From NCBI GenBank assembly GCA_003163855.1, contig PLRJ01000193.1, positions 17,839 through 62,754 of the forward strand: DNA of 44,916 nucleotides. Direction: 5' to 3'. This DNA is from Bryobacterales bacterium (lineage in GTDB: Bacteria; Acidobacteriota; Terriglobia; Bryobacterales; Bryobacteraceae). Position 1 is the stretch's first letter, and each line of letters starts with the position of its first letter. Position numbers and translations under genes: made by a program. The notes beneath the pieces were generated by a model, which saw nothing but the letters and a program-made list of their open reading frames with translations, had not been told where the DNA came from and made no database searches. This document shows, piece after piece, positions 1 through 44,916 of this stretch.

Positions 1-26
1 ACGGCTTTGTGCCCTTTGCGCTTGTA
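1..26. repeat. Left copy of a terminal inverted repeat
   Basis: The reverse complement of the first 26 bases matches positions 44842-44867 at 25 of 26 bases, with one A/G difference. It lies inside the 3' part of yidD. A match this long between the two ends of one window is not expected by chance. It most likely marks a dispersed repeat at which the assembled sequence stops. Confidence 0.7.
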
Positions 27-243
27 AGGAAGCGGTGGAAACGGGATCGTATCCACCTTGATGAAACGGATGGCAGCGGCCCAAACGCTTTAAACCCATC
101 CAGACTCCGCGCAGAACGCCGTGCACACGCACAGCCTCCAGCATGTACTCCGAACAGGTGGGATAAAAGCGGCAGGCTGACGGTAGCAGCGGCGATACGA
201 AGGCCTTGTAACCTCTAAGAACTGCGATTACGATTGTTTGCAT
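1..243 (-). CDS. yidD: YidD, membrane protein insertion efficiency factor (3' end missing)
   Basis: YidD is a small membrane-associated protein that helps YidC/Sec insert inner-membrane proteins. Read from an ATG at 243, the minus strand gives 81 codons with no stop before the edge. The family signature is clear: a start resembling [20 protein letters not shown], then the Cys-rich [17 protein letters not shown] block, then [13 protein letters not shown] near residue 60. The first codons overlap the last 16 bases of rnpA, the usual arrangement of rpmH-rnpA-yidD-yidC, so yidC is expected just outside the window. The tail after YDPV (STASLQAQ...) is not conserved in the family and contains the end repeat. 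The stop is not visible. Identification is secure from motif and position. Confidence 0.92.
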
Positions 244-572
244 CGGGCGAATAGTCTCTCTACCTCTTGGCACAGCTCGTCGAACGGAGCATCCAGCACG
301 GTGCGGCGCGGATTAAAAACAATCGACCAACAACCTGAGATCACACCTATATGATGACTCACCGCCGCTCGCATGCGGCGTTTCATACGGTTTCGCTGTA
401 CCGCTTTGCCTAAGGCGCGCGGCGTGGTGAAGCCAAAGCGCGTGATGCAGCCGGGCTCACTTTCCCGCAGGCAGAAGGCGGCAAAGTAGCGGCTGGTCAT
501 GCGGATACCGGTTTGATAGATGTGGCGGAATTCAGAGGACTTGAGAACCCGCCGCGATTTAGGGAGTGACAG
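228..572 (-). CDS. rnpA: Ribonuclease P protein component
   Basis: RnpA is the protein subunit that helps the RNase P RNA remove 5' leaders from tRNA precursors. The diagnostic RNR motif is present as [17 protein letters not shown], about 65 residues from the N-terminus of the extended form. The only in-frame ATG is at 500 and gives 90 residues. The reading frame upstream of it still encodes the conserved family N-terminus ([20 protein letters not shown]), open back to the rpmH stop at 597. No ATG, GTG or TTG lies in frame there. The best candidate is the CTG at 572, giving 114 residues, which fits the usual family length. I therefore place the start at 572 while noting that it is non-canonical. 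The gene follows rpmH directly and its end overlaps yidD. Confidence 0.93.
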
Positions 573-596
573 CGGAACAAATCGCCAGCGCCGGAG

Positions 597-764
597 TTAG
601 TGCGAATCGCGCACGGCGCGCTCGTCACTAACGGTCAACTTGTGGCGGCCCTTTGCCCGGCGCCGCGACAACACCGCGCGCCCGTCGGAAGTCTTCATGC
701 GCTCGCGAAAGCCATGGGTCTTGGCCCGCTTCCGATTATTAGGCTGGAACGTACGTTTCGGCAT
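597..764 (-). CDS. rpmH: 50S ribosomal protein L34
   Basis: L34 is a very short, highly basic protein of the large ribosomal subunit. The minus strand from the ATG at 764 encodes 55 residues starting [19 protein letters not shown] and continuing [20 protein letters not shown], which is the whole family signature. The C-terminus ([16 protein letters not shown]) is slightly longer than the 44-46 residue enterobacterial form. An AAGGA ribosome binding site sits seven bases before the ATG. The next gene, rnpA, begins only a couple of dozen bases after the stop and in the same frame. The gene is too short for many callers but is unmistakable. Confidence 0.97.
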
Positions 765-852
765 TACAAATCCTTGCTTTGATTAAGATGTTTGGGCGCA
801 GAGGGCGGCTGGCAGACACACGAGTACCTGCGGCCGCAGAACCCAAGAAATC

Positions 853-858
853 AGTATA
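853..858 (-). promoter_or_regulatory. Possible -10 element for rpmH-rnpA-yidD
   Basis: On the minus strand the hexamer TATACT lies about 90 bases upstream of the rpmH ATG, preceded by TTTGCGC. No good -35 hexamer is seen at 16-18 bases. The long leader that would result is common for rpmH operons. This is only a candidate. Confidence 0.3.
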
Positions 859-933
859 GCGCAAACTAAACTACTAGCCGTTGCCGCTGTCTCAAACTTC
901 GTGATAACTTGCCTCCCAGGAACAAACTCTTCC

Positions 934-1650
934 ATGAAGAAGCTAATACTTTTACTTTTGTCAACGTCCGCCCTGTGGTCGGATACCCTCGTCAGCGGAA
1001 GCTCTACCTTTGATGCCGGTGTTGTCCCCTATAACAGCAACACAAGCTTTGATTTGGTACTCTCCGGCGGCGACGTTACGAGCTTCGACGCCTTTCACGG
1101 GTACCAGATTGGAGCGAAAGGGGCATCGAATCAGGATTTCACCAGCAGTTTCAGCTTCCAGCCGGTCCCTTACTTTGCCGTCGGAACCATCGGCATCGCC
1201 ACACCTTTTTCGGTGGTCATTGATGGCGTCACCTACGCGCAGGGATACTCGGAGCCTGCCGGCAGCATTACGCCGCCTGAGGGATCTACCTTTACCGTGA
1301 CCTTGAATTTGACGCCAATCAGCGGAACCAATATCCTGGACACCACGCAGAATTCAACCGCGTCAGGACTGTTTTCGGTGACCGGTTCCATAGATGTCTT
1401 CATAGAAAACGGCACCTATACTTTTCCGCTGCCCGGCGGCACTGACTATTCGGCAACGTTCAGCGGTTATGCGGCATTTAGCGGCAGCTACATGACGAAC
1501 GGGCTGCCTTCCACGCCGGCGCCACAATTGCTGGAAACGTATACATACAGTTCCACCGTGGTTCCCGAACCCGGCACTGCCCTCGTCACAGTTTCGGCAT
1601 TAGGCTCCCTGTGGTTGATCCCACTGATGCGGCGCCGACGCGTGTCTTAA
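934..1650 (+). CDS. PEP-CTERM sorting domain protein, secreted
   Basis: The product has 238 residues and is of unknown specific function. The start at 934 (MKKLILLLLSTSALWS) is preferred over the upstream GTG at 901 because it opens directly into a signal peptide. The body is a Gly/Ser/Thr-rich beta-sandwich-like region. The last 29 residues form a PEP-CTERM sorting signal: VPEPG at about 210, a hydrophobic stretch, and a terminal RRRR. Such proteins are cut near the motif and attached to the envelope by an exosortase, and one is encoded at 13974-14852. Family knowledge links these proteins to exopolysaccharide or biofilm matrix; the role of this one is unknown. The gene stands alone, divergent from rpmH. 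Confidence 0.88.
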   Translation: MKKLILLLLSTSALWSDTLVSGSSTFDAGVVPYNSNTSFDLVLSGGDVTSFDAFHGYQIGAKGASNQDFTSSFSFQPVPYFAVGTIGIATPFSVVIDGVTYAQGYSEPAGSITPPEGSTFTVTLNLTPISGTNILDTTQNSTASGLFSVTGSIDVFIENGTYTFPLPGGTDYSATFSGYAAFSGSYMTNGLPSTPAPQLLETYTYSSTVVPEPGTALVTVSALGSLWLIPLMRRRRVS

Positions 1651-1744
1651 CCCGAAATAGGAAGAATCACGCTGGTTGTGCACGAAACCAGGTGAAGTAG
1701 GCGTCGATCGGTTCGAATAGGTGGTACCTTAATCGAATCCAATC

Positions 1745-4700
1745 ATGAACTACCGTTTCGCCCTCTGTTTCCTGATCGCCACAGCCGGTTTTTCCACTCC
1801 GCGCCCCTACCTGACCGAGCCCGCTCTCTCACCCGACCGCAAAGAAATCGCCTTCGTCTCCGGCGGGGACATCTGGACCGTTCCGGCATCCGGCGGCGAA
1901 GCCCACCTACTCATTTCCCACCCGGCTACTGAGTCCAAACCCATCTACTCCCCCGACGGAACCAAACTGGCCTTCGTCTCGACGCGCACGGGTAATGGCG
2001 ACATCTACGTCCTGACGCTGGCCTCGGGCGAACTCAAGCAACTCACCTTCGACGACGCTCCCGACCAGCTCGACGCCTGGTCGCGTGATGGCAAATACCT
2101 GTACTTCACCACCTCCGCGCATGACATTAACGCCATGAACGACATCTTCCGCATTCCGGCGGCAGGTGGTACGCCTATGCCGGTCACGGCGGACCGCTTC
2201 GCCAACGAATTCTTCTCCGCGCCCGCGCCCAACGGATCCGACCTGGCCTTTTCCGCCCGCGGCGTCGCCTCCGCGCAATGGTGGCGCAAAGGTCACAGCC
2301 ATCTGGACGAAAGCGAGATATACATTCGCCACGAAGGCGCGCCTGCCTCGTATGAACGCATCAGCGACGGCGAGGAAAAGGAACTTTGGCCCATGTGGAG
2401 CGCTGATGGATCGAAGCTCTACTACATGTCCGACAAAAGCGGCACCGAAAACATCTGGGAGTACAGCAAGGGCACAAAGCGTCAGATTACTAAGTTCACT
2501 GCCGGGCGTCTGCTGTGGCCTTCCATCTCGTACGACGGAAAAACCATTCTTTTCGAGCACGATTTCGAAATCTGGGAGTGCGATGCTGCCAAAGCCGAGG
2601 CCAAGCAGGTTGCGATCGAACTGCGCGGCACGCCCGCGGGACCCGCGCAAACGCATCTCACCCTTACCACCGGCTTCACTGACCTTCAACTCTCCAAGGA
2701 CAACCGCAAACTGGCCGTTATCGCGCATGGAGAAGTCTTCGCCGCATCCAGCAAGGAGGGGGGCAGCGCGTTTCGCGTCACCGATTCTCCGGCCAACGAG
2801 CGCAGTGTGCAGTGGTCGCCCGACAACAACCAGCTTGTCTACGTTTCCGACCGCGAAGGAACCGATCATCTCTACATTTACGATTTCCGCACCAGCAAGG
2901 AGCGCCAACTAACCAAAGGCAGCGGTCCTGATGATCGCGCCGCCTGGTCGCCCGACGGCAAATCCATCGCTTACATTCACGCATTGAAGGAACTGCACGT
3001 TATCGACCCTGCAAGCGGCGACGACAAGCTGTTGGCCGACGGCTATTTTGCGCGCCAACTAGGCGGCCAGCGCACGCCGGAATCCTGGTCTCCCGATAGC
3101 CGCTGGATCGCGTTCCTGGGCCAGGACGAGCACTATTTCACCAACGTGATGATTATCAGCCGCGACGGCGGCAAACCACAGGCCGCCAGTTTCCTCGGCA
3201 ACGTCTTTACCGGCACGCCTTCCTGGGCGCCGGATGGAACCTACCTGCTTTTCACCACCAGCCAGCGCACCGAGCCCAACAACGTGGCGCGGGTTGATTT
3301 GATTCCGCGCACCCCCAAGTTCCGGGAGAACCAGTTCCGGGACTTGTTTAAAGAACCCGTCGAAACGAAAACCGAGAGCAAGGCGATTGCTCCGGTTAAA
3401 GAAGTCCACATCGTGTTCGACGGCATCCGCGAGCGCGTTAACCTGCTGCCCATCGGCCTCGACGTTACCGACCAATCCATCAGCCCGGACGGCAAGCTGC
3501 TGCTGCTTACCGCTTCGTCCGCCAACCAGACCAATCTCTACACTTACTCGCTTGACGAACTGGCGACTGAACCCGCAGTAGCGCGGCAACTGACCTCAAC
3601 ACCCGGTCCCAAGACGCGCGCCCATTGGTCCAGCGACAGCAAAGAAGTCTTCTTTCTCGACAACGGCAAGCCCAGCGTTGTAGCTCTTGAAACACGCGCG
3701 CCGAAGCCGATAGCCGTCAGCGCCGAACTCGATGTGGACTTCGCCACCGAGAAAAAGGAAGTCTTCCAGCAAGCCTGGTCCGATCTGAACGAAGGCTTCT
3801 ACGACGCTGAATTCCACGGCGCCAACTGGAAAGCACTCAAGGCCGTCTACGAGCCGCTGATTGAGGGCTCGCACACCCCAGACGAAACGCGCCGCATCAT
3901 TGGCATGATGATCGGCGAACTGAACTCTTCTCATTCGGGCATCTCCGCCGGCATGGCCGAACGCGAGCAGCCCATCACTGGCCGAATCGGAGTTGAGTTC
4001 GAGCGCGCGGCTTATGACAACACAGCGCAATTGAAAGTCTCTGAAGTGCTCAACCTCAGCCCTGCGGCTCTGGCCGGCATTCACGCCGGCGACGTTATCA
4101 CCGCCGTGGAAGGAAAACCCATCTCGGCCACCGCTAACTTCGACGAACTGACACGTTATAAGGTAAACCGCCGCATCACGCTAACCGTCAACGGGAAAGA
4201 TATTGTCCTGAAGCCGGCCAATTTGAACACCATTAAAGGCCTGCGATACCGCCAATGGGTGGAACAAAACCGCGCTTATGTGGCGAAGATCAGCAACGGA
4301 CGCCTGGGTTACGTCCACATGCAGGACATGTCGGCCGAATCGTTGCAGCGACTGGCGCTGGATCTGGATGCCGACAACCGCAGCAAGGAAGGTGTGGTTG
4401 TCGATGTCCGCAACAACAACGGCGGCTTCATCAACGCCTATGCCCTGGATATTCTGTCGCGCCGCGGCTATCTGAACATGACCTACCGCGGCTCCACCAG
4501 CGCGCCTGCCAGAACCATCCTGGGTCAGCGCTCACTCGAACTGCCGACAATCCTGGTCACTAACCAGCACTCGCTTTCCGATGCGGAGGACTTCACCGAA
4601 GGCTATCGCGCCTTGAAACTAGGTGAAGTGGTGGGCGAACCAACCGCCGGCTGGATCATTTACACCGGCGCAGCGCAGTTGATCGACGGCTCGAACCTGC

Positions 4701-4879
4701 GCATGCCATCCATTCGCATCACCACCGCCGAAGGCAAAGATATGGAAGGTCATCCGCGCCCGGTCGATACCCTGGTGGTGCGGCCCATCGGCGAGAGTTA
4801 CACCGGCCATGACATTCAGTTAGAAACGGCCGTAGCCCACTTACTCAAGAAGGAATCGCAGACTAAGAAAGCCGAGTAA
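1745..4879 (+). CDS. Tricorn protease homologue (S41 family)
   Basis: This 1044-residue exported peptidase probably trims peptides produced by other proteases. An N-terminal signal peptide (MNYRFALCFLIATAGFS) is followed by WD40-like/TolB-type propeller repeats, visible as recurring SPDG or SPDRK blades (LSPDRKEIAF, YSPDGTKLAF, WSADGSKLYY, WSPDGKSIAY) over roughly residues 20-660. A helical tricorn C1-like region follows, then a PDZ domain around 750-830 (AGIHAGDVITAVEGKPI). The C-terminal S41 catalytic domain has NNNGGF at about 900 and the nucleophile region NQHSLSDAEDF with Ser at 943-945. Domain order and length match bacterial tricorn homologues. It lies 30 bases before a PP2C phosphatase and may be co-transcribed with it. 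The signal peptide implies a periplasmic location, unlike archaeal cytosolic tricorn. Confidence 0.94.
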   Translation: MNYRFALCFLIATAGFSTPRPYLTEPALSPDRKEIAFVSGGDIWTVPASGGEAHLLISHPATESKPIYSPDGTKLAFVSTRTGNGDIYVLTLASGELKQLTFDDAPDQLDAWSRDGKYLYFTTSAHDINAMNDIFRIPAAGGTPMPVTADRFANEFFSAPAPNGSDLAFSARGVASAQWWRKGHSHLDESEIYIRHEGAPASYERISDGEEKELWPMWSADGSKLYYMSDKSGTENIWEYSKGTKRQITKFTAGRLLWPSISYDGKTILFEHDFEIWECDAAKAEAKQVAIELRGTPAGPAQTHLTLTTGFTDLQLSKDNRKLAVIAHGEVFAASSKEGGSAFRVTDSPANERSVQWSPDNNQLVYVSDREGTDHLYIYDFRTSKERQLTKGSGPDDRAAWSPDGKSIAYIHALKELHVIDPASGDDKLLADGYFARQLGGQRTPESWSPDSRWIAFLGQDEHYFTNVMIISRDGGKPQAASFLGNVFTGTPSWAPDGTYLLFTTSQRTEPNNVARVDLIPRTPKFRENQFRDLFKEPVETKTESKAIAPVKEVHIVFDGIRERVNLLPIGLDVTDQSISPDGKLLLLTASSANQTNLYTYSLDELATEPAVARQLTSTPGPKTRAHWSSDSKEVFFLDNGKPSVVALETRAPKPIAVSAELDVDFATEKKEVFQQAWSDLNEGFYDAEFHGANWKALKAVYEPLIEGSHTPDETRRIIGMMIGELNSSHSGISAGMAEREQPITGRIGVEFERAAYDNTAQLKVSEVLNLSPAALAGIHAGDVITAVEGKPISATANFDELTRYKVNRRITLTVNGKDIVLKPANLNTIKGLRYRQWVEQNRAYVAKISNGRLGYVHMQDMSAESLQRLALDLDADNRSKEGVVVDVRNNNGGFINAYALDILSRRGYLNMTYRGSTSAPARTILGQRSLELPTILVTNQHSLSDAEDFTEGYRALKLGEVVGEPTAGWIIYTGAAQLIDGSNLRMPSIRITTAEGKDMEGHPRPVDTLVVRPIGESYTGHDIQLETAVAHLLKKESQTKKAE

Positions 4880-4909
4880 GTGCAAAACGTATAATGCAGG
4901 AGATCTCAA

Positions 4910-5638
4910 ATGCTAGAAGCATTCGGTTTCTCCGATCCCGGCTGTGTTCGCTCCAACAACGAAGACTACTTCATCAACGACGCGGCGAGAGAGATTTTCA
5001 TCGTCGCCGATGGCATGGGTGGAGCGGCCGGCGGCGAGTTCGCGTCGCAGCTCAGCGCCGAGAAAGTTTACCAATCGCTTACCGCTGCCGGCAACGGCAA
5101 AGTTTCATTAGAAAGTGCCTTTGTCGCGGCTCATCATTATGTTCAGCAAGCTGCCATTGCCACGCCCGATCTTGACGGCATGGCGACCACGCTGTTGCTG
5201 GCGCGAGCCATCGAAAGCAACGGTTCCAGCGGCGTCAAGTTCGAAGTTGGCAGTGTAGGCGATAGCCGCGCTTATCACTATCATGCTGGTGTGCTAGATC
5301 TCCTCACGCGCGATCAAACCTGGGTTGTTGAGGTGGGCAGCCGCCTGGGCCTCACGGCAGAAGAATTGAAAACCCACCACCTGCGCCATGTCCTCACCAT
5401 GGCGGTCGGCATTAAGAAGGAAGTGCTGCGTGTTTTTTCTTGTACCGTCGATCTTTCCGTAGGCGATCAGATTCTTCTGTGCTCGGACGGTCTGCACGGC
5501 GTGGTCGACGAAAAAATTCTGCTGGAAGCTCTCGAATCTGAGAAAACAATCGCAGATAAGTGCCACTACCTTGTCGATGCCGCCAAAGAGGCCGGTGGTC
5601 CCGACAACATAACGGTGCTGCTGGTTCGAGTGACTTAA
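4910..5638 (+). CDS. PP2C-type Ser/Thr protein phosphatase
   Basis: This 242-residue cytosolic phosphatase belongs to the PrpC/Stp1 group, which removes phosphate from Ser/Thr of proteins modified by Hanks-type kinases. All metal-binding motifs are present: RSNNEDYF at residues 14-21, IVADGMGG at 31-38, GSVGDSRAY near 110, LCSDGLHGVV near 185, and GGPDNITVLLV at the C-terminus. It contains the whole domain and nothing else. No intact kinase is encoded nearby; only a kinase C-terminal fragment remains at 18929-19363. It follows the tricorn gene and precedes three envelope protein genes on the same strand, so a regulatory link to them is possible but unproven. Confidence 0.92.
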   Translation: MLEAFGFSDPGCVRSNNEDYFINDAAREIFIVADGMGGAAGGEFASQLSAEKVYQSLTAAGNGKVSLESAFVAAHHYVQQAAIATPDLDGMATTLLLARAIESNGSSGVKFEVGSVGDSRAYHYHAGVLDLLTRDQTWVVEVGSRLGLTAEELKTHHLRHVLTMAVGIKKEVLRVFSCTVDLSVGDQILLCSDGLHGVVDEKILLEALESEKTIADKCHYLVDAAKEAGGPDNITVLLVRVT

Positions 5639-5678
5639 CCCAAGTCACCCTAGTCTTTGCGGCTCACACGGAGGTCGC

Positions 5679-6647
5679 ATGAGACAAATTCAGTCCTTTC
5701 TTTCCGTCCTACTGGCCGCTACCCTTACTCTTCCCCCTCTAACGGCTCAAACATCCCTACCGTCATCGGATACCGCTGCGGCTAGGGCGCTGCAGGTACG
5801 CTTGCAGTCATCTGATGCCGGAGCATTACCGGTTAATTCCACCAGTTCCAACGGCTACACTTTGCAGGTCCTGGATGCAGCGGGTGCGCCGGTCGCGGGT
5901 GCGGCAGTCGCTTTACGTCTCCCCGACGACGGGCCTAGCGGAACATTTTCCGACGGCAGTAAATCCTTAGTGGCCTATACCGATGGCAAGGGCCAGGTGC
6001 GCTTTCAACAGATCCACTGGAACGGCTCACCGGGTACAGCTGTGGTTCGCGTCACCGTTGTCAAGGGAGCAGTGCATGCGGGCGCACTGATTCAACAAAG
6101 CCTAATCGCGAAATCTGACGGGACTGCATTGGCATCAGCCAAAGCTCCGAGCGCGTCTACTCCGGGCAGAACGGAAGTGGCTTCAGCAAAAATGCCCGCG
6201 GTAACTATTCCTGGAAACAGCGGTACGCCTGCTCAGGGCACGGTCGTCGCTCCATTCGATGCCCCAATCACTCCGGCAACACAGACGTCGCCAGCTATCC
6301 CGCCGCCTGCCACACAGTCCGTTGCGGCCGAGGCAACTCCGCGTGTTCCCGGAACTCCGGCAATGCCTGCTACTTCGGTAACCCATACCGGCGCTACCTC
6401 CGCCGCCCTGCAGCCGCCTGCGCAAAGTGCCTCCAACGCCGCGCCCAGTGTTTCGGTGACTGACACTTCGTCCACCGGTGGCACCGCGGCGCATAGCGGC
6501 ATCAGCAAGAAGTGGATCCTGCTGGCAGTAGTGGCCGCAGGCGCGGGTGTCGGCGCGGCTATAGCCATGAGCGGCCACGGCTCTTCTTCCACCCCAGCTG
6601 CCGCAGGCCTGACCATCGGCACACCGACTCTTAGCGTCGGGCACTAA
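5679..6647 (+). CDS. Secreted Ig-like protein with C-terminal membrane anchor
   Basis: The product has 322 residues and its function is not recognised. A GGAGG site lies just before the ATG. The order is: signal peptide (ending TLPPLTAQT), an Ig-like/Big_1-type domain at about 45-150 with the usual VLDAAGAPVAGAAV and YTDGKGQVRF motifs, a long Ala/Pro/Thr-rich linker at 150-275, and a single membrane helix (KKWILLAVVAAGAGVGAAIA) close to the C-terminus, followed by a short Ser/Gly tail. The topology suggests an anchored domain held away from the membrane by a disordered stalk. The same layout is common in acidobacterial hypothetical proteins. It shares an operon-like run with the two genes downstream, with gaps of 27 and -1 bases. 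Confidence 0.72.
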   Translation: MRQIQSFLSVLLAATLTLPPLTAQTSLPSSDTAAARALQVRLQSSDAGALPVNSTSSNGYTLQVLDAAGAPVAGAAVALRLPDDGPSGTFSDGSKSLVAYTDGKGQVRFQQIHWNGSPGTAVVRVTVVKGAVHAGALIQQSLIAKSDGTALASAKAPSASTPGRTEVASAKMPAVTIPGNSGTPAQGTVVAPFDAPITPATQTSPAIPPPATQSVAAEATPRVPGTPAMPATSVTHTGATSAALQPPAQSASNAAPSVSVTDTSSTGGTAAHSGISKKWILLAVVAAGAGVGAAIAMSGHGSSSTPAAAGLTIGTPTLSVGH

Positions 6648-6674
6648 GAGCAAAAACCAAGGAGAAAAACAGCC

Positions 6675-7511
6675 ATGAAAAACAGATGCCTTGGAGCGGT
6701 CCTTTTTCTGCTATCACTGCCGCTAGCCGGCCAGCTTACGGCGCCAAAAGTCGGCACCGTCCGTTATCCCGACGGCTCACTACACTCCGTTCAGGGATTG
6801 GCCAATAACATGATCGTGTGCGATCTGCCGTTTGACGGTACGGACGCGGCCAGCTTCTCCGATTTGGGCGGCATCGTCTCGCAGCAAGGCACCATCCGTC
6901 TGCTTAATCCGGATCTTTCCGTCGCATTCGAATTCAAAACCGGCGAACCGGCACCCGTTCTTAACATGGAAGGCGATTTGACCTCCGCCATTGCCTGGCT
7001 GCCTTCTCAGCGCACCCTGCTGCGCTGGGACGGCTCGAAGTTCGTTTCTTTCGCCATTCCGCAAGCCGATCTTGACGGCCAGGTAACCAATCTGCAGGCC
7101 GTCAATTCCAAACAGGCGCGGCTGCTGGTTACCGGCGGGGACGGTACAGTTTCGGCCATCACCTTTTCTACGCGCAATGGCAGCCTGATCTCTTCCGAGA
7201 CCTTAGGGGGCGTGCGAGGCTATGCGTTCAGCCAGAGCTTCTTCTTCGTCTACGCCGAAAATAATGAACTTGTAGTCAATAATATGAACGGCTATCGCCG
7301 TAGCGTGGCGCTTCCAGCTCCAGACTTGATCATCGAGCGTATGTCGGGCCAATGGCTGCATCTGCAGTCGCCGTCTCTTAAGCAGGACTGGGCGCTGCAT
7401 CTCACGCAGGCTCAGTTGGAGCTTTCCATCCTGCCTGCCATCGAAACCGGAAAGACGGGGACGGCGGCCACTGTCGTTGCTCTGCGTCCGTCGACCGGGG
7501 AGCCCAAGTAG
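6675..7511 (+). CDS. Secreted beta-propeller-like protein of unknown function
   Basis: This 278-residue protein is not assigned to a named family. A ribosome binding site (AAGGAG) sits nine bases before the ATG. A signal peptide (MKNRCLGAVLFLLSLPLAGQ) is followed by short strand-turn segments with repeated patterns such as GTVRYPDGSL and LLVTGGDGTVSAITF, which look like propeller blades. This fold assignment is a guess from the pattern. Its stop codon overlaps the GTG start of the next gene by one base, implying translational coupling, so the two products probably act together outside the cytoplasm. Confidence 0.65.
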   Translation: MKNRCLGAVLFLLSLPLAGQLTAPKVGTVRYPDGSLHSVQGLANNMIVCDLPFDGTDAASFSDLGGIVSQQGTIRLLNPDLSVAFEFKTGEPAPVLNMEGDLTSAIAWLPSQRTLLRWDGSKFVSFAIPQADLDGQVTNLQAVNSKQARLLVTGGDGTVSAITFSTRNGSLISSETLGGVRGYAFSQSFFFVYAENNELVVNNMNGYRRSVALPAPDLIIERMSGQWLHLQSPSLKQDWALHLTQAQLELSILPAIETGKTGTAATVVALRPSTGEPK

Positions 7512-9400
7512 TGCGCCGTTTTATAGGCATTGCGGCGTTTTTTGCCTTTCTTTTGCCCGCTGCCGCTTTCGCGGCGGCGCCTGCTTTTCCTTTTACTTTC
7601 TACATCCACGACACTACCGGTCAAAATCCTGATACAGCGTTGCCAGCTATCTACCAGTTCGGTGCAACTCCAGTAGGCGGCTACACCAACGTAGTTCTGA
7701 AGGCCGTCAATACCACTACTTCCACCGTCTACCTCGGCACGGTTTACGCGGCCTCAACGAATGGCGGCGCTCAACTCAACACAAACTTCAGCATCACCGG
7801 CCTCTATCAGGATGTATCGTTGCCGCCGGGCGGAAGCGTTGTCTTTACTGTCAACTTCGATCCAGCCGCTACCGGACTTAGCACCGCCTATCTGCAAACC
7901 AGCTACCAGGTACAGCAGAATTCCTGCAACTTCACCAGCAGCACACCGGCCACACAGTGTCCCGGCGGGACGGCCCTGGTATCCACCATGAACGCCACCG
8001 GCACCCAACCGCAACTGGTGCTCAGCTACCCGGACCCGAGCGGAAGCGGAACCGATATCCTCCAGCCCAGCTCCGCCACTCCCATCGGTTTTGGCAATGT
8101 ATCGCTCAGTTCATCCGCTTCCCTAACATTCACGCTTTCCAATGAGTCAGCCATAACGTTGAGTACGCCCGCCATCTCTGTTCCCCCGCCCACAACTTTT
8201 GCTTCCAACCCATTCTCGCTGGATACTTCCAAGGTGCCGTCCTCGCTGGCAGCCGGCGCAACCGCCACCTTCGTCGTCACTTTCTCGCCCGGCCAAACCG
8301 GCGTCGTCTCTACCAACTTGCTGCTTGGATCAAACAGCTATAAGTTGCAGGGGGACGGTATTGTTGTCGCCGACATAGACGCGCTACAGATCTCTTACGT
8401 GGATAGCACCGGCGTGGTTGGTTTACCGCAGGCGGCTACCGCGATCAACTTCGGACAGCTGGTAGCGGGCGTCAGCACTCCGGCTGTTCTTAAATTCACC
8501 GTTGCCAATCCCAATACTTCTTACAACGCCGTGACGGTACCTTCGTTAGCTGTTACGGGCAGCAACTTCACGCTAAGTGCACTCAGCGGCGTCAGCAGCT
8601 TTCCCGCGCCGGTCGCTCCAGGTTCGTCGTTTACCTTCATCATTACGTTCAACCCGAGTCTTTCGGGAACCTCTACCGGCACGCTCGCTATCGGAGCTCG
8701 TGCCTTCTCGCTTACCGGACTTACCGTTACTTCTCCCCTGCCAGGCCTTTCGTTCCAGGTGACACCTTCGCAATTGAGCAGCCAGTTGCAGGGCACCATC
8801 GCGGTACAACTGGCCACAGCATCCACAGTCAGTGTCGTCGGGACGCTAAGCATGAGCTTCACGCCCTCCGTGGCGAACATCACCAGCGATCCCGCCATCA
8901 TGTTCCTAGCCAACAGCGGCCAGCAGATTTCGGTAAGTGTTGCGACCGGTCAGCTGTTGGCCACCTACAATGGCCAGTCGGCGCTCTCCTTCCAAACCGG
9001 AACTACCGCCGGGACCCTTACCTTCAGCGTCACGTTCCCCAACACGCCGGTCTACACGCAGTCGTTTACGATACCGCCGGCTGTCCCGCAACTTACTTCT
9101 GTCACTGCCGTGCGGTCGAGCCCCAATCTGGTAGTCACGGTTAACGGCTATGACAATACGTACACCGCCGGCAATCTCGGCTTCACTTTTTACGACACGC
9201 AGGGAAACACCATTACGCCCATTCAGTTGAATGCAACCTCAAGCTTCCAGCAGTTGTTCTACACCAACAACACCGCTGGGGGAGCCTTCTCCTTCCAGGC
9301 GACTTTCCCGGTTACGGGCGACGTGACGAGGGTGGGCTCGGTTCTGGTTACGGTCACCAACTCGGCTGGGCAAGCCACCAGCACGGTCAATTTCCAGTAG
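7511..9400 (+). CDS. Secreted choice-of-anchor D (ASH-like) repeat protein
   Basis: The product has 629 residues, with a GTG start overlapping the previous stop by one base. A signal peptide ([20 protein letters not shown]) leads into at least three ASH/choice-of-anchor-D type beta-sandwiches. Each shows the typical INFGQLVAG or IGFGNVSL strand, then a [12 protein letters not shown] or [12 protein letters not shown] strand, and a closing strand, at about 45-160, 165-290 and 300-420. The remaining 200 residues are further Ig-like sheets. No enzyme motif and no sorting signal were found. Such domains commonly mediate binding at the cell surface. Coupling to the two genes upstream suggests a surface assembly, but the partner and ligand are unknown. 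Confidence 0.75.
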
Positions 9401-9422
9401 CTCCTGCACGCTACCGTAGGAC

Positions 9423-10202
9423 ATGCTCCCGGTAGCCCTGACCATTGCCGGCTCGGACCCCAGCGGCGGGGCGGGTATCCAGGCCGACCTTAAAACGTTC
9501 CATCAATTTGGCGTCTATGGCCAGGCCGTCATTACACTCCTCACGGTGCAGAACACGCAGGCGGTCTATCAGGTGCACCTGCTCGCCGCTTCGCTTGTAG
9601 CTGATCAGATACAGGCCGTTGTCGCGGACATGCAGCCTGCCGCTACGAAAACCGGCGCCTTAGGCTCTGCGGAGATTGCCGAAGCTGTGGCTCACTGGGC
9701 GCAATCCTCCGCCGTTCCCCTAATTGTCGATCCAGTGATGATCAGCACACACGGCGTACCGCTGCTTTCAAGCGACGCCCGCTATGTTGTCAAGCACAAT
9801 CTGTTGCCACTGGCCGCTGTCGTTACTCCGAATATTCCAGAGGCCGAACTGCTCACTGGCCGATCCATCAGGACGGAAGACCAAATGATAGCCGCAGCCC
9901 GCGACCTGCTTGAACTGGGATGCAAAGCGGTCGTCATTAAGGGCGGACATAGCGAAGGCGAACCGCTGGATATCTTCCATGACGACGCCGGCGTGTTGCG
10001 GCTTCCGGGCCGCCGTGTTCAAACTCGTCACACGCATGGAACCGGATGTACCTTTTCGGCAGCAATCACCGCGGCTATGGCCTTGGGAGCGAGCGCTCGC
10101 GACGCTGCCGGGCGCGCCAAAGGCTTTCTTCAGCGAGCCATAGAATCGGCGCCTGAACTGGGCGGCGGTCAGGGCCCGCTGAACCACTTTGCCAGGCCCT
10201 AG
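9423..10202 (+). CDS. thiD: Hydroxymethylpyrimidine/phosphomethylpyrimidine kinase
   Basis: ThiD phosphorylates HMP and HMP-P to give HMP-PP, the pyrimidine half of thiamine. The 259-residue protein has the full ribokinase-like fold. [20 protein letters not shown] at residues 5-24 is the substrate loop, and [14 protein letters not shown] lies mid-protein. KAVVIKGGH is followed by the C-terminal anion-hole motif [12 protein letters not shown], which contains the catalytic base region. Length is normal for the family. No other thiamine gene is nearby, although a ThiS/ThiF-like fusion occurs at 11462-12901. It starts 23 bases after the preceding secreted protein. Confidence 0.95.
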
Positions 10203-10266
10203 CCCGGCAAGGAAAAAATATAAAGATGCTCTACTTTTAACAAATGCGTTCGATAACGCAAGCAGG

Positions 10267-10533
10267 ATGAATATTTCCCTTCCATCGGCCGGTATTGAGG
10301 CTGCTAGTGCAGCTTTCGAAAGCGCGGCCAACAACATACCGACGGCTCTCAGCAATGCCAACAACGACATTTACTCCGCCGGTTCCACGCTGAGTGACAG
10401 CGTCTCCCTCAGTACCGCCGTGGCTTCTCTGGCCAAGAAAAACCTGGACGCCACAGCCAGTTTGACGACTTCCCTGGTGGACAACGCAGTCAGTGCAAGC
10501 AGCGGGCAAAGTTCTTTTTCAGTGGTGGGCTAA
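10267..10533 (+). CDS. Small flagellar basal-body-rod-like protein
   Basis: The product has 88 residues, starting at an ATG with AGCAGG close upstream. The N-terminus (MNISLPSAGIEAASAAFESA) followed by ANNI resembles the helix that opens FlgB/FlgC/FlgE-type rod and hook proteins, where the pattern is a short Ser-rich lead, GxxAAxxR, and SANNIAN. The C-terminal half (VSLSTAVASLAKKNLDATAS) resembles the closing helix of these proteins, which usually reads VDLATEMVNLI and then a Lys/Ala-rich part. The central domain is absent. Short proteins of this type are known and are often annotated as flagellar basal body rod C-terminal-domain proteins. No flagellar gene lies in this window. It could have been recruited for another role or be a remnant. 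The assignment rests on residue pattern only. Confidence 0.5.
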   Translation: MNISLPSAGIEAASAAFESAANNIPTALSNANNDIYSAGSTLSDSVSLSTAVASLAKKNLDATASLTTSLVDNAVSASSGQSSFSVVG

Positions 10534-10742
10534 TTTCTTGCAGCATTGGTGCGGGTAAGGGCGGCCAGCTTCGCCGACGGAGCTAGCGAATTGGGCTGTG
10601 CGGCAGGGGCCACCCCCATAAACGCTAAGATAAGGCCCCGATAAATGGCGCCCGGTTGGTCCCATCGCGCTGTGCCCGCGGTTCTCACGTCGATTGGTAA
10701 AGACTTGGCCACTAGTGGCGATCTTGCGACGTTCAGTTTCAC
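10530..10742 (-). pseudogene. Possible degraded MOSC-domain gene
   Basis: Downstream of the VOC gene, a frame opening at a GTG that overlaps the VOC stop encodes LNVARSPLVAKSLPIDVRTA and then a short RGLIL segment. This resembles the N-terminus of MOSC proteins (VNVGxPRxVxWxGxxVxTAI...RGLNL). At about 10630 a neighbouring frame reads LSVYGGGP, similar to the MOSC motif LSVHGGP, so a shift plus small deletion would join the two. After that both frames lose similarity. This may be a dying reading frame or a chance resemblance. Confidence 0.25.
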
Positions 10743-11143
10743 TTCCTCAGCTCAGGATGTTCTGAGAGGCTCAAAGTATTCCCGTCCGGGTCTTTGAACC
10801 ATGCCACCTTAGCGCCGGTAGGCGAAGCCCAAATTCCGAACTCATCTTGATCCATGCCGTTATAGCGCTCGAAGCGGACTCCAGCTTCCCCAAGATTTTT
10901 GACGGTTGCGCCGATATCCGGGACTTGCCAACCCAAAACAGTTCCATGCGCTGGCGCAATCTCTTTAGCCATGCCCAGTCGAAGCATGATGCCATTGGCG
11001 TCAAAGACCAACGCAAAAGGCGGTTCTTCCATTAGCAACCGAAGGCCAAGCGTGTCCTGGTAGAAAGATTTTGCGCGGGATACGTCAACGATCGAGACGA
11101 ACGCGATGATGTTGTACTCGGCAAGGCCGAAGGGTTGCGACAT
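10739..11143 (-). CDS. VOC family (glyoxalase/bleomycin-resistance fold) protein
   Basis: The single-domain protein has about 134 residues if started at the ATG at 11143, or 157 if the frame is taken from 11212. I prefer the shorter one because the domain begins immediately at NIIAFVSIVDVSRAKSFYQD. Typical VOC features follow: LGLRLLMEEPPFALVFD, VPDIGATVKNLGEAGVRF, and the closing strand WFKDPDGNTLSLSEH, where the Glu/His are potential metal ligands. Substrate cannot be told from sequence. The family includes dioxygenases, isomerases and drug-binding proteins. It stands apart from the operon at 11462-14852 by about 320 bases. Confidence 0.85.
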   Translation of the reverse strand: MSQPFGLAEYNIIAFVSIVDVSRAKSFYQDTLGLRLLMEEPPFALVFDANGIMLRLGMAKEIAPAHGTVLGWQVPDIGATVKNLGEAGVRFERYNGMDQDEFGIWASPTGAKVAWFKDPDGNTLSLSEHPELRK

Positions 11144-11461
11144 CAGCCAATGGTAAGCTTCTGAACCGGTTGGCGCAAGCGTACCTGTACGAATATGTAT
11201 CTCTTGCGACAAGATTCACTTTTGACGCACTACGATCCGAAGCGCGGCATTTCTGTTGCAACGCTTGCCTATGACTATCATTCCAAGTCTGGGGTGTTAG
11301 AACACGCACATGCATCGGACCAATCGGTCGCTTACCCTAACTTGGCAAACAGTTTTCAGACCCGGGCGGCTCGCCCGATACTCTGTGGCCTTATTTTAGT
11401 GCCTATCGGGGACACCCCTTGCAGGTTCCGGCTTGGGTGTTGGAGCGAAAACCAGCCCGAA

Positions 11462-12901
11462 TCAATATTTCGGGACGGATTTGTCGACCTTGTCGCTCCA
11501 GGCGTTGATGCCGCCTGTCATGTTGCGAACATTAGTAAAACCCTGCTGCTTCAGTAAGTCGACCGCCTGCTGGCTGCGGCCGCCCATTTTGCAGTGCGCC
11601 ACGATCTCGGCATTTTTGTCCAATTCGCCCAGTCTGGCCGGGAGTTGGCCTAAGGGAAGCAGTGTCGCTCCTTCAATGCGGGCGATCTGATACTCGTGCG
11701 GCTCGCGCACGTCCAGCAGCAGAAACTTGTCGCCGCGGTCTAACTTGCTCTTTACTTCTACTGGATCAATGACACCATGGGCCGCCGGTATTGGATTTGC
11801 CACTGTTTTCACTCCACAAAATTCCTGATAATCGATCAAATGCTTTACAGTCGGGTTGTCGCCGCACACGGGACACTCACGATCGCGCCGCAGCTTCAGC
11901 TCGCGGAAGCGCATGCTGAGAGCATCGTACAACAACAAGCGGCCTTTCAAGGTCTCACCGATACCGAGGATGATCTTTACCGCCTCGGTTGCCTGGATGA
12001 CGCCGATGACACCGGGCAAAATTCCGAGCACTCCGCCCTCAGCGCAACTGGGAACCAAGCCAGGGGGAGGCGGTTCCGGATAGAGGCAGCGATAACACGG
12101 TCCATCCTGATACGCAAAGACGGTGGCCTGGCCTTCAAAGCGGAAGATGGAACCGTAGACGTTCGGCTTCTTCAGAAGCACGCAGGCATCGTTCACCAGG
12201 TAGCGGGTGGGAAAGTTGTCGGTGCCATCTACTACGAGGTCGTAATCGCGCAGAATTTCCAGCGCGTTCTCACTTGTGAGGCCGGTATCGAACTTGTCGA
12301 TTTCGATATGCGGATTGATATCGCGCATGCGGTCGGCTGCGGAATCGAGCTTTTTGCGCCCGATGTCGCGCGTGCCGTGAATCACCTGTCGCTGCAGGTT
12401 GCTGACATCAACGACATCGAAATCGACCAGCCCGATGCGCCCCACGCCGGCCGCCGCCAGATACAAACCGAGAGGAGCGCCCAAGCCACCCGCGCCGATC
12501 ATCGCTACCTTGGCTTGCTTCAGCTTCAGTTGCCCGGCCATTCCGACCTCAGGGAGTATCAGATGCCTGCTATAGCGCGCCACTTCTTCCTTGGTGAGCG
12601 CGGCCGCGCTTGCCTCCGCTACGGCATTGCTGCCGCCGGCGATGCTAGGCACGATGGAAATGATTTCCGGCCCCTCAAGCCTGGTCGATTCCTTGTCCAG
12701 GTAACGAATGTCTTCGTCGTTGACGTACACATTGACAAAGCTGCGCAGCTTGCCTTGATCGGTGTACAGATTCTTGCGGACGTTGGGGTAGCGCGTGGTG
12801 AGTTCGCCGAGCGCCTCGCCCACGGTAGCGCCCTGAACTTCAATGGAGTCGCTTTGTTCGGTGAACTGTCGCAACGCAGTCGGGATTAGAATTTTGGCCA
12901 T
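11462..12901 (-). CDS. Fusion of CysO/MoaD-like sulfur carrier, MoeZ/ThiF-type E1 and rhodanese
   Basis: The 479-residue protein has three domains in one chain. Residues 1-90 are a ubiquitin-fold sulfur carrier closest in pattern to mycobacterial CysO (FVNVYVNDEDIRYLD; IISIVPSIAGG). Residues 105-360 are the adenylating enzyme, with ARYSRHLILPEVG, ATP loop GAGGLG at 136-141, zinc Cys pairs at 269/272 and 343/346, and CAEGGVLG at 286. Residues 375-479 are a rhodanese with active Cys437 in HCKMGGRS. The E1 would adenylate a carrier C-terminus and the rhodanese would supply sulfur to form a thiocarboxylate. Gly89-Gly90 is internal and followed by Ser91, so the carrier cannot be charged without cleavage. 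The start at 12901 lies inside the upstream JAMM gene (16-base overlap). The longer frame from 13006 is only the JAMM gene in another frame. Confidence 0.9.
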   Translation of the reverse strand: MAKILIPTALRQFTEQSDSIEVQGATVGEALGELTTRYPNVRKNLYTDQGKLRSFVNVYVNDEDIRYLDKESTRLEGPEIISIVPSIAGGSNAVAEASAAALTKEEVARYSRHLILPEVGMAGQLKLKQAKVAMIGAGGLGAPLGLYLAAAGVGRIGLVDFDVVDVSNLQRQVIHGTRDIGRKKLDSAADRMRDINPHIEIDKFDTGLTSENALEILRDYDLVVDGTDNFPTRYLVNDACVLLKKPNVYGSIFRFEGQATVFAYQDGPCYRCLYPEPPPPGLVPSCAEGGVLGILPGVIGVIQATEAVKIILGIGETLKGRLLLYDALSMRFRELKLRRDRECPVCGDNPTVKHLIDYQEFCGVKTVANPIPAAHGVIDPVEVKSKLDRGDKFLLLDVREPHEYQIARIEGATLLPLGQLPARLGELDKNAEIVAHCKMGGRSQQAVDLLKQQGFTNVRNMTGGINAWSDKVDKSVPKY

Positions 12902-13311
12902 TTCAGTTCCTCTGACGCAGCGGCAGTCTGGTCCATGTCCGGCAGAAAGCTGGCCGCATGATCGAATTTTCCACGCTGCACCGAGAGTACAACGAACGAG
13001 TACCACGGGCAGGAGTTTTTCAAGTCGGTTTCCGAGAAGTAGGCGTCGCAGTCGGGATGGGAGTGAAAGATGCCGAGCAGATCGAGTCCGCGCTCACGCG
13101 CTGCGCGCTCGGCAGCCAGCAGGTCCTCGGGCCGCAGTTCATAGCGCGCCTGCTTCTGGCCGACAAAAGCATTTTCGAGCGGTATGGCTTCGGTCACTCG
13201 CTTCAGATCTCCCTGCACATGTCCCAACATGGCACCGCAGCACTCATCCGGATAGGTGCGTTCCGCATGCAGCACCATCGTCTGCCAGGGTGCGTCTTCG
13301 ATCTCGATCAT
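12886..13311 (-). CDS. JAMM/MPN metallopeptidase (Mec+/QbsD-like)
   Basis: This 141-residue single-domain protein is of the Mov34/MPN/PAD-1 fold. The zinc motif is complete: Glu23 in YPDECCGAMLG, His83 and His85 in FHSHP, then Ser93 and Asp96 in YFSETD, with the spacing HxH-x7-S-x2-D. Small bacterial members release amino acids or short tails from the Gly-Gly end of ubiquitin-like sulfur carriers: Mec+ frees cysteine from CysO, and QbsD trims QbsE. Its 3' end overlaps the start of the carrier-E1-rhodanese fusion by 16 bases, so the carrier Gly-Gly-Ser junction of that fusion is the obvious candidate substrate (inference). It begins one base after the EpsI gene ends. Confidence 0.92.
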   Translation of the reverse strand: MIEIEDAPWQTMVLHAERTYPDECCGAMLGHVQGDLKRVTEAIPLENAFVGQKQARYELRPEDLLAAERAARERGLDLLGIFHSHPDCDAYFSETDLKNSCPWYSFVVLSVQRGKFDHAASFLPDMDQTAAASEELKWPKF

Positions 13312-13312
13312 T

Positions 13313-13969
13313 TCAAGCCGGCAGATACTGCTTCAAAGGCAGGAAGAAACTTTGGACGAACTGCGTGGCGGTGTCCATGGCGCGATTGACATTTCCGTTG
13401 TCTACACCCACTACAACGCGCACCAGCGCTGTGTCGCTTCGGTTGTATCGGATGGCGTCGCTGATGGTGTAAAACTTGGCAGCGTATTCGCTGGCAATGA
13501 CGCGATTGTGCGACTGATACCAATACAAAACTACGCTCTGGTTCTCGCCGCGCGCCACAATGTAACGGTTCACTGTTATGGGCTGGCTCTGGCCGCTGAT
13601 GGGGATGCTGACCACGCCCGATTGCGAGGGCACCCAGCCGCTCCCCGGCAGACAGTTCTTCGGCGAATGCGGCGCCTTGCCGGTGCGCTGGGTCTCGAAA
13701 TAGGCAATGAATAAGGTTGCGAAGCTGCCGTTATTGCGATTCTGATAGATGCGCGAGGTAATGTCGTCGGCTTTCAGAACCTCAAGCGTGTCTTTGTCGA
13801 GTTGCTGGTCCTGCATCATCTGCCACGGGGTGTCGTTCAACGTGAAGTAGGCCAGCGGCTGACGGTGCGGCACCACTTCGGTGCGCGAAAAGCCATAGAA
13901 AACGCCCGCTTGGGCCAGCAGAACGACGGATAAAATCCGGGCGCTTTTTGAACTCAAAAATCCTGCCAT
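13313..13969 (-). CDS. EpsI family exosortase-associated protein
   Basis: The 218-residue protein has an N-terminal membrane/signal helix (ARILSVVLLAQAGVFYGF) and a periplasmic domain typical of EpsI/exosortase C-terminal partners. The markers are LAYFTLNDTPWQMMQDQQLD early, GSGWVP, a central NRYIVARGENQSVVLYWYQS with the conserved YWYQ motif, and a late VRVVVGVDNGN segment. In most systems EpsI is fused to or next to the exosortase; here its gene starts five bases after the exosortase stop. Its biochemical role in protein sorting or polysaccharide export is not settled. It is the second gene of the four-gene run that ends with the JAMM and carrier-E1 genes. Confidence 0.87.
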   Translation of the reverse strand: MAGFLSSKSARILSVVLLAQAGVFYGFSRTEVVPHRQPLAYFTLNDTPWQMMQDQQLDKDTLEVLKADDITSRIYQNRNNGSFATLFIAYFETQRTGKAPHSPKNCLPGSGWVPSQSGVVSIPISGQSQPITVNRYIVARGENQSVVLYWYQSHNRVIASEYAAKFYTISDAIRYNRSDTALVRVVVGVDNGNVNRAMDTATQFVQSFFLPLKQYLPA

Positions 13970-13973
13970 AAAA

Positions 13974-14852
13974 CTATTTTTTTCCGAAACGCGCAGCCGC
14001 CATGCTTAGTAGACGGTGGCACACTACCAAGGCTACCAGCGCGACCAGAAAGACGATGTAGCCTTCCGCTTCATGGTAGACGCCGCTGGCGAGTTTGGTG
14101 TCAATTTCGGAGAGCAGGCCGGTGACAGCCACGCGGATACCGTTGGCGCCGATGGCAATGGGAATTGTGGCCAGCAGCAGTGCCCAGCGCATCCAGACGC
14201 GCTTATCGGTGAAGTAGCTGTAGACCAAAGACAGGAAGAGGAGCGATAGGAGCGATCGTATGCCGCTGCAGGCGTCGACGATGTCAAGCGTCTGGCTGGG
14301 CAGCTTCAGCGTGTTTCCTTCGCGCAGCACCGGAATGCCCATGGCGGTAATGAGAATTTCGCCCAGTTCGCTTGCAAACATCTGCAGTTTTAATGTAAGC
14401 GCGGAATAGATGATGGCCGGGATGGGAATCATGAACAGCAGCAGCGCCAGCGGAAAGCTGAGCAGCTTGAGCCATTGCGTTCCGCCTAGAAAGAGCACTG
14501 TGCCGGTCAAGGCGACTAAGAAGGACAGGCGCGCGGTGAACAATTCCACGCCCAGGGTGGCAATAACGGACATGAGGCCGCCCAAAAGCACCAGCGCCAA
14601 GCCCCACCAGTTGGTCCGGCACGGGGTTTCTGCAAGTATCTGCCGCCGCTGCCAGACGATATAGCCAGCCACTACGGGAACGAAGAAGCCGTGGCCCATG
14701 TCGTCGTCGGTGGCCCACTGGTTGGCCATGCGGTAGAGAATGGGGGCGTAACAAGTAATGAGCAGGAGCCCGAACCACGCTACGGGCAGCCAGGCTATGC
14801 GCGCGGGATTACCGGCGGCGGAGGAAGAATCGGCTAAAGGCGTTGTGGCCAT
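13974..14852 (-). CDS. Exosortase (PEP-CTERM sorting transpeptidase)
   Basis: This 292-residue polytopic membrane enzyme has about eight hydrophobic segments. It is the predicted cysteine transpeptidase that recognises PEP-CTERM signals and transfers the cleaved protein to an envelope acceptor. The catalytic residues expected for the family are present: Cys195 in VDACSGIRS, Arg240 in GANGIRV, and His260 in GVYHEAEGYIVF. The conserved early motif DDMGHGFFVPVVAGYIVW is at 50-67. Its only substrate visible in the window is the PEP-CTERM protein at 934-1650. It is the first gene of the minus-strand operon and is divergent from the S55 protein gene, with about 90 bases between starts for both promoters. 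Confidence 0.95.
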   Translation of the reverse strand: MATTPLADSSSAAGNPARIAWLPVAWFGLLLITCYAPILYRMANQWATDDDMGHGFFVPVVAGYIVWQRRQILAETPCRTNWWGLALVLLGGLMSVIATLGVELFTARLSFLVALTGTVLFLGGTQWLKLLSFPLALLLFMIPIPAIIYSALTLKLQMFASELGEILITAMGIPVLREGNTLKLPSQTLDIVDACSGIRSLLSLLFLSLVYSYFTDKRVWMRWALLLATIPIAIGANGIRVAVTGLLSEIDTKLASGVYHEAEGYIVFLVALVALVVCHRLLSMAAARFGKK

Positions 14853-14941
14853 TCGCTTAAATCACCTTTAGTTAACCACAAGATGAGGACGGGGCGCCGG
14901 TGAAAGCAGATGGTGCGCTTAACATGGAGTTGAACTGTTCC

Positions 14942-16759
14942 ATGTGCATGCGAAATCTACCTCATGCTCTCGTCTTGATGCTGCTGGCGAGCGCTATTCC
15001 GAGTTTATGCGCCCAGCAGTTCTTCCCACTCCGGGACGTCAAGCCGGGGTTGCATGGCGTCGGCAAAACCGTCTTCCAGGGAGACCGCATTGAAGACTTC
15101 CAGGTCGAGATCCTCGGTGTCCTGCATGATTTCGGTCCACGGCAAGCCATCATCCTTGCCCGCCTTAGCGGCGGTCCGCTGGCTGAAACCGGCATTCTGC
15201 AGGGTATGAGTGGCAGCCCAGTTTATATCGATGGTAAATTGCTCGGCGCCGTCGCGCTCGGCTTCCCCTTCGCTAAAGAGCCCATCGCCGGCATTCAACC
15301 AATCGAAAGTATGCTCGCCGACGCCACCTTTACTCCGTCCGTCAGCCAACCTGTCGCTGGCCGATTTAGCCTTGTCCCGTATCGGTTTGACTCCCTGGTG
15401 CAATCCCTGTCCTCCTCTAGAATCGGCGCTAGCCCTACTTCGCCTTTCGGCAATTTTGCCGAGATTGTGACTCCACTTTCAGTAAGTGGCTTTTCTCCCG
15501 CAACCCTTACTAGCTTTGATGCTGGCCTAAGGCGTTTGGGCTTTTCTCCGCAAGAGGGAGTGGCGGCCCCGGCGACGAAATCTCAATTACAATTGCCTGC
15601 CGGCAAAATACAGCCCGGGTCGATGATTAGCGTGGCCTTGATCTCTGGCGATCTCAATATGACTGCGGATGGAACCGTTACCTATATAGACGGCACCCAC
15701 ATCTATGCGTTTGGGCACCGCTTTCTGGACGTGGGATCCACCGAGATTCCCTTCGCCAGCGCCGAGGTTATTGCCTGCATTCCCAACACAAATAGCTCCT
15801 TCAAACTATCCACCCCGCGCGAGTGGCTCGGAACAATCCTAAGTGACCGCGCGACCGCCATCGCCGGTGAACTCGGACGTCCTTCGCACACTATTCCCGT
15901 CTCCATCGCCGTACACTCGGTCACCGGCAATCACGATTACCACCTGCAAATTGTGAACGACCGCCTACTTACGCCGTTCCTTACCCAGGCCGCCCTTTTT
16001 TCCGCCATCGACGCTACTGAAAGAACCATCGGCGCGGGAACGCTAAAACTACAGGGGAAGGTGGAGTTTGACGGCAATCTTCCGCCGCTGGTGATTCACG
16101 ACCTTTTTGTAAGCGACAGCGGTCTGGCGCAACAAGCTTCGGCCGATGCTGTCGTTACCATCGCCTTCGTTCTGGGCGGAGGCTTTCAGAACCTTCATGT
16201 CAAAGGCGTAACGTTCAGCCTCGATCAGCAGGAGGCCAAGCATCAATACCGCGTTGCGCAGGCCTGGACTTCGGCGCACTCGGTTCGTCCGGGCGACACG
16301 GTGCAGATTACAGCTTTGCTGCAGGGACCGGATGGCGCGTCCGAAATGCGCAGCACACCCTACCGCGTGCCCATCGGCGCGCCGCTGGGTTTGCTCAACT
16401 TCACCTTCAGCGATGCCAATACGCTGAACTTCAGCGACTTCGCGGGGGTGGCGCAGACGCAGTTTCAGACCGCCGAAAGCATGCTCGCAGCGATCAATCG
16501 TTATCGCAGCAGCGATGCTTTGTACCTGCGCGTCTGGCGGCAGCAACCCGCCTTCAACGTCGCGGGGGCTATGCCGGGAGCTGAGATTTCAGATCCGCCG
16601 CCGTCGGTCATGCTGGTTTTGGCGGATCCTTCCTCGTCGGCCAACAGCGCGGGCGCATTAACCGCGGCGCATGGTTCGGATGTGGCTCAGGTTGTTCTTC
16701 CGGTGAGTGGGTATGTGGTTACCGGGGCTAAGACAGTGCAAATTGAAGTGAAGGAATAG
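14942..16759 (+). CDS. Secreted SpoIVB (S55) peptidase-domain protein
   Basis: The protein has about 605 residues. Several starts are possible (GTG 14900, ATG 14924, 14942 and 14948). The last two place the signal peptide (RNLPHALVLMLLASAIPSLCAQQ) at the N-terminus and are preferred. Residues about 27-140 match the S55 domain: DVKPGLHGVGKTVFQGDRIE, ARLSGGPLAETG, and GMSGSPVYIDG with the candidate nucleophile Ser. A second S55 block, FGHRFLDVGSTEIPFA, lies near 255. The rest is beta-rich and unassigned. In Bacillus, SpoIVB is a signalling protease; acidobacterial members are secreted and uncharacterised. Seven bases separate it from the next TTG/ATG start of the MscS channel, so an operon is likely. 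Confidence 0.85.
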   Translation: MCMRNLPHALVLMLLASAIPSLCAQQFFPLRDVKPGLHGVGKTVFQGDRIEDFQVEILGVLHDFGPRQAIILARLSGGPLAETGILQGMSGSPVYIDGKLLGAVALGFPFAKEPIAGIQPIESMLADATFTPSVSQPVAGRFSLVPYRFDSLVQSLSSSRIGASPTSPFGNFAEIVTPLSVSGFSPATLTSFDAGLRRLGFSPQEGVAAPATKSQLQLPAGKIQPGSMISVALISGDLNMTADGTVTYIDGTHIYAFGHRFLDVGSTEIPFASAEVIACIPNTNSSFKLSTPREWLGTILSDRATAIAGELGRPSHTIPVSIAVHSVTGNHDYHLQIVNDRLLTPFLTQAALFSAIDATERTIGAGTLKLQGKVEFDGNLPPLVIHDLFVSDSGLAQQASADAVVTIAFVLGGGFQNLHVKGVTFSLDQQEAKHQYRVAQAWTSAHSVRPGDTVQITALLQGPDGASEMRSTPYRVPIGAPLGLLNFTFSDANTLNFSDFAGVAQTQFQTAESMLAAINRYRSSDALYLRVWRQQPAFNVAGAMPGAEISDPPPSVMLVLADPSSSANSAGALTAAHGSDVAQVVLPVSGYVVTGAKTVQIEVKE

Positions 16760-16786
16760 ACCACGTTGCCCAGGATCTCCACTTCC

Positions 16787-18523
16787 ATGCGGACCAGAGT
16801 CATCGTCGCGGCGTCGCTGTTCGTGGCTCTCTTGCTTTCGATAATCTTTGCCTGGAGCACACGCGATGCGATGTCGCATCTGGGATTTCTGAAAGGACAG
16901 CAAGCGACCGTGGTGGACCTCACGCCATGGCAGACCGCGCAAAGCCTGGCTGCGCTTGCGGTAACCGCCGAGGAAGAGCAGTTCGCGCATGAGGCGGAGC
17001 GACTCGCCGATCACGAAGTAGACCAGGCCTTTACAACGGCGCTTCAGCGGGCGGACACGCCGCTCCATCCCAAGACTGGCAGCGCCATAAAACTGGCGAA
17101 GCGAGTTGATGATCTGCAAAGCGCCATTAAAGCGGACCAGCAGCATATCCAGGATCTTTCCAAGGCGGGCGTTGTTGCGACGGCTGATAATCCCGACAGC
17201 GACCTCGATATCGCCAAAGCGCAACTGGGACTTGATTCCGACGAACTGGCTGACGCACAGCAGGATCTGGCGCGGGCCGAAGGCGATCAGCGCGTCGAAA
17301 TCAATCAGGAACTGGCGGCCCATCGAGCGTTGATGGCCAAAGTGAATGCACAGGCGGCGCAGCGCAGCCAAGCCGATATCGCCACCGTTCATGTTTATGG
17401 CAGCGTGGCGCGGCGCATCAAGGCGTACTTCGACCAGCTTTCACGCTTGACCTTGCTGGAGCAGGCCAGACAACAGGCACAGGCCGATGCCAGGAAGCTG
17501 ACCGGCGAACACGATGCCGTGGAGGGCAAAGCAGTGGCGGCGGGCGGTAGTGACAGCTCGTCGCGGCTGGCGGCGTTGAAGAGCAGGAGCGCGCGCAGCC
17601 AGTTGCTCAGCATTTACGACGACCGCATTCAGACGGAGCAGCAACTGGCGAGCGTCTATAGCAAGTGGGCGGCGCAGGTCGAAGTGCAGCATCGCATTGT
17701 GCTGCACCTGCTGCTGGTGTCGGGCGCGCTGATTGCGCTGGTGCTGCTGCTGTTATTGCTGGCGGATTCGCTGCTGAACCACTTGCTTGAGCGTCCGGGA
17801 CTCGACTGGCGGCGCCTGCAAACCTTGAAGTCGATTTTCAAAGTGGGTATTCAACTGGCTGGGCTTCTGGTCATTCTGCTGATGGTCTTCGGCGTGCCCA
17901 GTCAGACGCCGGCGATCATCGGGTTGGCTACCGCGGGCCTGACGGTTGTGCTGCAGGACTTTATTGTGGCGTTTTTCGGCTGGTTCGTGCTGATGGGGAA
18001 GAACGGCCTCAGCGTGGGCGACTGGGTGGAAATCAACGGCACCGGCGGCGAGGTGGCGGAGATCGGGCTGTTTCGCACGGCGCTGTTTGAGACGGGTAAT
18101 TGGACGGACAATGGCCATCCGACTGGCCGGCGGGTTACGTTCACCAACAGTTTTGCTATTCGCGGACAGTATTTCAATTTTTCGACTTCGGGCCAGTGGC
18201 TTTGGGATGAGATCACGCTGAGCATTCCGTCTTCAGAAGATACGTACCTGATGGTGGAGGCCATACGCTTCGCGGTTCTGCAGGAGACGGAGGCGGAGGC
18301 GAAGTTAGCGGAAGAGGAGTGGAAGCGGGCGACGCGGGAATCGCTCGGGAAGTTTTCGGCGGTTCCAGCGGTGGATTTGCGGCCTTCGGCGGGAGGGATT
18401 GATGTGGTGGTGCGGTATGTGACGAAGGCGAAGGACCGGTTTGAGTTGCGGAATCGGATTTACCAGCGGTTGTTGCATGTGATGAATAAGGCTCCGCGGG
18501 CGGAGTTGGAGTCTAAACCGTAG
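16787..18523 (+). CDS. MscS-family mechanosensitive channel with long extracytoplasmic coil
   Basis: The protein has 578 residues from the ATG at 16787; a TTG at 16766 would add seven. An N-terminal helix (RTRVIVAASLFVALLLSII) anchors a large Ala/Gln/Asp-rich, heptad-like region at about 40-290, predicted to be coiled coil in the periplasm. Membrane helices follow near 300-325 and 350-370. The pore helix and MscS core are GLATAGLTVVLQDFIVAFFG, and then the beta domain has GLSVGDWVEINGTGGEVAEIG. These channels release solutes on hypo-osmotic shock. The periplasmic part resembles the sensor or gating regions of large MscK/MscM-type members but I cannot assign it. The final codons overlap a convergent toxin remnant. 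Confidence 0.92.
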   Translation: MRTRVIVAASLFVALLLSIIFAWSTRDAMSHLGFLKGQQATVVDLTPWQTAQSLAALAVTAEEEQFAHEAERLADHEVDQAFTTALQRADTPLHPKTGSAIKLAKRVDDLQSAIKADQQHIQDLSKAGVVATADNPDSDLDIAKAQLGLDSDELADAQQDLARAEGDQRVEINQELAAHRALMAKVNAQAAQRSQADIATVHVYGSVARRIKAYFDQLSRLTLLEQARQQAQADARKLTGEHDAVEGKAVAAGGSDSSSRLAALKSRSARSQLLSIYDDRIQTEQQLASVYSKWAAQVEVQHRIVLHLLLVSGALIALVLLLLLLADSLLNHLLERPGLDWRRLQTLKSIFKVGIQLAGLLVILLMVFGVPSQTPAIIGLATAGLTVVLQDFIVAFFGWFVLMGKNGLSVGDWVEINGTGGEVAEIGLFRTALFETGNWTDNGHPTGRRVTFTNSFAIRGQYFNFSTSGQWLWDEITLSIPSSEDTYLMVEAIRFAVLQETEAEAKLAEEEWKRATRESLGKFSAVPAVDLRPSAGGIDVVVRYVTKAKDRFELRNRIYQRLLHVMNKAPRAELESKP

Positions 18524-18594
18524 CCGGATTCAAGACGGTAATGCCGGGATAACCCTTGCAGCAGTATATTGCTATCGAAGAGGCAGGACTCCAC
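18460..18594 (-). pseudogene. Start of a PIN-domain (VapC-like) toxin, truncated
   Basis: Directly after the antitoxin stop, a GTG opens a 44-codon frame whose first residues read VESCLFDSNILLQGLSRHY. This matches the opening strand of PIN ribonucleases (LFDTNILLR), including the first catalytic Asp. A PIN toxin needs about 130 residues. Here the frame runs into the antisense of the MscS 3' end and stops, so the rest of the gene is missing. It was probably removed by a deletion that joined it to the MscS gene. Only about 15 codons support the call. Confidence 0.5.
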
Positions 18595-18873
18595 TTACAG
18601 GCCGCGGTCTTCGTAGGTCGATCGGCGGTCGATGGCCTCATCGGTCAGGACAATGGTATTGCCAGCGTGGCCTTCGAGAAACTTTCGCAAGTGCGCCCGC
18701 CGCTCCTCGAAGGTAAGCTCGACCGCAGGGCGGAACACTTCAGCGGCCGAGTGGGCCATCGCTTCCCTACGCAGGACGTTTTCAACATAGTGGGATATAT
18801 CGATGCCTTGCGCTTGTGCCTGAGCGAGCAGGCCAGCTTCTACGTCGGGTGGCACTTCAAGGGTCAGCGTCAT
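18595..18873 (-). CDS. Antitoxin-like protein (VapB type), orphaned
   Basis: The product has 92 residues. The N-terminus (MTLTLEVPPDVEAGLLAQAQ, then GIDISHYVENVL) resembles ribbon-helix-helix DNA-binding antitoxins, and the C-terminus (IVLTDEAIDRRSTYEDRG) resembles the toxin-neutralising tail often found in front of PIN toxins. The following frame starts as a PIN toxin but is broken, so the protein no longer has its partner next door. Family knowledge would have it bind its own promoter together with the toxin. It may be neutral debris or may still counter a toxin encoded elsewhere. Confidence 0.7.
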   Translation of the reverse strand: MTLTLEVPPDVEAGLLAQAQAQGIDISHYVENVLRREAMAHSAAEVFRPAVELTFEERRAHLRKFLEGHAGNTIVLTDEAIDRRSTYEDRGL

Positions 18874-18928
18874 AAGAAATTGCTACCGCTATTGTCGCAG
18901 GGGCATTGGCGCGCCGTCTGTGACTGAA

Positions 18929-19363
18929 TTATTGGTCTTCCGTATAAAGCAGACCATAAAGCAGACAGCATATCGTCGGGACCGCTGCCAGCATAACCAC
19001 CAACATCAATGTGTCGTACAAGAGTGGATTGTAAGCATATTCAATCTGAAAGAGCGGAATCGCTGCCACCACTCCCACCGCACAGGCGAGCCCAGCCCAT
19101 TTGTAATAGCGCCCAGCCTTAAACTTTGGCGTCGAGGAAGCTGGCTCGCTCGAGGGGGCAGCGCTTCCTTCGGCAATCGTCGCCGCTCGCGCGCTTGGTT
19201 GCTCCGGTACGGTGGACTGCCGCACCTTCGGGGCAACGTACCGTATTGCGTCGATCAACCCGAGCACCTCAGCCATGTCCCTTGGCCGGTTTTCGCGGTC
19301 CTTCGCAAGCAACCGCATCACCAGCGCGTCAAGCCCATGTCCCGGTTTATAAGCGCAAAATCC
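18929..19363 (-). pseudogene. C-terminal fragment of a Ser/Thr protein kinase with membrane helices
   Basis: The open frame after a TGA at 19364-19366 begins GLDALVMRLLAKDRENRPRD, followed by MAEVLGLIDAI. This is the last helix region of a Hanks-type kinase C-lobe (xLLAKDPxxRP). It is followed by a Pro/Ala/Ser linker and two hydrophobic segments (WAGLACAVGVVAAIPLF and DTLMLVVMLAAVPTICCLLYG). The ATP site, catalytic loop and activation loop are absent, and no upstream frame restores them. It therefore appears to be the 3' end of a deleted receptor-like kinase. A short protein from the GTG at 19321 (130 residues) could still be made. Confidence 0.65.
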
Positions 19364-19498
19364 TCACCTAGTTGAGCAAGCTTCCTCCATCTTCCCCGAG
19401 CCCGCCAAAATCCCTCACATTTCGCATTCAAAGTCGATGGGAAGCGGGATGAAATCACGCTGTTAAACCCGTCTTCAGCGGCCGCACGCGCGGCGCAA

Positions 19499-19530
19499 GG
19501 TGAGCTCAAGGCGCCGGCCAAGAGCTCACC
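19499..19530 (-). terminator. Perfect hairpin just after the giant gene
   Basis: GGTGAGCTC and GAGCTCACC form a perfect nine-base stem with a 14-base loop. The hairpin begins eight bases after the stop codon of the 2729-residue gene on the minus strand. There is no good T-run after it, so it is a terminator or 3'-end stabiliser candidate rather than a textbook terminator. Confidence 0.5.
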
Positions 19531-19537
19531 GTTGCTT

Positions 19538-22500
19538 CTAGTTCACGACAATGACCTGTCCTACGGCCGGAGCCGCGGCATAGGTGCTGTTGCCTGCCTG
19601 AGTGGCAATCACTCCGCAATTCCCCTGATTCAGGAATGTCACCACATTGCCCGAAATGCTGCAATTGCCGTTCTGGACTATGACAAAGCTGACGGGTAAA
19701 CCGGAACTCGCCGTAGCGCTTACGGTAAGGCTCTTACCCACCGTCTGGGCCGCAATCGGGTTGAACGTGATGGTCTGCGATTTGAGAGCCGCGGCGTTGA
19801 CGGTGAAGCTCTGCGAGACGGAGGTTGCCGCCGCGTAAGTGCTGTTACCGGCTTGCGATGCGGTGATGGTGCAGGTGCCGGCGGTCACGAAGGTCGCGGT
19901 GCTTCCAGAAACCGTGCAGATGCCGGTGGTGGAAGAGACGTAGCTAACAGCCAGGCCGGAACTCGCGGTGGCGCCCAGAGTCAGTGGCGTCCCCACGGTC
20001 TGCGCGGCGATGGTGCCGAAGGTAATGGTCTGCGTGAGCTGGGGAACGGTCAGTGTGAACGTGCCAGCTTGTGTTGTACCGATGGTGATTGGAATTGTGT
20101 AAGTGCCGGGCAGGACCGACGTGCTTACGTAGACGCCCAGCGTGGCGCTGTTGCTGGTGACGTAGAAGAACTCGAAATTCAGCGATCCGCTGCTGCCGCC
20201 CAGATTGACCAGGCAACCCGCGACATTGACACACGACACGCCGCCTAAACCTAAGTTGCTGGGCGCGCTGCTTGCGCCCGCGATAGAGGCCGTAAAGGCG
20301 TTGTAATTACCCTGCGCCAAAGTGGCCGCCGGCACGGTTACGCTGACGAGAGTGGCGGCATTAACCGTGAAGCTCTGGGAAACGGAGGTTGCCGCCGCGT
20401 AAGTGCTGTTACCCGCCTGCGAAGCCGTGATGGTGCAGGTGCCGGCAGCCACGAAGGAGGCGGTGCTGCCTGATACCGTGCAGATGCCGGTGGTGGAGGA
20501 AGCGTAGCTAACGGCCAGACCCGAACTCGCGGTGGCGCCAAGAGTCAGTGGTGTACCCACCGTCTGGGCAGCGATGCTGCCGAACGTGATGGTCTGCGAT
20601 TGGAGAGCCGCCGCGTTGACGGTGAAGCTCTGCGAGACCGGTGTGGCCGCCGCGTAAGTGCTGTTACCAGCCTGCGAGGCGGCGATGGTGCAGGTGCCAG
20701 CCGCCACGAAGGAGGCGGTGCTGCCCGATACCGTGCAGATGCCGGTGGTGGAGGAAGCGTAGCTAACGGCCAGACCCGAACTCGCGGTGGCGCCCAGAGT
20801 CAGTGGTGTACCCACGGTTTGCGCGGCGATTGTGCCGAAGGTGATGGTCTGTGACTGGCCATTCACTGTGAAGCTCTGGGAGACGGATGTTGCCGCGTAG
20901 GTGCTGTTACCGGCTTGCGAAGCGGTGATGGTGCAGGTGCCGGCCGCGGCGAAGGTCGCGGTGGTTCCCGATACCGAGCAGACGCTGGCGGTGGTGGAGG
21001 CGAAGGTGACAGCCAAGCCAGAACTCGCGGTGGCGCTTAGAGTGAGCGGCGTACCGACGGTCTGGGAAGCGATGGTCCCGAAGGTGATGGTCTGCGTTTT
21101 CAGAGACCCGGCATTGACGGTAAAACTCTGAGAGACGGACGTGGCCGCCGAGTAGACGTTATTTCCAGCCTGTGAAGCCGTGATGGTGCAGGTGCCGGCG
21201 GCCAAGAAAGTCGCCGTGCTGCCGGATACGGTACAGATGCCGGTGGTGGACGAGGTGTAGCTAACGGCCAAACCGGAACTGGCGGTCGCGTTCAGTGTCA
21301 GCGGTGTGCCCACTGTCTGGGTAGCGATAGTGCCGAAGGTGATGGTTTGGGCGGTGGGATTGTTCACGACAACAATCTGTCCCACCTGAGGTGCCGCCGC
21401 ATAGGCGCTGTTGCCGGCCTGGTTTGCCAGTACGCCGCAGTTGCCGACATTCAGGAACGTCACGACGTTACCCGAGACGCTGCAATTGCCATTCGGAACG
21501 ACGCTGAACGTGACCGGCAGACCGGAGCTGGCGGTGGCGCTTACGGTCAGGGTGCCCCCGACGATCTGGGACGGAATTGGGCCGAAGGTGATGGTCTGCG
21601 CCGCTTGAGTGGATGCACCGGAAAGCGTAACCGCCAGAACCGTTACATTGCGCAGGTTAGGCAAGGTGAAGCTCTTCACCGTCTTGGCGCTGTTCAGAGC
21701 GAAGGAATAGGCATACAAGTTGAAGGTCTGCCCCGTCGATTGCGCCCCGCTCGGCGTCACACGGTAAGCCATGGCCGATGCCACGGTTTCGCCGGTGTAG
21801 TTTTGCGGCGATCCCCAGTCGCTCATGCTCTGGGTGAAAGTGGAGGTTGTGCCGTCAGTATAGGTGACGGTAAATGTCTGTGAGGTCTGGTTGCCGTAGA
21901 TGGCCGTACCTAAGAAGTTGAGAGTTGAGTAGCTTCCGGCGGGCAACGTAATGGTGGTAGAGGTCGCCGCGTTTGCCGACCCGGCCGTTCCGAAGACGTA
22001 TGGGATGCCCTGGAAGGTCAGTCCCGTGCCCAGCAGGTTGGCTGAGTAAGCGTAGTCGGAGGTGTCGAGGCCGCCATTGGTGACGGCGCTGCCGTTATTG
22101 AAGATGCCGTACAGTGTGGCTGCCGAACCAAGGCTCACCGTCGTTGTGGCGGGGGCGCTGGTACCGCTTTGCACGGTGAAACTCTGGGTGACGGGCGTCG
22201 CCGCTGCGTACATGGAGTTGCCCGCTTGCGAGGCCGTGATGCTGCACGTGCCGGCGGCCGCAAGCGTTGCCGTGCTGCCCGAAACCGAGCAGACGCTGGT
22301 TGTGGTCGAAGCGTAGCTGACCGCCAGCGTCGAACTGGATGTCGCGGTTAGAGCCAGCGTCGTGCCTGCCTGCTGCGCGCTGATCGGGTTGAAGGTGATG
22401 ACCTGGCCTTCTCCGTTCACCGAGAAGGTTTGGGTGACGGGTGTGGCTGCAGAATAGCCGCTGCCGCCCGCCTGCGAGGCCGTTATACTGCATGTGCCGG

Positions 22501-25500
22501 AGGTGAGGAATGTCGCTGTCGTACCCGAGACCGTGCAAACCGCTGTGCTGTTTGAAACGTAGCTGACCGGCAGTTTGGAAGTCGCCGACGCACTCAAGGT
22601 GAGCGGTGTTCCCACTTGCTGGGCGGCGATGGCGCCGAAGCTGATGGTCTGGGTTTGCGGCGCTGTCACCGTGATAGCCTGCGTCACTGGAGTCGCCGCC
22701 GCATACGTGCTGTTACCCGCTTGCGCGGCCGTGATGCTGCAAGTGCCGGCGCCCACGAATGTGACTGTGCCACTCGACAACGTGCAGACGCTGGCGGCTG
22801 AAGTCGTGGTATACGTGATCGGCAAGTTTGAAGTTACCGTCGCCGTAAGTGTCAGCGATGTGCCCGCTGTCTGTGCCGCTATTGCGCCGAAGGTAATGGT
22901 CTGCGCTTGCAGCACCGCAACGTTTTGCGTCACCGGGGTTGCCGCCGCATAGCTGCCGTTGCCGCCCTGCGACGCGACGATCGTACAAGTTCCCGCTGCC
23001 GCAAAGGTGGCGGTTGAACCAGTAACCGAGCAAACCGAACTTGGCGAAGCGGCATAGCTGACCGGTAAGTTTGAACTGGCCGAGGCTGTGAGTGTCAGCG
23101 TTGCGCCCACGGTCTGCGCCGGGATTGTGCCAAAGGTAATGGTCTGCGGGCCGGCGTTAACCGTGAAGCTCTGCGTCACCGGAGTCGCCGCCGCGTACTG
23201 GCTGTTGCCCGGTTGCGATGCCGTAATACTGCACGTGCCCGCCGCTACAAATGTCGCCGTCGTGCCCGAAACTGAACAAACCGAAGGTGTCGTTGAGGCG
23301 AAGCTGACCGTCAGACCAGTGGCCGTACCGCTTGCGTTAACGGACGTGGCGCTCAAGGTTAGCGGCGTCCCTACAGTCTGGGTGGCGATCGTATTGAAGG
23401 TGATCGTCTGCGGATAGCCGGTTGCATTCACCGTGAAGGTCTGTGTAACCGGGGTTGCTGCCGCGTAACCACTGCCGCCTGCCTGTGAAGCCGTGATGCT
23501 GCAAGTGCCCCCGGCAATAAATTGCGCAGTGGTTCCTGAGACCGTACAGATGCTGGTTGAGTTGGAAACGAAGCTGACCGTTAAGCCCGAGGTCGCCGTC
23601 GCTGACAGCGTCAGCGGTGTTCCCACATACTGAGCCGCCGGTTGCGTGAAACTAATCGACTGCGATTTCAGCGCCGCAGACACCGTAAAGCTTTGCGTAA
23701 CCGGGGTTGCCGCTAAGTAACCGTTGCCGGCCACTTGCGAAGCCGTGATGCTACATGTTCCGGTGCCGGTAAATGTCGCGGTTGAGCCCGAAACACTGCA
23801 AACCGAGCTCGGTGAAGCCGCAAAGGTGATCGGTGTGACCGTATTGGTAGACGTGGCGGTTAGCGTGAGTGGCGTACCGTCATTCTGAGCCGCGATTGGC
23901 CCGAAGGTGATCGTCGACGCCACCGGAGCGGCATTTACCGTGAAAGTCTGCGGAACCGGCGTCGCCGCCGCGTACTGATTGTTGCCCGCTTGCGAAGCAG
24001 TGATGGTGCAGCTTCCAGCCGTGTTCAGTGTCAAAGTTGTGCCGCTGACCGAACAAACCGATTGCGTGGAAGACGCGAAGCTGACCGCGAGCTTTGAGGT
24101 GGACGTAGCGCTGAGCGTAATCGAAGTGCCCGCGGTTTGCGTGGCAATGGTCGGGAACGTAATCGTCTGCGTCTGGCCCTTTACGTTGATGGTCAAGGGC
24201 ACGGTCGGCGCAGCCGCGTACTGGCTGTTGCCGGCTTGCGAGGCATTAATCGTACAGGTCCCGATGGCGATAAACGTTGCCGTGGTTCCTGAAACCGTAC
24301 AAGTGCCGGTTGTTGCGGAGGCGAAGCTGACCGGTAGTCCGGAAGACGCCGTCGCGGTTAAGGCTAATGTCGATCCAACGGTTTCATCTGCGTTTGACGA
24401 AGTAAAAGTGATGGTCTGTGGCGGAAGGGCCGAGTTAATGACAACAATCTGTCCCTGCGAAGCCGGCCCGTACGTGCCGTTGCCTGCCTGGCTCGCGATG
24501 ATGCCGCAATTACCGGCAGCCAGGAACTTGATCGTGGCGCCGTTGGTGCCCGAACTGCTGCAATTGCCGTTAGGCACAACGCTGAAGGTAACTGGTGTCA
24601 AACCGGCGCTCGACGTAGCCACGGCCGTTACCGTCGCTCCGATGTACTGATTGGGAATCGTGTTGAAGGTAATGGTCTGGCTCTGGGAAGCTCCCGAAAT
24701 CACCAGGTTTACCAGCGCTATCTGACTGGTGCCGCCCGCCGTCCCTGTAATGGTCAGCGAATAAGTGCCCCCCAGAGCCGTTGACGGCACTGTCAGGAGA
24801 AGCGACGCGCTGCCTGAACTGGTCTGGAATGTGCCGGTCACTCCCGTCGGCAGCCCGGAGACAGAAAGCGTTACCGATCCGGTGTAGCCGTTGGTGTCCG
24901 AAACCTGCACCGGGACTGTGCCGCTCGTGCCTGGCGTCACCGAAATGGAAGACGGAGCTGAAAGCGTGAACGACGCGGTGGTGCCAAAGGTGTAATTGGC
25001 CGAACTCGAAATCGCTCCCGACCCACTCGTAGACACGATGGAAAAGTTGTATTCGGTGCCTGCGGTCAATCCCGTCAGCGTCACCGATTGCGTGCTGCCT
25101 GGCGCCACCGACGTCGATTGCGATCCATAGGCAGTAGTCGTTCCGTAATTCACCACGGAAGTGGCTGTGGGGTCGTCGATGCTCCAGGTGATAGTTGCCG
25201 ATGTTCCGCTGGGGGTCACCGTTACATTCGAGATGCCCGGCGCGCTCCATGTCAGTGTGGTCATCGAAAACGGCGGCAGCGTCATGCCCGCGGCGGCGCT
25301 GAAATTCGAAAGTGTGCTGGTAACAGGTGCGAAGGTAGCGGCGGTTTCGTTCGTATCCGTAATATTCGCCGACGTCAACTGAGTCATCTGCACCGTGCCG
25401 CCCGGAACGTTGGCGCCGGCAAAGTTCACCTGTTCGCTGGCGCTGCGATTCGTGTTGATGATGATCAGCGAATAGTTATCGCCGCTGTTGTAGGCAAATG

Positions 25501-27727
25501 ACTGCAGGTAATGCGCATTGTTCAGTTGCACCGTGCTGGAGTACGCTTGATTCCAGGTTGGATCCAGCCCCGTGTGCACCGTTTGCAACATATTTGTGTT
25601 GGCGCCGATCGCGTTGTTGGCTGTTTCCTCGGCCTGGAATTGGGGCCTCTGAAGATTGGTGACGCCCATATCCACAACCGTCCCGTAGAGAAACAGCGGG
25701 GGTTCGTTGTACGGGAAATACTGGTATCCGGTAAGTGAGAAAATGTTTTGCGTTAAAACTCCCACTCGCATGTTCTGCAGCATGGAGTCGATGAGAGCCA
25801 TGCCCGCTCCTAGCGAACTGGTGTAACTATTAGCTTCCGCCAGAGTAAGCGAACCCTCGAATGGATCGACATTTGTCTCGGTGATGGCGTACTGAACGGG
25901 CCTTCCGGAACTCTGCGCAACCCCGATATTCTGCAGGACAAATCCATTGCCGACGTTTTCAGCCGTCCCGCTGGGTGTAACGAATGCCTCCGCTTCGGCA
26001 AAAGTGGATCCGAACAGAGTTTCAATTGCTGCCGGACTCGTTTGCAGGTTCCCGGCCGCGCCGCCAAATGGGTCCTGGGCCTGCAGCATCATGTACGGCT
26101 GGGAAGCGAATGTATCGTTGTTATTGCAGTACGACTGGATGAGTGTTTCTTCACCGGTTTGGGTGCCTTGCCCATTGATGATCAGGTCGAAAGAAGCCGC
26201 GTTGTAGTTCTGATTGCTCCGCATACTGGCAAACACCGACTGAGCGCGTGTCCCATAGGCTTGCCCGTTTGCCATATTGCCGCCGTAAAGGCTGTTGTTC
26301 CAGGCTTCATTGGAAAGCTCCAGGTGAATTTTGGGAAACACCTGGGTCCAGGGAGTCGTTTGACCTGCCGCTATGCGTTTGGCGCCATAAACGGTTGTCC
26401 CATCGCCCGCTAAGTAGTCAATAAGGTTGGAGGCTTCCGTATTGCTAAGCGTGATGGGAATCACAATCCAGGGTTCAGGAGGGGTACTGGTGGCGTTAGC
26501 CCCGCTGCTTACGGTCTGCAAGAGTTGTAGAAATTCGGTCAAACCATACGATATATAGTTAATTTCCACATATTGGTACTGGGATCGCTGCCTGGCAAAT
26601 TGCGTCGCCAGCAGGTTGTCCAAAGTTTCGGTCTCTTGGTTGAACCAGAAACGGACCACTCCAGGGTTCAACTGCTTCAGGGTGTTGACTACCTCATCGC
26701 GAAAGACCGTGGTATTCGTCGGATCGGTATTCTGCTTTACAAGGCTGGTGTCATCTAAATAGACCTGATTCGCACTTAGCGCTTGTCCGGCCGCCGATGT
26801 GCCGAAAATAAGCCTGACCGAGCCAACCGCATTGCCGGTTTCGTTTGCCGTAAATGGAATGGTATAGGTCTGCCATTGGTTCGTAAGAGGAAACGCTGCG
26901 TTGTAGATGTAACCATTCGGAACGTTGCTTGACAGGCGCTGAAGGCTGACGTAGAGAGACCCGCTTCCGCTGGGGTTCGTCGTTTTGGCCTTAAAACTCA
27001 AGTTGTAGGTGCCATTAAGCTGCAGGAAGGTGTGGTTGGCGTAGCTATCGAAGTAATAGGTGATAGTCGCCGAGTCACCAGCGGCCGGCGCAGTCATGAC
27101 AAGCGACTGGGTGCCGACCGTATCAGGCGCCAGGTCGGTCGTGTTGGTGCCAACTGTGCCATTGCCCCCGAGCGTATACGACCAGCCCTCGGCCGCGCTT
27201 GGAATGCAAGATGACGGGGAGGATCCGGCGCAGAAGTTAACGGACTTCGGTTTCTTGACAATCATGTAGTCGCCGTTACTAGGTGCGACCCCCGATGAAT
27301 CGAAGTTAAACACCGCATCCTGACCGCTTCCTGAAGTAGACGTCGTTATCGTACCCGTGCGGCCGATGGCAGTACCATAAACCACCGTATACGTCGCGCC
27401 GTCCCAATAATCGGCTGGCCAGCCGGAATAGGAGATTGAATCCGTGCACGAGGTGGCAGTGCCCGCGCTGCACAGGACCATGGTCTGGGCTATTTGACCC
27501 TCAAAACCCGGATTGCTGACAATCAGGTTCTTCAGTATCTGACCCGAATCGTAGAAGTTCGCCGCCCCCAGGTTGATGCCCAGCCGTTTCACAGGGCTTT
27601 GCAGCACCGTGTTATTCAGGTTGATGGTGGTGAATGTCGACGTGGGCGAAGTTTGAGCCGTCAGTAAAGCCGGGCAGATCAACGCCATTGTAAGAAAGGA
27701 GTATTTAAGCGTATGTAGACGAGACAT
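19538..27727 (-). CDS. Giant secreted glycosidase-like protein with 17 Ig-like repeats
   Basis: The protein has 2729 residues. A signal peptide (FLTMALICPALLTAQTS) is followed by LGINLGAANFYDSGQIL, then a jelly-roll carbohydrate-binding-like part at about 170-330 (TYNLSFKAKTTNPSG, VYLDDTSLV). A TIM-barrel-like domain at 340-700 carries a candidate acid/base Glu474 in LELSNEAWN. A C-terminal sandwich, an Fn3-type domain (about 830-920) and another Ig-like domain precede 17 repeats of 80-88 residues. Each repeat has QTITF at the start, two Cys (S.CSVSG ... AGTCTITASQAGN) and a closing SFTVN. Two foreign domains interrupt the array after repeats 10 and 15. No sorting signal is present at the C-terminus. 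I infer polysaccharide binding or hydrolysis outside the cell. The exact glycosidase family is not recognised. Confidence 0.85.
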   Translation of the reverse strand: MSRLHTLKYSFLTMALICPALLTAQTSPTSTFTTINLNNTVLQSPVKRLGINLGAANFYDSGQILKNLIVSNPGFEGQIAQTMVLCSAGTATSCTDSISYSGWPADYWDGATYTVVYGTAIGRTGTITTSTSGSGQDAVFNFDSSGVAPSNGDYMIVKKPKSVNFCAGSSPSSCIPSAAEGWSYTLGGNGTVGTNTTDLAPDTVGTQSLVMTAPAAGDSATITYYFDSYANHTFLQLNGTYNLSFKAKTTNPSGSGSLYVSLQRLSSNVPNGYIYNAAFPLTNQWQTYTIPFTANETGNAVGSVRLIFGTSAAGQALSANQVYLDDTSLVKQNTDPTNTTVFRDEVVNTLKQLNPGVVRFWFNQETETLDNLLATQFARQRSQYQYVEINYISYGLTEFLQLLQTVSSGANATSTPPEPWIVIPITLSNTEASNLIDYLAGDGTTVYGAKRIAAGQTTPWTQVFPKIHLELSNEAWNNSLYGGNMANGQAYGTRAQSVFASMRSNQNYNAASFDLIINGQGTQTGEETLIQSYCNNNDTFASQPYMMLQAQDPFGGAAGNLQTSPAAIETLFGSTFAEAEAFVTPSGTAENVGNGFVLQNIGVAQSSGRPVQYAITETNVDPFEGSLTLAEANSYTSSLGAGMALIDSMLQNMRVGVLTQNIFSLTGYQYFPYNEPPLFLYGTVVDMGVTNLQRPQFQAEETANNAIGANTNMLQTVHTGLDPTWNQAYSSTVQLNNAHYLQSFAYNSGDNYSLIIINTNRSASEQVNFAGANVPGGTVQMTQLTSANITDTNETAATFAPVTSTLSNFSAAAGMTLPPFSMTTLTWSAPGISNVTVTPSGTSATITWSIDDPTATSVVNYGTTTAYGSQSTSVAPGSTQSVTLTGLTAGTEYNFSIVSTSGSGAISSSANYTFGTTASFTLSAPSSISVTPGTSGTVPVQVSDTNGYTGSVTLSVSGLPTGVTGTFQTSSGSASLLLTVPSTALGGTYSLTITGTAGGTSQIALVNLVISGASQSQTITFNTIPNQYIGATVTAVATSSAGLTPVTFSVVPNGNCSSSGTNGATIKFLAAGNCGIIASQAGNGTYGPASQGQIVVINSALPPQTITFTSSNADETVGSTLALTATASSGLPVSFASATTGTCTVSGTTATFIAIGTCTINASQAGNSQYAAAPTVPLTINVKGQTQTITFPTIATQTAGTSITLSATSTSKLAVSFASSTQSVCSVSGTTLTLNTAGSCTITASQAGNNQYAAATPVPQTFTVNAAPVASTITFGPIAAQNDGTPLTLTATSTNTVTPITFAASPSSVCSVSGSTATFTGTGTCSITASQVAGNGYLAATPVTQSFTVSAALKSQSISFTQPAAQYVGTPLTLSATATSGLTVSFVSNSTSICTVSGTTAQFIAGGTCSITASQAGGSGYAAATPVTQTFTVNATGYPQTITFNTIATQTVGTPLTLSATSVNASGTATGLTVSFASTTPSVCSVSGTTATFVAAGTCSITASQPGNSQYAAATPVTQSFTVNAGPQTITFGTIPAQTVGATLTLTASASSNLPVSYAASPSSVCSVTGSTATFAAAGTCTIVASQGGNGSYAAATPVTQNVAVLQAQTITFGAIAAQTAGTSLTLTATVTSNLPITYTTTSAASVCTLSSGTVTFVGAGTCSITAAQAGNSTYAAATPVTQAITVTAPQTQTISFGAIAAQQVGTPLTLSASATSKLPVSYVSNSTAVCTVSGTTATFLTSGTCSITASQAGGSGYSAATPVTQTFSVNGEGQVITFNPISAQQAGTTLALTATSSSTLAVSYASTTTSVCSVSGSTATLAAAGTCSITASQAGNSMYAAATPVTQSFTVQSGTSAPATTTVSLGSAATLYGIFNNGSAVTNGGLDTSDYAYSANLLGTGLTFQGIPYVFGTAGSANAATSTTITLPAGSYSTLNFLGTAIYGNQTSQTFTVTYTDGTTSTFTQSMSDWGSPQNYTGETVASAMAYRVTPSGAQSTGQTFNLYAYSFALNSAKTVKSFTLPNLRNVTVLAVTLSGASTQAAQTITFGPIPSQIVGGTLTVSATASSGLPVTFSVVPNGNCSVSGNVVTFLNVGNCGVLANQAGNSAYAAAPQVGQIVVVNNPTAQTITFGTIATQTVGTPLTLNATASSGLAVSYTSSTTGICTVSGSTATFLAAGTCTITASQAGNNVYSAATSVSQSFTVNAGSLKTQTITFGTIASQTVGTPLTLSATASSGLAVTFASTTASVCSVSGTTATFAAAGTCTITASQAGNSTYAATSVSQSFTVNGQSQTITFGTIAAQTVGTPLTLGATASSGLAVSYASSTTGICTVSGSTASFVAAGTCTIAASQAGNSTYAAATPVSQSFTVNAAALQSQTITFGSIAAQTVGTPLTLGATASSGLAVSYASSTTGICTVSGSTASFVAAGTCTITASQAGNSTYAAATSVSQSFTVNAATLVSVTVPAATLAQGNYNAFTASIAGASSAPSNLGLGGVSCVNVAGCLVNLGGSSGSLNFEFFYVTSNSATLGVYVSTSVLPGTYTIPITIGTTQAGTFTLTVPQLTQTITFGTIAAQTVGTPLTLGATASSGLAVSYVSSTTGICTVSGSTATFVTAGTCTITASQAGNSTYAAATSVSQSFTVNAAALKSQTITFNPIAAQTVGKSLTVSATASSGLPVSFVIVQNGNCSISGNVVTFLNQGNCGVIATQAGNSTYAAAPAVGQVIVVN
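19541..24690 (-). repeat. Coding tandem array of 17 Ig-like units (about 240-265 bases each)
   Basis: On the minus strand, units 1-10 occupy about 24690-22163, units 11-15 occupy 21607-20348, and units 16-17 occupy 20035-19541. Inserted domains lie at 21608-22162 and 20036-20347. Units 14, 15 and 16 (20857-19784) are nearly identical even at the DNA level, whereas units 1-10 have diverged, so recent duplication occurred toward the 3' end. Units 1, 11 and 17 form a distinct subtype with NGNCS and GNCGVIA in place of the usual Cys motifs. Confidence 0.88.
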
Positions 27728-28100
27728 GGAATTCGTGGTGAACTCCCATGCTGAATTACATGCGAACGTGACGCAAGCTACAGAGGTTCCATGTAGACCG
27801 TCAAGTTTTATTGGTAATAGGTGGCGGAAGTCGTTGAAGGTCTAGTACTGAAACGTTTTGTATAGGGCAGGGTTAAGTGCAGCATGTTTCGCGAGTTAAT
27901 CCGCCTTCGCGACCGATTAAGCGCAAAATACTGACGACTTTGAAGTTATTGAGGCCGTTCGAGGAGATCTTGCAAAGGAGGAATCTGCGCGCGGCGTTCT
28001 AAAGAGCAAAATTGTGCTGAAGTATTTCGTAAACCGATATTGAGCCGGTTGGAAGATCGCGGGGTATCGACTGGTACCGCGAGAGCTTCTCATTCTAGCC
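27728..28100. other. Intergenic region upstream of the giant gene
   Basis: This stretch of about 370 bases carries no clear gene. On the minus strand TTGACG at 27799-27804 could be a -35 element for the giant gene, with only a weak -10 (GTAGCT) at 17 bases. On the plus strand an open stretch at 27921-28043 reads like protein (DDFEVIEAVRGDLAKEESAR...) but has no start codon. It may be a gene remnant or chance. Confidence 0.3.
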
Positions 28101-28154
28101 TAAAAAAACAAGGTGAGGCTCGGCTGTCGCCATTGGCGGGCCGAGCCTACACCT
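28101..28154 (-). terminator. Rho-independent terminator of the MarR-YceI operon
   Basis: On the minus strand, AGGTGtaGGCTCGGC pairs with GCCGAGCCtCACCT, a stem of about 13 pairs with a small bulge, and is followed by a run of seven T. It begins 11 bases after the YceI stop codon. This is a strong intrinsic terminator. Confidence 0.88.
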
Positions 28155-28164
28155 GCCTATACCC

Positions 28165-28695
28165 TTACGCCTTCACCATCTGAATATCGAACTCAATCTT
28201 TACTTCGTCCGAGATGGCGACCCCGCCCGTCTCCAGCACAGCATTCCAAACCAGTTCAAAGTCACTGCGCTTTAACTTTCCCTTCGCCGTAACGCCGATA
28301 CGAGTCATGCCCCAGGGGTCCTTGGTCTCTTCGGACACCTCTTCCACATCAAGCACAACGGGCTTGGTAATGCCATGCAGAGTCAGGTCGCCCACAACCT
28401 CATAGGCGCTGGAAGTTCCCTTAGTCACCTGCGTGCTCTTATAGGTCATAACCGGGAACTTCTCCGCGTCGAAAAAGTCGGGACTCAGCAAATGGCCGTC
28501 GCGCTTTTCGTCGTTGGTCGTAATCGTTTTGACATCCACCTCAGCCTCGATGGTGGTCGCATCTGGATTTTCGGTGTCATGAACGATGGTCCCTTTCACG
28601 CCTGAAAAGGATCCACGGACGGTGGAGATCATCAAGTGACGAACTGAGAAATGCACACCTGAGTGGGCGGGGTCAATATTGTAAGTAGCTATCAT
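28165..28695 (-). CDS. YceI-family lipid-binding protein
   Basis: The protein has 176 residues from the ATG at 28695, which has AGGAG seven bases upstream; the frame from 28713 lacks such a site. It is a lipocalin-like beta-barrel that binds polyprenoid or amide lipids. Family motifs seen are YNIDPAHSGVHFSVRHLMIS at residues 4-23, FSGVKGTI, DEKRDGHLLSPDFFDAEKFP in the middle, LTLHGITKPV, and a C-terminal VAISDEVKIEFDIQ. No signal peptide is present, so unlike E. coli YceI it is probably cytosolic. It follows a MarR regulator by 30 bases and ends at a terminator, a common arrangement in which the regulator controls YceI expression. Confidence 0.94.
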   Translation of the reverse strand: MIATYNIDPAHSGVHFSVRHLMISTVRGSFSGVKGTIVHDTENPDATTIEAEVDVKTITTNDEKRDGHLLSPDFFDAEKFPVMTYKSTQVTKGTSSAYEVVGDLTLHGITKPVVLDVEEVSEETKDPWGMTRIGVTAKGKLKRSDFELVWNAVLETGGVAISDEVKIEFDIQMVKA

Positions 28696-28725
28696 TTTCT
28701 TGCTCCTGTTCAATCAGTAAGAGTT

Positions 28726-29169
28726 CTACGTTGCTTCTAACGATTCGCGAACTTTATCAAGTAATTCGATCAACTGACGCAACTGCTTTTCAGAGGTTCC
28801 GCGAAGGCGCTGTTGATGAGCTTCCGCCATCACCGGATCAACCCGCTTCAGCAGTTCCAGGCCCGTCGCGCTGATGTGCGTCACTACCACCCGGCGATCA
28901 AGCGCGCTGCGTTCCCGAGTCAACAGATTGCGCGCTTCCATACGGTCGAGCAAGCGCGTTATGTCGGGATCGCGATTCACCATCCGTTCGGCGATCTGTC
29001 CACACGCCAGACCGTCCGGCGAACCACGAAGAATTCGCAGGATATTGAATTGAGACGGCGTCAGATCGAAGGGCTTCAGCGCATCCGCCGCCACCTGACT
29101 CAGCAAATCGGCCGTTCGCAGAACGCACAGCGTCGCCTCTTGCTCCAGCAGCGAAAACGGCTTTGTCAT
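28726..29169 (-). CDS. MarR-family transcriptional regulator
   Basis: The product has 147 residues from the ATG at 29169 (MTKPFSLLEQEATLCVLRTA). It is a winged helix-turn-helix repressor of the MarR type: LTPSQFNILRILRGSPDGLACGQ is split into the recognition region (IAERMVNRDPDITRLLDRME) and the wing (LLTRERSALDRRVVVTHISA, with the conserved D-R-R). It would act as a dimer on palindromic DNA and respond to small aromatic ligands. It is the first gene of the operon with YceI and is divergent from an oxidoreductase gene. A candidate operator lies in its promoter. Confidence 0.93.
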   Translation of the reverse strand: MTKPFSLLEQEATLCVLRTADLLSQVAADALKPFDLTPSQFNILRILRGSPDGLACGQIAERMVNRDPDITRLLDRMEARNLLTRERSALDRRVVVTHISATGLELLKRVDPVMAEAHQQRLRGTSEKQLRQLIELLDKVRESLEAT

Positions 29170-29202
29170 TTTAATCTCATCTGCCAGTTTCGCCACGCCA
29201 CC

Positions 29203-29243
29203 ATGATACACACAAAATTGTCGTTACAACAACTATCGTTACA
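29203..29243. promoter_or_regulatory. MarR/YceI promoter with candidate operator
   Basis: On the minus strand TTGTTG and TATCAT, 18 bases apart, form a plausible promoter 34 bases before the MarR ATG. Between them lies the palindrome TTGT-CGTT-ACAA (29218-29229), and TCGTTACA is repeated at 29221-29228 and 29236-29243. A MarR dimer binding here would block the promoter and could also affect the divergent gene at 29294. Confidence 0.45.
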
Positions 29244-29293
29244 CCTAAATCCGGCAGCACGCAAAATTACGCTACAACGCTACATTGGTTCCA

Positions 29294-30409
29294 ATGAGTT
29301 TTCCGACTCGCCCCATCTCTCGCCGCACTCTCATGCGCGGCCTTGCTGCCGGTTCATCGCTTGTTCCGCTAGCCTCTTTGGCGCTCGCCCAGGATGACAA
29401 GCCTAAGGATAAAATCGGCTACTGCATTGTCGGATTGGGCCGTATCTCGCTCCAGCACTTCATGCCCGGCTGCCTGCAGGCGAAGAAGTCGAAGATAGTC
29501 GCCCTGGTCAGCGGGCATCGCGAGAAAGCGGTGGAGACCGCCAAAGCATACAACGTCGCCGAAAGCAGTATCTATAGCTACGACAATTACGAACAGATTG
29601 CGGACAACAGGGAAATAGACGCCGTCTATATCGCGCTGCCCAACAATATGCACGCCGAGTACACCATTCGCGCCGCCAAAGCCGGCAAGCACGTGTTGTG
29701 CGAAAAGCCCATGTCCACCAACGTGAATGAGGCGCAGGCCATGATCAACGCCTGCAAAGCCGCCGGCAAACGTTTGATGATCGCCTATCGCTGCCAGTAC
29801 GAACCCACCAACCTGCGCGCCGTGGAACTGATCAAGAGTGGAAGACTGGGCGCCGTTCAATCCATAGAAAGCGCCTACGGTTTCAACGAGCGTGCCGGCG
29901 AGTGGCGTCTAAACAAGAAAATGGCCGGGGGCGGCCCGTTGATGGATGTGGGTATCTACGCGCTGAACGCCTGCCGCTATCTGACTGACGAAGAGCCGCG
30001 CTACATCGAAGGTTTCTGCTCCGTTATCGACCGTGATGGCCGCTTCGACCAGGTGGAGGAAAACGTAGCGTGGGTGATGCGTTTTCCCAGCGGCATTATG
30101 GCCAGTTGTAACACGACTTACGGCGCCCGAATGAATGGCTTTTTCCGCGTGCATGGTTCGAAAGGCGTCATGCATGTGGAACCCGCGTTTTCTTACGACG
30201 GCTTGCAGTTAAGGGCGCAAATTAACGGCGAACCTGAGCTTCTAGAGCCAAATAATGAGAAGGATCCGGCTCAATTCACTCGCGAGGCGGATCACTTTTC
30301 CAACTGCATCCTGAACAATGAGGAGCCTAAAAGCAACGGCGACGAGGGCTTACGCGACATGCATTACATCGCCGAAATCTACAAATCCTGCGGCCGCCAA
30401 GCGTTTTAA
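29294..30409 (+). CDS. Tat-exported Gfo/Idh/MocA family oxidoreductase
   Basis: The protein has 371 residues from the ATG at 29294. A twin-arginine signal (SRRTLMRGLAAGSS) precedes the Rossmann domain, with YCIVGLGRISLQH at 43-55, a sugar-oxidoreductase HVLCEKPMS motif near 135, and the C-terminal Gfo domain (MDVGIYALNACRY). Relatives such as glucose-fructose oxidoreductase carry tightly bound NADP and work in the periplasm, which explains folding before export. The usual substrate His of DVGIH is Tyr here (DVGIY), as in the glucose-fructose oxidoreductase group. Sugar specificity is not known. It is transcribed away from the MarR-YceI pair. Confidence 0.9.
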   Translation: MSFPTRPISRRTLMRGLAAGSSLVPLASLALAQDDKPKDKIGYCIVGLGRISLQHFMPGCLQAKKSKIVALVSGHREKAVETAKAYNVAESSIYSYDNYEQIADNREIDAVYIALPNNMHAEYTIRAAKAGKHVLCEKPMSTNVNEAQAMINACKAAGKRLMIAYRCQYEPTNLRAVELIKSGRLGAVQSIESAYGFNERAGEWRLNKKMAGGGPLMDVGIYALNACRYLTDEEPRYIEGFCSVIDRDGRFDQVEENVAWVMRFPSGIMASCNTTYGARMNGFFRVHGSKGVMHVEPAFSYDGLQLRAQINGEPELLEPNNEKDPAQFTREADHFSNCILNNEEPKSNGDEGLRDMHYIAEIYKSCGRQAF

Positions 30410-30741
30410 AGCGGAACAGGCGAGGCACCAAACGATGGAATAGCATGTCAAAGAAGCTGCCGCGCGTGAGTTTTTCGATGCCTTGCTCCACCCTTTCTAT
30501 CTGCTCTAAATGCTGTTTCAGCAGGAGCCGCCGTGTCGGGCGAAGAACGCTCGATTAAAATAAGGCACTTTCTCGCGATTCTTCGCCTTGTCGGGGCGGC
30601 GCCGCACCGGCTCATCGCAACAGCCTGCCTGTTCCCTCGTTGGGCCGTCCCCTCCATTGCACCGTCCGAAAAGCCCACGCACCGCTCTCTTCATGCTGTG
30701 TCACCAATCCGCCAGGATCCTTGCCCGAGACGGTATCGAGA
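30410..30741. other. Gene-free stretch between convergent genes
   Basis: These 332 bases separate the oxidoreductase and P5C dehydrogenase genes, which converge here. Short frames exist on both strands but none resembles a protein family, and no clear hairpin with T-run was seen. Confidence 0.4.
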
Positions 30742-32295
30742 CTAATTCAGCTTTTCGGCAATCGACTTGCCCTGCACAAACTGCAGCAGGTAATCCGGGC
30801 CACCGGCCTTCGAATCGGTGCCGGACATGTTGAAACCGCCGAACGGGTGCGCACCCACCATCGCTCCGGTGCATTTCCGGTTAATGTAAAGATTGCCGAC
30901 GAAAAACTCGCGGCGTGCGCGCTCCACCTTCTGCTTATTCTTCGAAAACACCGCTCCCGTTAAGCCGTATTCCGAATCATTGGCGAAATGCAGCGCTTCG
31001 TCAAAATCGTTCGCTTTAGCAACTGCCAGAACCGGGCCAAAGATTTCCTCCTGGAAAATCCGCGCCTTGGGATTGACGTCTGCGAAGATGGTCGGCTTGA
31101 TGAAAAAGCCGTCGCCCGCGGCCTTGTCGCCGCCCGTGATTAGTTTGCCTTCGCCTTTTCCCACTTCGATGTAAGCCAGGATTTTGTCTCTGGCGGCGGC
31201 GCTGATAACCGGGCCCATGTAGTTCTGCACCGCGTCGGATTGACCGATCGTCAGGCTCTCGGCTTGGGTCTTCAGTTTTGCCAGAAACTCGTCATAAACG
31301 GACTGGTCCACAATTGCGCGCGAGCAGGCGGAACACTTCTGGCCTTGAAACCCGAAGGCGGAATAGAGCACGCCCATAACGGCCTGGTCGAGATCGGCTT
31401 CGCTATCGACAATGATGGCGTCTTTGCCACCCATTTCGGCAACCACGCGCTTGATCCAGCGCTGGCCGGGCGGTGTTTTAGCGGCCAGTTCGTTAATCCG
31501 CAAACCAACATTACGCGAGCCGGTGAAGGAAATGAACCGCGCTTTAGGGTTCTTGACTAGCGCTTCACCCACTTCGGGGCCGCCGCCGTTAAGTAGCGAG
31601 AACGCTTCCGCGGGAACGCCCGCTTCGAGCATCAATTCCGCCGCTTTCCAGGCGATAGTCGGAGTTTCGGTTGATGGCTTAATCACCACCGTGTTGCCTG
31701 TGACCAAAGCCGCTACCGACATACCCAGCAGAATGGCCAGCGGAAAGTTCCACGGCGGAATGATGATGCCGACGCCCAGCGGCAGATAAACAAACTCGTC
31801 ACGCTCGCCCGATAGCTGCACCATTGGTTCCGGATGAGCCAGTTTGAGCGCCTGGCGGGCATAATACTCGCAGAAGTCCACGGCTTCCGAGACATCCGCT
31901 TCGGCCTCGGCCCATGTTTTGCCCGATTCCAGCACCAGCCAAGCGTCAAACTCGAATTTACGGGCGCGAATGATCTCCGCCATGCGCACCAGCATCAGGG
32001 CGCGGTTTTCCACCGGAACTTTTGACCAAGTGGGAAAGTAGCGGTAAGCAGCATCTACCGCATCGTCGGCGTCCTTTTCGCTGCCTTTCTGATGCACACC
32101 GACAATTTCAGAGGGCGCGGACGGATTGACTGAGACGACTTTCTCAGCCGATTGCCGAAATTCGCCGGCTACCATCAGATCGTATTCGGCGCCAAACTCT
32201 GCTCGGACCGCCGCCAGCGCCGCCTGCATGGCAGGCACATTTTCCGGCAGTGTGAAATCAGTGTACGGCTCGTTAACAAAGGGCGGGAGTTGCAT
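30742..32295 (-). CDS. pruA: L-glutamate gamma-semialdehyde (P5C) dehydrogenase
   Basis: This 517-residue monofunctional enzyme oxidises glutamate semialdehyde, the product of proline dehydrogenase, to glutamate with NAD+. The aldehyde dehydrogenase core is complete: PPWNFPLAILLGMSVAALVTG, FTGSRNVGLRI, the general base Glu287 in VAEMGGKDAI, the nucleophile Cys321 in GQKCSACSR, and EIFGPVLAV. The P5C-specific C-terminal part FGGFNMSGTDSKAGGPDYL is present. Length matches the RocA/PruA type rather than the fused PutA. No proline dehydrogenase is encoded in the window. The gene starts eight bases after the YtxH gene, so the two are probably co-transcribed. Confidence 0.95.
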   Translation of the reverse strand: MQLPPFVNEPYTDFTLPENVPAMQAALAAVRAEFGAEYDLMVAGEFRQSAEKVVSVNPSAPSEIVGVHQKGSEKDADDAVDAAYRYFPTWSKVPVENRALMLVRMAEIIRARKFEFDAWLVLESGKTWAEAEADVSEAVDFCEYYARQALKLAHPEPMVQLSGERDEFVYLPLGVGIIIPPWNFPLAILLGMSVAALVTGNTVVIKPSTETPTIAWKAAELMLEAGVPAEAFSLLNGGGPEVGEALVKNPKARFISFTGSRNVGLRINELAAKTPPGQRWIKRVVAEMGGKDAIIVDSEADLDQAVMGVLYSAFGFQGQKCSACSRAIVDQSVYDEFLAKLKTQAESLTIGQSDAVQNYMGPVISAAARDKILAYIEVGKGEGKLITGGDKAAGDGFFIKPTIFADVNPKARIFQEEIFGPVLAVAKANDFDEALHFANDSEYGLTGAVFSKNKQKVERARREFFVGNLYINRKCTGAMVGAHPFGGFNMSGTDSKAGGPDYLLQFVQGKSIAEKLN

Positions 32296-32303
32296 TAGAT
32301 TCT

Positions 32304-32591
32304 TTAGATCCGCTCGTCAAACGTCTTCTCGGCCACCTTGCGGCCACGTTCGAACAGGTCGGCGGCTTCGTCGGCCAGTTCGCGTCCGCGCTCGAAAAGT
32401 TCACGCCCGCGTGAAATGGCTTCCTGGCTTGAATTCATAAATGTCTTGCGCCCGCGTTCGGCCTGCTTCGCCAATTTGCGGCGCGTGTGCTTGCCGGCTT
32501 CAGGCGCCAGCAAAAGCGCCGCTCCCGCGCCCAGTACTGCTCCGCACACAAACCACCCGATGGCAGTGCCAATGTTGTTATCGTTCTCCAT
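32304..32591 (-). CDS. YtxH-domain membrane protein
   Basis: The protein has 95 residues from the ATG at 32591 (GAGG lies seven bases upstream; a TTG two codons earlier is less likely). A single membrane helix with Gly-rich packing (IGWFVCGAVLGAGAALLLAP) is followed by EAGKHTRRKLAK, the YtxH signature, and a charged helix with repeated RGREL/RGRKV segments suggesting an amphipathic coil. The family (YtxH/gas-vesicle-associated type) is linked to general stress in Bacillus but lacks a known biochemical role. It leads the operon with P5C dehydrogenase and diverges from the GH51 gene. Confidence 0.85.
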   Translation of the reverse strand: MENDNNIGTAIGWFVCGAVLGAGAALLLAPEAGKHTRRKLAKQAERGRKTFMNSSQEAISRGRELFERGRELADEAADLFERGRKVAEKTFDERI

Positions 32592-32647
32592 AGCCAAACC
32601 TCAGCTTCCATCTTACTTAGGTAGACTGTCAGGGTTACGAACAATCC

Positions 32648-34543
32648 ATGAAATGGCTATTCACTTCCACATCGCTGCTGGCGGTCGCGCTGCTTTCCTC
32701 GGCCCAGACGCCGGTTAAGCTAAGCATCCAGCTGAATGAGACCGCCCACGCCGTCAGTCCTACTCTTTACGGGCTGATGACGGAGGAAATCAACTACTCC
32801 TACGACGGCGGCCTCTACGCGGAGATGGTTCGCAACCGGGCTTTTCAGGATCATGGCTTCGGAGGCGTTGCCCATTGGCACATCGTGCATGACGGCAATG
32901 CAATGGCATCGATGCAGCCCGATTTGGCGGACGGGCCCAGCGCGGCTCTGCAAAACAGCCTGGTAATCGATGTTCAGAAGGCCGATGCCAACAATCAGGC
33001 TGGCGCTCGTAACGAGGGCTATTGGGGAATGGCGCTGCGGGCGAACACAACTTACAAGGGTTCGGTCTACGCCAAGGCTGGATCGAGCGACTTAGGACCG
33101 CTAAACATCGCTCTTGTCAGCGACAACAGCGGCAAGGCGGTAGCCTCAGTAACTATCAGGCCGATAACCACAGAGTGGAGGCGTTATGAGTTCACTTTGA
33201 CCACCGGCAATATCGAGACATCTTCTGAAAATCATCTTCGGCTGACAGTAGAGCACGCGGGCAAATTGTGGCTCGACATGGTCTCGCTGTTTCCGCCAAC
33301 CTACAAGAATCGCGCGAACGGAAACCGCCCCGACTTAATGGAGATGATGGCCGGGATGCATCCGAAGTTCCTCCGTTTGCCAGGCGGAAATTATCTGGAG
33401 GGAGACCAGATTGACGAGCGCTTCGATTGGAAGACCACCATCGGCCCGCTGGTGGACCGGCCCACGCATCGCAGTCCGTGGAACTATCAGTCATCGGACG
33501 GTCTGGGTTTGCTGGAGTTTCTCGAGTGGAGCGAGGATTTGAATATGCAGACCGTGCTCGCAGTGTACGCGGGCTATTCGTTGAAGGGCGATCATATTCA
33601 TCCTGGACCTGCGTTAACTCCCTTTGTCGAAGATGCGTTGGAGGAGATAGAGTTTGCCACCGGCGATACCTCAACGAAGTGGGGCGCAGTCAGGGCGAAA
33701 CTGGGCCATCCGGCGCCGTTTGATATCCATTACATCGAGATAGGCAACGAAGACCAGTTTGACCGTTCCGGCAGCTACGAGGGACGTTTCGCGCAATTTT
33801 ATAAAGCCATCAAGGCGAAATATCCTCAGTTCGAGTTAATCGCCACCGAGCCTCTGAAACGAATGAAGCCCGATGTGCTGGACGATCACTACTACAAGCG
33901 CGCCGACGAGTTTTTCGCCGACGTTCATCACTACGACAAATGGGACCGCAACGGGCCCAAGATCTTCGTTGGCGAATGGGCCACGCGCGAAGGGTCTCCG
34001 ACCACCAACTTAGCGGCGGCATTAGGGGATGCTGCCTGGATGACCGGAATGGAGCGCAATAGCGACCTGATAGTCATGGCCTCGTATGCTCCTTTGTTCG
34101 TCAATGTCAATCCTGGTGGAATGCAATGGGAGTCGGATCTGATTGGATACAACGCGTTGTCGAGTTACGGATCGCCCAGCTACTACGCACAGTCGATGTT
34201 CGCTGAATATCTGGGGACCGAGGTGCCGAAGTCATCGGCCAGCGATGAGTCTCCCAGATTTTTCTACTCAGTCACTCGCGATCCTTCCAAGGGGAAAGTC
34301 TACCTGAAGCTGGTCAATGCATCCTCGGTCGATCAGCCAGTGGACATCAACTTGAGCGGCGTGAACGTGTCTCCTAAAGCGGATCTGATTTCGCTTAGCG
34401 GGATGAACCCGGCAGAAACGAATACCATCAGGACGCCTGCCAGGATTGAGCCAGTTAAATCGATGGTCGAGAACGCCGGCGCGCGGTTTAGCCATGTGAT
34501 TCCGCCCTATTCCATTCAAGTGATGGTGCTTGACTACCGGTAA
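32648..34543 (+). CDS. Secreted alpha-L-arabinofuranosidase (GH51)
   Basis: The 631-residue exported enzyme removes arabinose side chains from plant polysaccharides. A signal peptide (WLFTSTSLLAVALLSSAQT) leads to the GH51 opening AHAVSPTLYGLMTEEINYS. A carbohydrate-binding-like sandwich sits at about 100-220 within the N-terminal part. The TIM barrel carries the acid/base Glu368 in IEIGNEDQF and the nucleophile Glu443 in FVGEWATREG. A C-terminal beta domain closes the protein (VYLKLVNASS). The architecture matches the larger, eukaryote-like GH51 branch. The last ten bases overlap the convergent ComEC gene. With the giant glycosidase-like protein it points to plant-litter degradation. Confidence 0.93.
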   Translation: MKWLFTSTSLLAVALLSSAQTPVKLSIQLNETAHAVSPTLYGLMTEEINYSYDGGLYAEMVRNRAFQDHGFGGVAHWHIVHDGNAMASMQPDLADGPSAALQNSLVIDVQKADANNQAGARNEGYWGMALRANTTYKGSVYAKAGSSDLGPLNIALVSDNSGKAVASVTIRPITTEWRRYEFTLTTGNIETSSENHLRLTVEHAGKLWLDMVSLFPPTYKNRANGNRPDLMEMMAGMHPKFLRLPGGNYLEGDQIDERFDWKTTIGPLVDRPTHRSPWNYQSSDGLGLLEFLEWSEDLNMQTVLAVYAGYSLKGDHIHPGPALTPFVEDALEEIEFATGDTSTKWGAVRAKLGHPAPFDIHYIEIGNEDQFDRSGSYEGRFAQFYKAIKAKYPQFELIATEPLKRMKPDVLDDHYYKRADEFFADVHHYDKWDRNGPKIFVGEWATREGSPTTNLAAALGDAAWMTGMERNSDLIVMASYAPLFVNVNPGGMQWESDLIGYNALSSYGSPSYYAQSMFAEYLGTEVPKSSASDESPRFFYSVTRDPSKGKVYLKLVNASSVDQPVDINLSGVNVSPKADLISLSGMNPAETNTIRTPARIEPVKSMVENAGARFSHVIPPYSIQVMVLDYR

Positions 34544-37032
34544 GTGTCAATTTCCACCTTCCTGCCATCAGTTAGAAAGGTCAGCAGACCGCGCTGGTCA
34601 GTGCGAAAGATAGCCACGTGGTGTTCGGCCAGCCGTTCCAGCACAGTGGGATGCGGGTGATGGAACTGGTTGTGATAGCCGTCGGAGATGAAGGCGAATT
34701 TGGGCTGCAGCTGATCGATGAATTCTTCCGTGGACGACGTCTTGCTGCCGTGGTGACCGATCTTGAGCAGAGTCACTCCTTTTAGCAATCCGGAGTTGAT
34801 CAAGTCCTGCTCCACCGGACGTTCGGCATCGCCGGTCAAAAGAATCCGGCGTGCGCCGAAAGTGACTTCGAAAACGAGCGAATCATCATTGCCAGCGGTG
34901 TCTCCGGGGACATAGTCTGCCGCGGGCGATAGAATGCGCAGACTTGCTCCGCCAATCCGCATGGGCGCGGCGGTTCGGTTCATAGAAACTATGCGGACGC
35001 CATCAAGACGCGCGTGCTGCTGAACGGTGTTCCATTCGGGAGAGGGCGGCTCGGCTCCGATCCACAGAGTTTTGGGGTGGAAATTATCAAGAATGGCACT
35101 CAAGCCGGCCATATGATCGGAATGGCCATGAGTCAGCACAGCGTAATCGAGATGCCGGATGCGCCGGCTCCACAGGTAAGGCGAAACAACGTCTTCGCCC
35201 ATATCAATTTGCGGTTTGCGTTTCATGCGCTCCATGCCGGGGAAGCCGCCTGCGTCGATGAGCATGGTTTCGCCATCGGGGAAAACCATCAGAAGGCTGT
35301 CACCCTGACTGACATCGATGGCGGTGAGTTCCAGCATGCCGGGCCGCATAATCGGCTTCCAAGGCTGCAGGCAGACGATGGCGAACATGGCAAGCGCCAG
35401 GGAGAGGGCGAGAGTAGGCCAGACCTTGTGTTTCGTTCTTAAAGCGATGGCCAACAGGATGAGGGAAGCGGCAAAGGCGCAGGAGATGGCGAGTGGTATC
35501 GCGCCCAGACGCCAGGCCGGTTCGAACTGTACGTGCCAGGTGGCGACCCACTCGGCGCAAAGCAGCAGGATTTTGGTGGCCCACGCGAGCAGTTTCCAGC
35601 CAGTGGCGATAGTGGCGAAGCCGAGCGGGACAACCAGCGACAGCAGCGGTATCACCACGATGTTGGCGGAAAGGCCGGTAATGGAGAGGCGATGGAAGTA
35701 ACTCACCATCGGAAGAGCCAAACCGAACTGCACACAGGCCGAGACAATTACGGCTTCCAGCGCGAAGACAACCACACGCACGATGAGCGCGACACACGCC
35801 TGGCAGCGTTCTATAGATAGCCTTGTCCAGGCGCTGAGCGTCTCGGCCAGCAGGCGCAGTTCAACCCGCCACTCGGCAGCTTTAAGCGGCACCTGCGGAT
35901 CGTATTTCATTTGATCAAAACGGTTGACAGATGCGCTTAATGGTTCAGTAAATCGCTCCATCATGGGAATAGCAAAGGCGGCAATGGCGGCGGCCGATAA
36001 AAATGAGAGTTGAAAACTCGGGTCAAAAAGTTGATCGGGGTCGGCCAGCAGGTAGACAATTCCGACGGCGGCAAGAATGTTTAGAATACGTGTTTTGCGG
36101 AAGCAATAACTCGCTACCAAAAACAGAGTGAAGCCGCCGGCGGCACGCACCACCGGTGAACTCATACCCGAGATAAAGGCGTACAACCAGCTTGCAACCG
36201 TGGCAACGCAGAGCGCGGGTACGCGTCGCAGCCGAAACAGGCGCAGCACCAGCAATAGCGAGAACGCCAGAACCGAAACGTGCTGGCCCGAGATGACGAG
36301 CGCGTGATATGTGCCGGTGATGCGGAAATCGGAAGTCCAGCGGCGTTCGACGCCGGTAGTCTCCCCAAGCAGCGTGGCTTGCAGCAGGGCCGCCGTTTGC
36401 GGATCGTCAGGATATAGGCTGGCGATGCGTTCCAACGCCCAGGTTCTGATACTGAACAGCCAAGCTAAGGCGGGCGCACCGCAAGCGCCGACAACATGAA
36501 TCTGCGACGGGTCGGACACAGAGCCGGTCCAGTAAATATGTTGCTCTGCAAGATAGCCGGTGTAATCGAACGCATCCGGATTTTGAAAATTGCGCGGCTG
36601 GCGGATTTTCGCGGCCACTTCCACTTTTTGCCCATAAGCCAGCGGCAGACGCGCATCGTTTTTTAAGTTCATCGTGACGCGGGCGGCCGCTTTCGGTGTC
36701 AGGTTCACAGTGAATTGTTCACGCTGGGGAGAGAAAACGGTTGGGTTCGTTACGCAGCCCGACAGCAGCACGGTTTCACCGTCATCCGCGTTCAGCTTTG
36801 GCGCATTTCCCTGGCGGTGAAATACCTGTGTGCCGATCCCGAGCAGGGCAAAAGCTACACAGAAGGCAGCGATTCGGAGACGTTTTGCAGCGGGAAACAG
36901 AGCAAGCAGCAGAATCGCGCAGGCCAGAGCGCCTGGCAAGCGCAAATCGTTAAGTTCAAAGAAGACGAAATGCGCCAGCAATACTCCCGCCGCCAGAAAA
37001 GAAGCGGGAAGAAGCAACGGCTCGCGGCGCAC
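34534..37032 (-). CDS. comEC: ComEC/Rec2 DNA-uptake channel
   Basis: This 832-residue inner-membrane protein moves single-stranded DNA into the cytoplasm during transformation. The order is: N-terminal membrane helices and DUF4131-type soluble part (residues about 30-190), the Competence domain with many helices (LVISGQHVSVLAF, SGMSSPVVRAAGGFTLFL) to about 530, and a metallo-beta-lactamase domain at the C-terminus. That domain has DVSQGDSLLMVF, the metal motif LTHGHSDHMAGL near 632, LLTGDAE, and KIGHHGSKTSS. All three parts are intact and full length. The start is a GTG at 37032. The gene follows a TPR gene by 42 bases and overlaps the GH51 gene tail to tail by ten bases. Natural competence in this organism is plausible. 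Confidence 0.95.
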   Translation of the reverse strand: MRREPLLLPASFLAAGVLLAHFVFFELNDLRLPGALACAILLLALFPAAKRLRIAAFCVAFALLGIGTQVFHRQGNAPKLNADDGETVLLSGCVTNPTVFSPQREQFTVNLTPKAAARVTMNLKNDARLPLAYGQKVEVAAKIRQPRNFQNPDAFDYTGYLAEQHIYWTGSVSDPSQIHVVGACGAPALAWLFSIRTWALERIASLYPDDPQTAALLQATLLGETTGVERRWTSDFRITGTYHALVISGQHVSVLAFSLLLVLRLFRLRRVPALCVATVASWLYAFISGMSSPVVRAAGGFTLFLVASYCFRKTRILNILAAVGIVYLLADPDQLFDPSFQLSFLSAAAIAAFAIPMMERFTEPLSASVNRFDQMKYDPQVPLKAAEWRVELRLLAETLSAWTRLSIERCQACVALIVRVVVFALEAVIVSACVQFGLALPMVSYFHRLSITGLSANIVVIPLLSLVVPLGFATIATGWKLLAWATKILLLCAEWVATWHVQFEPAWRLGAIPLAISCAFAASLILLAIALRTKHKVWPTLALSLALAMFAIVCLQPWKPIMRPGMLELTAIDVSQGDSLLMVFPDGETMLIDAGGFPGMERMKRKPQIDMGEDVVSPYLWSRRIRHLDYAVLTHGHSDHMAGLSAILDNFHPKTLWIGAEPPSPEWNTVQQHARLDGVRIVSMNRTAAPMRIGGASLRILSPAADYVPGDTAGNDDSLVFEVTFGARRILLTGDAERPVEQDLINSGLLKGVTLLKIGHHGSKTSSTEEFIDQLQPKFAFISDGYHNQFHHPHPTVLERLAEHHVAIFRTDQRGLLTFLTDGRKVEIDTYR

Positions 37033-37074
37033 AAAGACTTAGTGCCGGGCGCAGCTGATTAGCTCTCAGGTTTG

Positions 37075-37944
37075 TTAGCGGTCGTGCTCCATAGTCTTTA
37101 ATTTTTCGAGAAGCACTCGCGCCTCGTCCTTCTTCTCCTCCGCCATCAGTGTCTGCGCCAGCAAGTAGGTTCCGGAATAATTGCCGGGGTCCAGACTCAC
37201 CGCCTTTCGCAGCATGCTTTCGGCATTGAAGAAGTTTTTCTGCTTCAAATAGCATTTGCCAAGCAGAATATAAGGCCCGCTGAAGTTCTGATTGAGCCAT
37301 ATCGAGCGCTGTAGTTGGGGAATGGCGGCCGCCCAGTTTTCCTGGCGCGAGTAGGCGTCGCCCAGCCGGTACCAGGCCATCGCGTAATTGGGATTGATGG
37401 CCAGTTCCTTTAACATTTCTGCAACCCCCTCCTCGGCACGGCCAGCATAAATAGCAATCTCGCCGAGCATGAAATGTGCCTGCTGGATTTTCGGGTCCAT
37501 CACCAGCGCTTTGTCGATTTCCTCCTGCGCTTCTTTTTCATATTCGCGCTTCAGCAGCATCTGGCCGGCAACAAGATGCCCGGCGGCGGAGTCGGGTTTT
37601 ACCTCGAAAAGGCGGGCAAACGCAGCTTCGGAGTGATCCGGATCGTGGTTCAGGAAATAGGCGTACCCCAGCATGAAGTTAGCCTCGTTGAGCGGGCCTA
37701 CTTTTTCCAGCCAGGGGATGGCCTTCGGACCCTGGTTCATCATGAAGTAACTCTGCCCGATCAACAACGCCGACTCTTTGAAGTCGGCGCTGTCTGGCGC
37801 TTCCGTCTTGCTGACCTCCGTCAGGACTGAAATAGCGTCGGCATAGTTTTTCTGTTGGTACAATTCCACCCCATGCTGGTGCTCGGTGCTTGCGGCCAAT
37901 GCTTGCAAACAGACCAGTGCTAAACAAAAAACAACCTTCTGCAT
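37075..37944 (-). CDS. Exported TPR-repeat protein
   Basis: The 289-residue protein has a signal peptide (MQKVVFCLALVCLQALAAS) and about six tetratricopeptide repeats throughout. Examples are GVELYQQKNYADAISVL, MLGYAYFLNHDPDHSEAAF, AMAWYRLGDAYSRQENWAAA and GPYILLGKCYLKQKNFFNAE. It has no catalytic domain. TPR proteins act as docking scaffolds; the partner here is unknown. It lies upstream of comEC on the same strand, and its start is only 33 bases from the proposed start of the divergent heptaheme cytochrome gene, which itself ends in TPRs. Involvement in DNA uptake or in cytochrome assembly are both guesses. Confidence 0.8.
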   Translation of the reverse strand: MQKVVFCLALVCLQALAASTEHQHGVELYQQKNYADAISVLTEVSKTEAPDSADFKESALLIGQSYFMMNQGPKAIPWLEKVGPLNEANFMLGYAYFLNHDPDHSEAAFARLFEVKPDSAAGHLVAGQMLLKREYEKEAQEEIDKALVMDPKIQQAHFMLGEIAIYAGRAEEGVAEMLKELAINPNYAMAWYRLGDAYSRQENWAAAIPQLQRSIWLNQNFSGPYILLGKCYLKQKNFFNAESMLRKAVSLDPGNYSGTYLLAQTLMAEEKKDEARVLLEKLKTMEHDR

Positions 37945-37976
37945 TTTTGACTCGTCTTACTATCTTCTTAGATCAA

Positions 37977-39518
37977 GTGTTACCCAAGTTGCTTCACGCA
38001 GTTGTCCTGCTTTGTTTAGCGTTACCGCTTACGGCAGCAGAAATTGTATGCGCTGGCTGCCATCCGGCCGAGGTTCAGAACTATGCGCGCTCGGCGATGG
38101 CGCGATCTGTCAGCACAGCCGCACCTCAACCCGATGGAAAGCTGCACCACGGCGCCTCAAGCACCGACGTCACTATCATCCACAATCAGGAAGGCGTCAT
38201 GCTGCAACGCCTGTCTTCGCACGGATTGACGGCCGAATATCCCGTGGCCTACGCGGTAGGCGCCGGCAAGGTCGGCTTCAGCTATCTCATTTCCATTGCT
38301 CCTTATCTTTTTCAATCCCCAGTTTCTTATTATTCGCAGGCAGGTGTTTGGGATGTTACTCCCGGTTATGAGCATGAGGGCGTGCTCGATTTCACACACC
38401 CCATTGCTGAGGGCTGCGTCTTCTGCCATTCGAACAAAGTCAATCTTGTGCCGGGCAAAGAAAACCAGTTTCGCGAACCGGCGCTTGCCCCTATCTCCTG
38501 CGAGCGCTGCCATGGCGACACAACCGCGCATCTTGCAAACCCGGTTCCCGGCTCAATTGTCAATCCAGCCAAGCTTCAGCAGAAAGCGCGCGACAGCGTT
38601 TGCGAGCAGTGCCACCTGGAGGGCGAAGCGCGCATTCTAAACCCGGGCAAGCACTGGCAGGATTTTCACGCCGGCGCGGAACTGGAATCTGTTTTCTCCA
38701 CTTATCTGCAGCGCGTTTCACCTTCGGAAGGAACCAAGGCCGTCAGCCATGCCGAGCAGTTATCGCTCAGCCGCTGCGCGCGTGAAAGCCAGGGCAAGCT
38801 GTGGTGCGGCACCTGCCACAATCCGCACGCCGCAAGCGACAACCGCCCGCAGCAGGTTCGCGACATCTGCCTGACGTGTCACTCTAGTTTATTCAGCGCG
38901 AATAAACACGCCCCGGCGGAAGAGTGTGTGTCGTGTCACATGCCGCACATCCGTCCCAGCAACGTGGCGCACGCGGCCATTACCAATCATCTGATCTCGA
39001 TTCCCGGCAACCAGCCGGCATCGAATGCCAAAGCCGTCGGCTCGCGCTTGACGGCATGGCGCACGCCCGCGCCTGAGTTCGCCGACAGGAACCTGGGCCT
39101 GGCGCTATTCGCAACCGGCAGCCTCAAGGACTACGGCGGAATTTATCAGGCGTATCAGATCCTTTCGCATCTGCCCCACCGCGATCCTGAGGTTCTGGCG
39201 ACGCTCGGCTCCATTCTGCTGGAACAGCGGCATGCCGATTTTGCGATTAATCTTTACCGGCAGGCGCTTGCGGCTGAACCGGCGAATGCGCGCTATTCAT
39301 TTGTGCTGGGTTCGGCGTTGTATGCGCAAGGCAACCAGGAGGCAGCCATCGCCGAACTGCGTCATAGTATTCAGCTTGATCGGTCACTACCGGCTCCTTA
39401 TGTGAAGCTTATGGAGATTTACCGGAAGCTGAATCAGCCGGAGCTTAGCCGCCAGGTGCGCGATGAGTATCTGAAGTTCATGCCGCAGAATATTGGTTTT
39501 CGCGAGACGCCGAACTAG
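37977..39518 (+). CDS. Heptaheme cytochrome c with C-terminal TPR repeats
   Basis: The protein has 513 residues from the GTG at 37977, which places a signal peptide (LPKLLHAVVLLCLALPLTAA) at the N-terminus. The frame extends to 37890 but would then overlap the divergent TPR gene. Seven CxxCH heme sites are visible: CAGCH at 25-29, CVFCH, CERCH, CEQCH, CGTCH, CLTCH and CVSCH, all within about the first 330 residues. Extra His residues could serve as distal ligands. The pattern resembles the cytochrome c554/NrfB-like multiheme group. After about residue 380 come TPRs (ADFAINLYRQALAAEPANAR, EAAIAELRHSIQLD). It is probably a periplasmic electron carrier with a protein-docking arm. No redox partner gene is adjacent. 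Confidence 0.85.
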   Translation: MLPKLLHAVVLLCLALPLTAAEIVCAGCHPAEVQNYARSAMARSVSTAAPQPDGKLHHGASSTDVTIIHNQEGVMLQRLSSHGLTAEYPVAYAVGAGKVGFSYLISIAPYLFQSPVSYYSQAGVWDVTPGYEHEGVLDFTHPIAEGCVFCHSNKVNLVPGKENQFREPALAPISCERCHGDTTAHLANPVPGSIVNPAKLQQKARDSVCEQCHLEGEARILNPGKHWQDFHAGAELESVFSTYLQRVSPSEGTKAVSHAEQLSLSRCARESQGKLWCGTCHNPHAASDNRPQQVRDICLTCHSSLFSANKHAPAEECVSCHMPHIRPSNVAHAAITNHLISIPGNQPASNAKAVGSRLTAWRTPAPEFADRNLGLALFATGSLKDYGGIYQAYQILSHLPHRDPEVLATLGSILLEQRHADFAINLYRQALAAEPANARYSFVLGSALYAQGNQEAAIAELRHSIQLDRSLPAPYVKLMEIYRKLNQPELSRQVRDEYLKFMPQNIGFRETPN

Positions 39519-39531
39519 GCTTGCCTGAGTC

Positions 39532-41076
39532 TCACTCGCTCTGCATCTTAGGTTTATAGGTGCTGGCATCCAGCCAGTGCGGACGATTGTCGGCGTCGGC
39601 AACCGTCTGCACAAGTTTGTAGAAGAAGGAATTAAACTTCGTAGCCGCGGCAAAATCCATCGGCTGTGTCAGATCGTCTTGCGGGCGATGGTAGCGGACG
39701 CGGTACCACTCGCGGTAACGCGTCTCGGCATCAGTTCCTGCGTCGTAGCCGAAGATAAAGCCGATGGCGGGAACACCTATCTGCATAAACGGCCAATGGT
39801 CCGCTCGCGTCAACAGTCGCCGCTCAGGCTCTTTGTCAGGACGAATTTCGATGTTCATCGAACTTCCCACTTCACGCGCCGTCTGCCCAAGCGTCGATTC
39901 GTCTACCGCCAGCGCGGTCAGAATTTTCAGCGGAAACAGCGGGCGCAGTTGGTCGAGATTGATATCGGCGGCCAGATCCGCCTTGGGAACGGTTAAATGC
40001 TGCACGAACCAGTTGGAGCCCAGCAGTCCTTTCTCTTCCCCCGTGAAAGCGCAAAATAGAACGCTGCGCCGAAAGCCATGGCCCTGCTGGCGCGCCGCCA
40101 GTTGCATCAGCAAGGCAACATACGCAGCGTCGTCCAAAGCGCCGTTATAAAGTTCATCGCCATCCACCGCTTCCCCATAACCATAGCCATCCAAATGCGC
40201 GGCAATTACAACGTATTCTGATTTTAGTTTCGGATCGGTGCCGGGCAGCACGGCCAGCACGTTCGGTGAAGAATAATCGCGCGTGGTGATGTGAATGGTC
40301 ACACGCAGCTTTGATTCGATCTCAAAGGAAGGCAGCGGCTTCATGTGTCCGCCCAGGTTCAGAAGCTCAGCCGCGTTCTGCGCCGTCCCCTCCAGCAGCG
40401 TAGTGAACGCCGCGGCACTCAGCCGCATCGTTGGCAGAGCCGCCGTGTTCGGTTTTGCAGACGTCAGCATCACGGATCGCGCATAAGCCGCCGGCCAGCG
40501 CGGTGGTTCTATCAGAAAATAAGGATCGTCAACCAGCATGAGGCCCGCGGCCCCGGCGGCGCGTGCGGCTTGCAGACGCTGCATGGCGCTTGTCATTCCC
40601 TTGCGCGTCGAGTTGAAACAGACTGCAAGCTTGCCCTGCAAATCGGTCATGTCAGCCGCGGCGCAGTAGCCGCGGAAGGCTAATGCCGCCTCCAGCTTCG
40701 GCGGCAGGCTTTCGCTCGCGTTGATGCTTATGTCCCACAAAAACTTCAGCGGTCGCGTTTTGCCGCCGGCGCTAATGAGAGTAAAGGCGGTGCCATCCTT
40801 GCTAACCGCCACTTCATGCATCGGAACCTGCTGCAAAAACGTCCCGTTTTCACCAGCGGGTTTTAGCTGTGCCGCTCGAAAGAAATTGGCGACATCGCTA
40901 GCCGCGCGGCTATAAGCTGCCGACCCTGTATCGCGCCCCTCGCGATTATCGCCGGAGAGGTCTTCTGTCAGATGCCACCAGGCACGCGTGTCCGGATCGG
41001 CGATTTCCTTGTCGCGCGGATGCTGCTGCGCGCTAAGCAAAATAGGCAAAAGAAATAACAAACCAGTGCGAAACAT
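39532..41076 (-). CDS. Secreted M28-family metallopeptidase
   Basis: The protein has 514 residues from the ATG at 41076, which opens a signal peptide (MFRTGLLFLLPILLSAQQ); the frame from 41133 is probably too long. A protease-associated (PA) domain lies at about 130-270, with AARAAGAAGLMLVDDPYFLI. The M28 catalytic domain follows, with zinc ligands suggested by VVIAAHLDGYG, the Asp of GALDDAAYVALLM, Glu pairs in CAFTGEEKGLLGS, the DINLDQ segment and a late His in YHRPQDDL. Family members are aminopeptidases that cut N-terminal residues from peptides outside the cytoplasm, which would complement the tricorn homologue. It converges on the cytochrome gene with 13 bases between stops. Confidence 0.9.
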   Translation of the reverse strand: MFRTGLLFLLPILLSAQQHPRDKEIADPDTRAWWHLTEDLSGDNREGRDTGSAAYSRAASDVANFFRAAQLKPAGENGTFLQQVPMHEVAVSKDGTAFTLISAGGKTRPLKFLWDISINASESLPPKLEAALAFRGYCAAADMTDLQGKLAVCFNSTRKGMTSAMQRLQAARAAGAAGLMLVDDPYFLIEPPRWPAAYARSVMLTSAKPNTAALPTMRLSAAAFTTLLEGTAQNAAELLNLGGHMKPLPSFEIESKLRVTIHITTRDYSSPNVLAVLPGTDPKLKSEYVVIAAHLDGYGYGEAVDGDELYNGALDDAAYVALLMQLAARQQGHGFRRSVLFCAFTGEEKGLLGSNWFVQHLTVPKADLAADINLDQLRPLFPLKILTALAVDESTLGQTAREVGSSMNIEIRPDKEPERRLLTRADHWPFMQIGVPAIGFIFGYDAGTDAETRYREWYRVRYHRPQDDLTQPMDFAAATKFNSFFYKLVQTVADADNRPHWLDASTYKPKMQSE

Positions 41077-41099
41077 CAATGGGGCGATGATAACAAGGG

Positions 41100-41393
41100 A
41101 TGGTAACGCTAAACACCTGGGTGAGCCGTACACTCCGGCTGATGGTTCTTTTGCATGCGGCTTTGCTCGTCGAAATGGCGGCGTTTCAACGCGCCATACT
41201 GACCGGTAAAGCAGGCCTGAAAACCCAGGTTTGGATTATGTGTTTTCTAGGCTTGCTGCTTTTCGCCGACCTGGTCACGCCGCATGCGCCCAATCGCAGG
41301 AATGGCAAAGTCCTCGATACCATCCTCGTGTTCCTATGGCTCATCCTGCTGGTGGCAGGAATTACCATCGGCGTCGGCATGGGCGCCGTTTAA
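41100..41393 (+). CDS. Small three-helix membrane protein, unknown
   Basis: The product has 97 residues and no recognised family. Hydrophobic segments occur at about 12-29 (RLMVLLHAALLVEMAAF), 45-60 (WIMCFLGLLLFADLV) and 72-95 (TILVFLWLILLVAGITIGVG), with a positive loop after the second (PHAPNRRNGK). AAGGG lies directly before the ATG with little spacing, so initiation may be weak or may occur at the ATG at 41142. It starts 24 bases from the divergent M28 peptidase start. The hydrophobic pattern supports a real protein. Confidence 0.65.
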   Translation: MVTLNTWVSRTLRLMVLLHAALLVEMAAFQRAILTGKAGLKTQVWIMCFLGLLLFADLVTPHAPNRRNGKVLDTILVFLWLILLVAGITIGVGMGAV

Positions 41394-41396
41394 TGC

Positions 41397-42053
41397 TTAC
41401 TTGCATTGGAACTGCAGGGTATTCACAACATTGGCGAAGACCGGTTCAAAACGATTCACCTGATCGGTCTGGCACTGCAACTCCAGCCGGAACAAGCCAT
41501 CCTGGCGCTTCACAAAGACGATCTCTTCGGTCCAATTAGAACGTTCCAGCGGATCGTAGTACTTGTTCTTCACAAACAGCGCCGGATTCCCCTGCATCTG
41601 CATGTTGTGCTGGTCAACCGTCTCCACCCGTTCCACCCGCATTAACTTCTGCAGGCCGGCAATATGGTCCTTCATTTCATCCAGCAGCAGGTCATCCGTT
41701 GCGGCGCTCGAAAGACTCGCGGGCTTCAAGCGCGCGTCTTCCGAACTAGGCAGCGATAAAAGACCCATATCAATTTCGCCCATCGGCTTCGAGAACTTCT
41801 GCTTGCCGGTTTCCACAACCAGGCCGGTTCCGTCAAATGCCATGTCCTTGGTCCAGCGCGAAGGGTAATTCACGCAATAGCCCAGATTGGCATTGCGGTA
41901 ACGCTTCCACGCCTTGTCCAGACGATTCACGCTGGCGTGCGTGTCAGGGCCGGTGACCGTTCCCGCAGGTGGTGCGGCGGATAAGCAACAGCACGCAAGT
42001 GCGCATAACAGGGCAGATTGCACGGAGACGGCCGGGAACTGCTTGAAGATCAT
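41397..42053 (-). CDS. Exported protein with PsbP-like fold, unknown
   Basis: The 218-residue protein has a hydrophobic N-terminus with a run of Cys (LLCALACCCLSAAPP) that could be a lipobox, so it may be a lipoprotein. The mature part starts WKRYRNANLGYCVNYPSRWT and ends NRFEPVFANVVNTLQFQC. This is the typical opening and closing pattern of PsbP/DcrB-type domains (xYxNxxxGYSFxYPxxW ... FxxILxSFxF). Two Cys in the mature part could pair. No enzymatic motif is seen. It converges with the small membrane gene with three bases between them. Confidence 0.7.
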   Translation of the reverse strand: MIFKQFPAVSVQSALLCALACCCLSAAPPAGTVTGPDTHASVNRLDKAWKRYRNANLGYCVNYPSRWTKDMAFDGTGLVVETGKQKFSKPMGEIDMGLLSLPSSEDARLKPASLSSAATDDLLLDEMKDHIAGLQKLMRVERVETVDQHNMQMQGNPALFVKNKYYDPLERSNWTEEIVFVKRQDGLFRLELQCQTDQVNRFEPVFANVVNTLQFQCK

Positions 42054-42170
42054 TGAAAGCTAGAATATACGGTATTCCAGCATTTTCCTAGTACTAATGC
42101 ATGTCAAAAGTAAGGGGTCATGCGCCAACTAGGGTGAAGTTGGCTAAGTTGTTGAAAACCTTAGGCCGTA

Positions 42171-44225
42171 CTAGAAATTTAGGTGAGCTATCGCGGTGCG
42201 AAGCTCGGCATTCTGTCGGGCTGCTGTGTGCGTCAGCTCGGTCCTCTGGTCGCGCAGTTGTGCCAATTTAACCTCGTTGTCGTTCAGCTTGGCGCTGTAT
42301 TGACGAACCTGGTCTTCCTGGCCTTTTACCTTATTCAAACTGTCGATGTTCTGCCGCAGCCGGCTTTGGTCCTGCGTCAGTTCGTCGATATTGGATTTGC
42401 CGGAATCAAGCGTCGCCTGGGTTTGCGCAATCTGCTGCTTGAGATCCACAATCGCCTGTAATTGCTGACGGCCTTCGGCACTCAACTTCTTGTTTTGGAT
42501 GACTTCGATCAAGCGGTCGGACCCGCTGGAGGCAACCGCCAGGGTGTCGGAAGTTACCTTCTCTTCCTCCACTTTCAGAGTCTGTGTTCCATTCGCTGGC
42601 AAGCGCACTTCAAAGCGGTAGGCAGTCGCCGTCTGTTCCACCGGCTTGGGCGAGATTACCGTGTACTCATTCAGGCCGTCCTGCTGGATGATCAGTGTTT
42701 TGGCTTTGGCATCCACATTCTTGATCTCGTAGGTCCGATGGTCGCGCTCGGAGCTCTTCATCTCAAGAATGCCGTTGTTGGAATGAACCTCCAACAAGTG
42801 CTCGTCACCGTTGTCGAAGTTGTTTGTGATGCGCGTACCGTAGTCGACGGCATAGCCGATCAGGCGTTTATCGCCGCCCTTCAAAGTTTCAACCAGCGCT
42901 TCGCCGGCATAAGCTCCGGCATCGTAGACCGTGATAGGGCCACCGTCGAGCGTTTTGTCTGTTGAGTTGGTGACTTCGGCAGCGTTGACTGGATGCTCTC
43001 CGTCCTTGGATGTGTAGATCAGCAGCTTACGCGCAGCTACCTTATCGGAAAGAAATGGCAGCATGGCGGACTGGTTGTGCTTAATGGTGACGGGTGTGGC
43101 GAAGTTATATTCGAAGAGCTCGCCCAGGACAGAGCCGGTGGCTCCGACGACATCGCTTGTTACTTCGACAGTTTGAGCCATGGCTCTGGGTGCCATGAGT
43201 TGGTTGGCTACGAATGCCTTAGCGCGCGCGGGAGGTGGCGGCGCAGCGCCGGGCACACCACCCACGATGCCGCCCAGCACCCCGCCAGCCATGCCAGTTC
43301 CGCCAACGACGCCGTTTCGTTCACCCACCGTCTGGCCATCAACGCTGCCGCTATAAACCTCCGGACCCGCCGCTCGATCCTCCGGCAACTCAGCCACCTG
43401 CCGGTTCCCAAATCGCGGACGATCCAGCAAACTGATAAACGAAATAGGCCGGCCGGACACCACCGAAAGCTTGACGCTGTTCCAATCTTCGTCCGTGGTG
43501 TTATCCACAATCGCCCAACCCTCCAAAGTGGCGGCCGACTCATTCAACGCCAGCCGGTAAGACGATTTCCAAATGGCAGCAGGCGTGATGTAAGAGATGC
43601 GAAGATCGCGCCCGGCATCGCTGGCTGAATCAATATAAACGCTGCGCGTATCGCGCGAATTTGCCTTGGCAATCGTCTGCAAATACTGCTTAAGCTGATC
43701 CTGCAATCGTGCATCCAGAAAGTGCAGCGACGTGATGCGGCGCAGGTCGATATTTTCAACGTCGCCGGAATCAAGCAATAGAGTCAGTTGTTCATCTGTT
43801 ATCTGCGTATCGTTCCTGCCGCTATTGGCCACCGATCGTGCACTCAGTATCGAGCCGGACAGAACACCCTCCGAAGTCTTCACCTGCAGGCGGGAGCCCT
43901 TCAATGTATCCAGAAACGCACTCAACATTTCTCCCTGACCAATCTGAAAAGGAAATTTTCCGAGTTGCTGCTCGAGCGTTGCATTCGAGTCGTAGCGTAT
44001 GCCGGTGATGCGGCCGCCGGAACGGTCGCTCACCGTCAGCGACTTCAACACATCGTTCATATCGGTGTTCTTGAAATCGAGCCTCGCTTCCTCGCCTGAA
44101 GCCACCGAACCTTCCCGCTGGATGTAGGCAATACCGTGCTTATACAGCGTTATCTGTTTAACGGGCAGATCGGCCGCAAAGGCCAAAGCGGCACAAAGGA
44201 AAAGAGCGAAAATACGCTTGGTCAT
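42171..44225 (-). CDS. DUF4139 domain-containing exported protein
   Basis: The protein has 684 residues with a signal peptide (KRIFALFLCAALAFA). The mature start DLPVKQITLYKHGIAYIQRE and the central WKSSYRLALNESAATLEGWA, followed by IVDNTTDEDWNSVKLSVVSG, are the DUF4139 signatures, as in the mucoidy inhibitor MuiA group. A Gly-rich and Pro-rich insert (VVGGTGMAGGVLGGIVGG, then a PPPP stretch) lies around 310-345. The last 100 residues (VDLKQQIAQTQATLDSGKSN onwards) are predicted coiled coil. In MuiA relatives the coil is N-terminal, so the order here differs. Biochemical role is unknown. It probably forms an operon with the helical gene at 44295-44585 upstream, 69 bases away. Confidence 0.85.
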   Translation of the reverse strand: MTKRIFALFLCAALAFAADLPVKQITLYKHGIAYIQREGSVASGEEARLDFKNTDMNDVLKSLTVSDRSGGRITGIRYDSNATLEQQLGKFPFQIGQGEMLSAFLDTLKGSRLQVKTSEGVLSGSILSARSVANSGRNDTQITDEQLTLLLDSGDVENIDLRRITSLHFLDARLQDQLKQYLQTIAKANSRDTRSVYIDSASDAGRDLRISYITPAAIWKSSYRLALNESAATLEGWAIVDNTTDEDWNSVKLSVVSGRPISFISLLDRPRFGNRQVAELPEDRAAGPEVYSGSVDGQTVGERNGVVGGTGMAGGVLGGIVGGVPGAAPPPPARAKAFVANQLMAPRAMAQTVEVTSDVVGATGSVLGELFEYNFATPVTIKHNQSAMLPFLSDKVAARKLLIYTSKDGEHPVNAAEVTNSTDKTLDGGPITVYDAGAYAGEALVETLKGGDKRLIGYAVDYGTRITNNFDNGDEHLLEVHSNNGILEMKSSERDHRTYEIKNVDAKAKTLIIQQDGLNEYTVISPKPVEQTATAYRFEVRLPANGTQTLKVEEEKVTSDTLAVASSGSDRLIEVIQNKKLSAEGRQQLQAIVDLKQQIAQTQATLDSGKSNIDELTQDQSRLRQNIDSLNKVKGQEDQVRQYSAKLNDNEVKLAQLRDQRTELTHTAARQNAELRTAIAHLNF

Positions 44226-44294
44226 GGGACTGACTCCTGCTGGATTAGAAGTCAGTCCGTGGGTGGAAAGTTCCCGAAATCGCGAAATAGATCT

Positions 44295-44585
44295 CTACTT
44301 AGGTTCGAAGCCAGTCAGCAGCCAGTCGATGGCGGCCCGCAGTTCAGAGAGTTGATGAGTGACAGCGCGGATCTGTTCCACCTGGCTGCCCTGCGCGATG
44401 TCCGAGGCCTGGCTATGCAGTTCCTCGGCTTTTGCCAGCGCGGCATTCGCCTCCGGAAACTTGGCATCGGCATAGGCTTTGCGCGCCGCGGCAACAAAGA
44501 CGAAGCCGCTATTAATTTCGTTCTCAATCATCTTCAGCAAGTACTCTCTTGGAATGTTCTGCGCTTCGAGTTCCATCTGTAACAT
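44295..44585 (-). CDS. Short helical protein, unknown
   Basis: The product has 96 residues. The start at 44585 has AGGAG seven bases upstream. It has no signal peptide and no membrane helix. The sequence is mostly alpha-helical, with an Ala-rich segment FVFVAAARKAYADAKFPEAN resembling half of a TPR hairpin, then a second helical pair (EQIRAVTHQLSELRAAIDWL). No family recognised. It lies upstream of the DUF4139 gene on the same strand, behind a leader with two hairpins. Confidence 0.7.
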   Translation of the reverse strand: MLQMELEAQNIPREYLLKMIENEINSGFVFVAAARKAYADAKFPEANAALAKAEELHSQASDIAQGSQVEQIRAVTHQLSELRAAIDWLLTGFEPK

Positions 44586-44617
44586 TATTTTTCTCCTGAA
44601 GCCAGGACGCTTTCAGG

Positions 44618-44683
44618 GCCGGGCTCGTCCGACCGGGCCCGGCTTTGTACCGGAAGGGAACGGAGTCAATGTCTTCCTTCCGG
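44618..44683 (-). promoter_or_regulatory. Two consecutive hairpins in the leader of the 44585 gene
   Basis: Read on the minus strand, CCGGAAGG pairs with CCTTCCGG (44683-44676 and 44657-44650, perfect eight-base stem). GCCGGGC then pairs with GCCCGGC (44643-44637 and 44624-44618, loop of 12). They sit 33-98 bases before the start codon, ahead of the ribosome binding site. No known riboswitch consensus was recognised and there is no T-run. They could control translation or mark the end of another transcript. Confidence 0.4.
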
Positions 44684-44841
44684 GTTCGTTTGAAGTTTGA
44701 ATTCCACACATGCGCTGTGGATCCATTGCTGCTAAGGGAGACAAGCCTGTTCATGCAAAAGTCACACGTTGCCACCTGGAGATCATAATTACAAAAACTT
44801 AACCGTTGTGACCTCGCGCCTGCTTCGCGTGTCCTAGGTCG

Positions 44842-44867
44842 TACAAGCGCAAAGGGCACAAGGCCGT
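44842..44867. repeat. Right copy of the terminal inverted repeat
   Basis: TACAAGCGCAAAGGGCACAA followed by GGCCGT matches the reverse complement of positions 1-26 with one mismatch. The 49 bases beyond it reach the window edge and show no recognisable gene. Confidence 0.7.
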
Positions 44868-44916
44868 GCCGCCGAGCAGATGAGGAACCCGTTGATCGAG
44901 GCGGCCTCGGCGTGCC

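Follow-up and report, generated by a model that had tools for sequence, protein, structure and literature searches.

Organization of the locus

The window, i.e., the whole 44,916-nucleotide stretch of Bryobacterales DNA analysed here, encodes on its minus strand a sulfur carrier that is continuous with an E1 enzyme and a rhodanese, preceded by an overlapping gene for a JAMM peptidase. The following features were assigned:

11462–12901, minus strand: carrier-E1-rhodanese fusion gene, 479 aa (ORF and Pfam; stop codon at 11462–11464)
12632–12901, minus strand: CysO/MoaD-type sulfur-carrier domain, residues 1–90 (Pfam ThiS; closest solved chains 4n6e_B and 3dwg_C)
12632–12637, minus strand: Gly89-Gly90, with the putative scissile bond Gly90|Ser91 at 12631/12632
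12605–12631, minus strand: linker, residues 91–99 (no conserved column in alignment A1; pLDDT <50)
11807–12604, minus strand: E1 (MoeZ/MoeB-type adenylyltransferase), residues 100–365 (Pfam ThiF; Foldseek Uba4, MoeB and ThiF)
11492–11764, minus strand: rhodanese domain, residues 380–470 (Pfam Rhodanese; alignment A1)
12908–12913, minus strand: AGAGGA, putative Shine-Dalgarno-like element for the fusion gene (read by eye; within the JAMM gene)
12886–13311, minus strand: JAMM (Prok-JAB) peptidase gene, 141 aa (Pfam Prok-JAB, 85.6 bits; 16-base overlap with the fusion gene)

Pfam assigned residues 4–90 of the fusion protein to the ThiS family (42 bits; gathering threshold 22.5), residues 110–345 to ThiF (281 bits) and residues 380–470 to Rhodanese (72 bits), in agreement with the first-pass annotation, which had described a carrier of 90 residues ending in SIAGG and followed by Ser91 and a linker to the E1. 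Both solved chains closest to the carrier, 4n6e_B (1.8e-14) and 3dwg_C (6e-14), which we take to be CysO proteins, have their last residue aligned at Gly90. The window carrier as encoded possesses no free C-terminal Gly-Gly; Ser91 and 388 residues lie beyond it. For the E1 part, matches were obtained to MoeZ, MoeB and Uba4. Among the NCBIfam models, MoeB PRK08762 (score 489, cut-off 449) and PRK05690 (321, cut-off 266) were matched above their cut-offs, and MoeZ PRK07878 (510, cut-off 647) and MoeB PRK07411 (572, cut-off 633) below them. Cys437 of the rhodanese and five cysteines of the E1 region are invariant in 66 aligned fusions; catalytic residues of both enzymatic domains are conserved. 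A GTG start giving an ORF of 514 codons was dropped for the ATG at 12901, a start also found in a related locus (L035); the spacing between AGAGGA and the carrier ATG is 6 nt (by eye).

The overlap of 16 bases reported earlier for the two genes was recovered at 12886–12901. Likewise, the JAMM motif (E23, H83, H85, S93, D96) is complete as described, and its columns are invariant in 100 aligned sequences comprising the window and 99 of 120 other candidates. The pattern HxHx7SxxD is present in all 155 JAMM matches above 100 bits across the loci. The AlphaFold model of the window protein has a mean pLDDT of 96.2; 2kcq is its closest solved relative by sequence (4.7e-19), and Foldseek matches of the model include the PfJAMM1-SAMP2 complex 5lda and the CsRpn11-ubiquitin complex 6fno. 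Zinc-dependent cutting after Gly-Gly is the predicted activity.

A MoaD-MoaE fusion with the junction PPVSGG|SVPAL (Pfam ThiS and MoaE) is encoded on another contig of the window genome (C63; L122:1018–1743, minus strand). Only a single Prok-JAB protein was found in this genome, which is 89 % complete, and the window JAMM protein is therefore a candidate to cut both the window fusion and the MoaD-MoaE fusion.

Distribution of fused and separate carriers

Loci were collected as the best 80 of a longer list from a genome-contig scan, supplemented by 40 and by 38 further ones, with two duplicates removed. The final set of 165 carriers, the window counted once, contains 95 in frame with an E1, 67 encoded separately at no more than 700 nt from an E1, and 3 remaining ones. 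A carrier domain common to two rows, with different sequence after it, occurs in two pairs (L068/L073 and L257/L282). Since loci entered the set through similarity to the fusion or through manual selection, the frequencies given here are not population estimates and very diverged fusions may escape; as rows are related, p-values do not stem from independent tests. The 95 fusions belong mostly to Acidobacteriota, the arrangement being found in many soil bacteria, and with recurrence in so many loci the fusion does not represent a chance event. Some match to the window fusion protein was obtained in 375 of 396 genomes of the phylum, often to the E1 or rhodanese alone, and 15 of the 38 further loci have an E1 without adjacent carrier match.

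If the tether itself were what mattered, separate versions would be expected to be scarce or distinct. A quick tree was built from 141 E1 domains, 94 from fused and 47 from separate loci; it carries long-branch warnings, and its branch support deserves less trust. It contains 17 changes between the fused and the separate state, and well-supported branches force at least 7 of these. Compared to a mean of 39.5 changes upon shuffling, this number indicates that the state is also inherited. Production of carrier and E1 one to one, as proposed in the first-pass annotation, does follow from the fusion, but close relatives with separate genes show that such supply is not essential.

Fusions were also observed on contigs labelled Acidimicrobiia, Euryarchaeota, Hydrogenedentes, Bacteroidetes, Kiritimatiellae, Chthonomonas and Thermoplasmata (L049, L074, L078, L080, L081, L083 and L091), reflecting either horizontal spread or wrong binning. 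In genome G267, a single 617-residue frame (L020:1501–3351, minus strand), which may contain an internal start, comprises JAMM, carrier, E1 and rhodanese; this is the only such four-part frame in the loci scanned.

Conservation of the Gly-Gly junction

Gly-Gly is kept in all 95 fusions as well as in all 67 separate carriers beside an E1, and Pro, Ala, Gly and Gly of the motif PS(I/V)AGG are invariant in 94 fusions. No fusion among the 95 has Gly-Gly replaced with the rest conserved. Column entropy in the fusions is 0 at AGG and 1.9–3.5 bits at positions +1 to +8; the step from Gly90 to the next residue leads from 0 to 1.9 bits in the fusions and to 3.4 bits in the separate carriers. Residues 89–99 of the window protein are predicted to be disordered (AlphaFold pLDDT <50).

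These features bear on an alternative already raised in the first-pass annotation, according to which the carrier never leaves the E1 and serves there as a docking or regulatory domain, free carriers being the true substrates and the JAMM peptidase acting elsewhere. The window genome indeed encodes a separate ThiS in addition to the MoaD-MoaE fusion, and the accessible text of PMC1779556 reports ThiF proteins that carry a Ub-like domain at the N-terminus, regarded there as unlike ThiS in role. A docking domain would, however, have no reason to keep Gly-Gly, which precedes an unconserved, predicted-disordered linker in 95 of 95 fusions, and close relatives possess separate homologues, with at least seven switches forced in the quick tree. 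This alternative has lost ground and is regarded as highly improbable.

The residue at +1 is Ser in 41, Ala in 35, Val in 10 and Thr in 4 of the 95 fusions, with others in 5. Ser thereby accounts for 41/95 residues at +1 versus 30/652 at +2 to +8, and Ser or Ala for 76/95 fusions versus 18/67 separate carriers. Arg, Lys, Leu, Phe, Trp or Tyr occur at +1 in 2/95 fusions compared to 54/652 at +2 to +8 (p = 0.03, a weak dip) and in 19/67 separate carriers. The preponderance of Ser and Ala at +1 of the fusions is counted as a signature at the predicted bond. Mec releases cysteine from CysO, and on one reading the bias would represent a preference of the peptidase, Ser and Ala resembling in shape the Cys released by Mec. 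On another reading, the released E1 would begin with residue +1, and large or basic residues at this position would act as degradation signals. The difference between fused and separate carriers at +1 is unexpected for one type of enzyme with a narrow P1' taste cutting both.

All 67 separate carriers within 700 nt of an E1 continue past Gly-Gly with 1–26 unconserved residues, a feature that was absent from the first-pass annotation. Capping is thus the rule in this carrier family, whatever the cap, and the E1 is the largest of the caps. For comparison, the best 30 of 46 ThiS matches in 60 genomes of the same phylum (L189–L218) were inspected visually: 18 end in Gly, 9 are short-tailed and 3 (L200, L203 and L208, by our own reading) run into ThiG-like sequence. 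Extensions are accordingly found in 67/67 separate carriers versus 12/30 ThiS proteins (Fisher p = 5e-12; related rows, hence no independent tests). Since ThiS proteins of the phylum are also extended (9/30 short-tailed plus 3/30 running on), an extension alone is no proof of JAMM processing. Three carriers are exceptions to the rule of a tail and an adjacent E1. In L154, which also encodes a fused copy, a second, solitary carrier (L154:9274–9537, minus strand) ends exactly at AIAGG; L271 has a weak 18-bit carrier match ending at Gly-Gly; and the carrier of L244, with a two-residue tail, is located 1235 nt from the E1.

Co-occurrence with the JAMM peptidase

Where the flank extended over 700 nt or more, a JAMM gene is located on the same strand within 700 nt upstream in 85/91 fused and 58/66 separate cases (143/157). 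In three others it lies farther upstream (L112, 701 nt; L076, 1560 nt; L114, 1038 nt). For the remaining 11, a Prok-JAB protein is encoded elsewhere in the genome: this applies to a first group (L128, L129, L130, L131, L062, L165 and L145), for which Prok-JAB was present in 10 of 10 genomes queried and in which L062 matches G014 in the carrier, and to L048, L096, L100 and L107 (4 of 4 genomes). The genome check suggested at the outset was whether a JAMM gene always accompanies the fusion. For 157 of 157 loci with sufficient flank, fused and separate taken together, a JAMM gene was found near the carrier or at another place in the same genome. The proximity in 143 of 157 loci also argues against a carrier that never leaves its E1. 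The JAMM gene occurs beside separate carriers with similar constancy and is therefore no specific companion of the fusion.

Sixty genomes sampled evenly across the phylum were compared: a JAMM match (E ≤ 1e-12) was present in 19/20 genomes with a fusion match at E ≤ 1e-150 and in 5/40 otherwise (Fisher 3.7e-10), the E ≤ 1e-150 cut having been chosen after the table was seen and such matches mostly reflecting the E1-rhodanese, often without a fused carrier. Genome G055 combines a strong E1-rhodanese match with no JAMM at E ≤ 1e-12 and no carrier beside the E1.

N-terminal extensions of the JAMM frame in L009, L013, L014, L023, L056, L060 and L091 were rejected as protein fusions, since they look like an upstream gene read out of frame. 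Except for L009, the extended frames have a cysteine-synthase-type match just upstream in a different frame; frames with IGNTPL were detected in L013, L014, L023 and L056, and no frame contains both cysteine-synthase and JAMM domains.

The constancy of the JAMM gene where the carrier is separate would also fit a different protease as the agent of cleavage at Gly90, with the JAMM enzyme confined to the role of Mec, recycling the carrier by release of cysteine from CysO-Cys; moreover, the protease cutting MoaX is called unidentified in the accessible part of PMC4326299. Yet with all separate carriers tailed, a trimming enzyme would be needed there as well, and the adjacent JAMM enzyme is the parsimonious choice. 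That JAMM enzymes are capable of such cuts is demonstrated by DRJAMM and CsRpn11 (see below), and the four-part frame of L020 unites JAMM and carrier. Cleavage by a different protease is therefore considered unlikely. The cut after Gly90 by the JAMM enzyme, as originally proposed, is a prediction from sequence that the comparison supports well (invariant Gly-Gly, tails on all 67 separate carriers beside an E1, drop in conservation at 90/91, JAMM gene).

Pathway context

In loci with 1800 nt of flank, a cysM-type gene, encoding a PLP enzyme of the cysteine-synthase type, is located within 1000 nt upstream in 49/65 fused and 53/64 separate cases; matches are weak in L150, L249 and L250. This link to cysM, which the first-pass annotation did not contain, usually places the gene at the operon head and points to cysteine synthesis of the CysO type. 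The cysM-type protein of L037 has E. coli cysteine synthase B as nearest solved chain, matches mycobacterial 3dwg_A at 1.9e-52, and has TIGR01138 (cysM) as best NCBIfam model, under its cut-off (332, cut-off 394). Further neighbours in 99 loci longer than 9 kb are cysteine desulfurase-like (9), MetY/MetB-like (9) and Rrf2-type regulator (11) genes, named by our own reading of the sequences rather than by family search.

In the window genome (89 % complete), operon-type cysM was absent from the matches, the best being CysK at 44 %. CysE is present, so that the ordinary cysteine route exists there too. The sister genome G396 harbours an operon-type cysM at another place, 67 % identical to the L037 copy. 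For the family, a role in cysteine synthesis is likely; for the window strain it is less certain. Directly upstream of the window JAMM gene and on the same strand, genes for an exosortase and EpsI (13313–14852) occupy the position of cysM in other relatives; the gene order in L035 is alike (by eye).

The freed carrier might instead serve mainly in protein conjugation or tRNA thiolation, similar to SAMP or TtuB, with the JAMM enzyme also removing conjugates. NCBIfam models for SAMP1, SAMP-activating E1 and desampylase match the respective parts of the window proteins, each under its own cut-off, and the window genome has CysE and CysK in place of a detected operon-type cysM. The carrier is nevertheless nearest to chains that we presume to be CysO proteins, and a cysM-type gene is found upstream in most relatives and elsewhere in the sister genome. 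A main function in conjugation or thiolation thus appears rather doubtful, albeit conceivable.

Relation to known systems

In QbsE/QbsD and HcyS/HcyD, a JAMM enzyme removes the tail of a sulfur carrier up to Gly-Gly; the tail comprises a few residues there, whereas the cap in the window fusion is a whole enzyme. A similar cut of a beta-grasp precursor is made by CsRpn11, which according to the accessible text of PMC6043591 cleaves precursor ubiquitin right after Gly-Gly, in that case in a ubiquitin-type system and with a nine-residue tail. The accessible parts of two further reports describe MoaD-MoaE fusions cut behind the carrier: MoaX, cleaved between Gly82 and Ser83 (PMC4326299), and DR2607, cleaved by DRJAMM of Deinococcus (PMC8832034). 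These share with the window the N-terminal carrier in a fusion, the Gly-Gly|Ser junction (MoaX) and a JAMM agent (Deinococcus). They differ in the cap, which is the sulfur-using enzyme there and the carrier-loading enzyme in the window.

The mycobacterial cysteine pathway consists of CysO, MoeZ, CysM and Mec (PMC3227635, accessible part). Its counterparts here are the CysO-near carrier, the E1-rhodanese, the Mec-like JAMM protein and, in the operons of most relatives, the cysM-type gene. Mycobacterial CysO, however, is a separate protein ending at Gly-Gly (alignment with 3dwg_C), while the carriers studied here are capped, in the window by their own E1. Operon type 4c of Iyer 2006 (PMC1779556, accessible text) has the gene set of the present carrier-E1-rhodanese/JAMM/cysM loci, namely ThiS/MoaD, E1-rhodanese, JAB and cysteine synthase, and includes 'Susi', read here as the acidobacterium Solibacter usitatus. 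The same text suggests a possible role of JAB in releasing ThiS/MoaD from fusions with other proteins. It describes the E1-rhodanese fusion; no carrier-E1 fusion or tail on a separate carrier was seen in the text passages covered. A published description of the carrier-E1-rhodanese fusion was not found in the part of the literature searched, which included text passages of PMC1779556. The operon has been on record since 2006, as has the suggestion that JAB releases carriers from fusions, and cleavage of MoaD-MoaE is a tested precedent. Accordingly, the mechanism is old and the cap unusual: the parts are familiar, and the joining of a carrier to its loading E1 is uncommon.

Proposed mechanism

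Overall, it appears probable that the JAMM peptidase cuts the fusion after Gly90 and thereby frees a CysO-type carrier for its own E1. From the comparisons described above we infer the cleavage, its agent, the chemistry and cysteine as the product. The fusion would represent a pro-carrier, its C-terminus blocked by its own E1-rhodanese in the same chain. An internal Gly has no free carboxylate and hence does not allow adenylation, so that the fusion as made should carry no sulfur. Cleavage would release the carrier with Gly-Gly as its C-terminus and leave an E1-rhodanese whose first residue is Ser91. The E1 would then adenylate Gly90, and the rhodanese Cys would pass on sulfur to form the thiocarboxylate, to be used by cysteine synthase. 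Probably, the JAMM enzyme would also free cysteine from the carrier and thus recycle the latter.

If this pro-carrier model holds, a sulfur carrier would be made in an inactive form, capped by its own E1 and switched on by proteolysis, and the JAMM protein of a widespread bacterial operon would gain a role in maturation beside the release of cysteine. More tentatively, and with clearly less confidence, the E1 might inhibit its own substrate by capping it. This would make the fusion a zymogen of the sulfur-transfer pathway, in which one JAMM site would both activate the fusion and turn the cycle by releasing cysteine from carrier-Cys. Ser or Ala at +1 might mimic the cysteine attached to the carrier in the carrier-Cys adduct and also stabilize the freed E1 N-terminus, the abundance of JAMM or zinc might gate sulfur flow, and L020 could represent a self-maturing version.

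The caps observed on this one carrier family form a natural series from one residue to a whole enzyme, which suits tests of what a JAMM enzyme accepts after Gly-Gly. Within this series, Cys is present in 22/67 tails of separate carriers versus 3/95 fusion linkers. Tails in L252–L260, L265 and L282, most of which stem from family f2, are often rich in Cys (CCR, TNCCL, SACCSCCPLL).
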